NCBI RefSeq assembly: GCF_900108225.1 | Contig: NZ_FNUZ01000004.1 | Location: 62,001 to 126,000 of the forward strand | Source of the DNA: Thalassococcus halodurans | GTDB taxonomy: Bacteria > Pseudomonadota > Alphaproteobacteria > Rhodobacterales > Rhodobacteraceae | DNA: 64,000 nucleotides | Direction of reading: 5' to 3' | In this document: piece after piece, positions 1-64,000 of the stretch | Layout of the letters: every line of letters begins with the position of its first letter | How positions within the stretch are numbered: the first letter of the stretch is position 1 | The notes under the pieces: generated by a model | Told to the model about the DNA's origin: nothing | Seen by the model: only the letters and a program-made list of their open reading frames with translations | Database searches by the model: none | Made by a program: the position numbers and the translations under genes

Positions 1-22
1 AAACCATCATGTCTGTCCCAAT

Positions 23-97
23 TGGAGCGGGCGAGGCGATTCGAACGCCCGACCCTAACCTTGGCAAGGTTATGCTCTACCCCTGAGCTACGCCCGC
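23..97 (-). tRNA. tRNA-Gly (anticodon GCC)
   Basis: Read on the minus strand this is a 75-base cloverleaf. A seven-base acceptor stem GCGGGCG pairs with CGCCCGC, the D-arm holds AGCTCAGGGGTAGAGC, the anticodon loop CTTGCCAAG carries GCC, and the T-arm holds GTTCGAATC. The discriminator base is U and the CCA end is encoded. GCC reads the glycine codons GGC and GGU. It lies just outside the first protein gene, divergent from it. Confidence 0.97.
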
Positions 98-267
98 TAA
101 CCATTGGGTGGAGGCGATTTAGGATGTGTCGCGACGGGCTGCAAGAGAAAAGTGAAGACTTTTGCGCGGAATTTTTATACTTCTGCGGTGCGGCGTAGCG
201 GCGGGCCTGTAATCGTGGGTTTTTACGGGGCTGGACATTGCGCATGTTAACGCTAACAAGGGCGCTT

Positions 268-1425
268 ATGGATCTAGATCAGTTCTATCCGGCACTCTCT
301 GACCTGCGCGGCCGTGCAAAACGGCGGCTTCCCCGATTTGTTTGGGATTTTCTTGATTCATCGACCGGCGACGAACAGACCAACGTTCGCAATCGTGCCG
401 ATCTGGATGCTTTGTGTTTTCTTCCCTCGATCTTGCATGGCGAACAGACGCCCGATCTGACCACGGATGTTCTAGGCGCTTCCTACAAACTGCCCTTCGG
501 TGTGTCGCCGGTTGGAATGTCGGGCCTCGTCTGGCCGGGGGCCGAGAGAATCCTTGCTCGCGCGGCCACGGCTGCCGGTATTCCTTATTGCCTGTCCACC
601 GTCGCCACCGCCACACCGGAAGAGGTGGGGCCGCTGACGGGGGGCAAGGGCTGGTTCCAGCTTTATCCGCCCCGCGATGAAGCCACGCGTAAGGATTTGC
701 TGGATCGCGCCAAGACGTCGGGCTTTTCGACATTGGTTCTGACAGTGGATGTTCCCGTGGCGTCGCGGCGCGAACGGCAGATTCGCGGTGGGCTGACCCA
801 GCCGCCGAAGCTGAACGCGCGTCTGTTGGCGCAGGTGGCTTGCCGTCCGGCTTGGGCCATGGCGATGGCGCAAAACGGGTTGCCGCATATGAAGACGCTG
901 GATGCCTATGTTCAGGATGTGTCGAGCCGGTCCTCGACGGCGCATGTGGGCTACTTGCTGCGGACATCGCCCGACTGGGACTATTTGCATTGGCTGCGCG
1001 ACAACTGGGATGGGCCCTTTGTCGTCAAAGGCGTGATGCGCGCAGAGGATGCGCAGCGACTTGACGCCGCAGGTGTGGACGCAATCTGGGTGTCGAACCA
1101 TGCCGGACGGCAGTTCGACGGGGCGCCTTCGGTGGCGTCTGTCCTACCCAGAATTCGTGATGTTACCAATTTGCCAATCATTGCTGATGGATCGATATCA
1201 GGGGGGCTTGATATTCTGCGTCTAATCGCCTTGGGTGCCGACATCTGCATGTTAGGGCGTGGTTTTCACTATGCTCTGGCTGCTTTGGGGGGACGGGGGC
1301 CAAAGCATCTGATCGATATTCTCACCAAAGATTTGGTCGCCAATCTGGGGCAGCTTGGCGCCATCCATCCCGCTGAATTGCGGGGTAAAATTCTCAGAAC
1401 GGGGAGTGGAAACCCACCCGTTTGA
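268..1425 (+). CDS. FMN-dependent 2-hydroxy acid dehydrogenase (LldD/glycolate oxidase family)
   Basis: A 385-residue protein of the flavin-dependent family that oxidises L-lactate, glycolate, mandelate or related 2-hydroxy acids to 2-oxo acids, usually at the inner membrane face. Visible marks are the active-site stretch SNHAGRQFDG (about 276-285, with the expected catalytic His and substrate-binding Arg), DVPVASRRER (161-170) and the FMN-phosphate region ADGSI. ATG 268 is preferred over TTG 238 and ATG 244 because AAGGG lies shortly before it. Oddities: the N-terminal substrate Tyr of glycolate oxidase (YDYY) is read here as WDFL, so Tyr becomes Phe, and the usual NHGGRQ is NHAGRQ. Substrate cannot be decided; the context (pyruvate carboxylase follows) fits lactate or another 2-hydroxy acid feeding central carbon metabolism. 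Confidence 0.85.
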   Translation: MDLDQFYPALSDLRGRAKRRLPRFVWDFLDSSTGDEQTNVRNRADLDALCFLPSILHGEQTPDLTTDVLGASYKLPFGVSPVGMSGLVWPGAERILARAATAAGIPYCLSTVATATPEEVGPLTGGKGWFQLYPPRDEATRKDLLDRAKTSGFSTLVLTVDVPVASRRERQIRGGLTQPPKLNARLLAQVACRPAWAMAMAQNGLPHMKTLDAYVQDVSSRSSTAHVGYLLRTSPDWDYLHWLRDNWDGPFVVKGVMRAEDAQRLDAAGVDAIWVSNHAGRQFDGAPSVASVLPRIRDVTNLPIIADGSISGGLDILRLIALGADICMLGRGFHYALAALGGRGPKHLIDILTKDLVANLGQLGAIHPAELRGKILRTGSGNPPV

Positions 1426-1513
1426 GCGCCCGTCACTATCCGGTTCGCCAAGTTGTTGCACCGTGACAATCCGCATAACCTTGCACCAAGTTACTAATCA
1501 GGAAGCCAGCCTT

Positions 1514-4500
1514 ATGACCGACTTCAAGAAGATCCTCATTGCCAACCGTGGCGAGATCGCGATCCGCATCATGCGTGCGGCCAACGAGATGGGGAAAAAG
1601 ACCGTTGCCGTTTTTGCCGAGGAAGACAAACTTGGCCTGCACCGGTTCAAAGCGGACGAAGCGTACCGCATTGGTGAGGGGCTGGGGCCCGTTGCAGCCT
1701 ATCTGTCGATTGACGAGATCATTCGCGTGGCCAAGGAAAGCGGCGCGGACGCGATCCATCCGGGTTATGGCCTGCTGTCTGAGAACCCCGAATTCGTAGA
1801 TGCCTGCGAAAAGAACGGCATAACCTTTATTGGTCCCAAGGCGAAAACCATGCGTCAGCTGGGCGATAAGGCCAGCGCCCGCAAGGTTGCGATTGAGGCT
1901 GGTGTGCCTGTCATCCCCGCGACCGAGGTTCTGGGCGATGACATGGAAGCCATCAAAAAAGAGGCCGAAGAGATCGGCTTCCCGCTGATGCTTAAGGCGT
2001 CGTGGGGTGGTGGTGGCCGCGGTATGCGCCCGATCATGAATGCCAAGGAACTGCCCGAAAAGGTCATGGAAGGCCGCCGCGAGGCCGAGGCCGCCTTTGG
2101 TAACGGCGAAGGTTATCTGGAAAAGATGATCATGCGCGCCCGTCACGTCGAGGTTCAGATCCTTGGTGACAGCCATGGCAATATCTATCACCTGTATGAA
2201 CGAGATTGTTCTGTTCAGCGCCGCAACCAGAAGGTCGTTGAACGCGCGCCCGCACCGTATCTGTCCGAGGCGCAGCGGGAAGAGCTGTGCGAGCTGGGCC
2301 GCAAAATCTGTGCCCATGTGAACTATGAATGCGCAGGCACAGTCGAATTCCTGATGGATATGGACACAGGCGCGTTCTACTTCATCGAGGTGAACCCGCG
2401 TGTTCAGGTGGAACACACCGTCACCGAAGAAGTCACCGGCATCGACATTGTTCAGGCGCAGATCCTGATCGCCGAGGGCAAGTCGCTGGCCGAGGCCACA
2501 GGCAAGGCATCGCAGTATGACATCCGCCTGAACGGCCACGCGCTGCAGACGCGGATCACAACAGAAGACCCGCAGAATAACTTTATCCCCGACTATGGCC
2601 GCATCACGGCCTATCGGTCGGCGACCGGTATGGGCATTCGTCTGGACGGCGGCACGGCCTATGCGGGCGGCGTGATCACGCGCTACTACGACTCGCTTCT
2701 GGTGAAGGTGACGGCTTGGGCGCAGACGCCGGAAAAGGCGATCTCGCGGATGGACCGTGCGCTGCGCGAATTCCGTATTCGTGGCGTGTCGACCAATATC
2801 AACTTTGTTGAGAACCTGCTGAAGCACCCGACGTTCCTGTCGAACCAGTACCACACCAAGTTCATCGACGAGACGCCCGAGCTGTTTGATTTCAAACCGC
2901 GCAAGGACCGTGGCACCAAGGTTCTGACCTATATCGCCGACATCACGGTGAACGGGCATCCCGAAACCGAAGGTCGTGCGAAACCGCACCCCGATCTGAA
3001 ACCGGCGCGCGCGCCCAAAACCTCGACCGATCCGGTGGCCTATGGCACCCGTAATCTGCTTGAGGAAAAAGGCCCGCAAGCGGTTGCTGACTGGATGGCG
3101 GCGCAGAAACAGGTTCTGATCACCGACACCACCATGCGCGACGGTCACCAGTCTTTGCTGGCGACGCGGATGCGGTCGATCGACATGATCAAGGTGGCGC
3201 CGGCCTATGCCGAAAAGCTGCCGCAGCTGTTCTCGGTCGAATGCTGGGGCGGGGCGACGTTCGATGTGGCCTACCGCTTCTTGCAGGAATGCCCGTGGCA
3301 GCGTCTGCGCGATATCCGTGAAAAGATGCCGAACCTGATGACGCAGATGTTGCTGCGTGCATCGAACGGTGTTGGCTACACGAACTATCCCGACAACGTG
3401 GTGCAGTTCTTCGTCAAACAGGCGGCTGAGTCCGGTGTCGACGTGTTCCGCGTGTTCGACTCGCTGAACTGGGTGGAAAACATGCGCGTCGCGATGGACG
3501 CCGTGATCGACAGCGGCAAGGTCTGTGAAGGCACGATCTGCTATACCGGCGACATCAACGATCCTGACCGCGCGAAGTATAACCTGAAGTACTACGTCGA
3601 CATGGGTAAAGAACTGCGTGACGCAGGTGCCCATGTTTTGGGTCTGAAGGACATGGCCGGTCTGTTGAAGCCCGCCGCCGCTGGCCCGCTGGTTCGTGCC
3701 CTGAAAGAAGAGGTCGGCCTGCCGATCCACTTCCACACGCACGACACGTCCGGTGCAGCGATTGCAACCGTCATGGCCGCAGCCGAGGCTGGTGTGGATG
3801 CCGTCGACGCTGCAATGGACGCGCTGTCGGGTAACACATCGCAGCCGACGCTGGGATCGATTGTCGAGGCGCTGCGCTTTACCGAGCGTGACACCGGTCT
3901 GGACATCGGTGCGATCCGCGAGATTTCCAACTATTGGGAAGCGGTGCGCGGTCAATACGCGGCGTTCGAATCGTCGCTTCAGGCACCGGCGTCCGAGGTC
4001 TATCTGCACGAAATGCCCGGTGGCCAGTTCACCAACCTCAAGGCGCAGGCGCGCTCGATGGGTCTGGAAGAACGCTGGCACGAGGTCGCGCAGACCTATG
4101 CGGATGTGAACCAGATGTTCGGTGACATCGTCAAAGTGACCCCGTCGTCCAAGGTTGTGGGTGACATGGCGCTGATGATGGTCAGCCAGAACCTGACGCG
4201 CTCTGAGGTGGAAGACCCGAAACGTGATGTGTCCTTCCCGGATTCGGTGATCGACATGATGCGCGGCAACCTTGGTCAGCCTCCGGGTGGTTTCCCGAAG
4301 GCGATCCAGAAGAAGATCCTGAAAGGCGAAAAGCCGATGACGGATCGTCCGGGCAAGCACATGAAGGCGCAGGATCTGGAAGCCACGCGCAAGGAACTGT
4401 CGGACAAGTTTGATGGTGCCGAGATTGATGACGAGGATCTGAACGGTTACCTGATGTATCCCAAGGTCTTTACCGACTATCTGGAGCGTCACAACACCTA

Positions 4501-4960
4501 TGGTCCGGTGCGCACGCTGCCGACACGGACGTTCTTCTATGGTATGGAGCCGGGTGAAGAGATCACTGCCGAAATCGACCCTGGTAAGACGCTGGAAATC
4601 CGCATGATTGCGGCCAGTGAAACCAACGAAGATGGCGAAGTGCGGGTTTTCTTTGAACTGAACGGTCAGCCGCGGTCGATCCGTGTGCCGAACCGTAAGG
4701 TCAAGGCAACGACAGCGGCGCGTCCCAAGGCGGAAATGGGCAACCCCAACCACGTCGGCGCGCCGATGCCGGGTGTTGTGGCGTCGGTCGGTGTGTCTGC
4801 TGGTCAGTCCGTCAAAGAGGGCGATCTGCTGCTGACGATCGAAGCGATGAAAATGGAAACCGGTCTGCATGCAGAACGTGACGCCGTCATCAAAGCGGTT
4901 CACGTCACAGCCGGTGGTCAGATCGACGCGAAAGACCTGCTGGTCGAGTACGAGGCCTAA
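1514..4960 (+). CDS. pyc: Pyruvate carboxylase
   Basis: A 1148-residue biotin enzyme that carboxylates pyruvate to oxaloacetate to refill the TCA cycle. The single chain has, in order, a biotin carboxylase/ATP-grasp half (about 1-460, ILIANRGEIAIR near the N-terminus and the glycine-rich GGGGRG loop), a carboxyltransferase TIM barrel (about 535-830, opening with TDTTMRDGHQS), an allosteric/tetramerisation region, and a C-terminal biotinyl domain with EAMKMET, the biotin Lys being residue 1113. Length is normal for the family. The start is ATG 1514, where homology begins; an in-frame extension back to 1355 overlaps the previous gene and is rejected. The next gene starts four bases after the stop, so the two are probably co-transcribed. 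Confidence 0.98.
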   Translation: MTDFKKILIANRGEIAIRIMRAANEMGKKTVAVFAEEDKLGLHRFKADEAYRIGEGLGPVAAYLSIDEIIRVAKESGADAIHPGYGLLSENPEFVDACEKNGITFIGPKAKTMRQLGDKASARKVAIEAGVPVIPATEVLGDDMEAIKKEAEEIGFPLMLKASWGGGGRGMRPIMNAKELPEKVMEGRREAEAAFGNGEGYLEKMIMRARHVEVQILGDSHGNIYHLYERDCSVQRRNQKVVERAPAPYLSEAQREELCELGRKICAHVNYECAGTVEFLMDMDTGAFYFIEVNPRVQVEHTVTEEVTGIDIVQAQILIAEGKSLAEATGKASQYDIRLNGHALQTRITTEDPQNNFIPDYGRITAYRSATGMGIRLDGGTAYAGGVITRYYDSLLVKVTAWAQTPEKAISRMDRALREFRIRGVSTNINFVENLLKHPTFLSNQYHTKFIDETPELFDFKPRKDRGTKVLTYIADITVNGHPETEGRAKPHPDLKPARAPKTSTDPVAYGTRNLLEEKGPQAVADWMAAQKQVLITDTTMRDGHQSLLATRMRSIDMIKVAPAYAEKLPQLFSVECWGGATFDVAYRFLQECPWQRLRDIREKMPNLMTQMLLRASNGVGYTNYPDNVVQFFVKQAAESGVDVFRVFDSLNWVENMRVAMDAVIDSGKVCEGTICYTGDINDPDRAKYNLKYYVDMGKELRDAGAHVLGLKDMAGLLKPAAAGPLVRALKEEVGLPIHFHTHDTSGAAIATVMAAAEAGVDAVDAAMDALSGNTSQPTLGSIVEALRFTERDTGLDIGAIREISNYWEAVRGQYAAFESSLQAPASEVYLHEMPGGQFTNLKAQARSMGLEERWHEVAQTYADVNQMFGDIVKVTPSSKVVGDMALMMVSQNLTRSEVEDPKRDVSFPDSVIDMMRGNLGQPPGGFPKAIQKKILKGEKPMTDRPGKHMKAQDLEATRKELSDKFDGAEIDDEDLNGYLMYPKVFTDYLERHNTYGPVRTLPTRTFFYGMEPGEEITAEIDPGKTLEIRMIAASETNEDGEVRVFFELNGQPRSIRVPNRKVKATTAARPKAEMGNPNHVGAPMPGVVASVGVSAGQSVKEGDLLLTIEAMKMETGLHAERDAVIKAVHVTAGGQIDAKDLLVEYEA

Positions 4961-4964
4961 GCAC

Positions 4965-5354
4965 ATGAAACTGCGGATATCCGCCGCGGAATTGGTGGCC
5001 GAAGCCCGGTCGCAAATTCCCGAGGTCGACACGCTGGACGCGCTTGAGATGTTCAAACGTGACGACGTCGTGGTGGTGGATATCCGTGATGTACGCGAAC
5101 GCAACAGAACCGGGTGGATTCCCGGTTCTGTGCACGCCCCGCGCGGGATGCTGGAATTCTGGGTTGACCCAGACAGCCCCTATTTCCGCGATGTCTTTGC
5201 CCAAGAGGGGAAAGAATACGTTTTGCACTGTGCTTCTGGTTGGCGTTCGGCGTTGGCTGTGTTTCAGTTGCAGAAGATGGGTTTTGAAGCGTCGCACCTG
5301 AAGGACGGGTTTTCCGACTGGGTTCTTGAGGGAGGCGCGGTGGAGGGGCCGTAA
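4965..5354 (+). CDS. Rhodanese-like domain protein
   Basis: A 129-residue single-domain rhodanese. The active-site loop CASGWRS has the persulfide-forming Cys at residue 89, after the usual VVVVDIRDVRE strand and helix at 35-46. There is no signal peptide, so it should be cytoplasmic. Such proteins move sulfane sulfur, but the acceptor here is unknown. It starts four bases after pyc and its TAA overlaps the next ATG (TAATG), so pyc, this gene and the MAPEG gene look like one operon. Confidence 0.9.
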   Translation: MKLRISAAELVAEARSQIPEVDTLDALEMFKRDDVVVVDIRDVRERNRTGWIPGSVHAPRGMLEFWVDPDSPYFRDVFAQEGKEYVLHCASGWRSALAVFQLQKMGFEASHLKDGFSDWVLEGGAVEGP

Positions 5355-5743
5355 TGACCTTGGAAATCACGCCGATTTACGCAGCACTGCTGACATTACT
5401 GTATCTTTGGTTGTCCTATCGCGTCGTGCAGATGCGTGGTTCGGCCAAGGTGTATTTGGGCGATGGGGGCGACCGCATTCTGGAGCGCCGGATTCGCGCC
5501 CACGGGAATTGCGCCGAAAACGCGCCCATCGGCCTGATCCTTATGCTGATGATGGAACTGAGCGGCGCGCCTGCCGTGGCGGTTCATGGCGCGGGAATGA
5601 TGCTGTTGGTGGGGCGTCTGGCCCATGCGGCGGCACTGTCATCTCCGACGCCGAAGATGCTTTTGCGGGCAGGGGGCATGGGCCTGACCTATCTGATGCA
5701 AGGCCTGGTCGCGGTCGGCCTGTTGGCGCATGCTTTGATATGA
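5354..5743 (+). CDS. MAPEG-family membrane protein
   Basis: A 129-residue membrane protein with about four hydrophobic helices (roughly 5-22, 55-75, 77-95 and 108-128). The motif RAHGNCAENAP at 48-58 is the signature of the MAPEG family, membrane-bound glutathione-dependent enzymes, in which the conserved Arg, Asn and Glu lie at the glutathione site. Bacterial members of this short type are mostly uncharacterised, so catalytic function is not claimed. The start overlaps the rhodanese stop by one base. Confidence 0.88.
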   Translation: MTLEITPIYAALLTLLYLWLSYRVVQMRGSAKVYLGDGGDRILERRIRAHGNCAENAPIGLILMLMMELSGAPAVAVHGAGMMLLVGRLAHAAALSSPTPKMLLRAGGMGLTYLMQGLVAVGLLAHALI

Positions 5744-5765
5744 TTGGGACTTTTGGAATAGTGTA

Positions 5766-5780
5766 GAACATTTGCCGAAC
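5766..5780 (-). promoter_or_regulatory. LexA (SOS) box before the UvrD/PcrA gene
   Basis: The sequence GAACATTTGCCGAAC is GAAC-N7-GAAC, the reverse complement of the direct-repeat LexA box GTTC-N7-GTTC known from Rhodobacter and Rhizobium. It ends 41 bases before the uvrD start, where a repressor would cover the promoter. Confidence 0.72.
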
Positions 5781-5821
5781 GTCTCTTTATCTTCGGACGT
5801 GGCAGAGCTATTCTTAGGACC

Positions 5822-8236
5822 ATGAGCAGCTTTGATGAAATGGACGCCTTCGAAGGCGCATCCTTGTCCGCCCGCGCCATGGCGGCGCGTCCGACACCCT
5901 ATTTGGATGATCTGAACCCGGCACAGCGCGAAGCGGTGGAAACGCTGGACGGTCCGGTGCTGATGCTGGCGGGTGCCGGTACGGGCAAGACAAAGGCGCT
6001 GACTTCGCGGATCGTGCATCTGTTGTCGACAGGCAAGGCGCGTCCGAACGAGATTCTGTCGGTCACATTCACCAACAAAGCTGCACGCGAGATGAAAAAC
6101 CGTGTGGGCGGCATGCTAGGCGGTGCGATCGAGGGGATGCCTTGGTTGGGCACGTTCCACTCGATCTGCGTGAAACTGCTGCGCCGACATGCGGAACTGG
6201 TTGGGCTGAAGTCGAACTTCACCATTCTGGACACTGACGATCAGTTGCGTCTGCTCAAGCAGTTGATCGTGGCACGCGGGATTGATGACAAACGCTGGCC
6301 TGCGCGGCATTTGGCGGGGGTGATCGACGGTTGGAAAAATCGCGCGTTGACGCCGGACAAGGTGCCGTCGTCTGATGCCAATGCGTTCAACAACGCAGGC
6401 CCGTCGCTGTATCTGGAATACCAGAACCGGCTGCGCGAGCTGAACGCTGTGGATTTTGGCGACCTGCTTTTGCACATGGTCACGATTTTCCAGACCCATC
6501 AGGACGTGTTGGAGCAATACCAGCGCTGGTTCCGCTATATTCTGGTGGACGAGTATCAGGATACGAACGTTGCCCAGTATCTGTGGCTGCGTCTTTTGGC
6601 AGGGTCTCATAAGAACATCTGTTGCGTGGGCGACGACGACCAGTCGATCTATGGCTGGCGCGGGGCCGAAGTGGGCAACATCCTGCGGTTTGAAAAGGAT
6701 TTTCCGGGTGCCCATGTGGTGCGGCTTGAGCAGAACTATCGCTCGACGCCCCATATCCTTAAGGCCGCGTCCGGTGTGATTTCCGGCAACTCGGACCGGT
6801 TGGGCAAAGAGCTGTGGACCGATGTGCAGGACGGCGAAAAGGTTCGTCTGATCGGCCATTGGGATGGCGAGGAAGAGGCACGCTGGATCGGGGAAGAGAT
6901 CGAGTCTGCGCAGTCTGGTTCGCGTGGTGTGCGGGCGATGTCGCTGGATGAAATGGCCATTCTGGTCCGTGCGTCGCACCAGATGCGGGCGTTCGAAGAC
7001 CGTTTCCTGACCATCGGACTGCCCTATCGCGTCATCGGCGGCCCGCGCTTTTATGAGCGGATGGAGATACGCGATGCTATGGCCTATTTCCGGCTGGTCG
7101 TGTCGCCCGACGATGATCTGGCGTTCGAGCGGATTGTGAACACGCCCAAGCGTGGGTTGGGGGATAAGGCGCAGCAGACAATCCAGCGTGCGGCGCGTGA
7201 AAACGGTGTGTCGCTGTTGAACGGTGCGGCGATTGCGGTCGAGCAGGGGCTGATCAAGGGCAAGGGCGCTGCGGCGCTGAAAGAACTGGTCGTAGGTCTG
7301 GCCCGCTGGGGGCGCATGTCGCGCAACGTGGTGACGGTAGAAAGCGACGAGGTGGTTGATGACCTGATCGAGCCTTTGGCGTCCGAGCCCGAGGTCAGCC
7401 ACGTTGAGCTGGCGCAGATCATTCTGGACGAATCCGGCTACACCACCATGTGGCAGAACGACAAAACGCCCGAGGCGCCGGGACGGTTGGAAAACCTGAA
7501 AGAACTAGTCAAGGCGCTGGAAAGCTTTGAAAACCTGCAAGGGTTTCTGGAGCATGTCAGCCTGATCATGGACAACGAGACCGACGACGCGGGCGCGAAA
7601 GTGTCGATTATGACGCTGCACGCGGCCAAGGGGCTCGAGTTCCCGATGGTGTTCTTGCCCGGTTGGGAAGACGGGCTCTTCCCGTCGCAGCGGTCAATGG
7701 ATGAAAGCGGGGTTAAGGGGCTCGAGGAAGAGCGGCGTCTGGCCTATGTGGGGATCACGCGGGCCGAGGAGGTTTGCACGATTTCCTTTGCTGCGAACCG
7801 CCGTGTGTTCGGCCAGTGGCAAAGCCAGATGCCGTCGCGCTTTATCGATGAGCTGCCCGAGGCGCATGTGGATGTGCTGACGCCGCCGGGGCTTTATGGC
7901 GGTGGCTATGGCGCTGCGTCTGGGATGGGCGGTATGTCGTCTGGCGTCGAGACGCGGGCGACCGAGGCAAACGTCTATAACTCGCCCGGTTGGAAGCGGC
8001 TGCAGGAGCGGGCGAGCGAGCGGCCCATGAGCCAGCCCAAGGAAACCCGCCATCAGGTGATCGATGCGACGGCGGTGTCATCTTATGTGATGGGCGAGCG
8101 GGTGTTTCACCAGAAGTTCGGCTATGGCGAGATTATCGGGATCGAGGGCGACAAGCTAGAGATTGCCTTCGATAAGGCGGGCGTGAAGCGCGTGGTGTCG
8201 CGGTTCATTTGCGCCGCAGATGATGTTCCGTTCTAG
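5822..8236 (+). CDS. uvrD: ATP-dependent DNA helicase UvrD/PcrA (superfamily 1A)
   Basis: An 804-residue 3'-5' DNA helicase for nucleotide-excision and mismatch repair and for clearing protein or replication blocks. The SF1A motifs are plain: Walker A GAGTGKT (51-57), VDEYQDTN (motif II), GDDDQSIYGWRGA (III), QNYRST (IV), TLHAAKGLEFP (V) and AYVGITRAEE (VI). The C-terminal 50 residues (from about VFHQKFGYGEI) form the Tudor-like domain that binds RNA polymerase or UvrB in PcrA/UvrD proteins. Domain order and length are normal. A LexA box just upstream suggests SOS induction. Whether to call it uvrD or pcrA is a naming matter in this order. Confidence 0.96.
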   Translation: MSSFDEMDAFEGASLSARAMAARPTPYLDDLNPAQREAVETLDGPVLMLAGAGTGKTKALTSRIVHLLSTGKARPNEILSVTFTNKAAREMKNRVGGMLGGAIEGMPWLGTFHSICVKLLRRHAELVGLKSNFTILDTDDQLRLLKQLIVARGIDDKRWPARHLAGVIDGWKNRALTPDKVPSSDANAFNNAGPSLYLEYQNRLRELNAVDFGDLLLHMVTIFQTHQDVLEQYQRWFRYILVDEYQDTNVAQYLWLRLLAGSHKNICCVGDDDQSIYGWRGAEVGNILRFEKDFPGAHVVRLEQNYRSTPHILKAASGVISGNSDRLGKELWTDVQDGEKVRLIGHWDGEEEARWIGEEIESAQSGSRGVRAMSLDEMAILVRASHQMRAFEDRFLTIGLPYRVIGGPRFYERMEIRDAMAYFRLVVSPDDDLAFERIVNTPKRGLGDKAQQTIQRAARENGVSLLNGAAIAVEQGLIKGKGAAALKELVVGLARWGRMSRNVVTVESDEVVDDLIEPLASEPEVSHVELAQIILDESGYTTMWQNDKTPEAPGRLENLKELVKALESFENLQGFLEHVSLIMDNETDDAGAKVSIMTLHAAKGLEFPMVFLPGWEDGLFPSQRSMDESGVKGLEEERRLAYVGITRAEEVCTISFAANRRVFGQWQSQMPSRFIDELPEAHVDVLTPPGLYGGGYGAASGMGGMSSGVETRATEANVYNSPGWKRLQERASERPMSQPKETRHQVIDATAVSSYVMGERVFHQKFGYGEIIGIEGDKLEIAFDKAGVKRVVSRFICAADDVPF

Positions 8237-8248
8237 GTGATCCGGATG

Positions 8249-8268
8249 TGCGCGCTGGCGCGCGCGCA
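8249..8268. terminator. Hairpin between convergent genes
   Basis: TGCGCGC (8249-8255) pairs with GCGCGCA (8262-8268), seven bases each side of a six-base loop, in the 35-base gap between the uvrD stop and the stop of the convergent hydrolase gene. There is no T-run on either side, so intrinsic termination is only possible. Confidence 0.35.
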
Positions 8269-8271
8269 TGT

Positions 8272-9243
8272 TCATGTCGCAATCCCGCCTTTGGCAGGCT
8301 TGCTCCGGTTTGGTCTGCCCCGGGCCCTTTGTTTGATGGCATAGAGCGTCGGCAGAAGGCGGGACCAGCGCGGGGTCATCTTGTCCGGAAGGATTGTGCC
8401 CAGTTCGGTCAGTGTGATTTTTCCCGACAGATAGGCGCGATAGAGCCGGAAGACGCCCGGGCGCAGGTAGGGCGACCAATGGCAGATGCGGTTTTTCGGA
8501 GGCTCGATCGGGTAGCCTGCGTCTTTGAGGGCGCTCAGGCTGTCGATGTGATCCAGCTGGAGCGTTCGTACGTTGGCGGCGGTGATGCCTTTGTGGCTGA
8601 TGGTGCGGTCGCCGCGGTAGGCCGGTTTGACGAACACTTCTAGCAGAAGATCGAAGAGATCGTTTTCGCGGCTGGTCACCACGAGCATGTCCGTCTGCCG
8701 TCCGGCGGGGGAGTTCAGTGCATCATAGGTGGTTTTGGTGAATTCGGCGGGGGCGAGCAGGATGGCGCGGGTCAGGGGCTGTGCGTCGGGTTGGCGGAGA
8801 GCGGAGAGGATGACCCGTGCGCCAAGGGAATGCCCGACAGCGTGGATCGGGCGGTCGGGGCATTTGGCTTTGATCAGGGTGATCAGATGCGCCAGCGCGT
8901 GTCCTGCGGTTTCCGCATCGCGGTAGACCTGACTGATGTGGCCCCGCGCGGGCCAGCCGAAAGAGATCGCGTGGCCCGCGTTGCGCCGTGTCATGCGCAG
9001 GTGCCGTGGCCAGCTGATGATGCGCGGATTATTTTTGTATTTGCGCGGGTTGGTGGAGAAGATTGTCTTGTGCGGACAGCCATGTTTGCTGCCGGGCTGG
9101 TATTTGAAACCGTGCACCATGATGACCACGGGCTTGCCGGTGTCTTCGGGTTTTGTCAGGCTTCGCAGCAGGGTGCACAAATCGCCTTTGGTCCCGTGCG
9201 CGCGGGGATATGCGTCTTGGGCTGTGATGAACAGGACAGGCAT
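8272..9243 (-). CDS. Alpha/beta-hydrolase fold protein (putative esterase or lipase)
   Basis: A 323-residue protein with a classic nucleophile elbow GHSLG (137-141, Ser139) after the strand and oxyanion region VVIMVHGF (39-46). Asp and His of the triad probably lie in the second half (for example VVTSREND). No signal peptide or membrane helix is seen. ATG 9243 is chosen over the longer form at 9288 because AAGGAGG lies six bases before it. Substrate unknown. It is the only minus-strand gene between uvrD and metZ and converges on uvrD. Confidence 0.75.
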   Translation of the reverse strand: MPVLFITAQDAYPRAHGTKGDLCTLLRSLTKPEDTGKPVVIMVHGFKYQPGSKHGCPHKTIFSTNPRKYKNNPRIISWPRHLRMTRRNAGHAISFGWPARGHISQVYRDAETAGHALAHLITLIKAKCPDRPIHAVGHSLGARVILSALRQPDAQPLTRAILLAPAEFTKTTYDALNSPAGRQTDMLVVTSRENDLFDLLLEVFVKPAYRGDRTISHKGITAANVRTLQLDHIDSLSALKDAGYPIEPPKNRICHWSPYLRPGVFRLYRAYLSGKITLTELGTILPDKMTPRWSRLLPTLYAIKQRARGRPNRSKPAKGGIAT

Positions 9244-9328
9244 CGTCGACCTCCTTGGCATCTTACGATGCAGGTAGCGTGCCGACATGATGGTTACGTG
9301 AAAGCTGCGTGACAGCGCGATGACAGGG

Positions 9329-9357
9329 TTGACCTGAAAGGGTTTTGAGCTTAGCCG
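9329..9357 (+). promoter_or_regulatory. Candidate promoter for the SAM-II/metZ transcript
   Basis: TTGACC (9329-9334) is a good -35 hexamer; TTAGCC or TAGCCG about 16-17 bases later is a weak -10. A start around 9362-9365 would place the riboswitch at the very 5' end of the RNA. Confidence 0.4.
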
Positions 9358-9361
9358 TCTT

Positions 9362-9417
9362 TCCCGTGGCGATTTGTTACCGGATTGCGGGCCACGTTAA
9401 AAATGCCGCTAAAGAGG
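9362..9417 (+). promoter_or_regulatory. SAM-II riboswitch (metA/metZ leader)
   Basis: The compact pseudoknot aptamer is recognisable: P1 CGTGGC (9365-9370) pairs with GCCACG (9391-9396), with the conserved GATTTG after the first arm, TTGCGG before the second, and the 3' tail TTAAAAATGCCGCTAAAGAG that closes the pseudoknot. SAM-II binds S-adenosylmethionine and lowers methionine-synthesis genes. It sits 80 bases before metZ, the expected target, and is followed by a terminator hairpin. Confidence 0.92.
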
Positions 9418-9430
9418 TCAGACGAGGGAG

Positions 9431-9464
9431 CCCCTTTCGCTTTGACCGCGATCGGGGTTTTTTT
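9431..9464 (+). terminator. Attenuator hairpin after the SAM-II aptamer
   Basis: CCCC (9431-9434) and TCGC (9437-9440) pair with GCGA (9448-9451) and GGGG (9454-9457) around a small internal loop and a seven-base end loop, followed at once by seven T (9458-9464). This is a plausible intrinsic terminator inside the metZ leader, so the switch may act on transcription rather than only on translation. Confidence 0.6.
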
Positions 9465-9496
9465 GTGGGTTGGACAGGCCCGAGGAAGGATATGAG

Positions 9497-10675
9497 ATGA
9501 CGAAGAAGCGCACACGGACCAATCTTGTTCATGGCGGAACACGCCGTAGCCAGTGGGGCGAACTGAGTGAAGCGATCTATCTGACGCAGGGCTTTGCCTA
9601 TGACAGTGCGGAACAGGCCGAGGGCCGTTTTGCAAACCCGTCGCCTGACGAGTTTGTCTATGCGCGTTACGGCAATCCGACAGTGCGCATGTTCGAGGAA
9701 CGTATTGCTTTGTTGGAAGGGGCCGAGGATGCCTTTGCCACAGCATCAGGCATGGCGGCTGTGAACGGCGCGTTGATGTCTGTTCTGAAGGCTGGCGACC
9801 GTGTTGTTTCGGCCCGCGCGTTGTTCGGATCCTGTAGCTATATCGTCGAGGAAATCCTGACCCGTTTCGGTGTTGAAATCGAGTTGGTCGATGGGGAAGA
9901 CCTGAGCCAGTGGGAAAAGGCCGTCACGCCCGGCACGACGGCAGTGTTCTTTGAATCCATGTCGAACCCGACGCTGGATATCGTCGATGTCGCGGCTGTG
10001 TCCGCGCTGGCCCGCAAGGTTGGTGCGCTGACCATCGTTGACAACGTCTTTTCGACGCCTGTGTTTTCCAACGCTATCGAGCAGGGTGCCGATCTGGTCG
10101 TCTATTCGGCGACCAAGCATATCGACGGTCAGGGCCGTGCGCTGGGTGGCGTGATCCTTGGGTCGAGCGAGTTGATCCGTAAAAAGGTTGAAACCTACAT
10201 GAAGCACACCGGCGGCGCGATGAGCCCGTTTACGGCGTGGATCATGTTGAAGGGACTTGAGACGATTGATCTGCGCGTTCGTGCGCAGGCTGCGTCGGCA
10301 GAAACCATCGCGAAGGCGCTGGAAGGTCACAAGGCGCTGACGAAGGTGATCTATCCGGGTCTGGCGTCGCATCCGCAGAACGACCTGGCGATGCGCCAGT
10401 TGGGGGCCGGTGGCACGATGCTGGCGTTCGAGATCGACGGCGGGAAAGAAGCGACCTTCCGTTTCATGAACGCGCTCGAAGTCATTTTGATCTCGAACAA
10501 CTTGGGTGATGCAAAGTCGATTGCGACCCATCCGGCGACCACAACGCATTCGCGCCTGACACCGGAGGCCCGCGCGCGTCTGAACATTTCCGACGGGCTG
10601 ATCCGCCTGTCGGTCGGTTTGGAAGATGCCGACGATCTGGTCGAAGATTTGCTGGCCGCTTTGGACGCCGTGTGA
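9497..10675 (+). CDS. metZ: O-succinylhomoserine sulfhydrylase
   Basis: A 392-residue PLP enzyme of the Cys/Met metabolism family that makes homocysteine from O-succinylhomoserine and sulfide. The PLP Lys is in SATKHIDGQGR (Lys207); the HIDGQGR form is typical of MetZ rather than of MetB or MetY. Other family marks are ARYGNPTVRMFEERIALLEGA (split at about 56-76) and SNPTLDI. ATG 9497 follows GAGGAAGGA at six bases; an in-frame TTG at 9470 has no such site. The SAM-II riboswitch and terminator upstream fit control by the end product. An acyl-homoserine (MetX or MetA type) gene is not in this window. Confidence 0.95.
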   Translation: MTKKRTRTNLVHGGTRRSQWGELSEAIYLTQGFAYDSAEQAEGRFANPSPDEFVYARYGNPTVRMFEERIALLEGAEDAFATASGMAAVNGALMSVLKAGDRVVSARALFGSCSYIVEEILTRFGVEIELVDGEDLSQWEKAVTPGTTAVFFESMSNPTLDIVDVAAVSALARKVGALTIVDNVFSTPVFSNAIEQGADLVVYSATKHIDGQGRALGGVILGSSELIRKKVETYMKHTGGAMSPFTAWIMLKGLETIDLRVRAQAASAETIAKALEGHKALTKVIYPGLASHPQNDLAMRQLGAGGTMLAFEIDGGKEATFRFMNALEVILISNNLGDAKSIATHPATTTHSRLTPEARARLNISDGLIRLSVGLEDADDLVEDLLAALDAV

Positions 10676-10685
10676 AACAAAGTTG

Positions 10686-10794
10686 TGGATGGGACGTTAA
10701 AGTTTCATCCATCAGCCCATCCGCTACGTAGGTAAGGATAGATGGAAATTTCCCAATCCCTGCCTATCTATGGTAGGTGAGTTGCCGAGAGGGC
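10686..10794 (+). promoter_or_regulatory. Structured leader of folE2 (candidate folate-type riboswitch)
   Basis: Three pairings are seen. TGGATG (10686-10691) can pair with CATCCA (10706-10711), or the overlapping GGATGGG (10687-10693) with CCCATCC (10716-10722); the two exclude each other. Next, CCTATC (10763-10768) pairs with GGTAGG (10772-10777) across a three-base loop. CCCT (10758-10761) just before that stem can pair with AGGG (10790-10793), the likely ribosome-binding site, so the start could be masked. Position before a GTP cyclohydrolase gene in an alphaproteobacterium recalls the folE (THF-II) riboswitch class, but I could not match its consensus from memory. Confidence 0.4.
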
Positions 10795-10800
10795 TAATGC

Positions 10801-11901
10801 ATGAACGTGTTCACACCTGAAATCGACCGAAAGCCAAGCCGCGAAGAGGCGGAGCAGGCCTTGGCCGTGTTGCGGCAGTGGGCCGGTAAAGCGCAGGATG
10901 AAGAGATCGTTGATCTTGATCCTGCGGTGCATGCGCTTGTGCCTGATGGCAATGGTGTGGCGTATCCGGCGCTTGATCGCGACTATGATGGCGATTTTAC
11001 TGTCGATGCGGCCTACAAGGCCGGCTTGCCGGACCTGCAAAATGGTCCGTCGTCGCTGATCCGTGGCGCAAAGCGTGCGATCCAGCATGTTGGGATTTCG
11101 AACTTCCGCCTGCCGATCCGTTATCACAGCCGCGACAATGGCGACCTGACGCTGGAAACCAGCGTGACAGGGTCGGTCAGTCTTGATGCCGATAAGAAGG
11201 GCATCAATATGTCGCGGATCATGCGCAGCTTCTACAAACACTCAGAAGCGACGTTTTCGTTCGAGGTGATCGAAAAGGCGCTTGAGGATTACAAGACCGA
11301 TCTGGAAAGCTTTGATGCCCGCATCAATATGCGCCTGAGCTTTCCAGTGCGGGTCGATAGCCTGCGTTCCGGTTTGTCCGGTTTCCAGTATTACGACATC
11401 GCGCTGGAACTGGTCGAGATGAACGGCGTGCGCCGCAAGATCATGCACCTTGACTATGTCTATTCGTCGACATGCCCCTGTTCTCTGGAATTGTCCGAGC
11501 ACGCGCGCCGCACACGTGGCCAACTGGCGACGCCGCATTCGCAGCGCTCGGTTGCGCGTATTTCGGTGGAATTGAAGGGTGATGACTGCCTGTGGTTCGA
11601 AGACCTGATCGACATGTGCCGTGCGGCTGTGCCGACAGAAACGCAGGTCATGGTGAAGCGCGAAGACGAACAGGCCTTTGCCGAACTGAACGCGGCGAAC
11701 CCGATCTTTGTAGAGGACGCGGCGCGTCTGTTTGCCGAGCAGCTGCTGCAAGATGACCGGATCGGCGATTTCCGCGTGGTGGCCAGCCATCAGGAAAGCC
11801 TGCACAGCCATGACGCTGTGTCTGTGCTAACAGAGGGCGATCTGTTCCATTCGGAAAGTCTTGATCCCAAGCTGTTTTCGACGCTGTTCCACGTCGGCTA
11901 A
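10801..11901 (+). CDS. folE2: GTP cyclohydrolase IB (FolE2)
   Basis: A 366-residue enzyme of the FolE2 (GCYH-IB) family, which turns GTP into 7,8-dihydroneopterin triphosphate at the head of folate and related pterin pathways. The metal/active-site motif STCPCS has its Cys at 225 and 227, followed by the conserved PHSQRS at 245-250. Length is above the shortest family members because of an N-terminal stretch of about 75 residues before the conserved LQNGPSS. FolE2 does not depend strictly on zinc, and in some bacteria replaces FolE under zinc limitation; no second folE is visible here. GAGAGGG lies before the ATG. Confidence 0.95.
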   Translation: MNVFTPEIDRKPSREEAEQALAVLRQWAGKAQDEEIVDLDPAVHALVPDGNGVAYPALDRDYDGDFTVDAAYKAGLPDLQNGPSSLIRGAKRAIQHVGISNFRLPIRYHSRDNGDLTLETSVTGSVSLDADKKGINMSRIMRSFYKHSEATFSFEVIEKALEDYKTDLESFDARINMRLSFPVRVDSLRSGLSGFQYYDIALELVEMNGVRRKIMHLDYVYSSTCPCSLELSEHARRTRGQLATPHSQRSVARISVELKGDDCLWFEDLIDMCRAAVPTETQVMVKREDEQAFAELNAANPIFVEDAARLFAEQLLQDDRIGDFRVVASHQESLHSHDAVSVLTEGDLFHSESLDPKLFSTLFHVG

Positions 11902-11918
11902 GACCCGCCTGACACGTT

Positions 11919-11941
11919 GCAGCGCTTGACTTAGGCGCTGC
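11919..11941 (+). terminator. Hairpin after folE2
   Basis: GCAGCGC (11919-11925) pairs perfectly with GCGCTGC (11935-11941) over a nine-base loop, 18 bases after the folE2 stop and 20 bases before trkH. No T-run follows, so it may be a weak terminator or an RNA-end stabiliser. Confidence 0.4.
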
Positions 11942-11961
11942 GGCGCGGCAACGCTCCGTTC

Positions 11962-13410
11962 ATGTTTGACTTGCGTCCAGTAGCCTATGTGATCGGCCTT
12001 TTGGTGTCCTTTCTTGGGGTCACTATGCTTTTCCCGCTGATCGTGGATATCGCCGAAGGGCGGGGCGCGTGGCCGGTGTTTCTGGAAAGCGCAATCATCA
12101 GCATTCTGGCGGGCGGGTTGATTGCGCTGTCGTCGGCCAATGGCGTGAAAGAACGGCTGTCGCTGCAACAAACGTTTTTGCTGACCACGGGCGTCTGGGT
12201 GGCTTTGCCGGTCTTCGGCGCGATCCCCTTTGTGATCGGCGCGACCGAAGCAACAATAGTCGACGCATATTTCGAAGCGATGTCAGGCCTAACAACCACC
12301 GGTTCTACTGTGTTCTCGGGCTTGGACGACTTGCCCAAGGGCCTGCTTTTGTGGCGCGGGTTGCTGCAGTGGCTGGGCGGTATCGGGATCATTGTGGTCG
12401 CGATGGTTTTCTTGCCTGAACTGCGCGTCGGCGGTATGCAGATTTTCCGATCCGAAGCCTTTGATACGATGGGTAAAATACTGCCCCGCGCGACCGAGAT
12501 TTCGGCCTCGATTTCCACCATCTATGTGACAATCACGCTGATCTGCGGCTTGTGCTATCTGGTGACAGGCATGAACGCCTTTGACGCCACGGTGCATGCG
12601 CTGACCACCGTGTCTACGGGCGGATTTTCGAACTACGACGCATCGTTCGGGACGTTCCAGGGGCCTGCGGAATATGTGGCGTCTGTCTTTATGATCCTTG
12701 CGGCGCTGCCGTTTGTGCGTTTCGTGCAGATGGCGCGCGGGAACCGCACCGCGATTTTGTATGACAGTCAGGTACGGGCGTTTTTGGCGATTATTGTCAT
12801 TCTGGTGGTGGTCACGGTCAGCATTCTGGTGACCGTTTTCCCGCACCATCCTGAACAGGCAATCCGTGAGGCGTTGTTCAACATCACATCGATCATGACG
12901 GGCACTGGCTATGCGTCGGTCGACTACATGCAGTGGGGGCCGTTCCTGATTGCGATGTTCTTCTTCATCGGTCTGATCGGCGGTTGCGCGGGATCGACGG
13001 CCTGTTCGGTCAAGGTGTTCCGCTATCAATTGCTGGTGGCCTCGATCAAGACGCAGCTGCGCAAGATCAGATCGCCCAACGGCATCTTCACGCCGCGCTA
13101 TGAAGGGCGCCCTGTGTCCGAGGATGTCATGAGCTCGGTCATGAGCTTTTTCATGTTCTTCCTTGTGATCCTGGGGATGTTCGCCATCGCCCTGGGCATG
13201 ACGGGACTGGATTTCATCACGTCCATTTCCGGCGCGGCGACTGCGCTGGCCAATATCGGGCCGGGTTTGGGCGATGAAATCGGGCCTGCGGGGAACTTTC
13301 AGAACATCAACGATACCGCCAAGTGGCTGCTGATTTTCGCGATGCTGATGGGGCGGTTGGAATTGATGGCTGTGTTGATTTTGTTCACTGTCCGCTTCTG
13401 GCGGGGCTGA
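11962..13410 (+). CDS. trkH: TrkH/KtrB-type potassium uptake channel subunit
   Basis: A 482-residue polytopic inner-membrane protein. The four P-loop selectivity regions of the family can be followed: GLTTTGSTVF, TVSTGGFSNYD, MTGTGYASVDY and ALANIGPGLG. They line the K+ pore of Trk/Ktr systems, which need a cytoplasmic TrkA (RCK) partner; none is in the window. Length matches TrkH. No clear ribosome-binding site is seen before the ATG. The downstream Mla-type genes start 42 bases later, so read-through is possible, but a functional link is not implied. Confidence 0.92.
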   Translation: MFDLRPVAYVIGLLVSFLGVTMLFPLIVDIAEGRGAWPVFLESAIISILAGGLIALSSANGVKERLSLQQTFLLTTGVWVALPVFGAIPFVIGATEATIVDAYFEAMSGLTTTGSTVFSGLDDLPKGLLLWRGLLQWLGGIGIIVVAMVFLPELRVGGMQIFRSEAFDTMGKILPRATEISASISTIYVTITLICGLCYLVTGMNAFDATVHALTTVSTGGFSNYDASFGTFQGPAEYVASVFMILAALPFVRFVQMARGNRTAILYDSQVRAFLAIIVILVVVTVSILVTVFPHHPEQAIREALFNITSIMTGTGYASVDYMQWGPFLIAMFFFIGLIGGCAGSTACSVKVFRYQLLVASIKTQLRKIRSPNGIFTPRYEGRPVSEDVMSSVMSFFMFFLVILGMFAIALGMTGLDFITSISGAATALANIGPGLGDEIGPAGNFQNINDTAKWLLIFAMLMGRLELMAVLILFTVRFWRG

Positions 13411-13452
13411 GACCTTGCCAACGACCTGAAAAGGTAGAAAGACTCGTCGCCA

Positions 13453-14583
13453 ATGACAGAGCCTGCCATCTCTCTGACCGAGTTGTCCGCGACCGATACG
13501 TTGCTGACCCTGCGTTTGCGCGGGGCCTGTACGGTTGTACGGCTGGAAGCGTTGCAAAAGGCGTTGGACCCGCTGCCCAAAGACCGCGATATCGTGCTTG
13601 AGGTGTCGGGTGTCGAACGGCTGGATACCGCTGGTGCATGGGCGCTGATCAATCTGGCCAAACGCTTGGAGAAGGCGGGCAAATCTCTGCGATTTGAGGG
13701 CGCGAGCGAGAACTTTCAGAGCCTGATCGAAACCGTTGAAAACGCCTATCCCGAACCGGACGTCGAACCCGAGCATGCCCTGAACATCACCGACCGTCTG
13801 GACCTGTTGGGGCGCAAGACGGTGGCCGGCTGGACATTCTTAAGCGAGCTGATGGCCTTTCTGGGCCTGTTTCTGGCGCGGCTGTTCCGGTCGATCCTGC
13901 GCCCGTCTGAATTTCGCCTGACCGCGCTGGTGCATCACTGCGAAGCGGTGGGCGTACAGGCGGTGCCGATTGTGTCGCTTATGGCGTTTCTGATTGGCGT
14001 TGTTCTGGCCTTTCAGGGATCGACACAGTTGCAGCAATTCGGGGCCGAGGTGTTTGTGGTCGATCTGATCGCGATCTCGATCCTGCGGGAACTGGGCATT
14101 TTGCTGACCGCGATTATCGTGGCGGGCCGGACCGCATCGGCCTTCACGGCGGCCATCGGCTCGATGAAGATGCGGGAAGAGATCGACGCGATGGAAACCC
14201 TGTCGCTGGACCCAGCGATGATGTTGTTCGTGCCGCGCATTCTGGCGCTTTTGTTGATGCTGCCGATCCTTGGCCTGATTGCCGATGTGATGGGGCTGTT
14301 GGGCGGTGCGCTTATGGCCTGGGCTGATTTGGGCATTTCGCCTGCAATGTTCATGACGCGACTGGTTGAAGGCACTGACGTCAAACACGCCATTGTCGGC
14401 CTGATCAAAGCGCCTTTCTTTGCGGTGACGATTGGCGTTGTTGGCTGTCACGCTGGGATGAAGGTGAAATCCAACGCGGAATCGCTGGGTCGCCAGACCT
14501 CGGCTGCGGTTGTGACGGCGATCTTTGCGGTGATTGTCATTGACGCGATGTTCTCGATCTTCTTTGCCGAGATGGGGTACTAA
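13453..14583 (+). CDS. MlaE-type ABC permease with N-terminal STAS domain
   Basis: A 376-residue fusion. Residues 1 to about 95 resemble a STAS domain (MlaB-like), with a strand-helix pattern and VSGVERLDTAGAWALI around 55-70. Residues about 125-376 are the MlaE/YrbE permease, with several membrane helices and the conserved segment SMKMREEIDAMETL at about 237-250. Together with the ATPase, MCE protein and lipoprotein that follow, it forms a lipid-moving ABC transporter between inner and outer membrane. In E. coli MlaB and MlaE are separate; here one chain supplies both roles. The gap to the ATPase gene is three bases. Confidence 0.92.
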   Translation: MTEPAISLTELSATDTLLTLRLRGACTVVRLEALQKALDPLPKDRDIVLEVSGVERLDTAGAWALINLAKRLEKAGKSLRFEGASENFQSLIETVENAYPEPDVEPEHALNITDRLDLLGRKTVAGWTFLSELMAFLGLFLARLFRSILRPSEFRLTALVHHCEAVGVQAVPIVSLMAFLIGVVLAFQGSTQLQQFGAEVFVVDLIAISILRELGILLTAIIVAGRTASAFTAAIGSMKMREEIDAMETLSLDPAMMLFVPRILALLLMLPILGLIADVMGLLGGALMAWADLGISPAMFMTRLVEGTDVKHAIVGLIKAPFFAVTIGVVGCHAGMKVKSNAESLGRQTSAAVVTAIFAVIVIDAMFSIFFAEMGY

Positions 14584-14586
14584 GCC

Positions 14587-15375
14587 ATGTCGGAACACGC
14601 AGAAAAAGCCCCCGTCATCCGCCTGCGTGGCATTCGCAACCAGTTCGGTACGCAGGTCGTTCACGATAATCTGGACCTTGATATCTACCGCGGCGAAATC
14701 GTCGGTATCGTCGGCGGTTCAGGCACAGGTAAATCGGTGCTGCTGCGCACCATCGTCGGGCTTCAAACGCCCCGCGCAGGCGATATCGAGGTGCTGGGCG
14801 TTGATCTGAACAAGGCCAGCGAAGAAGAGCACAACGATGTTGAACGCCGCTGGGGCGTGATGTTTCAGGACGGGGCGCTGTTTTCATCGCTGACCGTGCG
14901 GGAAAACGTCGAAGTTCCGATGAAGCAGATCGAAGGGCTGGATGCGAAAACGCGCGCTGCGCTGGCCGATCTGAAAATCGCGCTGGTGGGTCTGCCGTAT
15001 CTGGCAGGCGACAAATATCCATCGGAACTGTCGGGGGGGATGCGCAAACGCGCCGGTCTAGCCCGCGCGCTGGCGCTTGATCCCGATATCGTATTTTTGG
15101 ACGAACCCACCGCTGGTCTGGACCCGATCGGCGCGTCCGAGTTCGACCAATTGATCCGTAAACTGAGCCGGTCACTTGGTTTGACCGTCTTTCTTGTGAC
15201 GCACGACCTTGATACGTTGCACGCAACCTGTGACAGGATTGCGGTGCTTGCGGAAAAGAAGGTGCTGGTGACAGGCACGATGCAAGAGATGTTGAAGGTC
15301 GATCACCCTTGGGTGCACAGTTATTTTCACGGTCCGCGGGCGCGTGCGGCGCTTGAGACGGCTGAAAAGGAATAA
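14587..15375 (+). CDS. MlaF-type ABC transporter ATPase
   Basis: A 262-residue nucleotide-binding subunit. Walker A is GGSGTGKS (43-50), the Q-loop is MFQDGALF, the signature LSGGMRKRAGLARA runs from 148, and Walker B is IVFLDE (168-173), followed by the D-loop and the H-switch VTHD. The SGGMRKR variant of the ABC signature is typical of the MCE/Mla and Ttg2 ATPases. It should energise the STAS-permease encoded just upstream. The ATG lies three bases after the permease stop, and nine bases separate it from the MCE gene. Confidence 0.94.
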   Translation: MSEHAEKAPVIRLRGIRNQFGTQVVHDNLDLDIYRGEIVGIVGGSGTGKSVLLRTIVGLQTPRAGDIEVLGVDLNKASEEEHNDVERRWGVMFQDGALFSSLTVRENVEVPMKQIEGLDAKTRAALADLKIALVGLPYLAGDKYPSELSGGMRKRAGLARALALDPDIVFLDEPTAGLDPIGASEFDQLIRKLSRSLGLTVFLVTHDLDTLHATCDRIAVLAEKKVLVTGTMQEMLKVDHPWVHSYFHGPRARAALETAEKE

Positions 15376-15383
15376 GGCAGGGC

Positions 15384-17117
15384 ATGGAAACCAAAGGAAA
15401 TTACGTTCTGATCGGGGCCTTTACCCTTGCTGGTGTGGTGGCGATTTTGGGCTTTCTGATGTGGTTCGCGCGTGTGAACCTTGACCAGAGCTATGCCTAT
15501 TACGACGTGAAATTTTCGTCGGTGTCCGGCCTGTCGAATGCCTCTGACGTGCGCTTTGCCGGTCTGCCTGTGGGGCAGGTTGTCAGTGTGAAACTGTCGC
15601 CGGATCGTGACGGCACCATCGTTGTCCGCCTTGAGGTCGACAGCGAAACGCCGGTGCGCGCCGACAGTGAAGCAACGATTGAAAGCCAGGGTGTGACGGG
15701 CGTGGCCTATGTGGGCATCAGCGCCGGTGATCCGTCGTCTGAGTTACTGGACGGGGTGAACGATATTCCGACCATTCCTGCGGGAAGGTCCATTCTCCAA
15801 AGCCTGTCCGAAGATGCGCCGGAACTGGTCGAAACCGCTCTGGACACGATGAAGGAACTGAACGCGCTGCTGAGCGCGGAAAACCGTGCGCGTGTCGACA
15901 ACATCCTGATTAACGTCGAAGAAGCATCGGAAAGCTTTTCGACCGTTCTGGACAGCTTTTCGTCGGTCACCGATCAGATTTCCGGATTTGCGGATCAGAT
16001 CGACCGCTTCAACACCACGCTTGAGGGCCTGAGCGAGGATCTGTCTGTGGTTCTGAAAACCGCCGACACGACGCTGGTGACCGTGAATGATCTGGCGAAA
16101 GACGGTCAGACGCTGATCCAGAAGGGGCAGGGCACGCTGACGGCAGCGACGGAAAGCATCGACTCAGCCACCGGGTATCTGTCGAACGACCTGCCTGCGC
16201 TGACCATCGAACTGCAGGGCGCGATTGCCGATCTGCGGCGCGAGATGCTGGTCGTTGTGGAAGAGGCACGCACCACCATGGCGACGTTTGATAGCGCTGG
16301 CTCTGCTGCCCTCGCACGCTTTGACGAAGCCGGACCGCTGATTGGGGAAACCCGTGCGCTGATCGCGTCGCTGGAAACCGCGACTGCCGAAATCGAAGAG
16401 GCAGCCACCAATTTCGATGATCTGATGATGATCGATGGTGCGGCGCTGATTGACGAAAGCCGCGTCGCAATTGCCAGCGTGCAAACGGCGGTGGATGAAA
16501 TCAACAAAGTTGCGCAAACCGATCTGCCCGCCATCGTGGCCGACATCCGCGAGGCGACGGCCACGGCATCCGGTGTCGTGCAGTCTGTCGGCGAAAACCT
16601 GAACGCCGCATCGGGCGATGTGGCGGCTTTGACCGACGATGCGCAGGCCGCGCTTGAAATGGTGACCGAGACCTTCTCAAACGCGAATGACACACTGACC
16701 GAGGTGAACGTTGCGCTAGAGGTTGGCCAGCGCACCCTGATTGCTGCGGAAAAGACGTTTGAAGGCGCGGATCGTGTTCTGAACGAAGACATCGGCCAGA
16801 TCACCGCCGATCTGCGCGAGGCGATCAACACGTTCAACGCTGCGGTCGCTGATGTGTCAGCGGACCTGCCCGAGGTGACCGAAGACCTGCGCGGTGCTGC
16901 CCGCAGCGCCGAGGCAACCTTCGTCGAATTGCAAACCATCGCCCGCCGCGCAGGCACCCCCATTGCCACGTTCGCCGCCGATGGCCTGCCGCAGTACACT
17001 GCGTTGGCCGATGAAACGCGGCGCCTGATCCGGAACTTGGAAAAGCTGACCAAACAGATTTCCCGCGATCCGGCGCGGTTCCTGCTTGACCGCGATACAC
17101 CTGAATTCAGACGATAG
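15384..17117 (+). CDS. MCE/MlaD-family periplasmic lipid-binding protein, long form
   Basis: A 577-residue protein with one N-terminal membrane helix (about 7-27, GAFTLAGVVAILGFLMWF), then an MCE domain (about 38-115, with VSGLSNASDVRFAGLPVGQV) that forms hexameric lipid tunnels in this family. The remaining 450 residues are acidic, rich in Ala, Thr, Asp and Glu, and show heptad-like spacing, as expected for a long coiled-coil needle or barrel. It is therefore nearer the long MCE proteins (PqiB- or Mce-like in architecture) than the short MlaD of E. coli. It probably spans the periplasm towards the outer membrane, with the next gene's lipoprotein as partner. Confidence 0.9.
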   Translation: METKGNYVLIGAFTLAGVVAILGFLMWFARVNLDQSYAYYDVKFSSVSGLSNASDVRFAGLPVGQVVSVKLSPDRDGTIVVRLEVDSETPVRADSEATIESQGVTGVAYVGISAGDPSSELLDGVNDIPTIPAGRSILQSLSEDAPELVETALDTMKELNALLSAENRARVDNILINVEEASESFSTVLDSFSSVTDQISGFADQIDRFNTTLEGLSEDLSVVLKTADTTLVTVNDLAKDGQTLIQKGQGTLTAATESIDSATGYLSNDLPALTIELQGAIADLRREMLVVVEEARTTMATFDSAGSAALARFDEAGPLIGETRALIASLETATAEIEEAATNFDDLMMIDGAALIDESRVAIASVQTAVDEINKVAQTDLPAIVADIREATATASGVVQSVGENLNAASGDVAALTDDAQAALEMVTETFSNANDTLTEVNVALEVGQRTLIAAEKTFEGADRVLNEDIGQITADLREAINTFNAAVADVSADLPEVTEDLRGAARSAEATFVELQTIARRAGTPIATFAADGLPQYTALADETRRLIRNLEKLTKQISRDPARFLLDRDTPEFRR

Positions 17118-17126
17118 GGATCTGAT

Positions 17127-17741
17127 ATGTTTCGACTGCCTTTGATTGCTTTGTTGGTGTCTGCCTCCCTGTCGGGCTGTTCCGCGATTTCCGCCTTTAC
17201 CGAGGCGACCGAAGTGCTGGACGTCTACGAATTGCGCGCACCCGAGGATATCGGGCCGCTGGGTCGGAGCCTGCCTTATGACGTGACGGTGGAACTGCCG
17301 ACGACCACGGGGGCCCTGGACACCGACAGGATGATGATCAAACCGGGCGCGCTGTCGGCCCAGTATCTGCCAAGCGCCCGTTGGGGTGAAACGGTGCCCG
17401 TCATGGTCCAAAGCCTGATCCTGCGGTCGCTGCAACAGACCGAAGCGCTGCGCTATGTGGGGCGTGAACCGCTGGGGCTGTCGGGTGATGTCGCGGTTGT
17501 AACGGATGTGATTGATTTTCAAGCGGAAACTGCCCCTGATACTGATACGGCCGAGGTCAAACTGCGGCTGTCGGTTCAGTTGGTACGGGAACAGGACATC
17601 CGCATTCTGGCCAGCCGGACATTCACAGCGACGGCACCATCCGCGAGCTTGGATAATGCAGACGTCGTCGCGGCGTTTGACGCAGCCTCGAACAGCATGA
17701 TGCGGGATATCACTGATTGGATCGTAGGCGGCCTGCGCTGA
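17127..17741 (+). CDS. ABC-type transport auxiliary lipoprotein (PqiC/ABC_trans_aux type)
   Basis: A 204-residue lipoprotein. The N-terminus is a signal peptide ending in the lipobox LSGC (Cys near residue 18). The body follows the pattern of the ABC_trans_aux family: YELRAPEDIG early, a central strand region with LPSARWGETVPVMVQSLI, and a C-terminal stretch ending NSMMRDITDWIVGGL. Members of this family dock to MCE transporters at the outer membrane. It is the last of four tightly packed genes (STAS-permease, ATPase, MCE protein, lipoprotein). Confidence 0.88.
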   Translation: MFRLPLIALLVSASLSGCSAISAFTEATEVLDVYELRAPEDIGPLGRSLPYDVTVELPTTTGALDTDRMMIKPGALSAQYLPSARWGETVPVMVQSLILRSLQQTEALRYVGREPLGLSGDVAVVTDVIDFQAETAPDTDTAEVKLRLSVQLVREQDIRILASRTFTATAPSASLDNADVVAAFDAASNSMMRDITDWIVGGLR

Positions 17742-17879
17742 TCCGGCGCGGGTTCGGAAACAATCGGTGGAGTGTTTCCCAATTGGTCACAATCTTTCCC
17801 ATTTTAATCAAAATCCTGCCGAATTGAATTTGTACATCTTGCCTAACGAATAACTAAGGCGTTGGGCTTTCGTAGGTTT

Positions 17880-17897
17880 CCTTTGATCTGTCAAAGG
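17880..17897. promoter_or_regulatory. Perfect inverted repeat before the GNAT-like gene
   Basis: CCTTTGATCTGTCAAAGG has perfect seven-base arms around four bases and ends 32 bases before the ATG. It could be an operator. The N4 spacing between TTGA and TCAA does not fit the usual FNR/CRP spacing, so no regulator is proposed. The rest of the 188-base gap 17742-17929 holds one other small hairpin (GGAAAC 17756-17761 with GTTTCC 17774-17779). Confidence 0.35.
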
Positions 17898-17929
17898 CTT
17901 GCGTGGGTGCTTCGCCAACGAGGCACCAG

Positions 17930-18943
17930 ATGTTTTACGAACACAAACCGTCGCTTGAAAATGCCAAACCCGTCGCGCCGCGCCGTCTTCAGGTGACGAT
18001 GGCGATCACGTTGGACGCATTTGAAAACCTGCGGTCGGGCTGGAAAAATCTGGAAACCATTGATCCTAACGCCACGGTCTTTCTAAGCTGGTCATGGATG
18101 CGCCGGATCATGCGGGACAACCCCGATGCGTGGCGTGTGCTTGTCGTCAGCGATCTGGCGCAAAACGGACAGGTCGTTGGTCTGTTGCCTGTTGGCCTGA
18201 AAAAGGGCGAAGCCTTTGGTGCCAGCGGTTTGCTGGGGGCTGAATACGGCGCGCTGCTGTGCCATCCGGACTATGAGGCGGCGGTGTTGCCGCTTCTGGC
18301 CAAAGCGGTTCAGACGCTGGAGTGGACAACACTGCGCGTTTCCGGAAACGGTGCGCAGGGCCGTATGCGCAAGTTCATGGCAGGCTTTTCGTCGAACGTA
18401 TTCCGCACCGCCAGCCTTCAGAAAGACAGCGCGCAGATCGTTCTGCCAGATAGCGCCGAGGCCTATTTGAAGGACCTTGAAGACACATCGGTCGCCGAAC
18501 ACCTCGTTGCGATGCGCAAGCGCCGTGCGTGGCGGTCCTATGTGTCCGAGCCCGAAGATGTGGCCACGGATCTGGATTTCTTGATGGACATGATGCTGGC
18601 AGAGGGCGCCACGGAACAAGCGCTGGTTGCGATGCGAGCGCTCTTGGTCAACGCACAGCATTCCGACGCCTTGTTTCTCGTTACCCTGCGGGATGCAGAC
18701 GGTCCGATTGGCGTTCTGGCGCACATTCTGGACCACGATCTGGACCGTGTGCACGTTGTGGGCTTTGCCGCTGCACAGGGTGTCGATCGCACTGATGTCC
18801 GCGCCAAGCTGCACCTGGACTGCGTGTCTTGGGCAATCCGCCATGGTTTTGCGGTCTATGATCTTGGGCAGGATGCTGATGCTGCGCGCTATGCCAACAG
18901 CATGCTGAACACATCCGGCGCACAAATCGTGCGTCGCGGCTGA
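17930..18943 (+). CDS. GNAT-like (BioF2/CelD-type) acyltransferase domain protein
   Basis: A 337-residue soluble protein. The N-terminal half has the pattern of BioF2/CelD-like acetyltransferases (FLSWSWMRRIM, then VVSDLAQNGQVVGLLPVGLKKG), and the C-terminal half a second GNAT-like fold, with HLDCVSWAIRHGFAVYDLGQDAD near the end. These proteins are linked to polysaccharide or lipid modification in other bacteria, but no substrate can be named here. ATG 17930 is preferred to GTG 17903 because GAGG lies seven bases before it. It converges on the gap gene with only three bases between stops. Confidence 0.6.
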   Translation: MFYEHKPSLENAKPVAPRRLQVTMAITLDAFENLRSGWKNLETIDPNATVFLSWSWMRRIMRDNPDAWRVLVVSDLAQNGQVVGLLPVGLKKGEAFGASGLLGAEYGALLCHPDYEAAVLPLLAKAVQTLEWTTLRVSGNGAQGRMRKFMAGFSSNVFRTASLQKDSAQIVLPDSAEAYLKDLEDTSVAEHLVAMRKRRAWRSYVSEPEDVATDLDFLMDMMLAEGATEQALVAMRALLVNAQHSDALFLVTLRDADGPIGVLAHILDHDLDRVHVVGFAAAQGVDRTDVRAKLHLDCVSWAIRHGFAVYDLGQDADAARYANSMLNTSGAQIVRRG

Positions 18944-18946
18944 TCT

Positions 18947-19927
18947 TTAGCGGTCTGCCATCAGGCGGGCCATGTCGATCATCCGTGCGGAAAAGCCCCA
19001 TTCGTTGTCATACCAACCGAAGATGCGGATTTGCTGGCCGCCGTTGCTGACGATGGTCTCAGGCACCGCGATCACAAGGCTTTCCGGCCGCGCGCGCAGG
19101 TCTGTTGAGACCGTGGCATCTTCGATCAGGCCGATCACTGGGTTTTGTGCAGCCAACTGGCGGACGTAATCCTGTCCGTCGCCTTGAACCGGCGTTTCCA
19201 GCTGCAAGACCGCATCAATCGCCGACACCGAGATCACGGGCACACGCACCGCCGATCCGGTTACACGGCCAGCCAGATCGGGCAGAACATCGTCAATCAG
19301 TTTTGTCGCACTTGTGGTGGTCGGCACCATAGACACAGCACCTGCACGGCTGCGCGCAAAATCCCCACGGGGGGCGTCTACCATCGGCTGGCTGCCGGTG
19401 TAGCAATGGATCGTTGTCATATGCCCGCGGGCGATGCCCAGCGTTTCATGCACAGACCGCAACAAAGGGGCGAGGGCGTTGGTGGTACACGACGCGTTCG
19501 AAACGATACGCGCGTCGCCCATGCGGCCTTCGTTCGCCCCCAGAACCAATGTTTCTTCGGCTTCCGTGCAGGGCCCAGAAATCAGTAAATTTTGCGCGCC
19601 GGCACTCAGACCTTTCGCGGCATGATCCCGCGTTTTGATGGTGCCTGTGCAATCCATCACCACATCAACGCCCGCCAAATCCAACGCACCAAGGTCGCCT
19701 TCGCGGGTCAGCGGGATGGCACGTTCGCCAATCAGTAGGTTGGTGCCGTCGTGGCGGACATCCTCGGGGTAGGGGCCGAACACACTGTCGTATTTGAAGA
19801 GATAGGCGCAGCTTTCGATCGTTGCGATATCGTTGATCAGCGCGATTTTGATATCGGTGTGATCCGACAGAAGCTGGCGCAATACCGTGCGGCCGATCCG
19901 TCCGAACCCGTTGATTGCAATGCGCAT
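18947..19927 (-). CDS. gap: Glyceraldehyde-3-phosphate dehydrogenase, divergent type I paralogue
   Basis: A 326-residue NAD(P)-binding enzyme of the GAPDH family. The Rossmann start MRIAINGFGRIGR and the catalytic Cys in SNASCTTNAL are intact, as is WYDNEWGFSARM near the C-terminus. Departures from the housekeeping enzyme: the phosphate-site motif usually read PTSTGAAK is PTTTSATK, the loop usually ATQKTVDGP-like is GSQPMVDAP, and the chain is a few residues short. It may be a specialised GAPDH or an erythrose-4-phosphate-type dehydrogenase. ATG 19927 follows AAGGGAA; longer in-frame forms run into the intergenic repeat and are rejected. Confidence 0.88.
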   Translation of the reverse strand: MRIAINGFGRIGRTVLRQLLSDHTDIKIALINDIATIESCAYLFKYDSVFGPYPEDVRHDGTNLLIGERAIPLTREGDLGALDLAGVDVVMDCTGTIKTRDHAAKGLSAGAQNLLISGPCTEAEETLVLGANEGRMGDARIVSNASCTTNALAPLLRSVHETLGIARGHMTTIHCYTGSQPMVDAPRGDFARSRAGAVSMVPTTTSATKLIDDVLPDLAGRVTGSAVRVPVISVSAIDAVLQLETPVQGDGQDYVRQLAAQNPVIGLIEDATVSTDLRARPESLVIAVPETIVSNGGQQIRIFGWYDNEWGFSARMIDMARLMADR

Positions 19928-20008
19928 AAAACGATTCCCTTCGCATGTCTTAAGGCGGAGAGTTTCGCAGATATCAGACGGGCGCAACCGGGACCAGTGA
20001 CGCAGATA

Positions 20009-20068
20009 GGGGCTTTGCCCCCTTGGCCTGCGGCCAATTCCTCCAAGGTATTTGGGGAAAGAAAATAC
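20009..20068 (-). repeat. Intergenic repeat, copy 1 (minus orientation)
   Basis: Read on the minus strand it runs from TATTTTCTTTCCCCAAATAC through CTTGG and a GGCC-GGCC hairpin to GGGGGCAAAGCCCC. The same order of blocks occurs at 56697-56765, and the first block at 51421-51475. Within the 253-base gap between gap and metF it faces a second, partial copy. Confidence 0.65.
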
Positions 20069-20081
20069 CAAATGGGTTGGT

Positions 20082-20120
20082 GCATTTTCTTTCTGGAAAT
20101 ACCTCCGCCGGAGGCAAAAT
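20082..20120 (+). repeat. Intergenic repeat, copy 2 (partial, plus orientation)
   Basis: GCATTTTCTTTCTGGAAATA followed by CCTCCGCCGGAGG resembles the first block of copy 3, differing at five of 23 positions over the ATTTTC...ACCTC part. It is head-to-head with copy 1, 13 bases away. Confidence 0.45.
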
Positions 20121-20127
20121 CCGAGGA

Positions 20128-20176
20128 CCCAGCCGTTAGGCTGGGGCCGAGATATCAAGCGCGGGCGCTAGCCCGC
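20128..20176 (-). terminator. Two hairpins after metF
   Basis: GCGGGC (20161-20166) pairs with GCCCGC (20171-20176) over GCTA just after the metF stop, and CCCAGCC (20128-20134) pairs with GGCTGGG (20139-20145) over GTTA. Both are perfect with four-base loops. No T-run follows on the minus strand, but the pair probably marks the 3' end of the metF RNA. Confidence 0.5.
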
Positions 20177-20180
20177 ACAA

Positions 20181-21047
20181 TCAGGCAACGTTTTCCAGAC
20201 CGGACTGCGGTGTGACGCTCAGTGCATAGCACACATCACGGGTCAGTTCGGGGCGGTTCAGCGTGTAGAAGTGCAGTTGTTCAACGCCGCCATCCAGCAG
20301 GTCCGAGCAGAGTTCGGTGCAGATGGTTGTCGCCAGCAGATCCTGACGGCCATCCCGTTCCGCGGCTTCGAACGCCTCAATCACCCATGCGGGGATTTTT
20401 GTGCCGCAGGCTTCCGCAAAGCGACGCGCGCCTTTCCAGTTTTCGATGGGCAGGATGCCCGGCACGATCGGTTTGTCGATGCCTGCTTTTTCACAGGCGT
20501 CGCGGAAGCGGAAGAAGGTTTCAGCTTCGAAGAAGAACTGTGTCAGGGCCTCGTCCGCGCCTGCGTCGAACTTGCGTTTCAGGTATTCCACGTCTGCTGT
20601 GGCCGAGGATGCCTCGGGGTGTTTGTCGGGGTATGCGCCGACGCGGATGGTGAAGTTGCCTTCGTCTTTCAGGGCTTCGATCAACTCGCATGAATTCTGA
20701 AAGCCGCCTTCGGTCGGAACAAAGCCGTTCGCGCCTTTGGGCGGGTCGCCACGCAGGGCGACGATGTCTGTGACGCCTGCTTTGGCGAAGTCGCGGGCGA
20801 TGGTCAGGGTTTCTTCGCGGGTCGCGTCAACGCATGTCAGGTGCGCTGCGGTGCGCAGGCCGGAGTGCTTGTGAATGGTGGCAACGGCGTCGCGTGTCAG
20901 TTCGCGTGTCGTGCCGCCAGCACCATATGTGACGGAAACAAAGCGGGGGCCCAGCGGGGCCAGTGTCTGTACGGTATCCCACAGGCGGAAAGACGCTTCG
21001 AGCGACTTGGGTGGGAAGAATTCGAGCGAAATCTCGGGGCGGTTCAT
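20181..21047 (-). CDS. metF: 5,10-Methylenetetrahydrofolate reductase
   Basis: A 288-residue FAD enzyme that reduces methylene-THF to methyl-THF, the methyl donor for methionine synthase. Family marks are SLEFFPPKS at the N-terminus, VSVTYGAGG, the substrate region HLTCVDATREE and ALRGDPPKG. The TIM-barrel length matches bacterial MetF, which lacks the SAM-binding domain of animal enzymes. AAGGA precedes ATG 21047. It is divergent from metR, with a 95-base shared control region holding inverted repeats, so control by MetR with homocysteine is the natural expectation. Confidence 0.96.
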   Translation of the reverse strand: MNRPEISLEFFPPKSLEASFRLWDTVQTLAPLGPRFVSVTYGAGGTTRELTRDAVATIHKHSGLRTAAHLTCVDATREETLTIARDFAKAGVTDIVALRGDPPKGANGFVPTEGGFQNSCELIEALKDEGNFTIRVGAYPDKHPEASSATADVEYLKRKFDAGADEALTQFFFEAETFFRFRDACEKAGIDKPIVPGILPIENWKGARRFAEACGTKIPAWVIEAFEAAERDGRQDLLATTICTELCSDLLDGGVEQLHFYTLNRPELTRDVCYALSVTPQSGLENVA

Positions 21048-21083
21048 TGTTTTATCCTTGCTCAGGTTTGAGCCCTTGTCGCA

Positions 21084-21145
21084 CATTCTGGAATGTGAGA
21101 CAAACTCATAAATCTCAACAACAACATGAGCTGGATTCCAGAATG
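21084..21145. promoter_or_regulatory. MetR-type operator region between metF and metR
   Basis: CATTCTGGAATG (21084-21095) and its inverted copy ATTCCAGAATG (21135-21145) flank the central palindrome TGAGACAAACTCA (21096-21108). The last is TGAG-N5-CTCA, with the spacing of the known enterobacterial MetR site TGAA-N5-TTCA. The second outer copy runs into the metR start codon, so binding there would also block metR itself. Confidence 0.6.
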
Positions 21146-22048
21146 CATATCGAGTTTCGTCATCTTCGCACGATCAAAGCGATCCATGAATCCGGCGGTT
21201 TGGCCCGTGCTGCCGATCAGTTGAATATCACGCAGTCTGCATTGTCTCATCAGATCAAAGGGTTAGAGGATCAGGCGGGTGTCGAGCTTTTCGTGCGGCG
21301 CTCCAAGCCAATGCGGCTGTCGCCAGCTGGCTTGCGTTTATTGAGGTTGGCTCAACAAGTTCTGCCGCAGGTCGAGGCGTTGCAGGCCGAGTTTGACGGG
21401 CTTCGGAAGGGATCGTCTGGCCGGATGCATATCGCGATTGAGTGTCACGCCTGTTTCGAATGGCTCTTTCCGGTGTTGGAGGCATTCCGCAAGGATTGGC
21501 CGGATGTGGATGTCGATATCCGTCCAGGCCTTGCCTTTGACGCGTTGCCCGCGCTTCTGAAAGAAGAGGTCGATCTGGTGGTGTCGTCGGATCCGGAAAC
21601 GATCCCCGATGTGACCTTTACCGAGCTGTTCGATTACAACCCGGTTTTTGTCGCTGCTGCCAGCCATCCGCTGGCGCAGAAAGAGTATATCGAGGCGGAT
21701 GATTTCCGCGGTCAGACGCTGATCACTTATCCGGTCGAACGCACGCGTTTAGATGTGTTTTCCCAGCTTTTGATCCCGGCCAAGGTTGAGCCCGCCGCTG
21801 TCCGGCAGGTGGAGCTGACGGCTGTGATCCTGTTGCTGGTTGCCTCCAATCGCGGCGTCGCGGTTCTGCCGGATTGGGTTGTGCGCGAGGTCAAATATAA
21901 CTCGGATTACGTCACGCGGCCTTTGACCAAAGACGGCATTACACGGCGCCTTTATGCGGCGACGCGGTCGGATGATGTGGATAAGAAATACGTGCAGGAT
22001 TTAATCAGCTTTGCGAAACGCGAAGCTGTTAAATTGCAATCAGCCTGA
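21143..22048 (+). CDS. metR: LysR-family regulator MetR
   Basis: A 301-residue LysR-type regulator. The winged helix-turn-helix is at 1-60 (HLRTIKAIHESGGLARAADQLNITQSALSHQIKGLE split over about 6-45), followed by the periplasmic-binding-protein-like effector domain (about 90-295). The HIEFRHL start, ALSHQIKGLEDQ and the divergent metF gene identify it as MetR, which uses homocysteine as co-effector. ATG 21143 is chosen since it begins the conserved domain; the upstream in-frame extension from 20963 lies inside metF and is rejected. Confidence 0.92.
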   Translation: MHIEFRHLRTIKAIHESGGLARAADQLNITQSALSHQIKGLEDQAGVELFVRRSKPMRLSPAGLRLLRLAQQVLPQVEALQAEFDGLRKGSSGRMHIAIECHACFEWLFPVLEAFRKDWPDVDVDIRPGLAFDALPALLKEEVDLVVSSDPETIPDVTFTELFDYNPVFVAAASHPLAQKEYIEADDFRGQTLITYPVERTRLDVFSQLLIPAKVEPAAVRQVELTAVILLLVASNRGVAVLPDWVVREVKYNSDYVTRPLTKDGITRRLYAATRSDDVDKKYVQDLISFAKREAVKLQSA

Positions 22049-22110
22049 GGCACGCCAGAGATGCCTCAAGCTTAATCGATGCTCAGGCGGTCCGCTGGTG
22101 TGCGGCCTGT

Positions 22111-22317
22111 TCAGAGCAGTTGAAGGTCAGATGCCATTTCGCGGCCGTCACGGCCTTCGCGAAGTTCGTAGCTGATCTTCTGGTTATCCGCGAGGCCAGT
22201 CAGCCCCGAGCGTTCTACCGCTGAAATATGAACAAATACGTCTTTCCCGCCATCTTCGGGTGCAATAAAGCCGTAGCCTTTTGTAGTGTTGAACCACTTC
22301 ACGGTGCCATTCGGCAT
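22111..22317 (-). CDS. Cold-shock domain protein (CspA family)
   Basis: A 68-residue single-domain nucleic-acid-binding protein. RNP1 is KGYGFIAP and RNP2 is VFVHIS, after the usual NGTVKWFN start. It should bind single-stranded RNA or DNA and melt RNA structure. ATG 22317 follows AAGGAG at about eight bases; the longer in-frame form starting at 22467 has no homology. It stands alone, convergent with metR, with an upstream non-coding stretch of about 210 bases shared with the ArsC-like gene. Cold inducibility cannot be told from sequence. Confidence 0.95.
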   Translation of the reverse strand: MPNGTVKWFNTTKGYGFIAPEDGGKDVFVHISAVERSGLTGLADNQKISYELREGRDGREMASDLQLL

Positions 22318-22529
22318 GTCCCGTGTCTCCTTCTGTCTTACGTTCTTCCGGCGAGCCGGTCTTGACGTAACGGTCGGGCCACAGGAAGAAGTCGACGAAG
22401 CCAACCTGATCGGGTCTGAGAAACGACAGTTACCTCTCGACTGTCGCACGGGTCTGATAAAAATCAAGAAAAACCGCGAATGCGTTCACGAACGGCGTGA
22501 TATCGCGATTGGGAATGAAAGATACGACT

Positions 22530-22844
22530 ATGGTCTTATACGGTTTGAAAAACTGCGACACGTGCCGCAAGGCATTGAAAGCGTTGGGGGAAGTTGAATT
22601 TGTCGACGTTCGCGCCGATGGCGTGTCCGAGGATGTGTTGAAAGCGGCTTTTGACGAATTTGGTGAAAAACTGATCAATACACGGTCCACAACCTGGCGC
22701 GGTTTGGACGAAGAAGAACGCAAAAAAGAGCCGATTTCGCTGTTGAAAGCGAATCCCACCCTGATGAAACGGCCCCTGATCGTTGCTGACGGGGCCATGT
22801 ATTTGGGCTGGGATAAGGCCGTTCAGACCGCGCTTCTGGACTAG
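22530..22844 (+). CDS. ArsC/Spx-family thioredoxin-fold protein (YffB type)
   Basis: A 104-residue protein with the start VLYGLKNCDTCRKALKAL, so the redox motif is CDTC (Cys9, Cys12), and a later segment ISLLKANPTLMKRPLIV with the cis-Pro-type RPL turn of the ArsC fold. Members include arsenate reductases, Spx and YffB; the CxxC form suggests a thiol-redox or glutathione-linked role, but the arsenate-site residues are not clear. ATG 22530 or ATG 22515 could be the start. Its stop codon overlaps the stop of the convergent bufD gene by two bases. Confidence 0.82.
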   Translation: MVLYGLKNCDTCRKALKALGEVEFVDVRADGVSEDVLKAAFDEFGEKLINTRSTTWRGLDEEERKKEPISLLKANPTLMKRPLIVADGAMYLGWDKAVQTALLD

Positions 22845-23416
22845 GTTCCAGCGGCCTGTGCGGGGGCGCTTGGCGCGGCCATGGGGCTGCGTTTTGCGAT
22901 GAATTGATCCACCGACAGCGCACCTGCGCCTTTGACGGCGATGATGACAAAGGTCAGCATCCAGAATGCCCGTTGGTCCAGGATCGCGCTGTCCGGTGCG
23001 CGGTCGAACCACGCGCCCAGTGTCTCTGCGTGGGCGATACCGCCGTGGCCGTATAGGTCGGTCAGGCTTTGGACGGTGACAAATCCGATCATGCCCAGGG
23101 CAGCGGGACGGGCCAATAGGCCGATGACCAGCAGGGGTGGCAGGATGAATTCGGCGTAGGTGCCCGCCATCACGACCAGCCAGTGAAACACGCTGAGTTG
23201 GCTGGCGTCATATCCGGCGGCTTCCAGTTGTTTCGGGAATATCTGGGCGTAGGCCCCGACAGAAGGGCTGAAGAACCCGCCGATCCCTTCACCCAGTTTG
23301 GTTTTGGCCGAGGCCCAGAAATATCCCAAGAGCGTGGCGGCAAAGACAAAGCGTGCCAGCAGGGGCAGGATCTGGTCGTTTCGGTCGGTCGGGGCGAACA
23401 GCAGTTTGTGCAGCAT
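22841..23416 (-). CDS. DoxX-family membrane protein (BufD-like)
   Basis: A 191-residue protein with four or more membrane helices (about 20-40, 75-100, 100-120 and 135-155) and the DoxX-type start PLLARFVFAATLLGYFWASAKTKL. It lies 17 bases downstream of bufC and is the last gene of the bufABCD set. In bufferin operons the DoxX protein is the fourth member; its role (redox or membrane-linked) is not settled. ATG 23416 follows AGAGG. Confidence 0.85.
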   Translation of the reverse strand: MLHKLLFAPTDRNDQILPLLARFVFAATLLGYFWASAKTKLGEGIGGFFSPSVGAYAQIFPKQLEAAGYDASQLSVFHWLVVMAGTYAEFILPPLLVIGLLARPAALGMIGFVTVQSLTDLYGHGGIAHAETLGAWFDRAPDSAILDQRAFWMLTFVIIAVKGAGALSVDQFIAKRSPMAAPSAPAQAAGT

Positions 23417-23433
23417 GGTGCGGCCTCTTTGGG

Positions 23434-24168
23434 TCAAACGGTGATACGGGCAATTGCGCCTTCGGTGAAAAGCAGGGTCAGGATTGCGCCGACGTCGGTG
23501 TCGGGGGCATTTTCGATGGCTTGAGACAGGGTTTTGCCTGCTCCGAGCGCGCGAATGAATTTGGCGGCGTTTGCGGGCAGAAGGTGCGGTTTCGGGTCGA
23601 ACTCTTTGCGCAGGATCAGGATATCTTGTGCCGCTGCCTGTGGTTGGGGCGCGGTCGGGTCCAGTGCAAAGGTGTAGATGTCGTGGATTGGCCAGACCGA
23701 TTGCAACAGGATCGCAGAGGGGGCGAGCGACAGTTTTGCGTCGTCAATCTGTTCGGGAGCCAAAGACTGCAGCGCCGAGAACGGTTGCGGATCGTGATTG
23801 GCGGCGTGGTACGAGGTGCGCAGCCCGTATTCCAGCGCAGCGATATCCGGCAGATAGGGAAGATTGGCCAGTGCCTGAGTTTGGGCCAGAAACTGCGCAA
23901 AATCCGCACCGTAAAGCATCATCAACGGCGATTGCGGCGGGTTTGCACGGGCGTAGTGGGTGGCCAGAGCCCGAAAGTTCTGGTCACCCAACAACGAGTG
24001 GATCGCCGGAAAACCGGTTTGGAGTGCGTCCACGAGTGAAACGGTGACGTTGTTGCGATACACGCCATAGCGCTTGGGCGAGGGAACGCCTTGGGCGTTG
24101 GTCAGCCCCTGCGGCATGGGCGCATCGGGGTTCAAAAGCCCCGCGCGGAAATCGGTTTGCGTGGTCAT
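23434..24168 (-). CDS. bufC: DUF2063 protein, partner of the MNIO enzyme (BufC-like)
   Basis: A 244-residue protein of the DUF2063 family. The N-terminal domain has the typical order [16 protein letters not shown], then [25 protein letters not shown] (split at about 38-62) and [13 protein letters not shown]2063 proteins bind the precursor leader and help the MNIO (DUF692) enzyme. The ATG overlaps the bufB stop by four bases (ATGA), which argues for translational coupling and a complex. Confidence 0.9.
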
Positions 24169-25016
24169 ACGAACACCCGTGTCAGGGCTTGTGCGGCGCG
24201 GTCGGCCTCGGCGGCCAGAACGGGCCAGTCTGGAACATCGGTGTCCCATTCCACCAGCAACGGGCGGGGGCCGGAGTGGGCCAATGTGATATCCAGAAGC
24301 GCCCAGACCGGATCAGCGATTTCGCGGCCGTGGCTGTCGATCAACAGCGGTTTGCCGTGATCATCTTCGTCCTCGTCATGGCCGCCAAGGTGGATTTCGC
24401 CGACTTCTTCGAGTGCGAAGTTGGCAATGTAGTCTTGGGGTGAGAATTCAAGGTTGGTGGCGGACACGAACACGTTGTTCACGTCCAGCAGAAGGCCACA
24501 GCCGGTGCGTTTGGCGACTTCGCGCAGGAAGTCGGGTTCGGACCATGTGCTTTCGGAAAAGGCCAGATAGCTGGAGGGATTTTCCAACAGCATCTTGCGG
24601 CCAAGGGTGGCCTGCACCTGATCGATGTGATCGCAGATGCGGGACAGGCTGGCGTTGGTGTATGGCAGCGGCAGCAGATCGTTTAGATATTCGGCGCCGT
24701 GGCTGGACCATGCCAGATGTTCGGAAAAGCTGGCGGGGTTGATCCGGTCGCAAAGCGTTTTCAAGCGGGCGAGGTGATCGGCATCCAGCGGGCCTTCGCC
24801 GCCGATCGACAGACCCACACCGTGGACCGAAATCGGAAAGCGGCTGGCCAGCGCATCAAGCTGTGCCAAGGGACGGCCACCTTGGCCCATGTAGTTTTCC
24901 GCATGGATTTCGAACCAGCGCGTTCTTCCCGCGTCTTGCATGATGTCGGCAAAATGCTGGGGTTTATAGCCAAGGCCGGGGGCCAACGGCAGCGAACACA
25001 TGGTGGTATCGAACAT
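24165..25016 (-). CDS. bufB: MNIO (DUF692) multinuclear iron oxidative enzyme, BufB-like
   Basis: A 283-residue TIM-barrel enzyme of the DUF692/MNIO family, which uses two or three iron ions to modify cysteines in a peptide. Likely metal-binding stretches are visible in order: [53 protein letters not shown] and VEWDTD. In bufferin systems the product cysteines become 5-thiooxazoles that bind copper. ATG 25016 is preferred (AGGA upstream; the upstream extension lies inside bufA on another frame). It follows bufA by 59 bases, which contain a strong hairpin. Confidence 0.93.
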
Positions 25017-25040
25017 CGTCTTATCCTGCGGGAAAAGGGT

Positions 25041-25067
25041 GCGTGGGGCAGGAAGGCCACCCCACGC
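25041..25067 (-). terminator. Intercistronic hairpin between bufA and bufB
   Basis: GCGTGGGG (25041-25048) pairs perfectly with CCCCACGC (25060-25067) over an 11-base loop, shortly after the bufA stop. No T-run follows on the minus strand. It is placed to stabilise bufA RNA or end part of the transcripts, so that precursor is made in excess over the enzyme. Confidence 0.6.
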
Positions 25068-25075
25068 AAAGTGAC

Positions 25076-25381
25076 TTATGTTGTGGGCAGATCGCGATCG
25101 AGCGCTTCGAGCGAACCCATGCGCGCCTTGCCGTCTGCCATCGCAGGCAGTTCGATCGACGTGCATGTGCCTGCGTCAACCAGCGTGAAGGCGTTGCCCT
25201 GATAGTCGACTTTGGATGTGCCGGCGCAGGTTGTGCCCGGGCCTGCGGCGCAGTCGTTTTCACCTGCGAGGGAAACGCCGTAGCATTTCTCTTTTTCCAT
25301 GGCGTGTGCGCTTGTTGTTGCGGCTGTCATGGATGCGGCAACTGCACCAATCAGTGCGACTGTTTTGAGTGTTTTGGACAT
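25076..25381 (-). CDS. bufA: Bufferin-type precursor peptide (DUF2282, BufA-like)
   Basis: A 101-residue precursor of the DUF2282 family. Residues 1-27 form a Sec-type signal peptide ending AHA, and the rest carries exactly four cysteines, at 33 (KCYGV), 44 (NDCAAG), 52 ([13 protein letters not shown]) and 73 (GTCTS), as in family members. The precursor is thought to be modified on cysteine by the BufB/BufC pair and exported to the periplasm, where it binds copper. It heads a four-gene minus-strand operon, with AGGGGA before the ATG and a palindrome 39 bases before that ATG. That metal binding applies here is inferred from family and operon order. Confidence 0.93.
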
Positions 25382-25419
25382 TTCGGTTTCCCCTGTCTGA
25401 TGACATGTTTCAAAAAATC

Positions 25420-25438
25420 CGGAACGGGATCGGTTCCG
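25420..25438. promoter_or_regulatory. Palindrome upstream of bufA
   Basis: CGGAAC and GTTCCG form perfect six-base arms around seven bases, 39 bases before the bufA start. It could bind a regulator or be part of an ECF-sigma promoter (GGAAC-like -35 on the minus strand). I could not find a convincing -10 for the sigma-F-type signal known for such genes in Caulobacter. Confidence 0.4.
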
Positions 25439-25568
25439 ACGCCATCAGGGTGCCGCGAGAAGCGGGAGCAGGCCATTCACAGGCCCGTGGGTCACGATCT
25501 GCTTATCTCGTGTTATGGTTGTGTGATGGATTGCAGGTGCAGCAAGGCTATGTTTTTCGGGCCGAAAT

Positions 25569-25600
25569 AAAAAAGGCCCCGCGTGCTGCAGGGCCTTTTT
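25569..25600 (-). terminator. Terminator of thrS
   Basis: AAAAAGGCCC (25569-25578) and GGGCCTTTTT (25591-25600) form a G+C stem with A and T tails on both strands, 33 bases after the thrS stop on the minus strand. Because of the symmetric tails it could work in either direction. Confidence 0.88.
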
Positions 25601-25632
25601 GTAAGATTTCGCAACCTTCCAGTGGCGGAATG

Positions 25633-27582
25633 TTACAGAAGATCGGGCGCTTTCGCGGCCTTGGCCAGCTCGTCCGTAATTTCCGTGAGCGATGTTACAG
25701 AGGTTTTGTTTTCGCCCAGACGGCGCACGGTGACGGTACGCTCTTCGACTTCGCGGTGACCGACGGCCAGAATGACCGGCACTTTGCCGACCGAATGTTC
25801 ACGGACCTTATAGTTGATCTTTTCGTTGCGAATGTCGGCCTCGGCGCGGATGCCTGCTTTGCGCAGGATATCGACGACCTCGGTCACGTAGTCATTCGCT
25901 TCGCCAGTGATCGAGGCCACGACGACCTGACGCGGGGCCAGCCAGAACGGCAGCTTGCCTGCGTGTTCTTCGATCAGGATGCCGATAAAGCGTTCGAACG
26001 ATCCCAGAACCGCACGGTGCAGCATAACGGGGCGGTGCTTCGACCCGTCCGCGCCAACATAGGTCGCGTCCAGACGTTCGGGCAGAACAAAGTCCACCTG
26101 AAGCGTACCGCACTGCCAGTCACGGCCGATGGCGTCGGTCAGAACGAATTCCAGCTTGGGGCCGTAGAAGGCACCTTCACCTGGGTTCAGCTCGAACTCG
26201 CAACCTGCGGCCTGCGTGGCGGCTTTGAGGGCGGATTCGGATTTATCCCAGACTTCGTCGGATCCGGCGCGTGTTTCGGGGCGGTCAGAAAACTTGACCT
26301 TGAAGCCTTCAAATCCGAGGTCTTTGTAGATGCCTGACAGGAAGTCGATAAACCGTTTGGTTTCATCTTCGATCTGATCTTCGCTGCAGAAGATGTGCGC
26401 GTCATCTTGGGTAAACCCGCGAACGCGCATGATGCCATGCAATGCGCCCGAAGGTTCGTACCGGTTGCACGACCCGAATTCGGCCATGCGCAGCGGAAGA
26501 TCGCGGTAGGATTTCAGGCCTTGGTTAAAGATCTGGACGTGGCAGGGGCAGTTCATCGGCTTAAGCGCATTGACCGCCTTTTCGCGGGCGTGTTCTTCGT
26601 CCACTTCGACGATGAACATGTTTTCCTGATACTTTTCCCAGTGACCCGAAGCTTCCCACAGTTTGCGGTCAACGACCTGCGGTGTGTTCACCTCGACATA
26701 GCCGCCCGCGCGCTGGGCGCGGCGCATGTAATCCTGAAGTGTGGTGTAGACGGTCCAGCCGTTCGGGTGCCAGAACACCTGACCGGGGGCCTCTTCCTGC
26801 ATGTGGAACAGGTCCATTTCGCGGCCCAGTTTACGGTGGTCGCGTTTGGCGGCCTCTTCCAGCATCAGAAGGTAGGCCTTCAGGTCGTTGCGGTTCTGGA
26901 AGGCGACGCCGTAGATACGCTGAAGCATCTCGCGGTTGCTGTCGCCCCGCCAGTATGCGCCGGCCACGGACATCAGTTTGAACGCATCACCGGGGACCTG
27001 ACCTGTGTGCTGCAGGTGCGGGCCGCGGCACAGATCCTGCCAGTCGCCATGCCAGTACATGCGGATCGGCTGACCATCATCAGGGATCGCGTTGACCAGT
27101 TCGACCTTATAGTTTTCGCCGGTCTTTTCGTAGTGCGCGATGGCATCGGCACGCGACCAGACCTCGGTCCGGACTTCGTCGCGGGCGTTGATGATGTCTT
27201 TCATCTTCTTTTCAATCGCGCCGAGGTCTTCGGGTGTGAAGGGCTCTTTGCGGTCAAAGTCATAGTACCAGCCGTTGTCGATAACGGGGCCGATGGTGAC
27301 TTTGACGTCGGGCCAGAGTTCCTGCACCGCGCGGGCCATGATGTGCGCCAGATCGTGGCGGATCAGTTCAAGCGCTTGGGGCGCGTCCTGCATGGTGTGG
27401 ATCGCGATGTCCGCGTCGGCGTCGATCGGCCACTGCAGATCCCAGTGCTGGCCGTTGATGGTGGCCGAGATCGCTTTTTTGGACAGGGATTTGGAAATGG
27501 AGGCCGCGACTTCGGCAGGGGTGATACCTGCGTCGAATTCACGTGCGTTGCCATCGGGGAAAGTCAGGGAAATCTGGGCCAT
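25633..27582 (-). CDS. thrS: Threonyl-tRNA synthetase
   Basis: A 649-residue class II synthetase charging tRNA-Thr. Domain order is normal: TGS domain (1-60, SLTFPDGN), editing domain (about 65-225, [10 protein letters not shown]), catalytic core (about 245-535, [10 protein letters not shown] with a zinc-binding Cys, and [15 protein letters not shown] as motif 2), and anticodon-binding domain (last 110 residues). ATG 27582 begins the TGS domain after GAGGAG; the in-frame extension to 27753 runs into the neighbouring promoter region. It is divergent from the Tag-like gene. Confidence 0.98.
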
Positions 27583-27699
27583 CGGCCGTGCTCCTCGTCG
27601 GTTTGGCGCCCACAGAACGCCCGGTTGCGGGTGAATGTTTGAGGCACATGTGACGGGCCAAAGCCGATAGGTCAAGATAGGTTGTTGTGCGCGATATGT

Positions 27700-27714
27700 G
27701 TTCGCGTTATGTTC
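27700..27714 (+). promoter_or_regulatory. LexA (SOS) box before the Tag-like gene
   Basis: GTTCGCGTTATGTTC is an exact GTTC-N7-GTTC box. It ends 42 bases before the ATG of the Tag-like gene, nearly the same distance as the box before uvrD. Confidence 0.75.
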
Positions 27715-27756
27715 TTTTGGGTAATTTGATGCATTTTTCGACGTAGGGCACATTTC

Positions 27757-28425
27757 ATGAGACGGTTTGACGATATTCTGGCCATCGCGGCTGAACAGAA
27801 GGGCAGCTTTGGCGCGGTGCTAGAGGATATTCCGGTTCCCAAAACGCCCGAAGAACTGGCCGCTATTCCAGATGATCGCTGGCTGTCGACCATGGCTTTC
27901 GGGATTTTTCCAGCTGGGATGAGTTGGAAAGTAGTCGAACGCAAATGGCCCGATATTGAAGAGGCGTTTCACGGCTTTGACGTGGCGCGTGTCGCGGGCA
28001 TGTCAGAGGCTTGGTTTGATGAGTTGATCGCCGACACGCGTATCATTCGCAGCCCGCCCAAGGTTCGGGCGATCCGCGACAATGCGGTGATGATCCAGCA
28101 GGTTGCGGGGGAATACGGTAGTTTCGGCAAAATGATCGCCGACTGGCCGTCAGATGATTTCGCCGGATTGTTGCAGTGGATCAAGGCGAACGGAGCGCGT
28201 CTGGGTGGCGCGACAGGGGCCTATGTGATCCGCCGTATGGGTAAAGACGGTTTCGTGCCCACACAGGATGTGGTCAAGCGGCTGGTGGCGGAGGGCGTGA
28301 TCGATAAAGCGCCGTCATCGAAAAAGGCATGGGCGGCTGTGCAGGACGCGTTCAATGCTTGGGCGAAAGAGTCCGGTCGGTCCCTGACCGAGATCAGCCG
28401 CGTTCTGGCGCAAAGCGTCGATTAA
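27757..28425 (+). CDS. Tag-family (3-methyladenine DNA glycosylase I-like) protein, divergent
   Basis: A 222-residue protein of the Adenine_glyco (Tag) superfamily. [21 protein letters not shown] (split at about 51-71) and the following [11 protein letters not shown] match the Tag core around the base pocket (AGLSW...), and RAIRDNA plus GSFGKMI match the later helices. It contains no cysteine, so the zinc snap of Tag is absent, and the catalytic-pocket Glu before the AGxSW segment reads as Gly. It may therefore act on another damaged base or only bind DNA. The LexA box upstream supports a damage-response role. Confidence 0.75.
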
Positions 28426-28485
28426 GCGGAACCATGCGCGCCCGTCCGGTGTTTGTCTGCGACAGCAGACGATGCGGGACGGGAT

Positions 28486-29736
28486 ATGAGCGATACGACG
28501 ACCGAAAAACTATACGACACGGTGACCAGCGGCACATCCGAGCCAGACGCGACTGAGGCGCGGAATGGTTTGCGGCATATGGTGTCGCTAAGCATGACCA
28601 AAGTCGCCGATGGTGTGCTTAGCCCCAAGCTGGTGCTTGCGTGGATATTGAACAGCCTCGGGTCGCCATCTGCTCTGGTCGGCCTGCTGGTTCCGATCCG
28701 TGAGGCGGGTGCGCTGCTGCCGCAGATTTTGATGGCGGGCCGCTTGGCGCGGATGAAGTATCGCAAATGGTTCTGGATTGGCGGATCGTTGGGGCAGGGC
28801 CTGTCGGCTGCGGGCATCGCGGCCTCGGCCCTGTTGTTGGAAGGCACCGCTGCCGGTTTGGCGGTCTGTGGATTTCTGGCGGTTCTGGCGCTGTCGCGGG
28901 CGGCCTGTTCGGTCAGCTACAAGGATATTCTGGGTAAAACCGTTGCTGAAAGTCGCCGAGGAACAGTGACAGGTGTTGCTGGCACGGTGGCTTCGGGGGC
29001 CGTTGTTATCTTTGCGCTGTTGCTGTTGGTCGGCGCGTTGCAGGACGTGACCATTCTCGCGTCGGCGCTGCTGGTGGCCTCGGTCCTTTGGATCATTGCC
29101 GCGCTGTTATTTTCGCGAATGGAGGAAGAGGCGTCAGAGCCGAGTGATGCGCCCTCAATTGACCTGTCGCCATTGCGGGATGACGCGCAGTTCCGACGTT
29201 TTATCATGGTGCGTGGTGCATTGACGGCGACGGCGCTGGCCCCGCCGTATTTGGTGCTTCTGGGCGGCGACGAGTTCGCACTGGGCGCGTTGGGTGGTTT
29301 GCTGTTGGCGTCGTCGGCCGCGTCTTTCGTCAGTTCGTACATTTGGGGTCGTCTGGCCGATGTGTCGTCACGCAAGGTGTTGATGCTGGCGGGTGTGGCG
29401 GGGGCTGCTGCGATGCTGGCGGCTGTCGCGGCGTCCTGGGCAGGTGTCACCAGAATTGTTTGGGTTCTGCCCTTGATCCTGTTCGGACTGCAGATCGCCT
29501 ACAACGGCGTGCGTCAGGGACGGTCCACCTATCTGGTGGATATGGCACCCGAAGACAGCCGGTCGTCGTATGCGGCTGTGGCGAACACGCTGATCGGCAC
29601 CTTGTTGTTGGTGGCCGGTGCGTTTGGCGGTGCGCTGTCGTTCCTATCTGCGGAAGCGGCTTTGATCGGGTTTGCTGGCCTGTCGGTTCTGGGCTCGCTT
29701 CTGGCGGTTGGGCTGGAAGAGGTCGAAGACGCGTAA
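28486..29736 (+). CDS. MFS-type transporter
   Basis: A 416-residue inner-membrane protein with about 12 hydrophobic segments and an acidic, non-membrane N-terminus of 35 residues. A short basic loop ARMKYRKW after the second helix, and a second-half counterpart GRLADVSSRKVLMLAGV, match the loop 2-3 and loop 8-9 signature of the major facilitator superfamily. Substrate unknown. ATG 28486 is preferred over GTG/ATG alternatives upstream because of GGGACGGG before it. A 59-base gap separates it from the next hydrolase. Confidence 0.8.
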   Translation: MSDTTTEKLYDTVTSGTSEPDATEARNGLRHMVSLSMTKVADGVLSPKLVLAWILNSLGSPSALVGLLVPIREAGALLPQILMAGRLARMKYRKWFWIGGSLGQGLSAAGIAASALLLEGTAAGLAVCGFLAVLALSRAACSVSYKDILGKTVAESRRGTVTGVAGTVASGAVVIFALLLLVGALQDVTILASALLVASVLWIIAALLFSRMEEEASEPSDAPSIDLSPLRDDAQFRRFIMVRGALTATALAPPYLVLLGGDEFALGALGGLLLASSAASFVSSYIWGRLADVSSRKVLMLAGVAGAAAMLAAVAASWAGVTRIVWVLPLILFGLQIAYNGVRQGRSTYLVDMAPEDSRSSYAAVANTLIGTLLLVAGAFGGALSFLSAEAALIGFAGLSVLGSLLAVGLEEVEDA

Positions 29737-29795
29737 CGCCGCTCTGGTAATCTGCCGCTCGGGCCGTCATTCTGCGCCCAAGTGAAGGAGGCGTT

Positions 29796-30536
29796 ATGAG
29801 CGACGTTGCATATCTGGATGGCCCGAAGGGTCGCAAACTGGCCTATGTGAAAACCGAAGGTAAGGGGCCTTGTGTTGTGTTCCTGTCCGGTTTCATGTCG
29901 GACATGGAAGGCACAAAGGCCGTGCATCTGGAGGCATGGGCCAAGGCCCAAGGGCGCGCGTTCTTGCGGTTTGATTATTCCGGTCACGGTGTTTCGGGCG
30001 AACAGTTTGTCGATGGTTGCATCGGCGATTGGGCGGAAGACGCCTGCGCTGTGATCACCGCGGCGGTTGAAGGGCCGGTTGTATTGGTTGGCTCTTCTAT
30101 GGGGGGCTGGATTTCCTGTCTGGTGACCAAGGCAATGCCCGATCGCATCGCGGGGTTCGTTGGTATCGCCGCCGCACCTGATTTCACCGAGGACGGTTTC
30201 TGGGCGTCGTTCAATGATGCGACACGCGACAAACTGATGACGGAAGGGCAGGTCAGCCTGCCGTCGGATTACGTGGACAGCTACATCATCACCAAGCGTT
30301 TGATCGAGGATGGGCGCGACCAGCTGGTTCTGCGTGATCCTCTGCCGATGTCTTGGCCTGTGCGTCTTTTGCAGGGAACTGAAGATGCCAGCGTCAGCCG
30401 CGAAACGGCGTTGCGTCTGTTGGATCATATCGACGGAGCGGATGTGCGTCTGACCTTGGTAAAAGGGGCCGATCACCGGTTTTCCGAGCCCGAGTGCCTG
30501 AGCATGATCGAAGAGGCGGTGCTGGATATTGTCTGA
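29796..30536 (+). CDS. Alpha/beta hydrolase
   Basis: A 246-residue soluble serine hydrolase. Nucleophile elbow GSSMGG (99-104, Ser101), oxyanion region VVFLSGFMSDMEG, and a C-terminal GADHRF likely holding the catalytic His. It resembles small carboxylesterase/acyl-hydrolase proteins (ABHD10-like), but no substrate is shown. AAGGAGG lies four to five bases before ATG. The next gene overlaps its end by eight bases, so the two hydrolases are coupled. Confidence 0.8.
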   Translation: MSDVAYLDGPKGRKLAYVKTEGKGPCVVFLSGFMSDMEGTKAVHLEAWAKAQGRAFLRFDYSGHGVSGEQFVDGCIGDWAEDACAVITAAVEGPVVLVGSSMGGWISCLVTKAMPDRIAGFVGIAAAPDFTEDGFWASFNDATRDKLMTEGQVSLPSDYVDSYIITKRLIEDGRDQLVLRDPLPMSWPVRLLQGTEDASVSRETALRLLDHIDGADVRLTLVKGADHRFSEPECLSMIEEAVLDIV

Positions 30537-31419
30537 CAGATTTGATCCAGCCGCGCTGGCAGACGGCGTTGATGCCTATCTGGCGACCTCGGAGGCGCAG
30601 GTCGCAGGGCTGGACGCCCGCGTGGCCAAGCGCGTGGTTTGGTCGGGCGCGCCCGAGGATCAAACGGATTGGGCGGTTGTCTATCTGCACGGCTTTTCTG
30701 CCACGTCCGAGGAAATCCGCCCAGTACCGGATAAAGTGGCCGAGGCGCTTGGCGCCAACCTGTATTTCGCGCGGTTCACGGGTCATGGTCTGGATGGCGA
30801 AGCGTTGGGGCAGGCGAGCCTTGATCGCTGGCTGCAGGACATGGATGAAGCGCTGGCCATCGGGCGCGCGATAGGTCGCCGCGTTTTGCTGATCGGCACG
30901 TCGACTGGTGCGACATTGGCGACTTTGGCCGCGATGCGTGGGCTGCCCATGGACGGGGTGGCGGGCTTTGCCTTTGTATCCCCGAACTTTGGACTGCGTC
31001 CCAAGATCACCAAGCTGCTGGATTGGCCCAAGGTCGATGTCTGGGGGCCTTATGTGGCAGGCAAGGAGCGCGGGTTCCAGCCGCAGAACGCGGACCATGC
31101 CGCATTCTGGACGACGCAATACCCGTTCAAGGCGGTGCTTCCTATGGCCGAAGCGGTGCGTGGTGTCTGGGCGGGGGATTTGGGCGCGCTGATGCTGCCT
31201 GCGCTGATGGTGTATTCGCCGGACGACAGGATCGTGTCGCCTGCCAAGACCGAAAAGCTGGCTGAAAAATGGGGCGGCGTGGTCGAGTTGTGCCCCATTG
31301 CGCAACAGGACGGGATGGAGCCGGACGCCCATGTGATTGCAGGCGATATCCTGTCGCCGGGGATCACCGGTATGGCGGCGGAAAAGATCGTTGCTTGGGT
31401 GCGTGCGTTGCCTGCATGA
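30529..31419 (+). CDS. Alpha/beta hydrolase (lysophospholipase/monoacylglycerol-lipase-like)
   Basis: A 296-residue hydrolase with TTG start at 30529, inside the end of the previous gene. VVYLHGFSATSEEIRPV (50-66) is the oxyanion region, GTSTG (123-127, Ser125) the nucleophile elbow, YSPDDRIV the acid region and PDAHVIAG the His region. The pattern fits the Hydrolase_4 (lysophospholipase-like) group. It is not a close copy of its neighbour, so recent duplication is unlikely. Substrate unknown. Confidence 0.78.
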   Translation: MSDRFDPAALADGVDAYLATSEAQVAGLDARVAKRVVWSGAPEDQTDWAVVYLHGFSATSEEIRPVPDKVAEALGANLYFARFTGHGLDGEALGQASLDRWLQDMDEALAIGRAIGRRVLLIGTSTGATLATLAAMRGLPMDGVAGFAFVSPNFGLRPKITKLLDWPKVDVWGPYVAGKERGFQPQNADHAAFWTTQYPFKAVLPMAEAVRGVWAGDLGALMLPALMVYSPDDRIVSPAKTEKLAEKWGGVVELCPIAQQDGMEPDAHVIAGDILSPGITGMAAEKIVAWVRALPA

Positions 31420-31433
31420 ACCGGCGATCTTGG

Positions 31434-31448
31434 TTAAGCGGGAATTAA
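31434..31448 (+). promoter_or_regulatory. CtrA-type box before the NTF2-like gene
   Basis: TTAAGCGGGAATTAA is an exact full CtrA site, TTAA-N7-TTAA, 63 bases before the GTG start. In Rhodobacterales CtrA controls motility, GTA and other accessory functions. It is the only full site I found in the intergenic stretches. Confidence 0.55.
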
Positions 31449-31511
31449 GCTTTTGCAGGCAAACTGACGTGGTTTTCGGGGGAACATGCCCCACCGCGAC
31501 AGGAGGTCGAT

Positions 31512-32507
31512 GTGAAAGATCTGGTCACAGAACAAAGCGGCGACGTGCAAATGCGCGCCCTGATCGACGGTTTGTGGCGGTCGGCCAACTTTGGGGCGGT
31601 CTTTGAAAAGGCAGTGCACCGTGACGTCGTCCTGCATGGGGGCGAGGCAGAGTATAAAGGACGGCTGGCGGTTGCGACCTCGGCGCTGGGGCCGATGGTG
31701 GCCTGTCCGGACCGCCATGTGATTTGCGAAGACATGGTTTCCCACAAATTGGCAGATGCGCGGGATATCGGCGCGGCACGGCTACGGGTGTCGGGGCGAC
31801 ACGCGGGCGGGGGCGTGTGGGGCGCCCCCACAGGGCGGGACATCAGTTATTCCGTGATGGTGGAAACGACCGTCTCGGACGACAGGATCACTGACATCTG
31901 GCGCGTCAGGGATACAGGCGCTGTTTTGTCAGCCTTGGATATCGTGCCCGAGAAATGGGCCGATGACATGCTTGGCGCAACATTGCCCGATGATGTGGTG
32001 TTCACGGATGCGGCGGTGACCGACCATGGGGCCGAGGCCGGGAACAACAGCGATTGGGCGCATGTCTGGTCGGATTTGCTAGAGCGCGCGATGGAGGGCG
32101 GGTTCCAGCTGTTTGATCAGCAATACGATCCGGGCGCGGCGCTTCACTATGCGGGCGGCGTGACGGCACATGGCCCGAAATCAGCACAGGCGTTCTGGCT
32201 GAACCTGCGGTCATGCTTTCCTTCGGCCGAGTTCCGTATCCTGCGCAAACTGGGGGGCGACGCGCCGCTGGCAGCGCCGCGTGCGGCATTGCGCTGGGAA
32301 ATGCGCGGGCGGCATGACGGTTGGGGATCGTTCGGGGCGCCAACGGGAAAAGAGGTCGTCATTTTGGGCTTGTCGCAGGCCGAATTCGGACCGGATGGCG
32401 TGCGGCGGGAATGGTCGATCTTTGACGTCGGATCGGTCTGGATGCAAATCCGGAAGGGTGGCATTTCCTCTCGTTTGGCTGGGACAGCCGGTGCCTTAAA
32501 AACCTAA
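31512..32507 (+). CDS. Tandem-duplicated NTF2/SnoaL-like protein
   Basis: A 331-residue protein built from two related NTF2-like (SnoaL) halves. The motif GRHAGGGVWGAPTGR at 95-109 recurs as GRHDGWGSFGAPTGK at 266-280, each near the end of its half. NTF2-like folds are small alpha+beta barrels used as hydrolases, cyclases or binding proteins; no catalytic role is claimed. GTG start 31512 follows AGGAGG at five bases; the ATG two bases before leads straight into a stop. The CtrA-type box lies upstream. No signal peptide. Confidence 0.72.
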   Translation: MKDLVTEQSGDVQMRALIDGLWRSANFGAVFEKAVHRDVVLHGGEAEYKGRLAVATSALGPMVACPDRHVICEDMVSHKLADARDIGAARLRVSGRHAGGGVWGAPTGRDISYSVMVETTVSDDRITDIWRVRDTGAVLSALDIVPEKWADDMLGATLPDDVVFTDAAVTDHGAEAGNNSDWAHVWSDLLERAMEGGFQLFDQQYDPGAALHYAGGVTAHGPKSAQAFWLNLRSCFPSAEFRILRKLGGDAPLAAPRAALRWEMRGRHDGWGSFGAPTGKEVVILGLSQAEFGPDGVRREWSIFDVGSVWMQIRKGGISSRLAGTAGALKT

Positions 32508-32589
32508 GGGCTGATTGCGGCGAAATGCCGATAGACAGGGGCAATGAAGTGCGATTTGAACGCGGGTAGATTTTAAGCCCTTTGTTCAG

Positions 32590-33339
32590 GTGTGTTCATT
32601 GACAAGAGTATTCTTTTGCCACGGTGTCCCCGGTGGCGACGCCGAACGGCAGTTGTTGGCCAGTGCCAATCCCGATGTCGAGATCGTTGATCTTAACATA
32701 TTTGAGCACCTGCCCGAGGATGTCGAGCGGGCTTTGTCTGTCGCGGTTCCTGCGTCCGAAACGGCACAAGGCGATATTCATCTGGTGGGATTTTCTATTG
32801 GCGCGATGGCTGCGCTTCAAATTGCAGCGCGCTGTCCTGACAAGGTCTCAAAGGTGACACTCATCTCTCCGGCGGCACCGCTGCAGTTGGGGGATTTCCT
32901 GCCTGATATGGCGGGTAAGGTGGTTTTTGAACTGGCCGCCCATAAACCAAAAGTGCTGGCGCTTTTGACAGGTGTCCACGCCGCGATCGTGCGTGCGGCA
33001 CCTGCGCTGCTGATCAAGGCGTTGTTTGCCAAAAGCACGGCGGCAGAACTGGACCTGTTGAAAGACGCGGATTTCCAAAGCGCGATGAAGCGGGTGCTTA
33101 TACGGGCTTTCGGGGAATACAGGTCGGCCTATCTCGCGTATCTGAAGGCCTATGTTCTGGATTGGCGATCTGTGCTGCCCCAAATCCGCTGTCCGGTTGA
33201 TATCTGGCACGGCACGGCGGACACATGGTCACCGATCGCGATGGCCTATGCTCTACGTGAAAATATCTCGACTGAATGCACCGTGCGTGAAGTTCCCGAC
33301 AGCGGACATTATTCTACGCTGTTGCAGGTGCGGCTATAA
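32590..33339 (+). CDS. Alpha/beta hydrolase
   Basis: A 249-residue soluble hydrolase with nucleophile elbow GFSIG (67-71, Ser69), acid region HGTADTW and His region DSGHY near the end. Start uncertain: GTG 32590 is given; TTG 32599 (MTRVFFCHG) is an alternative nearer to the homologous start. It is the third alpha/beta hydrolase in 3.6 kb and differs clearly from the other two. Substrate unknown. Confidence 0.7.
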   Translation: MCSLTRVFFCHGVPGGDAERQLLASANPDVEIVDLNIFEHLPEDVERALSVAVPASETAQGDIHLVGFSIGAMAALQIAARCPDKVSKVTLISPAAPLQLGDFLPDMAGKVVFELAAHKPKVLALLTGVHAAIVRAAPALLIKALFAKSTAAELDLLKDADFQSAMKRVLIRAFGEYRSAYLAYLKAYVLDWRSVLPQIRCPVDIWHGTADTWSPIAMAYALRENISTECTVREVPDSGHYSTLLQVRL

Positions 33340-33452
33340 GCGGGCGGTCTGCGTGGCCTTTCATTTCCGCTAGCTTCGCAAGCAAAATAACGCTAAACTT
33401 GGCGTCAGACCCGGACAAACGGGCGATATGAGGCAGTCGAAGGCGGTTTTCC

Positions 33453-34619
33453 ATGACGGAAATGGTTTACGGCACGGTTCCCGTGCGCGACGTAGAACCG
33501 ATTCTGCCCAAGTGGTGGCGGACGGTAGATACGTGGACGTTGACATGCATCCTGATCCTGTTCGGGATCGGCATGTTGTTGGGGCTTGCGGCCTCTCCGC
33601 CCTTGGCAGAACGCAACGGGTTTGACCCGTTCCACTATGTTCAAAGACAGGCGATCTTTGGCGGCGCGGCGCTGGTGGCGCTGTTCCTGACGTCGATGAT
33701 GTCGCCCACATTGGTGCGGCGCTTGGCGGTAATCGGCTTTGCCGGCGCATTCGTGGCGCTGATGTTCCTACCCGTTCTGGGCACGGATTTCGGCAAAGGC
33801 GCGGTGCGGTGGTATTCGCTGGGCTTTGCTTCGGTCCAGCCGTCGGAATTCCTGAAGCCAACCTTTGTGATCGTTGCCGCATGGATGATGGCCGCGAGCC
33901 AAGAGATTGGCGGTCCTCCGGGCAAGCTGTGGTCGTTCATGCTGACCATGCTGATCGTGGGCTTTCTGGTGATGCAGCCGGACTTTGGCCAAGCCTGTCT
34001 GGTGCTGTTCGGCTGGGGTGTGATGTATTTCGTGGCCGGCGCGCCGATGATCCTGCTGATTGCGATGGCGGGTCTGGTTGTGATCGGCGGGACGGTTGCC
34101 TATCAGAATTCAGAACACTTCGCGCGCCGGATTGACGGGTTTCTGAACCCTGACATCGATCCGACGACGCAGCTGGGCTATGCCACCAACGCCATCCAAG
34201 AGGGCGGTTTTTTCGGCGTAGGCGTGGGTGAAGGCCAGGTGAAATGGTCGCTGCCCGACGCGCACACGGACTTTATTATTGCGGTTGCCGCCGAGGAATA
34301 CGGCCTTGTGCTGGTGCTGGTGATCATCGCGCTTTATGCGACGATTGTGGTGCGCAGCCTGATCCGCCTGATGCGGGAACGTGATCCGTTCATTCGTCTG
34401 GCGGGCACAGGTCTGGCCTGCATGTTCGGCGTTCAGGCCATGATCAACATGGGTGTCGCGGTGCGGTTGCTGCCCGCGAAAGGCATGACTTTGCCGTTTG
34501 TCAGCTATGGCGGGTCGTCGCTTATTGCAGGTGGGATCGCAGTGGGTATGTTGCTGGCGTTCACGCGGACCCGTCCGCAAGGCGAAATCGGAGATATCCT
34601 GCGCGGCAGGATGCGTTAA
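33453..34619 (+). CDS. ftsW: Peptidoglycan glycosyltransferase / division protein FtsW
   Basis: A 388-residue SEDS protein with about ten membrane helices. The family signatures are seen: GKGAVRWYSLGFASVQPSEFLK (split at about 110-131), the large loop after VAYQNSEHFARRIDGFLNP, and KGMTLPFVSYGGSS near the C-terminus. It polymerises lipid II at the septum with its partner class B PBP (not in window). It opens the division cluster, 46 bases before murG. Confidence 0.95.
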   Translation: MTEMVYGTVPVRDVEPILPKWWRTVDTWTLTCILILFGIGMLLGLAASPPLAERNGFDPFHYVQRQAIFGGAALVALFLTSMMSPTLVRRLAVIGFAGAFVALMFLPVLGTDFGKGAVRWYSLGFASVQPSEFLKPTFVIVAAWMMAASQEIGGPPGKLWSFMLTMLIVGFLVMQPDFGQACLVLFGWGVMYFVAGAPMILLIAMAGLVVIGGTVAYQNSEHFARRIDGFLNPDIDPTTQLGYATNAIQEGGFFGVGVGEGQVKWSLPDAHTDFIIAVAAEEYGLVLVLVIIALYATIVVRSLIRLMRERDPFIRLAGTGLACMFGVQAMINMGVAVRLLPAKGMTLPFVSYGGSSLIAGGIAVGMLLAFTRTRPQGEIGDILRGRMR

Positions 34620-34664
34620 GACAGGCTGCTCTGCGCCTGTTTGGCGCTGGGCAGAGGGCAAGCG

Positions 34665-35774
34665 ATGGCACAGCCGGACCGTAAAAAACTACTGGTGATT
34701 GCCGCTGGCGGCACGGGCGGGCACATGTTTCCCGCGCAGGCTTTGGCCGAGATCATGCTGCGCCGTGGTTGGCGGGTGAAGCTGTCGACCGACGCGCGTG
34801 GTGCGCGCTACACTGGGGGCTTCCCCCATTCCGTCGAAATCGAACAGGTCAACAGCGCGACATTCGCGCGGGGCGGTTTGTTGGCCAAGGCGCTGGTGCC
34901 GTTCCGTGTTGCGTCAGGCATCGTGTCGATGGCGGTGCGGATGCTGCGGGATAAGCCGGATGTTGTCGCGGGCTTTGGCGGTTATCCGTCCATTCCGGCG
35001 CTGGGTGCGGCGACGTTGTTGCGCCTGCCGCGGATGATCCACGAACAAAACGGTGTGCTTGGCCGAGTGAATAAGCTGTTTTCCAAGCGCGTTGATGCAG
35101 TGGCCTGCGGGACGTGGCCCACGACCTTGCCTGAGGGTGTCGAGGGCGTGCATGTAGGCAACCCCGTGCGTGGTGCGGTGCTGGAACGCCATGGCGCGGG
35201 TTATATCGTGCCGGGTGAATACCCGATGTCGATCCTTGTGATCGGCGGATCGCAGGGTGCGCGTATTCTGTCGGACGTGGTTCCGCCTGCGATTGCGGCC
35301 TTGCCGATGGCGGCGTTGAAGCATCTACGTATCGCCCATCAGGCGCGGGACGAAGATGGGGAACGTGTCGCGACCTTCTATGCTGAAAACGGCATTGATG
35401 CCGATGTGCAGCCGTTCTTTCACGACATTCCGACCCGTATGAGCGAGGCGCAACTGGTTGTGTCGCGGTCCGGTGCGTCGAGTGTCGCCGATATTTCTGT
35501 GATCGGCCGCCCGTCGATCCTGATCCCCTTTGCCGCGGCAACGGGTGATCACCAGACTGCCAATGCCAAGGGGTTGGTGGATGCGGGTGCGGCGATCAAG
35601 ATCCCTGAATCCAAACTGACCGTCGAGGCCATGACCGAGGCGCTGCTGGCTGTGCTGGACCATCCCGATGGGGCCATGCAGATGTCGCTGGCGGCCCTGT
35701 CGCAGGCCAAACCTGACGCCGCTGAAACGCTGGCGAATATGGTCGAAGAGCTTTCTGAAAAGGACAAATCGTAA
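34665..35774 (+). CDS. murG: MurG: UDP-GlcNAc:lipid I GlcNAc transferase
   Basis: A 369-residue glycosyltransferase that turns lipid I into lipid II. The N-terminal G-loop is [17 protein letters not shown], the second lobe has [14 protein letters not shown], and the donor-binding stretch includes [13 protein letters not shown] and [17 protein letters not shown] 34665 follows AGAGGG; the earlier in-frame TTG start lacks this. Its TAA shares the last A with the ATG of murC (TAATG). Confidence 0.97.
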
Positions 35775-37180
35775 TGAGTGCAGCAGCCACCAAGCTTCCC
35801 GGTGACGTAGGGCCGATCCATTTTGTGGGGATCGGCGGGATCGGGATGTCGGGTATTGCCGAGGTTTTGTTGAACCTTGGCTACACCGTTCAGGGGTCTG
35901 ACCTGAAACGGTCCAAGATCACCGACCGTCTTGAGGGGCTGGGCGCGACTGTTTTTGAAGGCCAGCGCGCGGAAAATCTGGAAAACGCGGCTGTTGTCGT
36001 GATTTCGTCGGCGATCAAACCGGGCAACCCCGAGCTGGACACCGCACGGATGAAGGGACTGCCGGTGGTGCGCCGCGCGGAAATGCTGGCCGAGCTGATG
36101 CGGATGAAGTCCAACATCGCGATTGCGGGCACGCATGGCAAAACGACCACGACCACAATGGTCGCGACACTGCTGGATGCGGGGAAATATGACCCGACCG
36201 TTGTGAACGGCGGGATCATTCATGCCTACGGTTCGAACGCGCGTATGGGGCAGGGCGAATGGATGGTGGTCGAGGCGGACGAGTCCGACGGCACGTTCAA
36301 CCGTCTGCCCGCGACCATCGCGATTGTCACCAATATCGACCCTGAACACATGGAGCATTGGGGCGATTTTGATAATCTGCGTCAGGGCTTCTTGGATTTT
36401 GTGTCGAACATTCCGTTCTACGGTCTCGCGGTGTGCTGCACCGACCATGCCGAGGTTCAGACGCTGGTGGGCAAGATCACCGACCGTCGCGTGCTGACTT
36501 ACGGGTTCAATGCGCAGGCAGACGTGCGGGCTGTGAACCTGCGCTATGAAAAGGGCGTCGCGCATTTCGACATTCTTTTGCAGAACGAAGACGCCAAGAT
36601 CGAAGGCTGCACATTGCCGATGCCAGGTGATCACAACGTGTCTAATGCGCTGAGCGCTGTTGCTGTGGCCCGTCATCTGGGGATGAAACGTGATGAAATC
36701 CGCGATGCGTTGGCGGCCTTTGGTGGCGTGAACCGCCGCTTTACCCGTGTGGGTGAAGTGAATGGTGTGACCATCATCGACGACTATGGCCACCACCCCG
36801 TGGAAATCGCCGCTGTGTTGAAAGCTGCGCGTCAGGCCTGTGATGGCCGTGTCGTGGCCGTCCATCAGCCGCATCGCTATTCGCGTCTGTCGTCGCTGTT
36901 TGATGATTTCTGTTCCTGCTTCAACGACGCAGATGTCGTGGCCATAGCCGAGGTCTATGCCGCTGGCGAAGATCCGATCCCGGGCGCAAGCCGCGATGAT
37001 CTGGTTGCGGGGTTGATCCGTCATGGCCACCGCCATGCACGCGCGCTGCAAAGCGAGGACGATCTGGAGCGCCTTGTGCGCGAACAAACGCAACCTGGGG
37101 ATATGGTTGTCTGCCTTGGTGCCGGTACGATCAGTGCCTGGGCCAATAATTTGCCTGCCCGTCTTAGTGGAAAAAGCTAA
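35774..37180 (+). CDS. murC: UDP-N-acetylmuramate-L-alanine ligase
   Basis: A 468-residue Mur ligase adding L-Ala to UDP-MurNAc. [14 protein letters not shown] at 15-28 is the UDP-sugar loop, [12 protein letters not shown] (from about 117) the ATP P-loop, EADESDGTF and [10 protein letters not shown] are other family motifs. Length is normal. It begins one base inside the murG stop. About 130 non-coding bases follow before the DUF2484 gene. Confidence 0.97.
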
Positions 37181-37311
37181 GTCGAGATAATCCTTTTGGC
37201 GCAAAGACATGTTGCTGGACCTGCGCTTTAATACGGCTGTGACCTGAGGGGGTGCACACCTGAGCCGATGACTTTCGGTTCGCACTTTGGGTAACGCGTA
37301 GGAGGTACGCT

Positions 37312-37569
37312 ATGAGCCTGTCTTTGGTACTTGCGCTTGTGTGGGCGCTGGCGGCGAATGTTTTGGCGATGATCCCGTCCAAGGATAATCACTGGACGCG
37401 GGCCTATATCCTGATCGGGATCGGCATCCCGCTTTTGGGGTATGTCACCTATGAAAACGGGCCTTGGATCGGCCTGTTGGTTCTGGCGGCAGGTATGAGT
37501 GTTCTGCGTTGGCCCGTGCGTTATCTGTTGCGCTGGGTGCGTCGACAGATCGGGCAGGAAAAGGCATAA
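37312..37569 (+). CDS. Small membrane protein (DUF2484 type)
   Basis: An 85-residue hydrophobic protein with three predicted membrane helices (about 3-20, 29-45 and 49-65) and a basic C-terminus. It is of the DUF2484 type, kept between murC and murB in Rhodobacterales, which implies a link to wall synthesis. GTAGGAGGTACGCT precedes the ATG, a strong ribosome-binding site. Function unknown. Confidence 0.75.
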   Translation: MSLSLVLALVWALAANVLAMIPSKDNHWTRAYILIGIGIPLLGYVTYENGPWIGLLVLAAGMSVLRWPVRYLLRWVRRQIGQEKA

Positions 37570-37641
37570 AGCCGCCTTTTGTCGCCGCGCATATGCGCTG
37601 AAATCTTGCGTCCCTGCGCGGTGCGCAGTAGCAGAGCAGGC

Positions 37642-38565
37642 ATGACACAGAAGCTTCCGACACCTCGTGGCCGCTTGACGGCGGACCGTTCCCTGAATGA
37701 TCTGACATGGTTGCGTGTCGGTGGTCCTGCGGATTGGTTTTTCCAGCCTGCGGATGTCGAGGATTTGCAAGAGTTTCTGCGCGATCTTCCGTCCGAAATT
37801 GATGTGTTCCCCATGGGTGTCGGATCGAACCTGATTGTGCGTGATGGCGGTTTGCGTGCCGTTGTGATCCGGCTGGGTCGTTGGTTCAACGGGATTGAGG
37901 TCGATGGCACGCGGGTGCGCGTGGGCGCTGCGGCGTTGGATGCCCATGTGGCCAAGAAAGCCGCAGAGGCGGGCGTTGACCTGACCTTCCTGCGCACAAT
38001 TCCCGGCAGTATCGGTGGCGCGGTCACAATGAACGCAGGGTGCTATGGCTCTTACGTGGCGGATGTGTTTGTCGAGGCGCGTGGTGTGACCCGTAAGGGC
38101 GAATTGGTGACACTGACCGCTGATGATCTGAACTTCCGCTACCGCCAGAGCGATCTGCCCGAAGGTATGGTGCTGATCGATGCGGTGCTGGAAGGCGATG
38201 CAGGTGATCCGGAGGAACTGCAGGCGCGGATGGAGCATCAGCTGGCAAAACGTGATGCAACGCAGCCCACCAAGGACCGGACAGCGGGGTCGACCTTTCG
38301 CAATCCGGCGGGACATTCTTCGACCGGCAAGGCCGACGATGTGCATGATCTAAAGGCCTGGAAGGTCATTGATGATGCTGGCATGCGCGGTGCGACGTTG
38401 GGTGGCGCGCAGATGAGCGAGATGCATTCGAACTTCTTAGTGAACACTGGAGAGGCAACTGCCGCTGATCTGGAAGGTTTGGGCGAAGAAGTGCGAAAAA
38501 GGGTTTTCCAAAACAGTGGAATAGAGTTACATTGGGAAATCATGCGGGTCGGTGATCCGGAATGA
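37642..38565 (+). CDS. murB: UDP-N-acetylenolpyruvoylglucosamine reductase
   Basis: A 307-residue FAD-binding reductase making UDP-MurNAc. Key stretches are [27 protein letters not shown] (FAD pyrophosphate), [18 protein letters not shown], and GSTFRNP with the proton-donor Ser region. The FAD-binding and reductase halves are complete. ATG 37642 is chosen; the earlier in-frame start at 37579 overlaps non-homologous sequence. The gene follows the DUF2484 protein by 72 bases. Confidence 0.96.
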
Positions 38566-38675
38566 CCAACGGGCGCTAGACCCGACACTCAGGTGACCAC
38601 AGGCAGGTTGCCAAAAATATAAAACAAAAGGGCACGGCAATTTTGGCCGGAACCCTGAACAAGAGGCGATTGGGA

Positions 38676-39590
38676 ATGTCGAGCAGGACATCCCCGAAAG
38701 TGGCGGTACTGATGGGCGGACCCTCGGCTGAACGCGAGGTTTCCCTCAGCTCTGGGCGTGAATGCGCCGCTGCTTTGCGGGACGTAGGATTCGAAGTGAT
38801 TGAGGTCGACGCAGGCCCCGATCTTCCTATGCGCCTTTCCGAAATAGCGCCGGATGTTGTGTTCAACGGTTTGCATGGCCGTTGGGGCGAAGACGGCTGC
38901 GTGCAGGGCATTCTGGAATGGATGGGTCTGCCGTACACGCATTCGGGCGTTCTGGCGTCGTCGCTGGCGATGGATAAAGAGCGTACCAAGAATGTATATC
39001 GCGCTGCTGGCTTGCCGGTAGCGGAAAGCGTTCTGGCGGACAAAGATGCCGTGATGGCCGATCACGTCATGACGCCGCCCTATGTGGTGAAGCCTTATAA
39101 TGAAGGGTCTTCTGTTGGTGTCTATCTGGTGGATGCCAACGCGAATACTCCGCCGAAACTGTCGGATGAGATGCCCCAGACTGTGATGGTCGAAGCGTTC
39201 CTGCCGGGACGTGAGTTGACCTGCACTGTCATGGGCGACCGCGCGCTGGGCGTGACGGAAATCCTGACAGACGGCTGGTATGACTATGAAGCGAAATACG
39301 CCGCTGGCGGATCGCGCCATGTGTGCCCCGCTGAGTTGCCGGACGAGATTACGGCGGCCTGTCTGGATTACGCGTTGCGGGCGCATCAGGCACTGGGCTG
39401 CCGTGGTGTGACGCGCACCGACTTTCGTTGGGATGAAGGCAAAGGTCTGGATGGGTTGTTCCTGTTGGAAACAAACACCCAGCCCGGCATGACCCCCACA
39501 TCGCTGAGCCCCGAGCACGCCGAGTTGATCGGCATGAGCTTTGGCGAGTTCTGCAAATGGATGGTGGAGGACGCGTCGTGCAACAGGTGA
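38676..39590 (+). CDS. ddl: D-alanine-D-alanine ligase
   Basis: A 304-residue ATP-grasp ligase giving D-Ala-D-Ala for peptidoglycan. [19 protein letters not shown] is at the N-terminus, [16 protein letters not shown] is a core motif, and [11 protein letters not shown] and [12 protein letters not shown] are the ATP/Mg sites. The final residues overlap the ftsQ start by 13 bases. ATG 38676 is preferred to the longer form at 38643 because GGGA precedes it and homology begins there. Confidence 0.96.
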
Positions 39591-40447
39591 ACCGCGCCGA
39601 TCCGGCACCATCGCGTCTGAAGTATCGTCTGCACCGGATGATGTTGACGCCGCTGTATCGCTTGATGCTGCGCGTGGGCATTCCGTTTGTTGTGGCGTTT
39701 GGCGCAGGCGCGCTGTGGTTCAGTGATGAAGGTCGTCGCGACAGCTTTGTCGGTGCGGTGGCCGATGTTCGTGACGCGGTGCAGCAGCGTCCCGAGTTCA
39801 TGGTCAAGCTGATGGCGATTGATGGTGCGTCCGAAGGCGTGGCCCATGCGATCCGTCAGGTTCTGCCTTTGGACTTTCCGATTTCGTCCTTTGATCTGGA
39901 TTTGGATGCGATGCGCACAACGGTCGTCAAACTGGATGCTGTTAAATCTGCGCGCTTGAAAGTGCGGCAGGGCGGTGTTTTGCAGATCGACGTGACCGAA
40001 CGGGTGCCTGTTGCGCTGTGGCGGACCGACGAGGGGCTGTTCGTTCTGGACCGCGAAGGCGTGGCCATCGGTATGGCAGCATCGCGTGTTGATTTTCCCG
40101 ACCTTCCCGTGATCGCGGGCGAAGCCGCAGACGCGGCGGTGGTCGAGGCGCTTGATGTGATTGCGGCCTTGGGGCCGCTTCAAGCGCGGTTTCGGGGTCT
40201 TGTCCGTATGGGCGAGCGCCGGTGGGATGTGGTGTTGGACCGTGGGCAGCGCGTTCAACTTCCATCAAAAGGCAGCGTTGCGGCGCTGGAACGGGCCATC
40301 GCAATGGATCAGGCGGTTGATCTGATGGGCCGTGAATTGACGACTGTCGATCTGCGTTTGGCAGAAAGACCAACATTAAGAATGTCCGAATACGCCGTCC
40401 AGGAGCTCTGGAAGATTAAGGCGATTGAGGCAGGGGTTAAGAATTAA
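39578..40447 (+). CDS. ftsQ: Cell-division protein FtsQ
   Basis: A 289-residue single-pass membrane protein. After a short basic N-terminus a helix runs near residues 30-50 ([19 protein letters not shown]), then a POTRA-type periplasmic domain with [13 protein letters not shown] and a C-terminal beta domain with [20 protein letters not shown] 39578 is preferred over ATG 39557 because GGAGG lies seven bases before it. Two bases separate the stop from ftsA. Confidence 0.88.
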
Positions 40448-40449
40448 AA

Positions 40450-41784
40450 ATGATCGAGCTTTATGAAACCCAACGGGCAATGAGAAACATGCGTCGTGCA
40501 GCTATGCAGCGCGGCGTGATTGCGATCCTTGACGTGGGATCGTCCAAGATTGCCTGTCTTGTCCTTCGGTTTGATGGAAATGATCGCGCGCTGGACAGCG
40601 ACGGGATCGGATCGCTGGCGGGGCAGTCCGGTTTCCGCGTGATTGGTGCCGCTACGACGCGGTCGCGCGGTGTGAAATTTGGCGAAGTGGATTCCATGGG
40701 GGAAACCGAACGCGCCATCCGCACCGCTGTTCAGGCCGCTCAGAAAATGGCGCAGATCCGTGTCGATCACGTGATCGCCTGTTTCTCGGGCGCAGACCCG
40801 CGCAGCTATGGTCTGGCGGGTAAGGTTGAACTTGAGGGTACGACGGTCAGTGAACAGGATATCGCGCGGGTGCTGTCATCTTGCGATGTTCCCGACTTTG
40901 GCGAGGGCCGCGAGGTGCTGCACGCACAGCCGGTGAACTTTGCTTTGGATCACCGTTCGGGACTGGCTGATCCCCGTGGTCAGATCGGGCAGGAACTGGC
41001 GACTGACATGCACATGCTGACAGTGGATGCCTTGGCGATCCAGAACCTTGTCCAGTGTATCAAACGCTGTGATCTGGAACTGGCGGGTCTGGCGTCGTCG
41101 GCTTACGTGTCGGGCATTTCGTCGTTGGTTGAGGACGAACAGGAACTGGGCGCGGCGTGTATCGATCTGGGCGGCGGTGCGACCGGCGTTTCGATCTTTA
41201 TGAAAAAGCACATGATTTATGCCGATACTGTGCGCATGGGCGGCGATCACGTGACCAGCGATATTTCGATGGGCCTTCAGGTGCCCATGGCGACCGCCGA
41301 GCGTATCAAGACATTCTACGGCGGTGTTGTGGCCACCGGCATGGACGACCGCGAGATGATCGAGATCGGCGGCGACACAGGTGACTGGCATCACGACCGC
41401 CGCACTGTCAGCCGTGCGGAACTGATCGGCATCATGCGTCCGCGGGTCGAGGAAATTCTGGAAGAGGTCCGCGTGCGTCTGGACGCGGCGGGCTTCGAAT
41501 ACCTGCCGTCGCAGCAGATCGTTCTGACCGGTGGCGCAAGCCAAATTCCGGGGCTGGACGGTATCGCTTCCAAGATTTTGGGTCAGCAGGTGCGTCTGGG
41601 CCGTCCATTGCGTGTGCACGGGCTTCCTCAGGCGGCAACAGGGCCGGGGTTTGCCAGCGCGGTGGGCCTGTGTCTGTTCGCGGCACACCCGCAAGACGAG
41701 TGGTGGGACTTTGAAATTCCCGTGGATCGACTGCCTGCAAGGTCGTTCCAGCGTGCAGTGAAGTGGTTCCGCGACAACTGGTAA
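40450..41784 (+). CDS. ftsA: Cell-division actin-like ATPase FtsA
   Basis: A 444-residue actin-fold protein that tethers FtsZ to the membrane. The ATP-phosphate loop is AILDVGSSKIACLV at about 24-37, the second phosphate motif is CIDLGGGATGVSIF, and VLTGGASQIPGL is the adenosine motif. The C-terminal amphipathic helix is FQRAVKWFRDNW, the membrane tether. The 173-base gap to ftsZ (41785-41957) has no motif that I recognise; ftsZ may have its own promoter there. Confidence 0.96.
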   Translation: MIELYETQRAMRNMRRAAMQRGVIAILDVGSSKIACLVLRFDGNDRALDSDGIGSLAGQSGFRVIGAATTRSRGVKFGEVDSMGETERAIRTAVQAAQKMAQIRVDHVIACFSGADPRSYGLAGKVELEGTTVSEQDIARVLSSCDVPDFGEGREVLHAQPVNFALDHRSGLADPRGQIGQELATDMHMLTVDALAIQNLVQCIKRCDLELAGLASSAYVSGISSLVEDEQELGAACIDLGGGATGVSIFMKKHMIYADTVRMGGDHVTSDISMGLQVPMATAERIKTFYGGVVATGMDDREMIEIGGDTGDWHHDRRTVSRAELIGIMRPRVEEILEEVRVRLDAAGFEYLPSQQIVLTGGASQIPGLDGIASKILGQQVRLGRPLRVHGLPQAATGPGFASAVGLCLFAAHPQDEWWDFEIPVDRLPARSFQRAVKWFRDNW

Positions 41785-41957
41785 CCGCTATATCTGCCGA
41801 AATCGGCGAAATCCCGCATAACTAGCCAAAAGAATCTCCATATTTTGTGGAATGAACGCGTTTTTCGCGTGACGTTCCCTATGGGGATCGGTATTATTTT
41901 GTTAATTCGGCGGAAAAAGGTCGTTTGGCGGCTTAAAAACAACAGGCGGATATAGCA

Positions 41958-43556
41958 ATGACTTTGAACCTTTCGGTGCCAGGGCACGACGAACTTAAGC
42001 CGCGTATTACGGTGTTTGGTGTTGGTGGCGCGGGCGGCAATGCCGTCAACAATATGATCGACAAGCAACTGCACGGCGTGGACTTTGTAGTTGCAAACAC
42101 GGATGCGCAGGCGCTGCAGCAATCGAAATCCGAAGCACGCGTTCAGCTGGGCGTTAAAGTGACCGAGGGTCTGGGTGCGGGAGCCCGGGCTACTGTGGGC
42201 GCTGCCGCTGCTGAAGAAAGCATCGAACAAATCGTAGACCATCTGGCTGGCGCACATATGTGCTTTATCACTGCCGGTATGGGCGGTGGCACCGGTACAG
42301 GTGCAGCCCCGATCATCGCGCAGGCGGCGCGTGAACTGGGTGTTCTGACCGTTGGTGTTGTCACCAAGCCGTTCCAGTTCGAAGGCGGCAAGCGTATGCG
42401 TCAGGCCGAGGAGGGTGTTGAAGCCCTTCAGAAGGTCGTCGACACGCTGATCATCATTCCGAACCAGAACCTGTTCCGTCTGGCTAACGAGAAGACCACG
42501 TTCACCGAAGCGTTCTCGATGGCGGATGACGTTCTGTACCAAGGTGTTAAAGGCGTAACTGACCTGATGGTTCGACCGGGCCTGATCAACCTCGACTTTG
42601 CTGACGTTCGCGCCGTAATGGACGAAATGGGCAAGGCGATGATGGGCACAGGCGAAGCGGCTGGTGAAGATCGTGCGATCCAGGCTGCCGAGAAGGCCAT
42701 CGCGAACCCGCTGCTGGACGAAATCAGCCTGCGCGGTGCGAAGGGCGTTCTGATCAACATCACCGGTGGTCACGACCTGACGCTGTTCGAACTGGACGAA
42801 GCGGCCAACCGCATTCGCGAAGAAGTCGACGCAGACGCGAACATCATCGTTGGTTCGACGCTGGACGACTCGATGGAAGGCAACATGCGCGTCAGCGTTG
42901 TTGCGACAGGTATCGACGCAGCAGAAGACGTTATGGAAACTCCGGTTCCCCGTCGCAGCCTTGCGCAGCCGCTGAAAACACATGTTGAAGCAGAAGCGCC
43001 TGTTGAAGAAGCAGCAGCGGCAACTGTTGCAGCCACTCAGGCAGTTTCCCAAGCATATGAAGACGAAGAGCCGTCGCTGTTCGAAGGCATGAGCGCCGAG
43101 CAGGTTGCTGCAGAAGACGAGATGGAAGATGTGGCCGAGCATGACGATGGTCTGCCGCCGCCCGCCTACCAGCCCCGTGTTCAGGAATTCCAGCCGCGCG
43201 CTGATTTCGATGCAGAGCCGGAAGGTTTCGTCGCGCCGCGTGCAGCAGCACCTGGCACGCCGTCGCCCGAAGCGCTGGCTCGTCTGCAGGCAGCCGCGTC
43301 GCGTGCACGCACCGATGCTCCGGCGGCCCGTCCGGCACCCGCTCCGGCACCGCGTCCGGCAGCAGAAGCCGAAAAGCCGCGCTTTGGCATCAACTCGCTG
43401 ATCAACCGCATGACAGGCAGCGCGCATGAGGGTCAGGCGGCCCGTCGTCAGCAGCCTCCGGTACAGGCACGTCCCGAGCCGATGGTTGATCACGAACCCG
43501 ACGCCGAGCAGGACAAGATCGAAATTCCGGCATTCCTGCGCCGTCAGGCAAACTAA
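41958..43556 (+). CDS. ftsZ: Cell-division GTPase FtsZ
   Basis: A 532-residue tubulin-like GTPase. The T4 signature loop is GGGTGTG (109-115), NTDAQAL the T3 region, and the synergy loop NIDFADV is read as NLDFADV. After the globular domain (about 1-320) comes a long, acidic and Ala/Pro-rich linker, which is longer than in E. coli and usual for alphaproteobacteria. The conserved C-terminal peptide [12 protein letters not shown], which binds FtsA and other partners, ends the chain. Confidence 0.98.
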
Positions 43557-43586
43557 AAACCGCTCACATTTCAGATATGAGCGCAG

Positions 43587-43615
43587 AAAACGCCCCTGTC
43601 ATCAGGGGCGTTTTT
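43587..43615 (+). terminator. Rho-independent terminator after ftsZ
   Basis: ACGCCCCTG pairs with CAGGGGCGT over TCAT (43590-43611), with AAAA before and TTTTT after. It closes the long division operon 30 bases after the ftsZ stop. The remaining 186 bases before lpxC hold no gene that I can see and should carry the lpxC promoter. Confidence 0.92.
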
Positions 43616-43801
43616 CATTTGAAAACATGCGGTTGCGAGGCGTTGTTTCAAAGTAAGCGGGCATTTGCGCAAAATATGACAGACATGTTTCAGAACGTTG
43701 CAATACTTGATTTGAGGCTTTGGCCCCCCGTGCGTAACTAATCCCCGACGCCAGATGTGTGCGGAATCGCACGTCTTGCGTAGGTCGATTAGAGGTGACT
43801 T

Positions 43802-44722
43802 TTGCAACATACCGTTCGTGGTCCAATCGTATTTGATGGAGTTGGTTTGCATTCTGGCAAGCCGGCGCGTTTGACGATTCGTCCGGCTGCGGCCGAGCAT
43901 GGCATCTGGTTCAAACGCACCGACATCCGTTTTGGTGATGCTCTGATCCCTGCGCTTTGGGACGCGGTCGAACGGTCTCCGCTTTGCACACGTCTGGTGA
44001 ACGCGGCAGGTGCTTCGGTTTCGACCGTTGAGCACGTCATGGCCGCTTTGGCGGGTTGCGGTGTGCACAATGCCCTGATCGAAATTGACGGCCCCGAGGT
44101 TCCGATCCTCGACGGGAGTGCCGTTCCTTTCGTCACCGCCATTCTGGACAAAGGTCTGCGCGGTCAGGCAGCGCCGCTGCGCATTCTGGAAATCATCGAA
44201 ACTGTTCAGGTACACACGGCGTCCGGTTGGGCGCGTCTGTCGCCTGCTGACACGCCGCGCATGACATTCCGTATCGAATTTGCGGATGACGCCATCGGGA
44301 CGCAGGAAAAGTCGCTGGAAATGTCCAACGGCACATTCGTGCGTGAACTTTCTGACAGCCGTACATTCTGCCGCAACAGCGATGTTGAAGCGATGCGCGA
44401 GCAGGGGCTGGCCCTTGGCGGTACGCTGGAAAACGCCGTGGTCGTTGATGGTGACAAAGTTCTGTCGCCGGGTGGTTTGCGCCACGCCGATGAGGCCGTG
44501 CGCCACAAAATGCTGGACGCTTTGGGTGACCTGATGCTGGCTGGTGCGCCGATCCTTGGTCATTATGAGGGTCACAAGGCGGGTCATGCGATCACAAATA
44601 TGTTGCTGCACGCGCTTTTCAGCACGCCAAGTGCATTCCGAATGATTGAGTGCACAGGCGATATTCGTGCAAAAATGCCCGGTGTTGGCGTTCTGCCCGA
44701 GGAAATTCCCGAGGTCGCCTGA
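43802..44722 (+). CDS. lpxC: UDP-3-O-acyl-GlcNAc deacetylase LpxC
   Basis: A 306-residue zinc deacetylase, the committed step of lipid A synthesis. SVSTVEHVMAAL holds the first zinc His, HKMLDALGDL the second His and the Asp, and GHKAGH the catalytic His. The start is TTG 43802, with AGAGGTGA before it; no in-frame ATG fits. A TTG start may lower its translation, which would suit an enzyme whose level must stay low. It begins a new transcription unit after the terminator. Confidence 0.97.
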   Translation: MQHTVRGPIVFDGVGLHSGKPARLTIRPAAAEHGIWFKRTDIRFGDALIPALWDAVERSPLCTRLVNAAGASVSTVEHVMAALAGCGVHNALIEIDGPEVPILDGSAVPFVTAILDKGLRGQAAPLRILEIIETVQVHTASGWARLSPADTPRMTFRIEFADDAIGTQEKSLEMSNGTFVRELSDSRTFCRNSDVEAMREQGLALGGTLENAVVVDGDKVLSPGGLRHADEAVRHKMLDALGDLMLAGAPILGHYEGHKAGHAITNMLLHALFSTPSAFRMIECTGDIRAKMPGVGVLPEEIPEVA

Positions 44723-44845
44723 CACAGGTCACGCTTGTGATCGCCAAAATTGTTCAAAGCCGTTTTGCACCGGAATTTTCTGTGCTAGGACCATGAACGA
44801 ACGGGGCGCTTGTCGCCTTGAAGGAACAGCCGAGGGTGGTCGAGC

Positions 44846-45703
44846 ATGGTGGGCGGTACAACACGGAAAACGGGGATCGCAGCGGTTCTTGTGACGTGTT
44901 TTCTGGCAAGCTGTGGGGATGGTGGGCCCGATGGGCGCAGTGCTCCGAACGGCCAGCCGATGGAAAGTTTCACGGCAGAGCAAATCTTTGAACGCGGTGA
45001 GTTCGAACTGAACCGCAGCAAAGAAGATGATGCGGCTTTCTTCTTCTCTGAGGTTGAGCGGCTTTATCCCTATTCCGATCTGGCCAAGCGTGCGTTGATC
45101 ATGCAGGCCTACGCCTACCATAAGGACAAGGATTACGAGAACAGCCGCGCAGCAGCGCAGCGCTATATCGATTTCTATCCTTTGGAAGATGATGCGGCCT
45201 ATGCGCAGTATCTGTTGGCATTGTCCTACTACGACCAGATCGAAGAGGTCGGTCGTGATCAGGGGCTGACATTCCAGGCGCTGCAATCGCTGCGCGCCGT
45301 GATCGAACGCTATCCCGACAGCGAATACGCGCGGTCGTCGATCCTGAAATTCGATCTGGCCTTTGACCACCTTGCAGGCAAGGAAATGGAGATCGGGCGC
45401 TATTATCTGAAGCGCGAACACTATGCGGCGGCGATCAACCGGTTCCGTGTTGTGGTTGAGGATTTCCAGACAACCACGCATACCGCCGAGGCGCTGCATC
45501 GTCTGGTCGAAAGCTATCTGTCGCTGGGTCTGACCGATGAGGCGCAGACCGCTGGTGCGATCCTTGGCTATAACTACCAGTCCACCGAATGGTACGAAGA
45601 CAGCTATAAGCTGCTGACGGGCCGTGGGTTGGAGCTTGAGGCTGCGGGTGATAGCTGGTTGCGCCAGATTTACCGTCAGATGATCAAGGGCCAGTGGCTC
45701 TGA
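44846..45703 (+). CDS. bamD: Outer-membrane assembly lipoprotein BamD (ComL)
   Basis: A 285-residue lipoprotein with signal peptide and lipobox LASC (Cys23). The body is a series of TPR-like repeats, including ERGEFELNRSKEDDAAFFF, AQRYIDFYPLEDDA and ESYLSLGLTDEAQTAGAILGYN (split at about 222-243). It is a core part of the BAM complex that folds outer-membrane proteins. The gene lies between lpxC and recN, an arrangement usual in alphaproteobacteria. Confidence 0.93.
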   Translation: MVGGTTRKTGIAAVLVTCFLASCGDGGPDGRSAPNGQPMESFTAEQIFERGEFELNRSKEDDAAFFFSEVERLYPYSDLAKRALIMQAYAYHKDKDYENSRAAAQRYIDFYPLEDDAAYAQYLLALSYYDQIEEVGRDQGLTFQALQSLRAVIERYPDSEYARSSILKFDLAFDHLAGKEMEIGRYYLKREHYAAAINRFRVVVEDFQTTTHTAEALHRLVESYLSLGLTDEAQTAGAILGYNYQSTEWYEDSYKLLTGRGLELEAAGDSWLRQIYRQMIKGQWL

Positions 45704-45745
45704 TTTTCGGGGCGGTTTCGTCCTTCTGTCAGAACGTGTGCTGTC

Positions 45746-47392
45746 ATGCTCAGAGCGCTTGAAATCCGCGACATGTTGATCATCGACCGGCTGGACCTTG
45801 AGTTCCAGCCGGGTCTGAACGTGCTGACCGGTGAAACGGGCGCGGGTAAATCTATTTTGCTGGATTCCCTGGGCTTTGTTCTGGGCTGGCGCGGGCGTGC
45901 CGAACTGGTGCGTCAGGGCGCTGATCAGGGCGAGGTCGTGGCGGTGTTTGATCTGCCGGATGACCATGCTGTGCACGAGGTTCTGGAAGAGGCGGGCATT
46001 CCTGCTTCGGACGAACTGATCATGCGCCGCGTAAACACCAAGGACGGGCGCAAAACCGCATGGGTCAATGATCGCCGCTGTTCGGGCGAGGTGCTGCGCC
46101 AGTTGTCAGAGCGCTTGGTGGAATTGCACGGTCAGCATGATGATCGCGGTTTGCTGAACCCCAAGGGGCATCGGGTTCTGCTGGATACCTATGCCGGTCT
46201 TGAAGGCGATCTGGCAGAGCTGCGTGCGGCATGGCGTGCACGTAGCGATGCGCAGAAGGCCTTGGATAAGGCGCGTGCCGATCTTGAGGCGGTGCAGGCC
46301 GAGGAAGAGTTCCTGCGCCATGCCGTAGGCGAGTTGGATGCGCTTTCGCCAGAAGCGGGCGAAGAGGCGACGCTGGACAGTGATCGCCGCCGGATGCAGG
46401 CGGCTGAGCGTATCCGTGATGATGTGATGCGGGCAGGACAAGCCCTGTCGGATGGTGCGGAAAACGCCATGGGGGATGCACTGCGCTGGCTCGAGGGCGT
46501 GACGGACAAGGCCGAAGGTCTGGTCGATGCGCCGATGGCGGCGCTTGAACGGGCGATGGTGGAATTGGGCGATGCAGTCAGCGGTGTTGAGGCCGCGCTG
46601 GACCAGTTGACGTTTAATCCGCACGAGCTTGAACAGACGGAAGAGCGGTTGTTCGCAATCCGCGGGTTGGCGCGCAAGCATCAGATCGCGCCGGACGAAT
46701 TGGCCGGATTTGCCGACACGCTGCGCGGCAAGCTGGAGGCGCTGGATCAGGGAGCTGAGAATATTGGCTCGCTTGAGGCGGCTCTGAAAGCGGCCGAGGC
46801 GCGGTATGCGGATCTGGCGACGGCACTGCATGGCAAGCGCGTTACAGCGGCCAAAGCGTTGGACAAGGCCGTGTCGGAAGAGCTTGCTCCGTTGAAAATG
46901 GAGCGTGCGGTTTTCCAGACCTTGATCGAGGACGCGCCGGACGGGCCCGAGGGCCGCGACGCTGTCAGCTTTACCGTGGCAACCAACCCCGGTGCGCCTG
47001 CGGGGCCGTTGGCCAAGATCGCGTCGGGCGGGGAACTGAGCCGCTTCTTGTTGGCTTTGAAGGTGTGCCTATCGGAACCGGGTGCAGGTATCACCATGAT
47101 CTTTGACGAAATCGACCGTGGCGTCGGTGGGGCCACCGCGGATGCTGTGGGCCGTCGTTTGAAGGCGCTGGCAGAAGGACAGCAGGTTCTGGTCGTCACA
47201 CACTCGCCGCAGGTGGCAGCACTTGGTGCGCATCACTGGCGCGTTGAAAAGCGTGTTCAGGATGACGTGACCACATCCACGGTCACGCCGCTGGACGACG
47301 GCGAACGGGAAGACGAAATCGCACGGATGATTTCCGGCGATACCGTCACAGAAGAAGCACGCGGCGCTGCGCGGGCACTGCTGAACGGCTAA
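45746..47392 (+). CDS. recN: DNA repair ATPase RecN
   Basis: A 548-residue SMC-like protein for double-strand break repair. Walker A is GETGAGKS (29-36), after the typical start MLRALEIRDM; the ABC-like signature SGGELSRFLLALK and Walker B MIFDEIDRGVGG lie near the C-terminus. The middle (about 150-370) is rich in heptads and forms the coiled coil. A LexA box was looked for in the 42-base gap upstream and not found, so it may share the bamD transcript. Confidence 0.97.
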   Translation: MLRALEIRDMLIIDRLDLEFQPGLNVLTGETGAGKSILLDSLGFVLGWRGRAELVRQGADQGEVVAVFDLPDDHAVHEVLEEAGIPASDELIMRRVNTKDGRKTAWVNDRRCSGEVLRQLSERLVELHGQHDDRGLLNPKGHRVLLDTYAGLEGDLAELRAAWRARSDAQKALDKARADLEAVQAEEEFLRHAVGELDALSPEAGEEATLDSDRRRMQAAERIRDDVMRAGQALSDGAENAMGDALRWLEGVTDKAEGLVDAPMAALERAMVELGDAVSGVEAALDQLTFNPHELEQTEERLFAIRGLARKHQIAPDELAGFADTLRGKLEALDQGAENIGSLEAALKAAEARYADLATALHGKRVTAAKALDKAVSEELAPLKMERAVFQTLIEDAPDGPEGRDAVSFTVATNPGAPAGPLAKIASGGELSRFLLALKVCLSEPGAGITMIFDEIDRGVGGATADAVGRRLKALAEGQQVLVVTHSPQVAALGAHHWRVEKRVQDDVTTSTVTPLDDGEREDEIARMISGDTVTEEARGAARALLNG

Positions 47393-47539
47393 AACGCCCC
47401 GAACGGTCCCCTACAATTTGCGCATCTCTTAATCACAACGGGATTTCTGCCGTTTTTTTCGGCAGCTTACCTTGGACCGCCGAGTGACTTGGCGTAAGGA
47501 ACTATAGGACTCATCTATTCAGATTTGGCGACACGCGGA

Positions 47540-49222
47540 ATGGCGGACACATCCTTGATCAAGCAGCAGTGGGGGGAATTTTCCCGAAACTGTGGGCGCG
47601 GCTGGGATTTGCTTCGTCATGAAGGCCCCGGACAGATCCAGTTCTGGTTTATCGCTTTGGCCATCGGCATCGCGGCAGGCTTTGCGGCTTTGTGTTTCCG
47701 TCTCGGGATCGAGTGGTTGCAGACGCTGGTTTATGGCACGCCCGATGTGAACACGCTGCACAGTTTTGCTGAAACGCTGCCGTGGTATCTGGTGATGCTG
47801 ATCCCCATCCTTGGTGGCACTGTTGTCGGTTTGATCCTGCATTTTTTCACCCCTGATGCCCGTGTGCGCAGCGTGTCCGACGTGATCGAAGGCGCGGCGC
47901 TGAACGATGGGCGGGTCGAGAAGAAGGCAGGTATCGCGTCGGCGTTGTGTTCATGGATCACGCTGTCGACAGGGGGATCATCCGGTCGGGAAGGGCCGGT
48001 CGTGCATATCGCGGCGATGATGTCGAGCTGGGTGTCCAACTTGATCCGTGCGGATGGCATCACGGGTCGCGACCTGCTGGGATGCGCTGTGGCGGCGGCT
48101 GTTTCTGCGAGCTTCAACGCGCCAATCGCAGGCGCCTTGTTCGCGCTTGAGGTCGTGTTGCGCCACTTTGCTTTGCACGCCTTCGCGCCCATCGTAGTCG
48201 CCAGCGCGGCGGGCACCGTGATCAACCGGCTGGCGTTTGGCGACGTGACCGAATTCAGTTTACCCGGCACGACGACGGTCGAATTCTATCTAGAGCTGCC
48301 AGCGTTCCTGATCCTTGGTCTGGTCTGCGGGTTGGTTGCGGTTGTCATGATCCGGTCCGTGTTCTGGGCCGATGATCTGGGCACCGCGTGGCAATCAAAG
48401 CTGGGCCTGCCCAACTGGCTGCGGCCTGCGGCAGCGGGCGTGTTGCTGGGGGCGATGGCGATCTGGTTCCCGCATATCATTGGTGTTGGCTATGAAACCA
48501 CCTCGCGTGCGCTGACAGGATCACTGTTGCTGCATGAGGTTGTGGTGTTTGCCATGCTGAAGGTTGTGGCTGTGGCTGTGACCGTCGGTGGCCGGATGGG
48601 CGGCGGTGTCTTTTCCCCGTCCTTGATGATCGGCGCGTTGACCGGTTTGGCGTTCGGGATGATTGCGACGGGCTTTTTCCCGAACCAGTCCGGCTCTGCG
48701 ACGCTGTACGCATTGGCCGGGATGGGGGCAGTGGCGGCGGCTGTTTTGGGTGCCCCGATTTCCACCACTTTGACCGTGTTCGAACTGACAGGGGACTGGC
48801 AGACCGGTCTGGCGGTGATGGTGTCGGTGTCAATGTCCACAGCGATTGCATCGCGGCTGGTGGATCGCAGCTATTTCCTGACACAGCTTGAACGTCGCAA
48901 TGTGCATCTGGCGGCGGGCCCGCAGGCCTATCTTCTGGCGATGTTCAGGATGGCGGGTGTCATGCGCAAACCGACCGAGATCGGCGCTGCCGATGAAGAG
49001 GCCTGTCTGCGAATGATCGAACAGAACCTGTTTCTGCAGCCTTCTGCGACATTGGAAACTGCGTTGCCGATGTTTGAGAAGTCCGGCGTGGCGTTTCTGC
49101 CGGTCGCCGACATCGACAATGAAACCGGCCAACCCGTTCTTGTTGGCGCTCTGTTTCATGTCGATGCGTTAAAGGCCTATAACCGCGCGCTTGCGGCGAC
49201 GGCCGAAGAGGAGCACAGCTGA
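47540..49222 (+). CDS. clcA: ClC-family chloride channel or H+/Cl- antiporter with a C-terminal CBS-like region
   Basis: A protein of about 560 residues with 10-12 membrane helices. Key parts are the GSSGREGPVVHIAA helix (the Glu of GREGP is the proton/gating residue), the upstream SDVIEGAALN segment in place of the usual GSGIP, and MGGGVFSPSLMIGA (GGxFxP). The final 110 residues have a CBS-like region, with FLQPSATLETALPMFEKSG and ALFHVDALKAYNR, which may sense nucleotide. TTG 47525 is an alternative start; ATG 47540 is preferred. Its stop abuts that of the convergent DUF427 gene. A hairpin CTGCCG-T7-CGGCAG lies at 47447-47465, in the gap after recN. Confidence 0.9.
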   Translation: MADTSLIKQQWGEFSRNCGRGWDLLRHEGPGQIQFWFIALAIGIAAGFAALCFRLGIEWLQTLVYGTPDVNTLHSFAETLPWYLVMLIPILGGTVVGLILHFFTPDARVRSVSDVIEGAALNDGRVEKKAGIASALCSWITLSTGGSSGREGPVVHIAAMMSSWVSNLIRADGITGRDLLGCAVAAAVSASFNAPIAGALFALEVVLRHFALHAFAPIVVASAAGTVINRLAFGDVTEFSLPGTTTVEFYLELPAFLILGLVCGLVAVVMIRSVFWADDLGTAWQSKLGLPNWLRPAAAGVLLGAMAIWFPHIIGVGYETTSRALTGSLLLHEVVVFAMLKVVAVAVTVGGRMGGGVFSPSLMIGALTGLAFGMIATGFFPNQSGSATLYALAGMGAVAAAVLGAPISTTLTVFELTGDWQTGLAVMVSVSMSTAIASRLVDRSYFLTQLERRNVHLAAGPQAYLLAMFRMAGVMRKPTEIGAADEEACLRMIEQNLFLQPSATLETALPMFEKSGVAFLPVADIDNETGQPVLVGALFHVDALKAYNRALAATAEEEHS

Positions 49223-49567
49223 TTACAGCTGTTCCACATTGACGCCGTCCTGAACGGTAAACGCCAGATGGTCTTTGATCTCGGCCACGTCTGCCGCCGG
49301 ATTTTCGTATGTCCAGACCGCGTTATCGTAGGTGCGGCTTTTGGACATGATCGAATAGTAGTTTGCCGTACCCTTTTTCGAGCATTCAGTCGTGTGATCT
49401 GTGCGGTCAAGCAGCGCCATGGCGATGTCGTTGCGCGGGAAATAGATCACGAAAGGCAGATCGCCCTCTGTCAGTTCCAGAGCATTGGAAGATTCGCCCA
49501 GAACGGCGCCACCTGCACGCACCACCCAAGTGCCATCCGCCGGTCTGATTTTGATATCTGTAGTCAT
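49223..49567 (-). CDS. DUF427 family protein
   Basis: A 114-residue protein of the DUF427 family, with the family pattern VRAGGAVLGESSNALELTEG (about 16-35), VIYFPRNDI and CSKKGTANYYSI. Structures of the family show a small beta-rich fold; no function is established. ATG 49567 follows GAGGGAG. It converges directly on the ClC gene, with no base between stops. Confidence 0.88.
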   Translation of the reverse strand: MTTDIKIRPADGTWVVRAGGAVLGESSNALELTEGDLPFVIYFPRNDIAMALLDRTDHTTECSKKGTANYYSIMSKSRTYDNAVWTYENPAADVAEIKDHLAFTVQDGVNVEQL

Positions 49568-49622
49568 TATAATCTCCCTCTAGTCTGTTGTTGTCCTGCC
49601 CGCGTTTTATGACAATGCGGTG

Positions 49623-51404
49623 TCAAATCGGCTGCGTCGCATTCACGAGCCATTGTGCCGCAGTGTCATCAACCAGCGGCAACAGGGTATTCCGGCACGT
49701 TTCATGATAGCTGTTCAGCCACGCGCGTTCCGGCGCTGTAAGCATTTCAGCCACGATTAGGCGGCGGTCAATAGGGACGTACGTCAGTGTTTCAAATTCC
49801 AAAAGGTCGCGAATTGTCGCGTCTGGCCGTGGTTCGGCCTGCGTGACGACAATCAGGTTTTCGATACGAATGCCAAACGCGCCTTCGCGGTAGAAGCCGG
49901 GTTCGTTAGACAGGATCATTCCGGGTTCAAAAGGGACGGTGCCTGTTCGTGCCAAACGCTGCGGTCCTTCGTGAACGCTCAGAAACGCGCCGACGCCGTG
50001 GCCGGTGCCGTGACCGTAATCCAGGCCCGCTTCCCACAGGGGCGCGCGGGCGAAAGCATCCAGATCGCGACCGGCCAGACCTTTGGGAAACTTCAGGCGG
50101 CTGATCGCGATCATGCCGCGTAGGACACGGGTGAAGGCCTGCTTTTCTGCGTCGCCCACGGTGCCGATGGCGATGGTGCGGGTGATGTCGGTGGTGCCGT
50201 CACGATATTGTCCGCCAGAATCGACCAACAGCATGTGCCCGTCTTCGATCCGCGCATTGGTTTTTTCCGTGACGCGGTAGTGCACGATGGCACCGTTCGG
50301 GCCGGTGCCCGAGATGGTTTCAAAGCTGATGTCTTCCAGACAGTTGGTTGCGCGTCTTTCGCCCTCAAGCTGTTTGACCACGTCAATCTCGGTCAGGCTG
50401 CCTGCTGGCTGCTGATCCAGCCATGCCAGAAAACGCACCATGGCGACGCCATCACGTGTGTGTGCTGCGCGGGTCGAGGCGATTTCCGTGGGGTTCTTGC
50501 AGGCTTTCGGCAGAAGGCACGGGTCGGGGGCTTCCGTAGTTGCGATGCCGGATGTGGCCAGTACGCTGGAAATGGCGACGGGGCAGGTGGCCGGATCAAT
50601 CTGAACGGGGCCTTCTGTTCCGGCCAAGACCGTGATTAGCGAATCCGGCGCGGCAATTTTAACCTTGGGGCCAAGCGCTGTTGCCAGATCGCCAAGCTTC
50701 CGGTCATCGACAAATAGCGTGATATCGCCCGAGTTATTGAGGATCGCAAAGGCGTGCGGAACCGGATTGCGGGGGATGTCCGTGCCGCGAATGTTCAAAA
50801 GCCACGCGATGGAATCCGGCAGCGTCAGGACACAGGCTTTGGCCGCTTTCAGGGACGCGCCGATGCGTTTTAGTTTTTCGTCATGCGCCTCGCCCGCGAA
50901 CTCAACAGGCTGGGCTGTGATCTTGCCGATCGGTGCATCGGGCTGATCCTCCCAGATGCGGTCAATCAGGTTGTCCGTGGCGCGAAACTCATGCTCGGGA
51001 AGGTCCTTCATCAGCTTGCGCAGCTGTTCGACAGAAAACAGCCAAGGATCGTAGGCAACTACACCGCCCGATAAATGTTCTGCGATCCAGTCGGACAGGG
51101 AAATCTCGGGCCAGTCCACTGGCGTGAAGTCAGACGCGACTTGCACCTTGACCTGAACGCGGTAGCGGCTGTCGACAAAGACGCCCGCACGGTCAGCCAG
51201 AATAACGGCAAAGCCCGCAGATCCGGTGAACCCAGTCAGCCACGCCAGCCGGTCGTCGCGGGGGGCAACATATTCGCCCTGATGGGCGTCCGAGCGGGGA
51301 ACGATGAAAGCATCAAATCCTTCTTTCGACATGACACCGCGCAAATCCGCCAAGCGGCCGGGGCCCGCGGCGGGATTGGATGTCTCTTCAAAACTCTGGA
51401 ACAT
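49623..51404 (-). CDS. pepP: Xaa-Pro aminopeptidase (aminopeptidase P, M24B)
   Basis: A 593-residue metallopeptidase that removes an N-terminal residue before proline. The chain has two creatinase-type N-domains (1 to about 300) and a C-terminal pita-bread domain (about 310-540). Metal ligands of the M24 family lie in LLVDSGGQYRDGTTDITRT, in the HGTGHGVGAFLSVHEGP region and in LSNEPGFYREGAFGIRIEN. The three-domain form of about 600 residues is also that of eukaryotic APP1-like enzymes. No signal peptide. Confidence 0.95.
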   Translation of the reverse strand: MFQSFEETSNPAAGPGRLADLRGVMSKEGFDAFIVPRSDAHQGEYVAPRDDRLAWLTGFTGSAGFAVILADRAGVFVDSRYRVQVKVQVASDFTPVDWPEISLSDWIAEHLSGGVVAYDPWLFSVEQLRKLMKDLPEHEFRATDNLIDRIWEDQPDAPIGKITAQPVEFAGEAHDEKLKRIGASLKAAKACVLTLPDSIAWLLNIRGTDIPRNPVPHAFAILNNSGDITLFVDDRKLGDLATALGPKVKIAAPDSLITVLAGTEGPVQIDPATCPVAISSVLATSGIATTEAPDPCLLPKACKNPTEIASTRAAHTRDGVAMVRFLAWLDQQPAGSLTEIDVVKQLEGERRATNCLEDISFETISGTGPNGAIVHYRVTEKTNARIEDGHMLLVDSGGQYRDGTTDITRTIAIGTVGDAEKQAFTRVLRGMIAISRLKFPKGLAGRDLDAFARAPLWEAGLDYGHGTGHGVGAFLSVHEGPQRLARTGTVPFEPGMILSNEPGFYREGAFGIRIENLIVVTQAEPRPDATIRDLLEFETLTYVPIDRRLIVAEMLTAPERAWLNSYHETCRNTLLPLVDDTAAQWLVNATQPI

Positions 51405-51420
51405 GGTCAGCCCCTAAATA

Positions 51421-51475
51421 GATATTTTCTTTCCCCAAATACCTCGGGGAGCGCGAGGGGCGGCGCCCCTCGTCC
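51421..51475 (+). repeat. Intergenic repeat, copy 3
   Basis: It starts GATATTTTCTTTCCCCAAAT followed by ACCTCGGGG, the same opening block as the copies at 20009 (inverted) and 56697. The second block differs and forms a GAGGGGCGGCGCCCCTC hairpin. It fills the gap between pepP and cobT, which holds no gene. Confidence 0.6.
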
Positions 51476-51536
51476 AAGCCTGGTGGCCGTCAGGTCATCA
51501 GGCGCCGGTCGGATCGGCAGAGCCGATCCGAAACCT

Positions 51537-53414
51537 TTACGATGCTTTACGCATGCCCATTGCACGAGCGCGTTTGCGCGGATCGCTGTCGAACAGCGAT
51601 GCAAGCTGCTCGGTCATCGCGCCGGCCAGCTGTTCCACATCGGTGATGGTCACAGCGCGGTCGTAATAGCGGGTCACGTCGTGACCGATCCCGATCGCCA
51701 AAAGTTCGACCAGTTTGCGCTTTTCGACCATGGCGATCACATCGCGCAGGTGTTTTTCCAGATAGTTCGCGGGGTTCACCGACAGCGTGGAATCGTCCAC
51801 CGGTGCACCGTCTGAAATCACCATCAGGATTTTCCGCGCTTCGTGCCGCCCCGCCAGACGACGGTGTGCCCATTCCAGCGCTTCGCCGTCGATGTTTTCC
51901 TTCAGCAGGCCTTCTTTCATCATCAAGCCCAGATTGGGCCGCGTCCGGCGCCATGGGGCGTCGGCGGATTTGTAGATGATGTGGCGCAGGTCGTTCAAAC
52001 GACCGGGTTGCTGTTCGCGGCCGTCGTTCAGCCATTTTTCGCGGGACTGGCCACCTTTCCACGCGCGGGTGGTGAAGCCGAGGATTTCGACCTTCACGTT
52101 GCAGCGTTCCAGCGTGCGCGCCAGTACGTCGGCACAGATCGCGGCGATGGAAATCGGGCGACCGCGCATCGAGCCGGAGTTATCCAGCAGAAGCGTCACA
52201 ACGGTGTCGCGGAACTCGGTGTCTTTTTCGACCTTGAAGGACAGCGGCGTTGTGGGGTTCGACACCACGCGGGCCAAGCGGCCTGCATCCAGAATGCCCT
52301 CTTCCAGATCGAATTCCCACGACCGGTTCTGCTGGGCCTGAAGACGACGTTGCAGTTTGTTGGCCAGACGCGATACCGCGCCTTTGAGCGGTTCAAGCTG
52401 CTGGTCCAGATAGGCGCGCAGGCGTTCGAGTTCGGCGGGGTCGGCCAAGTCTTCGGCACCGATGATTTCGTCAAACTCGGTGTCGTAGGCTTTGTAATCC
52501 GGGTCGGCATCAGAGATCGGCTGAGGGGCAGGCGGCTCCAAAGGCGCTTCGCCTTCGGGCATCTCGACCTCTTCGCCCTGTTCCTGATCGGCCAGATCCT
52601 CCATCGAGACCTGCGCCTGAGCGCTGTCTTGCTGTTGTTCCTGACTTTGTTCGGGCGTGGCGTCGGCCTCGTCTTCGCCTTGATCGTCCTGACCGGTGGA
52701 ATCGGGTTCCTGTTCCTGATCCGCGCCTTCTTCGGCCTGATCCTGAGCTTCGTCGTCCAGTTCGTCGGGGTCTTCGCCCAGCTGGTCGCCATAGCCCAGA
52801 TCGGAAATGATCTTGCGGGTCATTTTGGCGAACTCGCCCTGATCGGACAGGCTTTCTTGCAGCTCTTCCAGCGTCACGCCTGCTTTGGATTCGATCTGGT
52901 CGCGCCACAGGTCCATGACGTTTTGCGCCGCATCGGGCAGGTCGCGACCGGTGGCGAGATGGCGGACAAGGTAGCCTGCGGCAACGGAGAGCGGAACGTC
53001 GGTGGCATCCTTAACCTGATCATAGCCCTTGCGCAGGGCGTCATGGCTGATCTTGGCGTCAATGTTGCCAGCGGTGCCGGGCATGTCGCGCGCACCCATC
53101 GCTTCACAGCGGGCGGTTTCAAGGGATTCATAAATCTCGCGGGCGAGATCGCCTGCGGGGGCGTAGCGCGCGTGGGTCTGGGCGTTGTGATAGCGACGGT
53201 GCATTGCCAAAGCGTCGGCAGTACCACGGGCCAGCATGACCTCTTCTCGGGACATGCGGCGGGACACTTGGGGCAGGCGCATGGCTTCGCCGGACAGGCC
53301 AGAGGGATCGACCGTATAACTGACGGACAGCTCGGGATCGTTGGCCATGACCTTGGTTGCTTCGGCAAGCGCCTTTTTGAACGGGTCGGCGGGGTTATCA
53401 GAACGCGTGGACAT
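51537..53414 (-). CDS. cobT: Cobaltochelatase subunit CobT
   Basis: A 625-residue subunit of aerobic cobaltochelatase, which puts cobalt into the corrin ring together with CobN and the AAA+ subunit CobS. The N-terminal half is helical, residues about 215-300 are very acidic and Gln-rich, and the C-terminal third is a von Willebrand A domain with the metal site DNSGSMRG and [14 protein letters not shown] 53414 begins the conserved start [12 protein letters not shown]. cobS and cobN are not in the window, although cobS often adjoins cobT. Confidence 0.93.
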
Positions 53415-53486
53415 GGGGCATGTTGTCCACCCTGTCACAGCGATTGGCAAGAGGCAAAGACGCCGCGCTTGGGGTGTGGGTGGGGT

Positions 53487-53870
53487 TTAGCCGAGCAAAA
53501 GTGAGGAACAGCTTTGTGAAAGCATAAACGCGCGGCTTTTGGCCTGTGTGCGGCGCGCATCGTCAAGGTGGAATGTTGCGATGGATAACAGGCGGGATTG
53601 ATCCTGTTTCGCGCGGATGCGCCAATCCAGTACTGTGCGCCCGGGAACGTCGTGGGGGATTGCGGCCAGCAAATCGACAAAGCTTTCGCGAAGCACCTGA
53701 GCCTCTTCGTCATTTCCGCCCATGAGCCAGCTGTGTTCGACCTTTGCGGACAGCCGCCCAGCGCATTCTGCAAAGGCCCGTACCGGATCAAATCCGGCAC
53801 TGGGTGACGCCGCGCAGGGGCCTCCTGCTATCACGGCGAGAACGAGAAAAGTTTTCAAACCGCATTTCAT
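53487..53870 (-). CDS. Small secreted protein, function unknown
   Basis: A 127-residue protein with an N-terminal signal peptide (KTFLVLAVIAGGPCAAS) and cysteines near residues 19, 36 and 121. After cleavage an exported domain of about 105 residues would remain, with a HSWLMGGNDEEAQVLRESF helix. I do not recognise the family. The ribosome-binding site is poor. It lies upstream of cobT on the same strand, 72 bases away. Confidence 0.6.
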   Translation of the reverse strand: MKCGLKTFLVLAVIAGGPCAASPSAGFDPVRAFAECAGRLSAKVEHSWLMGGNDEEAQVLRESFVDLLAAIPHDVPGRTVLDWRIRAKQDQSRLLSIATFHLDDARRTQAKSRAFMLSQSCSSLLLG

Positions 53871-54016
53871 TTAGACATGGTTGCAGATTTTTCGCCTAAA
53901 AGAAGGGCAAAATGAAAACTTAATACGAATGTGACCTGTAATATACTTTTGGGATCAGTCAGCTTGCGCCAATTCCCCGCTTTGCTTTTTGCCTGTGCGG
54001 CGATAGTCAGCGGTGC

Positions 54017-54838
54017 ATGAGAACGTTATTCCTTGGTGATGTGATGGGCCGCGCCGGACGGCAGGCCATTCAGGAACATCTGCCGCGCCTGCGGACAGAG
54101 TGGAAATTGGATTTCGTCGTTGTGAACGGCGAAAATGCCTCGAACGGTGCGGGTCTGACGAAGGCGCATGCGCAGGGCATTCTGGCTGCCGGTGCGGATT
54201 GCGTGACTTTGGGCGATCATGCGTTCGACCAAAAGGAAATGCTGCAGGCCATAGAAGACGACAGCCGCATCATTCGCCCGCTGAACTACGCGAAAAGTGC
54301 GCCGGGGATCGGGCATCGGCTGTTTTCTGATGCGCGGGGTCGCAAAATTCTGGTGCTTCAGGTCTTGGGGCAGGTGTTTATGAAACGCCCCTTTGATGAT
54401 CCTTTTTCTGCCGTGGATCAGGTTTTGCGTGCACATCCCTTGGGTGGGCAGGCGCAGATGATCCTTGTGGATGTGCACTGCGAAGCGACGTCCGAGAAGA
54501 TGGCGATGGGTCATTTCTGTGACGGGCGCGCCAGTCTGGTGGTTGGTACACATACCCATGTGCCAACAGGTGACGCGCAGATCCTGCCCAAGGGAACGGG
54601 GTTCCTGACGGATGCGGGCATGTGTGGCGACTACGATTCTGTCATCGGGATGGACAAGGCGGAACCACTGCGCCGCTTTATCACGGGCATGTCCAAAACA
54701 CGGTTCCAGCCCGCTTTGGGCGAGGCCACCCTGTCAGGCGTGTTTGTCGAAACAGACGACCGCACCGGGAAGGCCGTGAACATCGCGATGGTGCGTCAGG
54801 GTGGACGGCTGCAACAATCCGGCCCTGTCATGAATTGA
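54017..54838 (+). CDS. YmdB-type metallophosphoesterase (TIGR00282 family)
   Basis: A 273-residue calcineurin-like phosphoesterase. Metal-site stretches are LFLGDVMGRAGR (start), VVNGENASNGAGLT, LGDHAFDQKEM, DVHCEATSEKMAMG and GTHTHVPTGDAQ. In B. subtilis YmdB is a 2',3'-cyclic-nucleotide phosphodiesterase; here the third motif reads GDHAFD where GNHTWD is usual, so the metal-site Asn appears to be Asp. Full length. It is followed by the SLC13 gene after 76 bases. Confidence 0.88.
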   Translation: MRTLFLGDVMGRAGRQAIQEHLPRLRTEWKLDFVVVNGENASNGAGLTKAHAQGILAAGADCVTLGDHAFDQKEMLQAIEDDSRIIRPLNYAKSAPGIGHRLFSDARGRKILVLQVLGQVFMKRPFDDPFSAVDQVLRAHPLGGQAQMILVDVHCEATSEKMAMGHFCDGRASLVVGTHTHVPTGDAQILPKGTGFLTDAGMCGDYDSVIGMDKAEPLRRFITGMSKTRFQPALGEATLSGVFVETDDRTGKAVNIAMVRQGGRLQQSGPVMN

Positions 54839-54914
54839 CGCGCATTTGTCGTATTGTGTGGTCTGGTGCTAGTCGTCAGAATGGCGCGAACGATAAGGCA
54901 GGAATGCACTCCGA

Positions 54915-56696
54915 ATGGAACTACTGAACATCAGTCCGGATCTTGGGGCATATCTGGCGCTAGGCGTCATGTTGGTGATGTTCGCTTTGTTCGTCAGCGA
55001 AGCCTATCCGACCGAAGTGGTCGCGATTGGCGGCGTTGCGGTTCTGTTGGCCTTGGGTCTGTTGCCCTATGAGGACGCACTTTCGGTGCTGTCGAACCCT
55101 GCACCATGGACCATCGCGGCGATGTTTCTGGTCATGGGGGCCTTGGTGCGCACAGGCGCGCTTGAGGCGTTTACGAACTACGCGCAAAAAGGCGCGGCTA
55201 CCCATCCCAAGACCACAATGGCTGGCATCATGTTGCTGGTTTTGGTGGCGTCGGCCTTTATGAACAACACCCCTGTTGTCGTCGTGATGCTGCCGATCTT
55301 TGTGCAACTGGCCAAGATTTTGGGTGTCGCCCCGTCCAAGCTGCTGATCCCGCTTAGCTATGCGGCCATTCTAGGTGGCACTTTGACCCTGATCGGGACC
55401 TCGACCAACCTGCTGGTGGACGGTGTGGCGCGGTCCCGAGGGATTGAGCCATTCGGCATTTTCGAAGTCACGCCTTTGGCCATCGTTTTGGTGATCTGGG
55501 GTATGTTCTATCTGCGGGTGGTCGGACCGTGGTTGCTGCCGGATCGGGTCAGTATGGCGGGTATGCTGTCGTCAGATCGCAGCCGGATGAAGTTCTTTAC
55601 CGAAGCGGTCATTCCGCCGGAGTCCAACCTGATCGGGCGTGACGTTCTAAGCGTTCAGTTGTTCAAACGTGATGGTGTGCGTCTGATCGACGTGATCCGT
55701 GGGGACCAATCGTTGCGTCGGAATCTTGAAGCTGTGCAGTTGCAGGTCGGTGACCGCGTTGTTCTGCGGACGCAGATGACCGAGCTTCTAAGCCTGCAGA
55801 GCAATAAATCCCTGAAGCGTGTGGATCAGGTTTCGGCGGTTGAAACGACCACGGTCGAGGTGCTGATCACGCCGGGTTGCAAAATGATTGGCCGGTCTTT
55901 AGGCGCGCTGCGCCTGCGCCGCCGGTTTGGTGTCTATCCCTTGGCGGTGCATCGCCGGAACCAGAATATCGGGCGTCAGTTGGATGAACTGGTGGTGCGC
56001 GTCGGTGACACGCTGCTGTTGGAAGGCGCGCCTGCGGATATCCAACGTCTGGCAGAGGAAATGGCCTTGGTCGATGTGGCACAGCCCTCTGCGCGTGCGT
56101 TCCGCCGTGGCCATGCCCCGATTGCCTTGGGCGCTTTGGCGGGAATCGTCGTTCTGTCAGCTTTGGGTGTCGCGCCCATTCTGGCCTGCGCGGTGATCGC
56201 TGTGGCCGTGGTTCTATTGACCCGATGTGTAGACGCGGACGAGGCGTTTTCTTTTGTCGAAGGCCAGCTACTGGCACTGATTTTTGCGATGCTGGCCGTG
56301 GGTGCGGCGCTGCAAAGCACTGGCGCGGTTGATCTGATCGTGAATGCCATCGCGCCGTTTCTGGGGCAACTTCACGGGGCCTTTGTCATTTGGGCGATCT
56401 TTATCCTGACATCCGTCTTAACCGAGATGGTCAGCAACAATGCCGTTGCCGTTGTCGTCACCCCAATCGCCATTTCGCTGGCTGATGCGTTGGGCGTTGA
56501 TGCGCGGCCTTTGGTTGTGGCGGTTATGGTCGCGGCGTCCTGCAGCTTTGCGACACCTATAGGATACCAGACCAACACTCTGGTTTTCGGCCCGGGTGGT
56601 TACCGGTTCTCGGATTTCCTGAAGGTCGGCGTGCCGCTGAACCTGACGGTGGGCATCCTGTCAGCCCTCATCATCCCGATGATCTGGCCGCTCTGA
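54915..56696 (+). CDS. SLC13-type (CitMHS/DASS) permease with two RCK_C domains
   Basis: A 593-residue membrane protein. The N- and C-terminal membrane halves (about 1-210 and 405-593) carry the repeated family segments, including SAFMNNTPVVVVMLPI and GTSTNLLVDG in the first half and EMVSNNAVAVVVTPIA and GYQTNTLVFGPGGY in the second. Between them (about 215-395) lie two TrkA_C/RCK_C domains, with PPESNLIGRDVLSV and TPGCKMIGRSLGAL. The family moves dicarboxylates, sulfate or other anions with Na+; substrate unknown. Confidence 0.9.
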   Translation: MELLNISPDLGAYLALGVMLVMFALFVSEAYPTEVVAIGGVAVLLALGLLPYEDALSVLSNPAPWTIAAMFLVMGALVRTGALEAFTNYAQKGAATHPKTTMAGIMLLVLVASAFMNNTPVVVVMLPIFVQLAKILGVAPSKLLIPLSYAAILGGTLTLIGTSTNLLVDGVARSRGIEPFGIFEVTPLAIVLVIWGMFYLRVVGPWLLPDRVSMAGMLSSDRSRMKFFTEAVIPPESNLIGRDVLSVQLFKRDGVRLIDVIRGDQSLRRNLEAVQLQVGDRVVLRTQMTELLSLQSNKSLKRVDQVSAVETTTVEVLITPGCKMIGRSLGALRLRRRFGVYPLAVHRRNQNIGRQLDELVVRVGDTLLLEGAPADIQRLAEEMALVDVAQPSARAFRRGHAPIALGALAGIVVLSALGVAPILACAVIAVAVVLLTRCVDADEAFSFVEGQLLALIFAMLAVGAALQSTGAVDLIVNAIAPFLGQLHGAFVIWAIFILTSVLTEMVSNNAVAVVVTPIAISLADALGVDARPLVVAVMVAASCSFATPIGYQTNTLVFGPGGYRFSDFLKVGVPLNLTVGILSALIIPMIWPL

Positions 56697-56765
56697 TACG
56701 TATTTTCTGTCCCAAAATACCTTGGGGTGAATTGGCCAGAGGCCAAGAGGGGCAAAGCCCCTGTC
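56697..56765 (+). repeat. Intergenic repeat, copy 4
   Basis: TACGTATTTTCTGTCCCAAA, ACCTTGGGG, a GGCC-AGA-GGCC hairpin and GGGGCAAAGCCCC match the reverse complement of copy 1 block by block. It starts right at the SLC13 gene stop. The rest of the 224-base gap to GTA g1 holds no gene and probably carries the GTA promoter, for which I see no sure sigma-factor motif. Confidence 0.65.
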
Positions 56766-56920
56766 TACTCTCAAGAAAAACGACCAGTTGGTTAAGGGCG
56801 GTCCCGTAAGGGGCTGTCAGTGCCTGCGTCGTAATTTCCCAAAATGCTGGAAGGTAAATCCTGTCCAACGATGGCAGGTCCTTGAGATCGGGCGGAGCTC
56901 ATCAAGGAAAGAACTGAGGC

Positions 56921-57262
56921 ATGGCAATCATCACGCTGGACGACCGGCTTTCTGAACTGGAAACCGAACGCGACGCAATTGGGAAGGTGCTGAAACGCAT
57001 CAAACGCGAAATTAACAGGCTCGCGGAACAGATCGAGACAGGAGAGGTCACCGACAAAGCCGAGGCGCAGAAAATTCTGGCCGAGGCACGATACTGGCTG
57101 AAAGCGGTCAGGGAAACGGAGACCGAGATTGAAAAGCTCAAAAAGGAACGGGCAGGCATTGCCCATGGATACGGGGTCGATCTTGAGGCTGCGCGGTCAG
57201 AGGTCGGGTGCCGACTTCATCGCCTCGCTCAGTGCAAAAAAGAGAGAAAAGTTTCTGAGTGA
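56921..57262 (+). CDS. GTA small terminase-like protein (g1)
   Basis: A 113-residue, highly charged protein with long heptad-like helices (about 5-80), matching the place and nature of RcGTA g1, the small terminase subunit that helps the packaging motor start on DNA. AAGGA and GAGG lie before the ATG. Its last 98 bases overlap the likely start of the large terminase in another frame. It opens the GTA structural cluster. Confidence 0.8.
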   Translation: MAIITLDDRLSELETERDAIGKVLKRIKREINRLAEQIETGEVTDKAEAQKILAEARYWLKAVRETETEIEKLKKERAGIAHGYGVDLEAARSEVGCRLHRLAQCKKERKVSE

Positions 57263-58529
57263 TCTGGGGGAGGGGGCGCATCTTGCGCTCCCTTTTCTAT
57301 TCGAGTTCTGGGCCATGCCGCACCAGTTACCACCCGAGGGTGATTGGCGGTCTTGGGTGATTATGGGCGGCCGTGGCGCGGGTAAGACGCGGGCCGGGTC
57401 GGAATGGGTTCGGGCGCAGGTCGAAGGGGCGAAGCCCTTGGACAAGGGGCGCTGTGCGCGCATGGCGCTGGTGGGGGAATCCATTGATCAGGTGCGCGAG
57501 GTGATGGTGTTTGGCGATAGTGGCATTCTGGCCTGTTCGCCGCCTGATCGGAGGCCCGACTGGATCGCCGGGCGCAAGTGTCTGCGTTGGCCGAACGGGG
57601 CTGAGGCGATGGTGTTTTCCGCCTATGACCCCGAAAGCCTGCGCGGCCCGCAGTTTGATGGGGCGTGGGTGGATGAGCTGGCCAAGTGGAAAAAGGCGCA
57701 GGACACGTGGGATATGCTGCAATTCGGCCTGCGGCTGGGGGATGATCCGCGGGTTTGTGTGACGACAACGCCGCGGAATGTAGGCGTGTTGAAGCAGTTG
57801 TTGGAACGCGAAAGCACGGTTGTGACCCACGCGGCGACGGATGCGAACCGCGCCAATCTGGCGGCGTCGTTTCTGGCCGAGGTGCAGGCGCGGTATGCCG
57901 GCACGCGGTTGGGGCGGCAGGAGCTGGACGGCGTTCTGATGGAGGACGCGGAAGGCGCGCTTTGGACCAGTGCGAGGTTGGAACGGTGCGCGGTCGATCA
58001 GCCGCCCGAGTTGGGGCGTGTCGTTGTAGCGGTGGATCCGCCTGTGACGGGGCACTCGGGCTCGGACGCTTGCGGGATCGTGGTTGTGGGGTGTCTGGCC
58101 GATGACCCGCAGAAGGCGGTGGTATTGGAAGATGCCAGTGTTCAGGGCGTGTCGCCATTGGCTTGGGCCAAGGCGGCGATTGCTGCGCGGGATCGGTGGG
58201 AGGCTGACCGGATCGTGGCCGAGGTCAATCAGGGAGGTGAGCTGGTGGCCGAGGTTTTGCGTTCGGTCGATCCGTTGGTTCCGGTGACCAAAGTCCATGC
58301 GACCAAGGGCAAGGCGGCACGGGCCGAACCTGTGGCGGCGCTTTATGAACAGGGGCGTGTGACGCATCTGCGGGGGTTGGGCGCGCTTGAGGATCAGATG
58401 TGTCTGATGACCACCAACGGGTTTGAGGGAAAAGGGTCGCCGGACCGTGTGGATGCGCTGGTTTGGGCGCTGACCGAACTGGTGTTGCGTGCGCCGCGTT
58501 CGGGGCGGCCCACAGTGCGTACGCTGTGA
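57165..58529 (+). CDS. GTA large terminase (g2)
   Basis: A 454-residue DNA-packaging ATPase/nuclease. Walker A is MGGRGAGKTRAG (about 67-78), Walker B is DGAWVDELAKW, and the nuclease half has VVAVDPPVTGHSGSDACGI with the first acidic metal ligand and DRVDALVWAL near the end. The family N-terminus ALPFLFEFW...HQLPPEG is kept. The exact start is uncertain: ATG 57165 is given, but ATG 57129 and TTG 57183 are also open; all lie inside g1. In RcGTA this motor fills heads with random host DNA. Confidence 0.93.
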   Translation: MDTGSILRLRGQRSGADFIASLSAKKREKFLSDLGEGAHLALPFLFEFWAMPHQLPPEGDWRSWVIMGGRGAGKTRAGSEWVRAQVEGAKPLDKGRCARMALVGESIDQVREVMVFGDSGILACSPPDRRPDWIAGRKCLRWPNGAEAMVFSAYDPESLRGPQFDGAWVDELAKWKKAQDTWDMLQFGLRLGDDPRVCVTTTPRNVGVLKQLLERESTVVTHAATDANRANLAASFLAEVQARYAGTRLGRQELDGVLMEDAEGALWTSARLERCAVDQPPELGRVVVAVDPPVTGHSGSDACGIVVVGCLADDPQKAVVLEDASVQGVSPLAWAKAAIAARDRWEADRIVAEVNQGGELVAEVLRSVDPLVPVTKVHATKGKAARAEPVAALYEQGRVTHLRGLGALEDQMCLMTTNGFEGKGSPDRVDALVWALTELVLRAPRSGRPTVRTL

Positions 58530-58661
58530 TGAATGCCCGTTAAGTTCTGCGTTTTAGAACTGCTTTCAACGACGGCAACGTCAGCGATTTGAACCAGAGA
58601 CTGATCAGCCCTTGACCGGAGACCGGCGGGGCAGATCAGGCGCAACGAGGAGCGGCAGATC

Positions 58662-59846
58662 ATGGTCTTTAACCTTTTTCGTCAGCGGGCCGAGGCGGAC
58701 GTGCCAGAAACCAAGGCAAGCGCGACGGGGCCTCTGATTGCCTCTGGCATGGCGGGGCGAGTGGCGTGGACGTCGCGGGATACGGTGACGCTGACGCGCA
58801 TGGGTTTTACCGGAAATCCGGTGGGCTTTCGTGCGGTCAAGCTGATCGCCGAGGCGGCGGCGGCGTTGCCCCTGGTTCTGCAGGACCGCGAGCGCCGTTA
58901 TGATGCGCATCCGCTTGTCAGCTTGTTGCGCCGCCCGAATGCGATGCAGGGCCGTGCGGAACTGTTCGAAGCTTTGTATGGACAGTTGCTGTTGTCGGGT
59001 GACGGGTATGTCGAGGCTGTTGGGGCGGATACTGGCGCGCCGGTAGAGTTGCACGTGCTGCGGTCAGACCGGATGCGTTTGGTGCCGGGGGCGGATGGTT
59101 GGCCGGTGGCGTATGAATATACCGTAGGGGCGCGGAAGCATCGGTTTGATGTGTCGGGTCCGGTTTCGCCGCTATGTCATATCAAGAGCTTTCATCCGCA
59201 GGACGACCATTATGGTCTGTCGCCAATGCAGGCGGCGGCGCAGGCGATGGATGTGCATAATTCCGCTTCGCGCTGGTCCAAGGGATTGTTGGACAATGCG
59301 GCGCGGCCTTCTGGGGCGATTGTGTATCAGGGGCCGGATGGCAGCAGCCTGAGCGCGGATCAGTATGACCGTTTGGTGGCCGAGATGGAGACACACCATC
59401 AGGGTGCGCGGAATGCGGGGCGGCCGATGTTGCTGGAAGGCGGGTTGGACTGGAAGCCCATGGGGTTCAGTCCGGCGGATATGGAATTCCAGAAAACCAA
59501 AGAGGCCGCAGCGCGCGAGATTGCCATTGCCTTCGGGGTGCCGCCTATGTTGCTGGGTATTCCGGGCGAGGCGACGTTCTCGAACTACCAAGAGGCGCAT
59601 CGTGCGTTCTATCGCCTGACGGTGTTGCCTTTGGCGACGCGGGTAGCGGCGTCGTTGGGTGCATGGTTGTCCGAGTTTGTCGGAGAAGAGATCGAGATCA
59701 AGCCGGATCTGGATCAGGTGTCTGCGCTGTCTGCCGAACGGGATGCCCAGTGGGAAAGAATCGGTAAGGCCGGTTTCCTGACAGACGCGGAAAAGCGGAT
59801 GATGTTGGGCCTGCCTGCTTTGGCCGAAGGCGATGGTCATGAGTGA
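58662..59846 (+). CDS. GTA portal protein (g3, HK97 family)
   Basis: A 394-residue portal of the HK97 family. Recognisable segments are AVKLIAEAAAALPLVLQD early, KSFHPQDDHYGLSPMQAAAQAMDVHN (split at about 167-192), and KEAAAREIAIAFGVPPMLLGIPGEATFSNYQEAHRAFY (split at about 283-320) late. The dodecameric portal is the DNA entry ring of the head. GAGGAGCGGCAG precedes the ATG. The 132-base gap before it has two small hairpins (58544-58560 and 58571-58582, the second with a GCAA loop). Confidence 0.95.
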   Translation: MVFNLFRQRAEADVPETKASATGPLIASGMAGRVAWTSRDTVTLTRMGFTGNPVGFRAVKLIAEAAAALPLVLQDRERRYDAHPLVSLLRRPNAMQGRAELFEALYGQLLLSGDGYVEAVGADTGAPVELHVLRSDRMRLVPGADGWPVAYEYTVGARKHRFDVSGPVSPLCHIKSFHPQDDHYGLSPMQAAAQAMDVHNSASRWSKGLLDNAARPSGAIVYQGPDGSSLSADQYDRLVAEMETHHQGARNAGRPMLLEGGLDWKPMGFSPADMEFQKTKEAAAREIAIAFGVPPMLLGIPGEATFSNYQEAHRAFYRLTVLPLATRVAASLGAWLSEFVGEEIEIKPDLDQVSALSAERDAQWERIGKAGFLTDAEKRMMLGLPALAEGDGHE

Positions 59847-60066
59847 GATGCGCTCGCGCTACGAAAGCTTTGATTGCGCGCCGGGCTTGCGGCTTGAGGC
59901 GCATGAGCGGGTGACGGAGCTGCAATTCAAAAGCATCGCAGGGCGTTTACAGCGGCTTGAGGCGTTGATGGAGCGTTTGGAAAAGCGGCTTTGGCTGACG
60001 GTCTATGGCGTGGTGGCGGTGATCTTGGCGCAGGCGTTTCAAAGCCTGCTGGCCGTGGGGCCCTGA
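59839..60066 (+). CDS. GTA g3.5-like small membrane-anchored protein
   Basis: A 75-residue protein with a central amphipathic helix (LQFKSIAGRLQRLEALMERL) and a C-terminal membrane helix (about 53-70, LTVYGVVAVILAQAF). It holds the place of the small gene between portal and protease in RcGTA. ATG 59839 overlaps the portal stop by eight bases; ATG 59833 is an alternative. Its role in the particle is not known. Confidence 0.7.
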   Translation: MSEMRSRYESFDCAPGLRLEAHERVTELQFKSIAGRLQRLEALMERLEKRLWLTVYGVVAVILAQAFQSLLAVGP

Positions 60067-60085
60067 TGGAAAGGCGAATGGGGAA

Positions 60086-60631
60086 ATGATGGATCTGGAA
60101 CGTAAGTTTTGCCGGTTCGATGCGGATTTGACGGTGACGGATGGTGCTGTGATCGAAGGCTATGCATCGCTGTTTGGCGCCTGTGATCAGGGCAATGACG
60201 TGGTGGGCAAGGGTGCCTATGGGGCATCACTGATGCGTCTGGCGTCAGAAAACCGTGCGGTGAAAATGTTGTGGCAGCATGATCCGGCGCAGCCCATCGG
60301 CATCTGGGACGAGGTGCGCGAGGACAGCAAGGGTCTGTACGTAAAAGGCCGCTTGCTGGAGAGCGTTGAAAAGGGGCGCGAGGCGGCGGCCTTGATCGCG
60401 GCGGGCGCAATTGACGGGCTGTCGATCGGCTACCGCACGATCCGCGCGACGAAGAATGACAAGGGCCAGCGGCTCTTGACCGAGGTGGAGCTTTGGGAGG
60501 TGTCGCTGGTGACCTTCCCGATGCTTCCGAGTGCACGGGTTGCGGCAAAGGGCGACAGTCTGGAAGCCGAGGTCCTGCATGAACTGGCGCAGGCGCTTGA
60601 GGGTGCGCGCCGCGAGATGGCGGGCAGCTAA
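60086..60631 (+). CDS. GTA prohead protease (g4)
   Basis: A 181-residue HK97-type prohead protease (U35/S78 family). The catalytic His lies in LWQHDPAQPIG and the Ser in IDGLSIGYRTI; DVVGKGAYGASL is a family mark. It would mature the capsid protein encoded just downstream by removing the N-terminal scaffold. Starts at ATG 60086 or 60089, after GGGGA. Confidence 0.93.
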   Translation: MMDLERKFCRFDADLTVTDGAVIEGYASLFGACDQGNDVVGKGAYGASLMRLASENRAVKMLWQHDPAQPIGIWDEVREDSKGLYVKGRLLESVEKGREAAALIAAGAIDGLSIGYRTIRATKNDKGQRLLTEVELWEVSLVTFPMLPSARVAAKGDSLEAEVLHELAQALEGARREMAGS

Positions 60632-60657
60632 CCCCCGCCGACACCTGAAGGAAAACG

Positions 60658-61842
60658 ATGATGACTATGACCGAGACCAGTTCTCGGGCCGGAGGAGATG
60701 TGTCTCCGGCCACCCGTGTCGGCTCTGCTTTGGCGGGGCTGGTCGGGGACATCAAAGGCCTGCGGGCCGATCTGACGGCGAAACTTACTCAACAGGAAGA
60801 GCGACTGAACATGCTTGATCGTAAAACTGCACTTGCGGGCGCACGCCCGGCCCTGTCCACAGCTGCGGAAATCGAGCCGCCGCATCAGAAAGCGTTCAAC
60901 GCCTATGTGCGTAGCGGCGATGACGATGGTCTGCGCCATCTGGAGCTGGAAGGCAAAGCGCTGAACACGGCGGTGAATTCCGATGGCGGCTATCTGGTTG
61001 ACCCCAAAACGTCCGAGACCGTGCAGTCGGTTCTGGCCTCCAGCGCGTCGATCCGTGCGATTGCCAATGTGGTTCAGGTCGAGGCGTCTTCCTTTGACGT
61101 TCTGATCGACCAGAACGACACCGGCGCGGGTTGGGCGAATGAGGTTGATCCAACATCCGAGACTGGCACGCCCACGGTCGAGCGTATTTCCATTCCGCTG
61201 TACGAGCTGAACGCCATGCCCAAAGCCAGTCAGCGTCTGTTGGACGATGCGGCCTTTGATATTGAGGCTTGGCTGGCAGGCCGTATTGCCGACAAATTCA
61301 CCCGCGCCGAAGCGCAGGCCTTTGTGTCCGGTGACGGCATCGACAAGCCGCGTGGTTTCCTGACCGCGCCGACGGTGGATGATGCGGTTTGGGCATGGGG
61401 CAATCTGGGCACTGTTACGACAGGTGTGGACGGTGATCTGGGCGACGGCGATGCGATCATCGATCTGGTCTATGCGCTGGGCGCGCAGTACCGCGCCAAG
61501 GGCACCTTTGTGATGAATTCCAAAACCGCCGGTGCGCTGCGCAAGCTGAAAGATGCGGATGGTCGCCACCTGTGGTCTGACGGTCTGGCCGCGGGCGAGC
61601 CTGCGCGTCTGCTGGGCTATCCGGTGCTGATTGCCGAAGACATGCCCGACATCGGTTCGGCCACAACGCCGATTGCCTTTGGCGATTTCTCGGCCGGTTA
61701 CACCATTGCGGAACGTCCCGATCTGCGCGTGCTGCGCGACCCGTTCAGCGCCAAGCCGCATGTGCTGTTTTATGCGACCAAACGCATCGGTGGTGACGTG
61801 ACAGACTTTGCCGCGATCAAGCTGCTGAGCTGCTCGGTCTAA
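60658..61842 (+). CDS. GTA major capsid protein (g5, HK97 fold)
   Basis: A 394-residue capsid protein. The first 100 residues are helical and charged, as for the delta scaffold that g4 removes. The HK97 body follows, with NTAVNSDGGYLVDPKTSE as N-arm, ASQRLLDDAAFDIEAWLA in the spine helix region, GFLTAP, and LLGYPVLIAEDMPDIG in the A domain. AAGGAAAACG precedes ATG 60658. Shell protein of the GTA head, needed in many copies. Confidence 0.95.
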   Translation: MMTMTETSSRAGGDVSPATRVGSALAGLVGDIKGLRADLTAKLTQQEERLNMLDRKTALAGARPALSTAAEIEPPHQKAFNAYVRSGDDDGLRHLELEGKALNTAVNSDGGYLVDPKTSETVQSVLASSASIRAIANVVQVEASSFDVLIDQNDTGAGWANEVDPTSETGTPTVERISIPLYELNAMPKASQRLLDDAAFDIEAWLAGRIADKFTRAEAQAFVSGDGIDKPRGFLTAPTVDDAVWAWGNLGTVTTGVDGDLGDGDAIIDLVYALGAQYRAKGTFVMNSKTAGALRKLKDADGRHLWSDGLAAGEPARLLGYPVLIAEDMPDIGSATTPIAFGDFSAGYTIAERPDLRVLRDPFSAKPHVLFYATKRIGGDVTDFAAIKLLSCSV

Positions 61843-61858
61843 ATCCGGGACATGAGAT

Positions 61859-61883
61859 GTGTGTGCTCAGAACGGGCGCACAC
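61859..61883 (+). terminator. Hairpin after the GTA capsid gene
   Basis: GTGTGTGC (61859-61866) pairs with GCGCACAC (61876-61883), eight bases with one G-U pair over nine bases, starting 17 bases after the capsid stop. No T-run. It is placed to raise capsid RNA over the downstream genes by partial stop or by protecting the 3' end. Confidence 0.5.
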
Positions 61884-62007
61884 AGAGGGTGCGCATCAAG
61901 TGAGTGCTTGCGTTGTCCAGCTGCTCCTCTCCGTCCGAGCAACGTGAGTGGTGCGCGCCCGACTTGGCTTGGTGAGTGAGCCGGACAGAAGTTTGCGGAG
62001 AAAGATC

Positions 62008-62601
62008 ATGATGTTGGTCGAAGAGACATTTGTGCCCGAGCGCGCCTTGCCTGTCGATGCGCTTAAGCGGCATCTGCGGTTGGGACGGGGTTTTGCCGAA
62101 GACGATGTTCAGGACGAGGTGCTGGCCTCATTTCTGCGGGCGGCTTTGGCTGCGGTCGAGGCACGGACAGGCAAGGCGCTGATCCGCCGCGCGTTTTTGC
62201 TGAGTGTGCGTGAGTGGTCTGCCGGTGATGTGCAGAACCTGCCGATTGCGCCGGTGGCGTCGATCCTTGGTCTGGATATTGTGGACCGCTTTGGTGCGGT
62301 GACGGCGATTGATCCGGTGACCGTGCAGCTTGAGGCCGATGCGCATTTCCCGCGTCTGAAATCGGTGACCAGCGCGTTGTCCGGTATCCCGAGTGGTGGC
62401 ACGGCAGAGGTGCGGTTCGAGGCGGGATACAGCACGGAATTTTCTGGTCTGCCTGCGGATCTACAGCAAGCGGTTCTGCTGCTGGCGGCGCATTATTACG
62501 AATATCGCGACGAAACGGCCTTGGGTCAGGGATGCATGCCGTTCGGTGTCAGCAGCCTGCTGGCGCGGTTCCGTCCGATGCGTCTGGGGGCGCGGGCATG
62601 A
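62008..62601 (+). CDS. GTA head-tail adaptor (g6)
   Basis: A 197-residue connector of the gp6/HK97 type. LKRHLRLGRGFAEDDVQDEVL early and QQAVLLLAAHYYEYRDETALG late are the helical parts typical of the family, which sits under the portal. GGAGAAAG lies before ATG 62008; the in-frame extension to 61948 has no ribosome-binding site. Its stop overlaps the g7 start (ATGA). Confidence 0.9.
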   Translation: MMLVEETFVPERALPVDALKRHLRLGRGFAEDDVQDEVLASFLRAALAAVEARTGKALIRRAFLLSVREWSAGDVQNLPIAPVASILGLDIVDRFGAVTAIDPVTVQLEADAHFPRLKSVTSALSGIPSGGTAEVRFEAGYSTEFSGLPADLQQAVLLLAAHYYEYRDETALGQGCMPFGVSSLLARFRPMRLGARA

Positions 62602-62936
62602 AGAACGTGCGTTTGAACCTGTCGGCCATCCTTGAGGCGCGCGCGTTGGTTCCTGACGGGGCAGGCGGGCAGGCGTCGCAGTGGCAAGAGCTGGGGCAGT
62701 TGTGGGTTGCGTTAAATCCCCGTGGTGGTCGCTTGGTACAGGCCGACGGCGGTGCTGTGGCCGAGACGCGCCACAGGATCACGACGCGTGCCGCCCCTGT
62801 TGGCCATGCAAACCGACCTGAACCGGGGCAGCGCCTGCGCGTCGGGTCCCGTCTGTTTCACATCAAAGCGGTGCACGAGGCGGATTTCGACGGTCGTTTT
62901 CTGACCTGTCTGGCGGAAGAGGAGCGTGTGGCATGA
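62598..62936 (+). CDS. GTA head closure / stopper protein (g7)
   Basis: A 112-residue beta-rich protein of the phage head-tail joining family. WQELGQLWVALNPRGGRLV, TRHRITTR and GQRLRVGSRLFHIKAVHE are its marks. It should close the DNA channel below the adaptor. It overlaps both neighbours by four bases (ATGA), so g6, g7 and g8 are translationally coupled. Confidence 0.9.
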   Translation: MKNVRLNLSAILEARALVPDGAGGQASQWQELGQLWVALNPRGGRLVQADGGAVAETRHRITTRAAPVGHANRPEPGQRLRVGSRLFHIKAVHEADFDGRFLTCLAEEERVA

Positions 62937-63340
62937 GCTATCAGGCGTCAGCGGCGCTTCAGGCGGCGATCTATGCGCGATTGCAAGGTGATGCGGATGT
63001 CACCGGCTTGGTGGGCGCGCATATCTACGATGAAATGCCGACCGGCACTTTGCCCACGTTGTTCGTGGCGTTGGGCGGTGAAGAGGTGCGCGACGCCTCG
63101 GACGTGACCGCAAATGGCGCGTGGCACGATCTGACTGTCAGCGTCATCAGCGATGCCAGTGGTTTTCAGACAGCGAAACGTGCGGCCGGTGCGATCAACG
63201 ACAGCCTGCACGAGGCTGATCTGACCTTGGCGGTCGGGCAGTTGGTGTTTCTGCGATTTCTTAAAGCGCGCGCCAAGCGCGGCAAATCAGGTGGGCGGCA
63301 GATTGATCTGACATTCCGCGCCCGCGTGGACCTTATCTGA
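62933..63340 (+). CDS. GTA tail terminator (g8, DUF3168)
   Basis: A 135-residue protein of the DUF3168 family. ALQAAIYARLQGDADVTGLVG, IYDEMPTGTLPTLFVALG and FRARVDLI at the C-terminus follow the family. It corresponds to the tail terminator ring on which tube and stopper meet. The ATG overlaps the g7 stop by four bases. Confidence 0.9.
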   Translation: MSYQASAALQAAIYARLQGDADVTGLVGAHIYDEMPTGTLPTLFVALGGEEVRDASDVTANGAWHDLTVSVISDASGFQTAKRAAGAINDSLHEADLTLAVGQLVFLRFLKARAKRGKSGGRQIDLTFRARVDLI

Positions 63341-63363
63341 TTATCTAAAACGGAGTGAGCGAT

Positions 63364-63783
63364 ATGGCTGCCCAGAATGGTAAAGACCTGCTGATCAAGG
63401 TTGATCTGACCGGAGACGGACAATTCCACACGATGGCGGGCCTGCGCGCAACGCGCGTCAGTTTCAACGCCGAGGCCGTGGATGTGACGTCGCTGGAAAG
63501 CGAAGGCGGCTGGCGTGAATTGCTGGGCGGCGCAGGTGTGCGCAGCGCGGCGATCAGCGGGTCGGGTGTGTTCCGTGATGGCGACACGGACGAACGCGCG
63601 CGCCAGATTTTCTTTGATGGTGAGACGCCGAATTTTCAGGTGATCATTCCCGATTTTGGCCGCGTCGAAGGCGCGTTTCAGGTCACGTCTCTGGAGTATG
63701 CGGGCACCTATAACGGTGAGGCGACTTACGAGATGTCGTTGGCCTCTGCCGGTGCGCTCAGCTTCGTCGCGGCGGCGGTCTGA
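63364..63783 (+). CDS. GTA major tail tube protein (g9)
   Basis: A 139-residue tail tube protein of the TP901-1/GTA type. MAAQNGKDLLIKVDLTGDG (start), RATRVSFNAEAVDVTS, and SLEYAGTYNGEATYEMSLASAG (split at about 110-131) are typical. CGGAG lies eight bases before ATG 63364; GTG 63355 is in frame but less likely. Rings of it build the tail tube. Confidence 0.92.
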   Translation: MAAQNGKDLLIKVDLTGDGQFHTMAGLRATRVSFNAEAVDVTSLESEGGWRELLGGAGVRSAAISGSGVFRDGDTDERARQIFFDGETPNFQVIIPDFGRVEGAFQVTSLEYAGTYNGEATYEMSLASAGALSFVAAAV

Positions 63784-63785
63784 TC

Positions 63786-64000
63786 ATGGCGAACCCCTGG
63801 CGCGGAGAAGTGGCGATTGTGCTGGATGGTCAGCGGCATGTGATGCGGCTGACGCTCGGCGCTTTGGCCGAGCTGGAGGCGGGGCTGGGTGACGAAACGC
63901 TGGTCGAACTTGTGCAGCGTTTTGAAACTGGCCGGTCGTCGACCCGTGATGTGTTGGCCCTAATCGTCGCGGGTCTGCGCGGCGGGGGCTGGCAGGGCCG
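63786..64000 (+). CDS. GTA g10 protein (partial, cut by window end)
   Basis: Only the first 71 codons are present. The visible start NPWRGEVAIVLDGQRHVMRLTLGALAELEAGLG matches (in part) the small protein between tail tube and tape measure in GTA clusters, likely a tail assembly chaperone. It begins two bases after the g9 stop. The tape measure and baseplate genes should follow beyond the window. Confidence 0.8.
   Translation, partial: MANPWRGEVAIVLDGQRHVMRLTLGALAELEAGLGDETLVELVQRFETGRSSTRDVLALIVAGLRGGGWQG

Follow-up and report, generated by a model that had tools for sequence, protein, structure and literature searches.

The question raised by this locus is whether a putative bufferin operon of Thalassococcus halodurans stands apart by its genes or by the way in which they are controlled. 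Bufferins form a young, widespread family, and ECF16/SigF-type operons are the only ones whose control was found worked out in the literature consulted. In the window, that is, the whole 64,000-nucleotide stretch of DNA that was analysed, the initial annotation had described a complete bufferin-type operon at 22841-25381, had seen in it the closest approach in the window to an unusual system and had thought its presence in a marine-type Rhodobacterales genome noteworthy. The features on which the following analysis relies are listed below in the direction of transcription.

25475-25505, minus strand: operator-like element upstream of bufA, with the core CGTGANNCACNNNNNYGTGA at 25477-25496
25447-25452, minus strand: -10-like hexamer, weak here (CACCCT), its position conserved in relatives
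25076-25381, minus strand: bufA, Buf1/DUF2282 bufferin precursor, 101 aa (PF10048, 8.7e-24)
25040-25068, minus strand: intercistronic stem-loop between bufA and bufB (MFE -25.7, z -3.41)
24165-25016, minus strand: bufB, MNIO maturase (DUF692), 283 aa (matches to PF05114, NF050167 and 3bww)
23434-24168, minus strand: bufC, DUF2063 partner protein (PME type 1), 244 aa (PF09836, 3.4e-25)
22841-23416, minus strand: bufD, DoxX-like membrane protein, 191 aa from the ATG at 23416 (DoxX, 18.4 bits)

The coordinates bear out the order claimed for the four minus-strand genes, which runs from bufA down to bufD, and the four-base overlap ascribed to bufB and bufC is present as an ATGA shared by the bufB stop and the bufC start (24165-24168). 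According to the published definition (PMC12452194; here and below, the literature is cited as far as the available excerpts go), the core of a Buf1 cluster comprises the precursor, MNIO, DUF2063 and DoxX genes, with the order bufABC strictly conserved. Since the gene set, the order and the overlap fit this definition, the earlier description can be maintained, and the locus is, as judged from its sequence, a complete Buf1-type bufferin operon. The genome contains one DUF2282 and one MNIO gene, both inside this operon.

The profile search on which the initial annotation had made the identity of the 101-residue protein depend gave a clear match to PF10048 (DUF2282; 8.7e-24, 83.7 bits, cut-off 22.4), and the four cysteines expected in the precursor were found at positions 33, 44, 52 and 73. 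By eye, BufA begins like a signal peptide, with a basic start, a hydrophobic stretch and a possible cleavage site between AHA and M after residue 27. No NCBIfam model matched bufA, and the structural reading of its AlphaFold model was dropped without interpretation owing to the poor pLDDT (53.8). The MNIO (DUF692) assignment of BufB was upheld by PF05114 (3.9e-103) and by the NCBIfam model MNIO_BufB (NF050167; 375.2 bits, above the cut-off of 310), and a solved relative was identified (3bww, E 3.7e-44). In a 15-row alignment, BufB keeps the MNIO-family residues H65, E99-H100, E145-N146, D178, N181, H209 and H213 as well as D227, H229, E256 and D258, most of which are present in 3bww, too. The equivalents of Arg15-Arg16 and Phe250 of FonB, positioned via 3bww and not via FonB itself, are K-P and T in BufB, which fits the pattern of DUF2282-type MNIOs, where conservation is lost at Arg16 and at the Phe250 site (PMC13097082).

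The DUF2063 identity of the partner protein was likewise recovered by profile search, as BufC matched PF09836 at 3.4e-25 over residues 2-93. Its AlphaFold model (pLDDT 89.3) folds like known MNIO partners, giving whole-chain matches to TglI (8hi7_A, 1.2e-6) and NGO1945 (3dee, 3.8e-4), and the modelled protein shows the combination of DUF2063 with an RRE-type domain. By sequence alone, BufC had no PDB match up to an E of 1, and in NCBIfam it matched HvfC only, with 58.7 bits, below the cut-off of 142. The DoxX claim for the fourth product stood in part: all 27 members of the BufD alignment match DoxX at E ≤ 0.01 (best member 3e-8) and 13 of them also DoxD, but BufD itself stays under the Pfam cut-off (18.4 vs 23.6 bits), and no NCBIfam model matched bufD. 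Because of this 27-sequence alignment, in which the starts of the members were themselves chosen by script, and of an AAAGAGG-like ribosome site, bufD is likely to start at the ATG at 23416 and not at the TTG at 23437 given by the mechanical ORF list.

The gene set turned out to be common. DUF2282 was found in 279 of 394 genomes of the family (Rhodobacteraceae) and BufB above the NCBIfam cut-off in 138 of 198 genomes, so the operon is not unusual for a marine Rhodobacterales genome. Nearly all relatives compared further were the best 80 of 510 when ranked by similarity of BufB, therefore the conservation counts from this set apply to close kin. Among these best 80 of 510, bufABCD is complete in all 80; the ATGA-type four-base overlap occurs in 70 of the 74 measured (in the other six, bufD could not be delimited by script); the four cysteines and a 13-residue C-terminal tail motif of BufA are present in 79 of the 79 read (L098, at a contig end and without a bufA start codon, is absent from these counts); and thrS lies upstream in the same stretch in 79 of the 80, the remaining one, L098, beginning at bufA. 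The BufB proteins of thrS-type loci cluster together in a single group (32 rows, support 85/92, with one label change; four rows outside both groups were uncounted, and L184, with a split BufB reading frame, was left out). The family-wide frequency, the thrS linkage and the single BufB group rule out a rare or newly acquired operon. We concluded that the bufferin operon itself is ordinary among these bacteria and that its regulatory arrangement is the less expected part.

The Caulobacter sigF-nrsF/CC3254-CC3257 (Buf1) operon matches that of the window in its four gene families and in their order, with the DoxX gene last, in the four cysteines of the precursor and in the DUF692-DUF2063 pair (PMC3511200, PMC12452194). 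In contrast to it, the window operon has no adjoining ECF16 sigma/NrsF genes, NrsF was not found in the genome, and upstream of bufA a tandem-palindrome element is present, while an ECF16-type promoter (GTAAC-N17-CGAA) was not seen there by eye. In the nine stretches of this genome searched, which covered 8 of the 15 sigma matches as loci, the best sigma match to ECF16 has 26% identity. ECF16 sigma/NrsF genes adjoin 12 of 12 non-thrS Rhodobacteral bufferin copies, and no homologues were found in the stretches surrounding 80 + 7 thrS-type copies. By these features the window operon falls outside the ECF16 (SigF/NrsF)-regulated bufferin class and appears as a regulatory variant, no description of which was found in the literature.

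The element is built from two palindromes, each 14 bp long and lying 15 bp apart. Its core CGTGANNCACNNNNNYGTGA has its sole exact match, both in the window and in the whole genome, at this position, and the strict tandem-palindrome pattern gave 32 matches in 198 genomes, every one at bufA. In a scan of 30 further loci without regard to strand, 8 yielded no start, and the 22 scores obtained were not used. The distance from the promoter-proximal half-site to the -10-like hexamer is fixed in 35 non-redundant sequences. In the window, the left outer half-site is degenerate (TAAGC vs TNACG), and this, together with the weak -10-like hexamer, counts against a regulatory reading. Elsewhere, a single box precedes a complete ECF16 promoter, by 4-6 bp in 11 other Rhodobacteral loci and by 11 bp in two Rhizobiales plasmids (6 of the 24 loci, without an ECF-like promoter, were unscored). 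The RpoE7-controlled operon SMb20530-SMb20527 of Sinorhizobium meliloti has the same gene set as the window and one TCACG-N4-CGTG box 11 bp upstream of its promoter, which was mapped by 5′-RACE (PMC6180224) and the letters of which are present unchanged in locus L205; an ECF16 promoter with one box there thus corresponds to two boxes with no ECF16 promoter seen in the window.

Some wider uses of the box were tried and rejected. As a regulon marker in the same genome, YCACGNNNNCGTGR occurred at 17 places vs 13 for the reversed control, and 13 of the 15 places read as loci were inside an open frame; the sole full TCACG-N4-CGTGA (C4:975977), which lies where a frame containing a sigma factor ends, was read as chance. 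The strict box combined with an ECF16 promoter was dropped as a general alphaproteobacterial bufferin signature, being found in just 2 of 385 genomes of the class, and among the frames listed for the loci L212 and L213 there was no DUF2282 gene. Possible assignments of the element to CueR-like, LexA-like or Crp/Fnr-like sites were weighed but not adopted.

The stem-loop lies in the 59-base gap between bufA and bufB, and none of 200 shuffles folded to as low an energy. Stems of at least 8 pairs were present in 27 of 34 loci vs 24 of 1360 shuffles (L101, with a 586-base gap, and also L208 and L209 were left out of this count), and the pairing is kept while the sequence drifts. A second candidate hairpin, in the 5′ leader of the bufA mRNA, was discarded as too weak (stems of at least 5 in 21 of 35 leaders vs 30% of 700 shuffles). 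The S. meliloti operon has no bufA-bufB stem-loop, unlike that of the window.

These observations suggest that in the thrS-linked lineage transcription depends on a DNA-binding protein at the tandem-palindrome element instead of an ECF16 sigma factor, and that the stem-loop after bufA raises precursor mRNA over enzyme mRNA; its conservation is as expected if the precursor is made in excess over the enzyme. The element might instead form an extended promoter, used by some alternative sigma factor that has escaped recognition, in line with the constant half-site to hexamer spacing and with the lack of a good -35 in most thrS-type promoters. However, its architecture of two spaced palindromes argues for an operator, and the occurrence of the box beside complete ECF16 promoters elsewhere indicates that it is separable from the promoter, thus we consider the sigma-factor reading unlikely. 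It is similarly doubtful that the stem-loop is an ordinary terminator, with bufBCD transcribed from their own promoter: at least 4 T within 9 bases after the stem were found in 15 of 34 thrS-type loci, but 19 of 34 lack such a run (or a stem of 6), the gap is short, and a search of 22300-25700 gave no promoter of the sigma-70 consensus type. Returning to the separate regulator, we tentatively propose, as somewhat less than an even chance, that on settling beside thrS the roseobacter operon lost ECF16/NrsF and passed to another copper- or stress-sensing activator, for which the ancestral promoter already had one TCACG-N4-CGTGA box, that this box was doubled into the tandem-palindrome operator, and that the bufA-bufB RNA sets the precursor excess. 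As such an operator occurs about once per genome, the activator would be nearly dedicated to bufferin. In a large marine lineage the bufferin operon stays in one place on the chromosome and has a different, near-unique control element. This offers a concrete handle toward another regulator of bufferins, and the conserved stem-loop offers a testable reason for unequal precursor and enzyme levels.

By analogy with published bufferins, which are reported to bind copper and to improve growth when copper is in excess (PMC12452194), the bufA product would be a Sec-exported precursor. BufB, a di-/tri-iron enzyme, and BufC as its recognition partner may convert the two central cysteines (Cys 44 and 52) of this precursor to copper-binding thiooxazoles before export, while Cys 33 and 73 may form a disulphide. 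The mature peptide would sequester excess copper in the periplasm, with BufD in an auxiliary, probably redox, role. Against this explanation count the sub-threshold DoxX score of BufD, the poor model of BufA, the four flanking genes examined (ArsC-like, cold shock, LysR/MetR-like and thrS), among which no copper gene or regulator was found, and the S. meliloti bufferin promoter fusions, which, in the excerpts available, showed no induction with H2O2, cadmium or chromate (PMC6180224). The same modified peptide might serve mainly in oxidative or hypochlorous stress or against another metal (gold, chromate, cadmium), as in relatives the ECF16 sigma factor responds to chromium stress (Caulobacter, PMC3511200) and to HOCl (another alphaproteobacterium, PMC8315932), the gig operon is induced by gold (PMC12452194) and BufD is DoxX-like. 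Yet published bufferins are reported to act on copper, the ECF16 switch was not found beside this operon nor NrsF in the genome, and a main role other than copper is improbable. Methanobactin is also made by MNIO enzymes, and BufB is weakly similar to MbnB; nevertheless, a methanobactin-like copper acquisition system is highly improbable, because this similarity (59.9 bits) is below the MbnB cut-off of 325 while BufB exceeds its own MNIO_BufB cut-off, the precursor has a Sec-type signal sequence (by eye) and a DUF2282 core and is not of the short leader type, and an import gene was not seen among the neighbouring genes examined. Taken together, the locus is very probably a Buf1 operon for a copper-sequestering modified peptide, with putative non-ECF16 control and a stem-loop that may raise precursor over enzyme. 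The captophorins (fontiphorin, oxazolin/HvfABC and bulbicupramide of marine Microbulbifer), in which thiooxazoles are made on a Cys-containing precursor, resemble the window in having an MNIO with a DUF2063 partner (PMC13097082, PMC12538549), but their precursors are of the EGKCG or another Cys-motif type, whereas that of the window belongs to DUF2282.

The window's operon is a further example of an already known bufferin operon type, common in its clade, and two of its features merit following up, the control element upstream of bufA and the bufA–bufB stem-loop. The genes are as follows.

25076–25381, minus strand: bufA, bufferin precursor, DUF2282 match (83.7 bits, cut-off 22.4)
24165–25016, minus strand: bufB, maturase of the MNIO family, PF05114 (3.9e-103)
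23434–24168, minus strand: bufC, DUF2063 match (3.4e-25)
22841–23416, minus strand: bufD, membrane protein, DoxX 18.4 bits (under the cut-off of 23.6)

The initial annotation had placed four minus-strand genes in this order, which strand reading and the profile matches to DUF2282, PF05114 and DUF2063 bear out; BufB also exceeds the NCBIfam MNIO_BufB cut-off (375.2 vs. 310). The assignment of BufA to DUF2282 held in the HMM search, and the four-base overlap claimed for bufB and bufC is real, being kept in 70 of the 74 relatives measured. The DoxX identity of BufD stood in part: its own score is too low, although all 27 members of the BufD alignment match DoxX at E ≤ 0.01 (13 match DoxD too). 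The original observation is confirmed and its interpretation as a bufferin operon is supported. Downstream, an ArsC/YffB-like gene (22497–22844, plus strand) converges with bufD, their stop regions overlapping by 4 bases. Several relatives (e.g., loci L036, L037, L066, and L093) carry a small membrane-protein gene (MRNAALVLG...GKPDE) between these two genes, which the window does not.

The source genome has a single DUF2282 gene and a single MNIO gene. Among Rhodobacteraceae genomes, DUF2282 was found in 279 of 394 and BufB above the cut-off in 138 of 198. The closest 80 loci (best 80 of 510) each matched all four Buf proteins, A to D, with thrS upstream in 79, an ArsC-like gene in 70, and a cold-shock gene in 69; the closest of them belongs to a Thalassococcus halodurans assembly (BufB identity 97%). 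In a BufB tree of 50 rows, the 32 rows from loci adjoining thrS, the window's kind, formed one group (support 85/92), separate from the rows of the ECF16-type loci. This prevalence, the fixed neighbours, and the single thrS-type group indicate that the operon is a long-settled component of the roseobacter chromosome. Decay of bufB or sequencing errors are possible in three Rhodobacteraceae genomes (two frames in G150:C1:525482-526265; in-frame TAA in G161:C288 and G101:C45), and a roseobacter-like thrS-bufABCD-arsC-csp stretch titled Nocardioides marinus, an actinomycete (L105), probably comes from a mislabelled or contaminated assembly. BufA also matched 60 Escherichia plasmid records; two E. 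coli conjugative plasmids, L207 (CP048869.1) and L210 (CP063712.1), carry full bufABCD-type sets, directly preceded in L207 by a TetR/AcrR regulator gene. In Aminobacter (L206, NZ_AP017988.1), the bufferin operon is followed by genes for GDCCVxC-domain and YHS-domain (seleno)proteins.

Upstream of bufA, CGTGANNCACNNNNNYGTGART was found at ≤2 mismatches in 77 of 79 relatives (no mismatch in 32, one in 37, two in 8), counts that are not independent because most of these relatives are close kin. The exceptions were L057, with four mismatches from a 1-base insertion, and L074, without the element; the controls gave 3 of 1580 mononucleotide shuffles and 2 of 79 reverse complements. Aligning 35 non-redundant sequences yielded the full element, TNACG-N4-CGTGA-N1-NCACG-N4-YGTGA-NT, which consists of two palindromes, each of 14 bp, with a spacing of 15 bp. 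A weaker half-site, TNAC, occurs 10 bp farther upstream, and a −10-like hexamer keeps a constant distance. The strict pattern matched once per genome in 32 of 198 Rhodobacteraceae genomes (reversed control 1), always immediately upstream of the bufA/bufB location. With one mismatch allowed, 30 of those 32 genomes yielded their 30 sites at bufA plus 17 further places (10 for the control), among which no recurring gene was apparent from the listing. In the source genome, the sole exact site is that of bufA, and most of the 13 one-mismatch places lie within open frames. A PMC literature search found no account of this element or of roseobacter bufferin control, which does not prove its absence from print; PMC12452194 uses neither the word "promoter" nor "operator". 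The bufA leader of the window (25419–25439, minus strand) also holds an inverted repeat, TCGGAACCGATCCCGTTCCGG, that resembles a terminator and runs into ATTTTTT; some relatives have stems at a comparable position, but these are only weakly above shuffles.

The 12 Rhodobacteral loci examined with buf away from thrS (L168–L176, L178, L179, and L184) all contain ECF16-like sigma and NrsF-like genes inside the same 10-kb stretch. Such genes were found near buf in none of seven further thrS-type loci and in none of the 80 closest loci (E 1e-5, within the stretch examined per locus). NrsF was not found in the source genome, whose best sigma showed 26% identity to the ECF16 queries (nine stretches, covering 8 of 15 sigma hits). 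Ahead of bufA, the ECF16-type loci carry the ECF16 promoter, given as GTAAC-N17-CGAA in PMC8315932 and as GTAACC-N16-CGAA in PMC3511200. One box only, TCACG-N4-CGTGA, is found 4–6 bp upstream of the −35 of this promoter in 11 of the Rhodobacteral loci and 11 bp upstream in the Sinorhizobium and Aminobacter plasmids; at ≤2 mismatches it was present in 13 of 18 scored loci versus 48 of 3600 shuffles. The Sinorhizobium bufferin promoter bearing the box was mapped by 5′-RACE, according to PMC6180224. In L213 (G756:C59), a box and an ECF16-like promoter are flanked on one side by a divergent sigma-factor gene and on the other by the gene of a Cys-rich NPCAAK/NPCNP-repeat protein, possibly another precursor type.

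In our reading, a putative second regulator worked alongside ECF16. The ancestral buf promoter would have combined the ECF16 sigma with this regulator at a single box, and the thrS lineage would have lost the sigma switch while keeping the regulator, with its site duplicated. Several points count against this reading: the outer left half of the window's element is degenerate (TAAGC), its −10-like hexamer (CACCCT) is weak, 22300–25700 contains no sigma-70 consensus promoter, and the element is missing (5 mismatches) from two loci of the thrS type, L177 and L185. Likewise, the box is missing from the Asticcacaulis, Cupriavidus, and Paracoccus plasmid operons, and class-wide, box and ECF16 promoter occurred together in 2 of 385 genomes, neither seen as a DUF2282 operon.

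The 62-base bufA–bufB stretch of the window folds at −25.7 kcal/mol (z −3.41; none of 200 shuffles was as low), and 72 of 79 such gaps scanned contain a perfect stem of 7 or more pairs. In a separate comparison, 11 of the 12 ECF16-type Rhodobacteral loci had the stem-loop (≥7 pairs). Stems of at least 8 pairs occurred in 27 of 34 non-redundant thrS-type loci (24 of 1360 dinucleotide shuffles) and in 16 of 24 other loci (18 of 960); pairing is kept between loci while the sequence varies. The stem-loop was absent (≤4 pairs) from Sinorhizobium, Aminobacter, and two E. coli plasmids. Placed after bufA, it would spare or stabilise the bufA mRNA and so supply the precursor in excess over the enzyme; the Rhodobacter puf operon, which serves photosynthesis, offers a parallel. 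In 15 of the 34 thrS-type loci a T-rich tail follows the stem, so that the stem-loop may equally well act by partial termination.

The N-terminus of BufA reads, by eye, as a signal peptide, and all four cysteines (33, 44, 52, and 73) lie past it. The invariant core of 34 aligned precursors is K-C-x-G...A-G-x-N-x-C-x-A-G-x-G-T-T-C-A-G...D-x-Q-G-N, and the fourth Cys and the tail residues R87, G89–E92, R96, D97, and P99 are at least 90% conserved. The tail motif, (G/P)SL(E/K/T/D)...RD(L/I/V)P, lies beyond the Pfam domain and occurs in all 79 relatives; it is partly common to the Sinorhizobium and Aminobacter precursors (GSPE-LTRDVPS), and RD(L/I/V)P is absent from the nine precursors of L168–L176, which have ends like GMGSLEPVKM instead. 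One guess is that the motif contacts BufC. AlphaFold modelled BufA with low confidence (pLDDT 53.8). BufB shares a long set of invariant residues across a 15-row alignment and aligns with the solved structure 3bww (E 3.7e-44). The BufC sequence gave no PDB match up to E 1; its AlphaFold model (pLDDT 89.3) gave three Foldseek matches at E ≤ 0.001, namely the TglHI partner chains 8hi7_A and 8hci_A and NGO1945 (3dee), so that the predicted BufC fold is the known MNIO partner fold.
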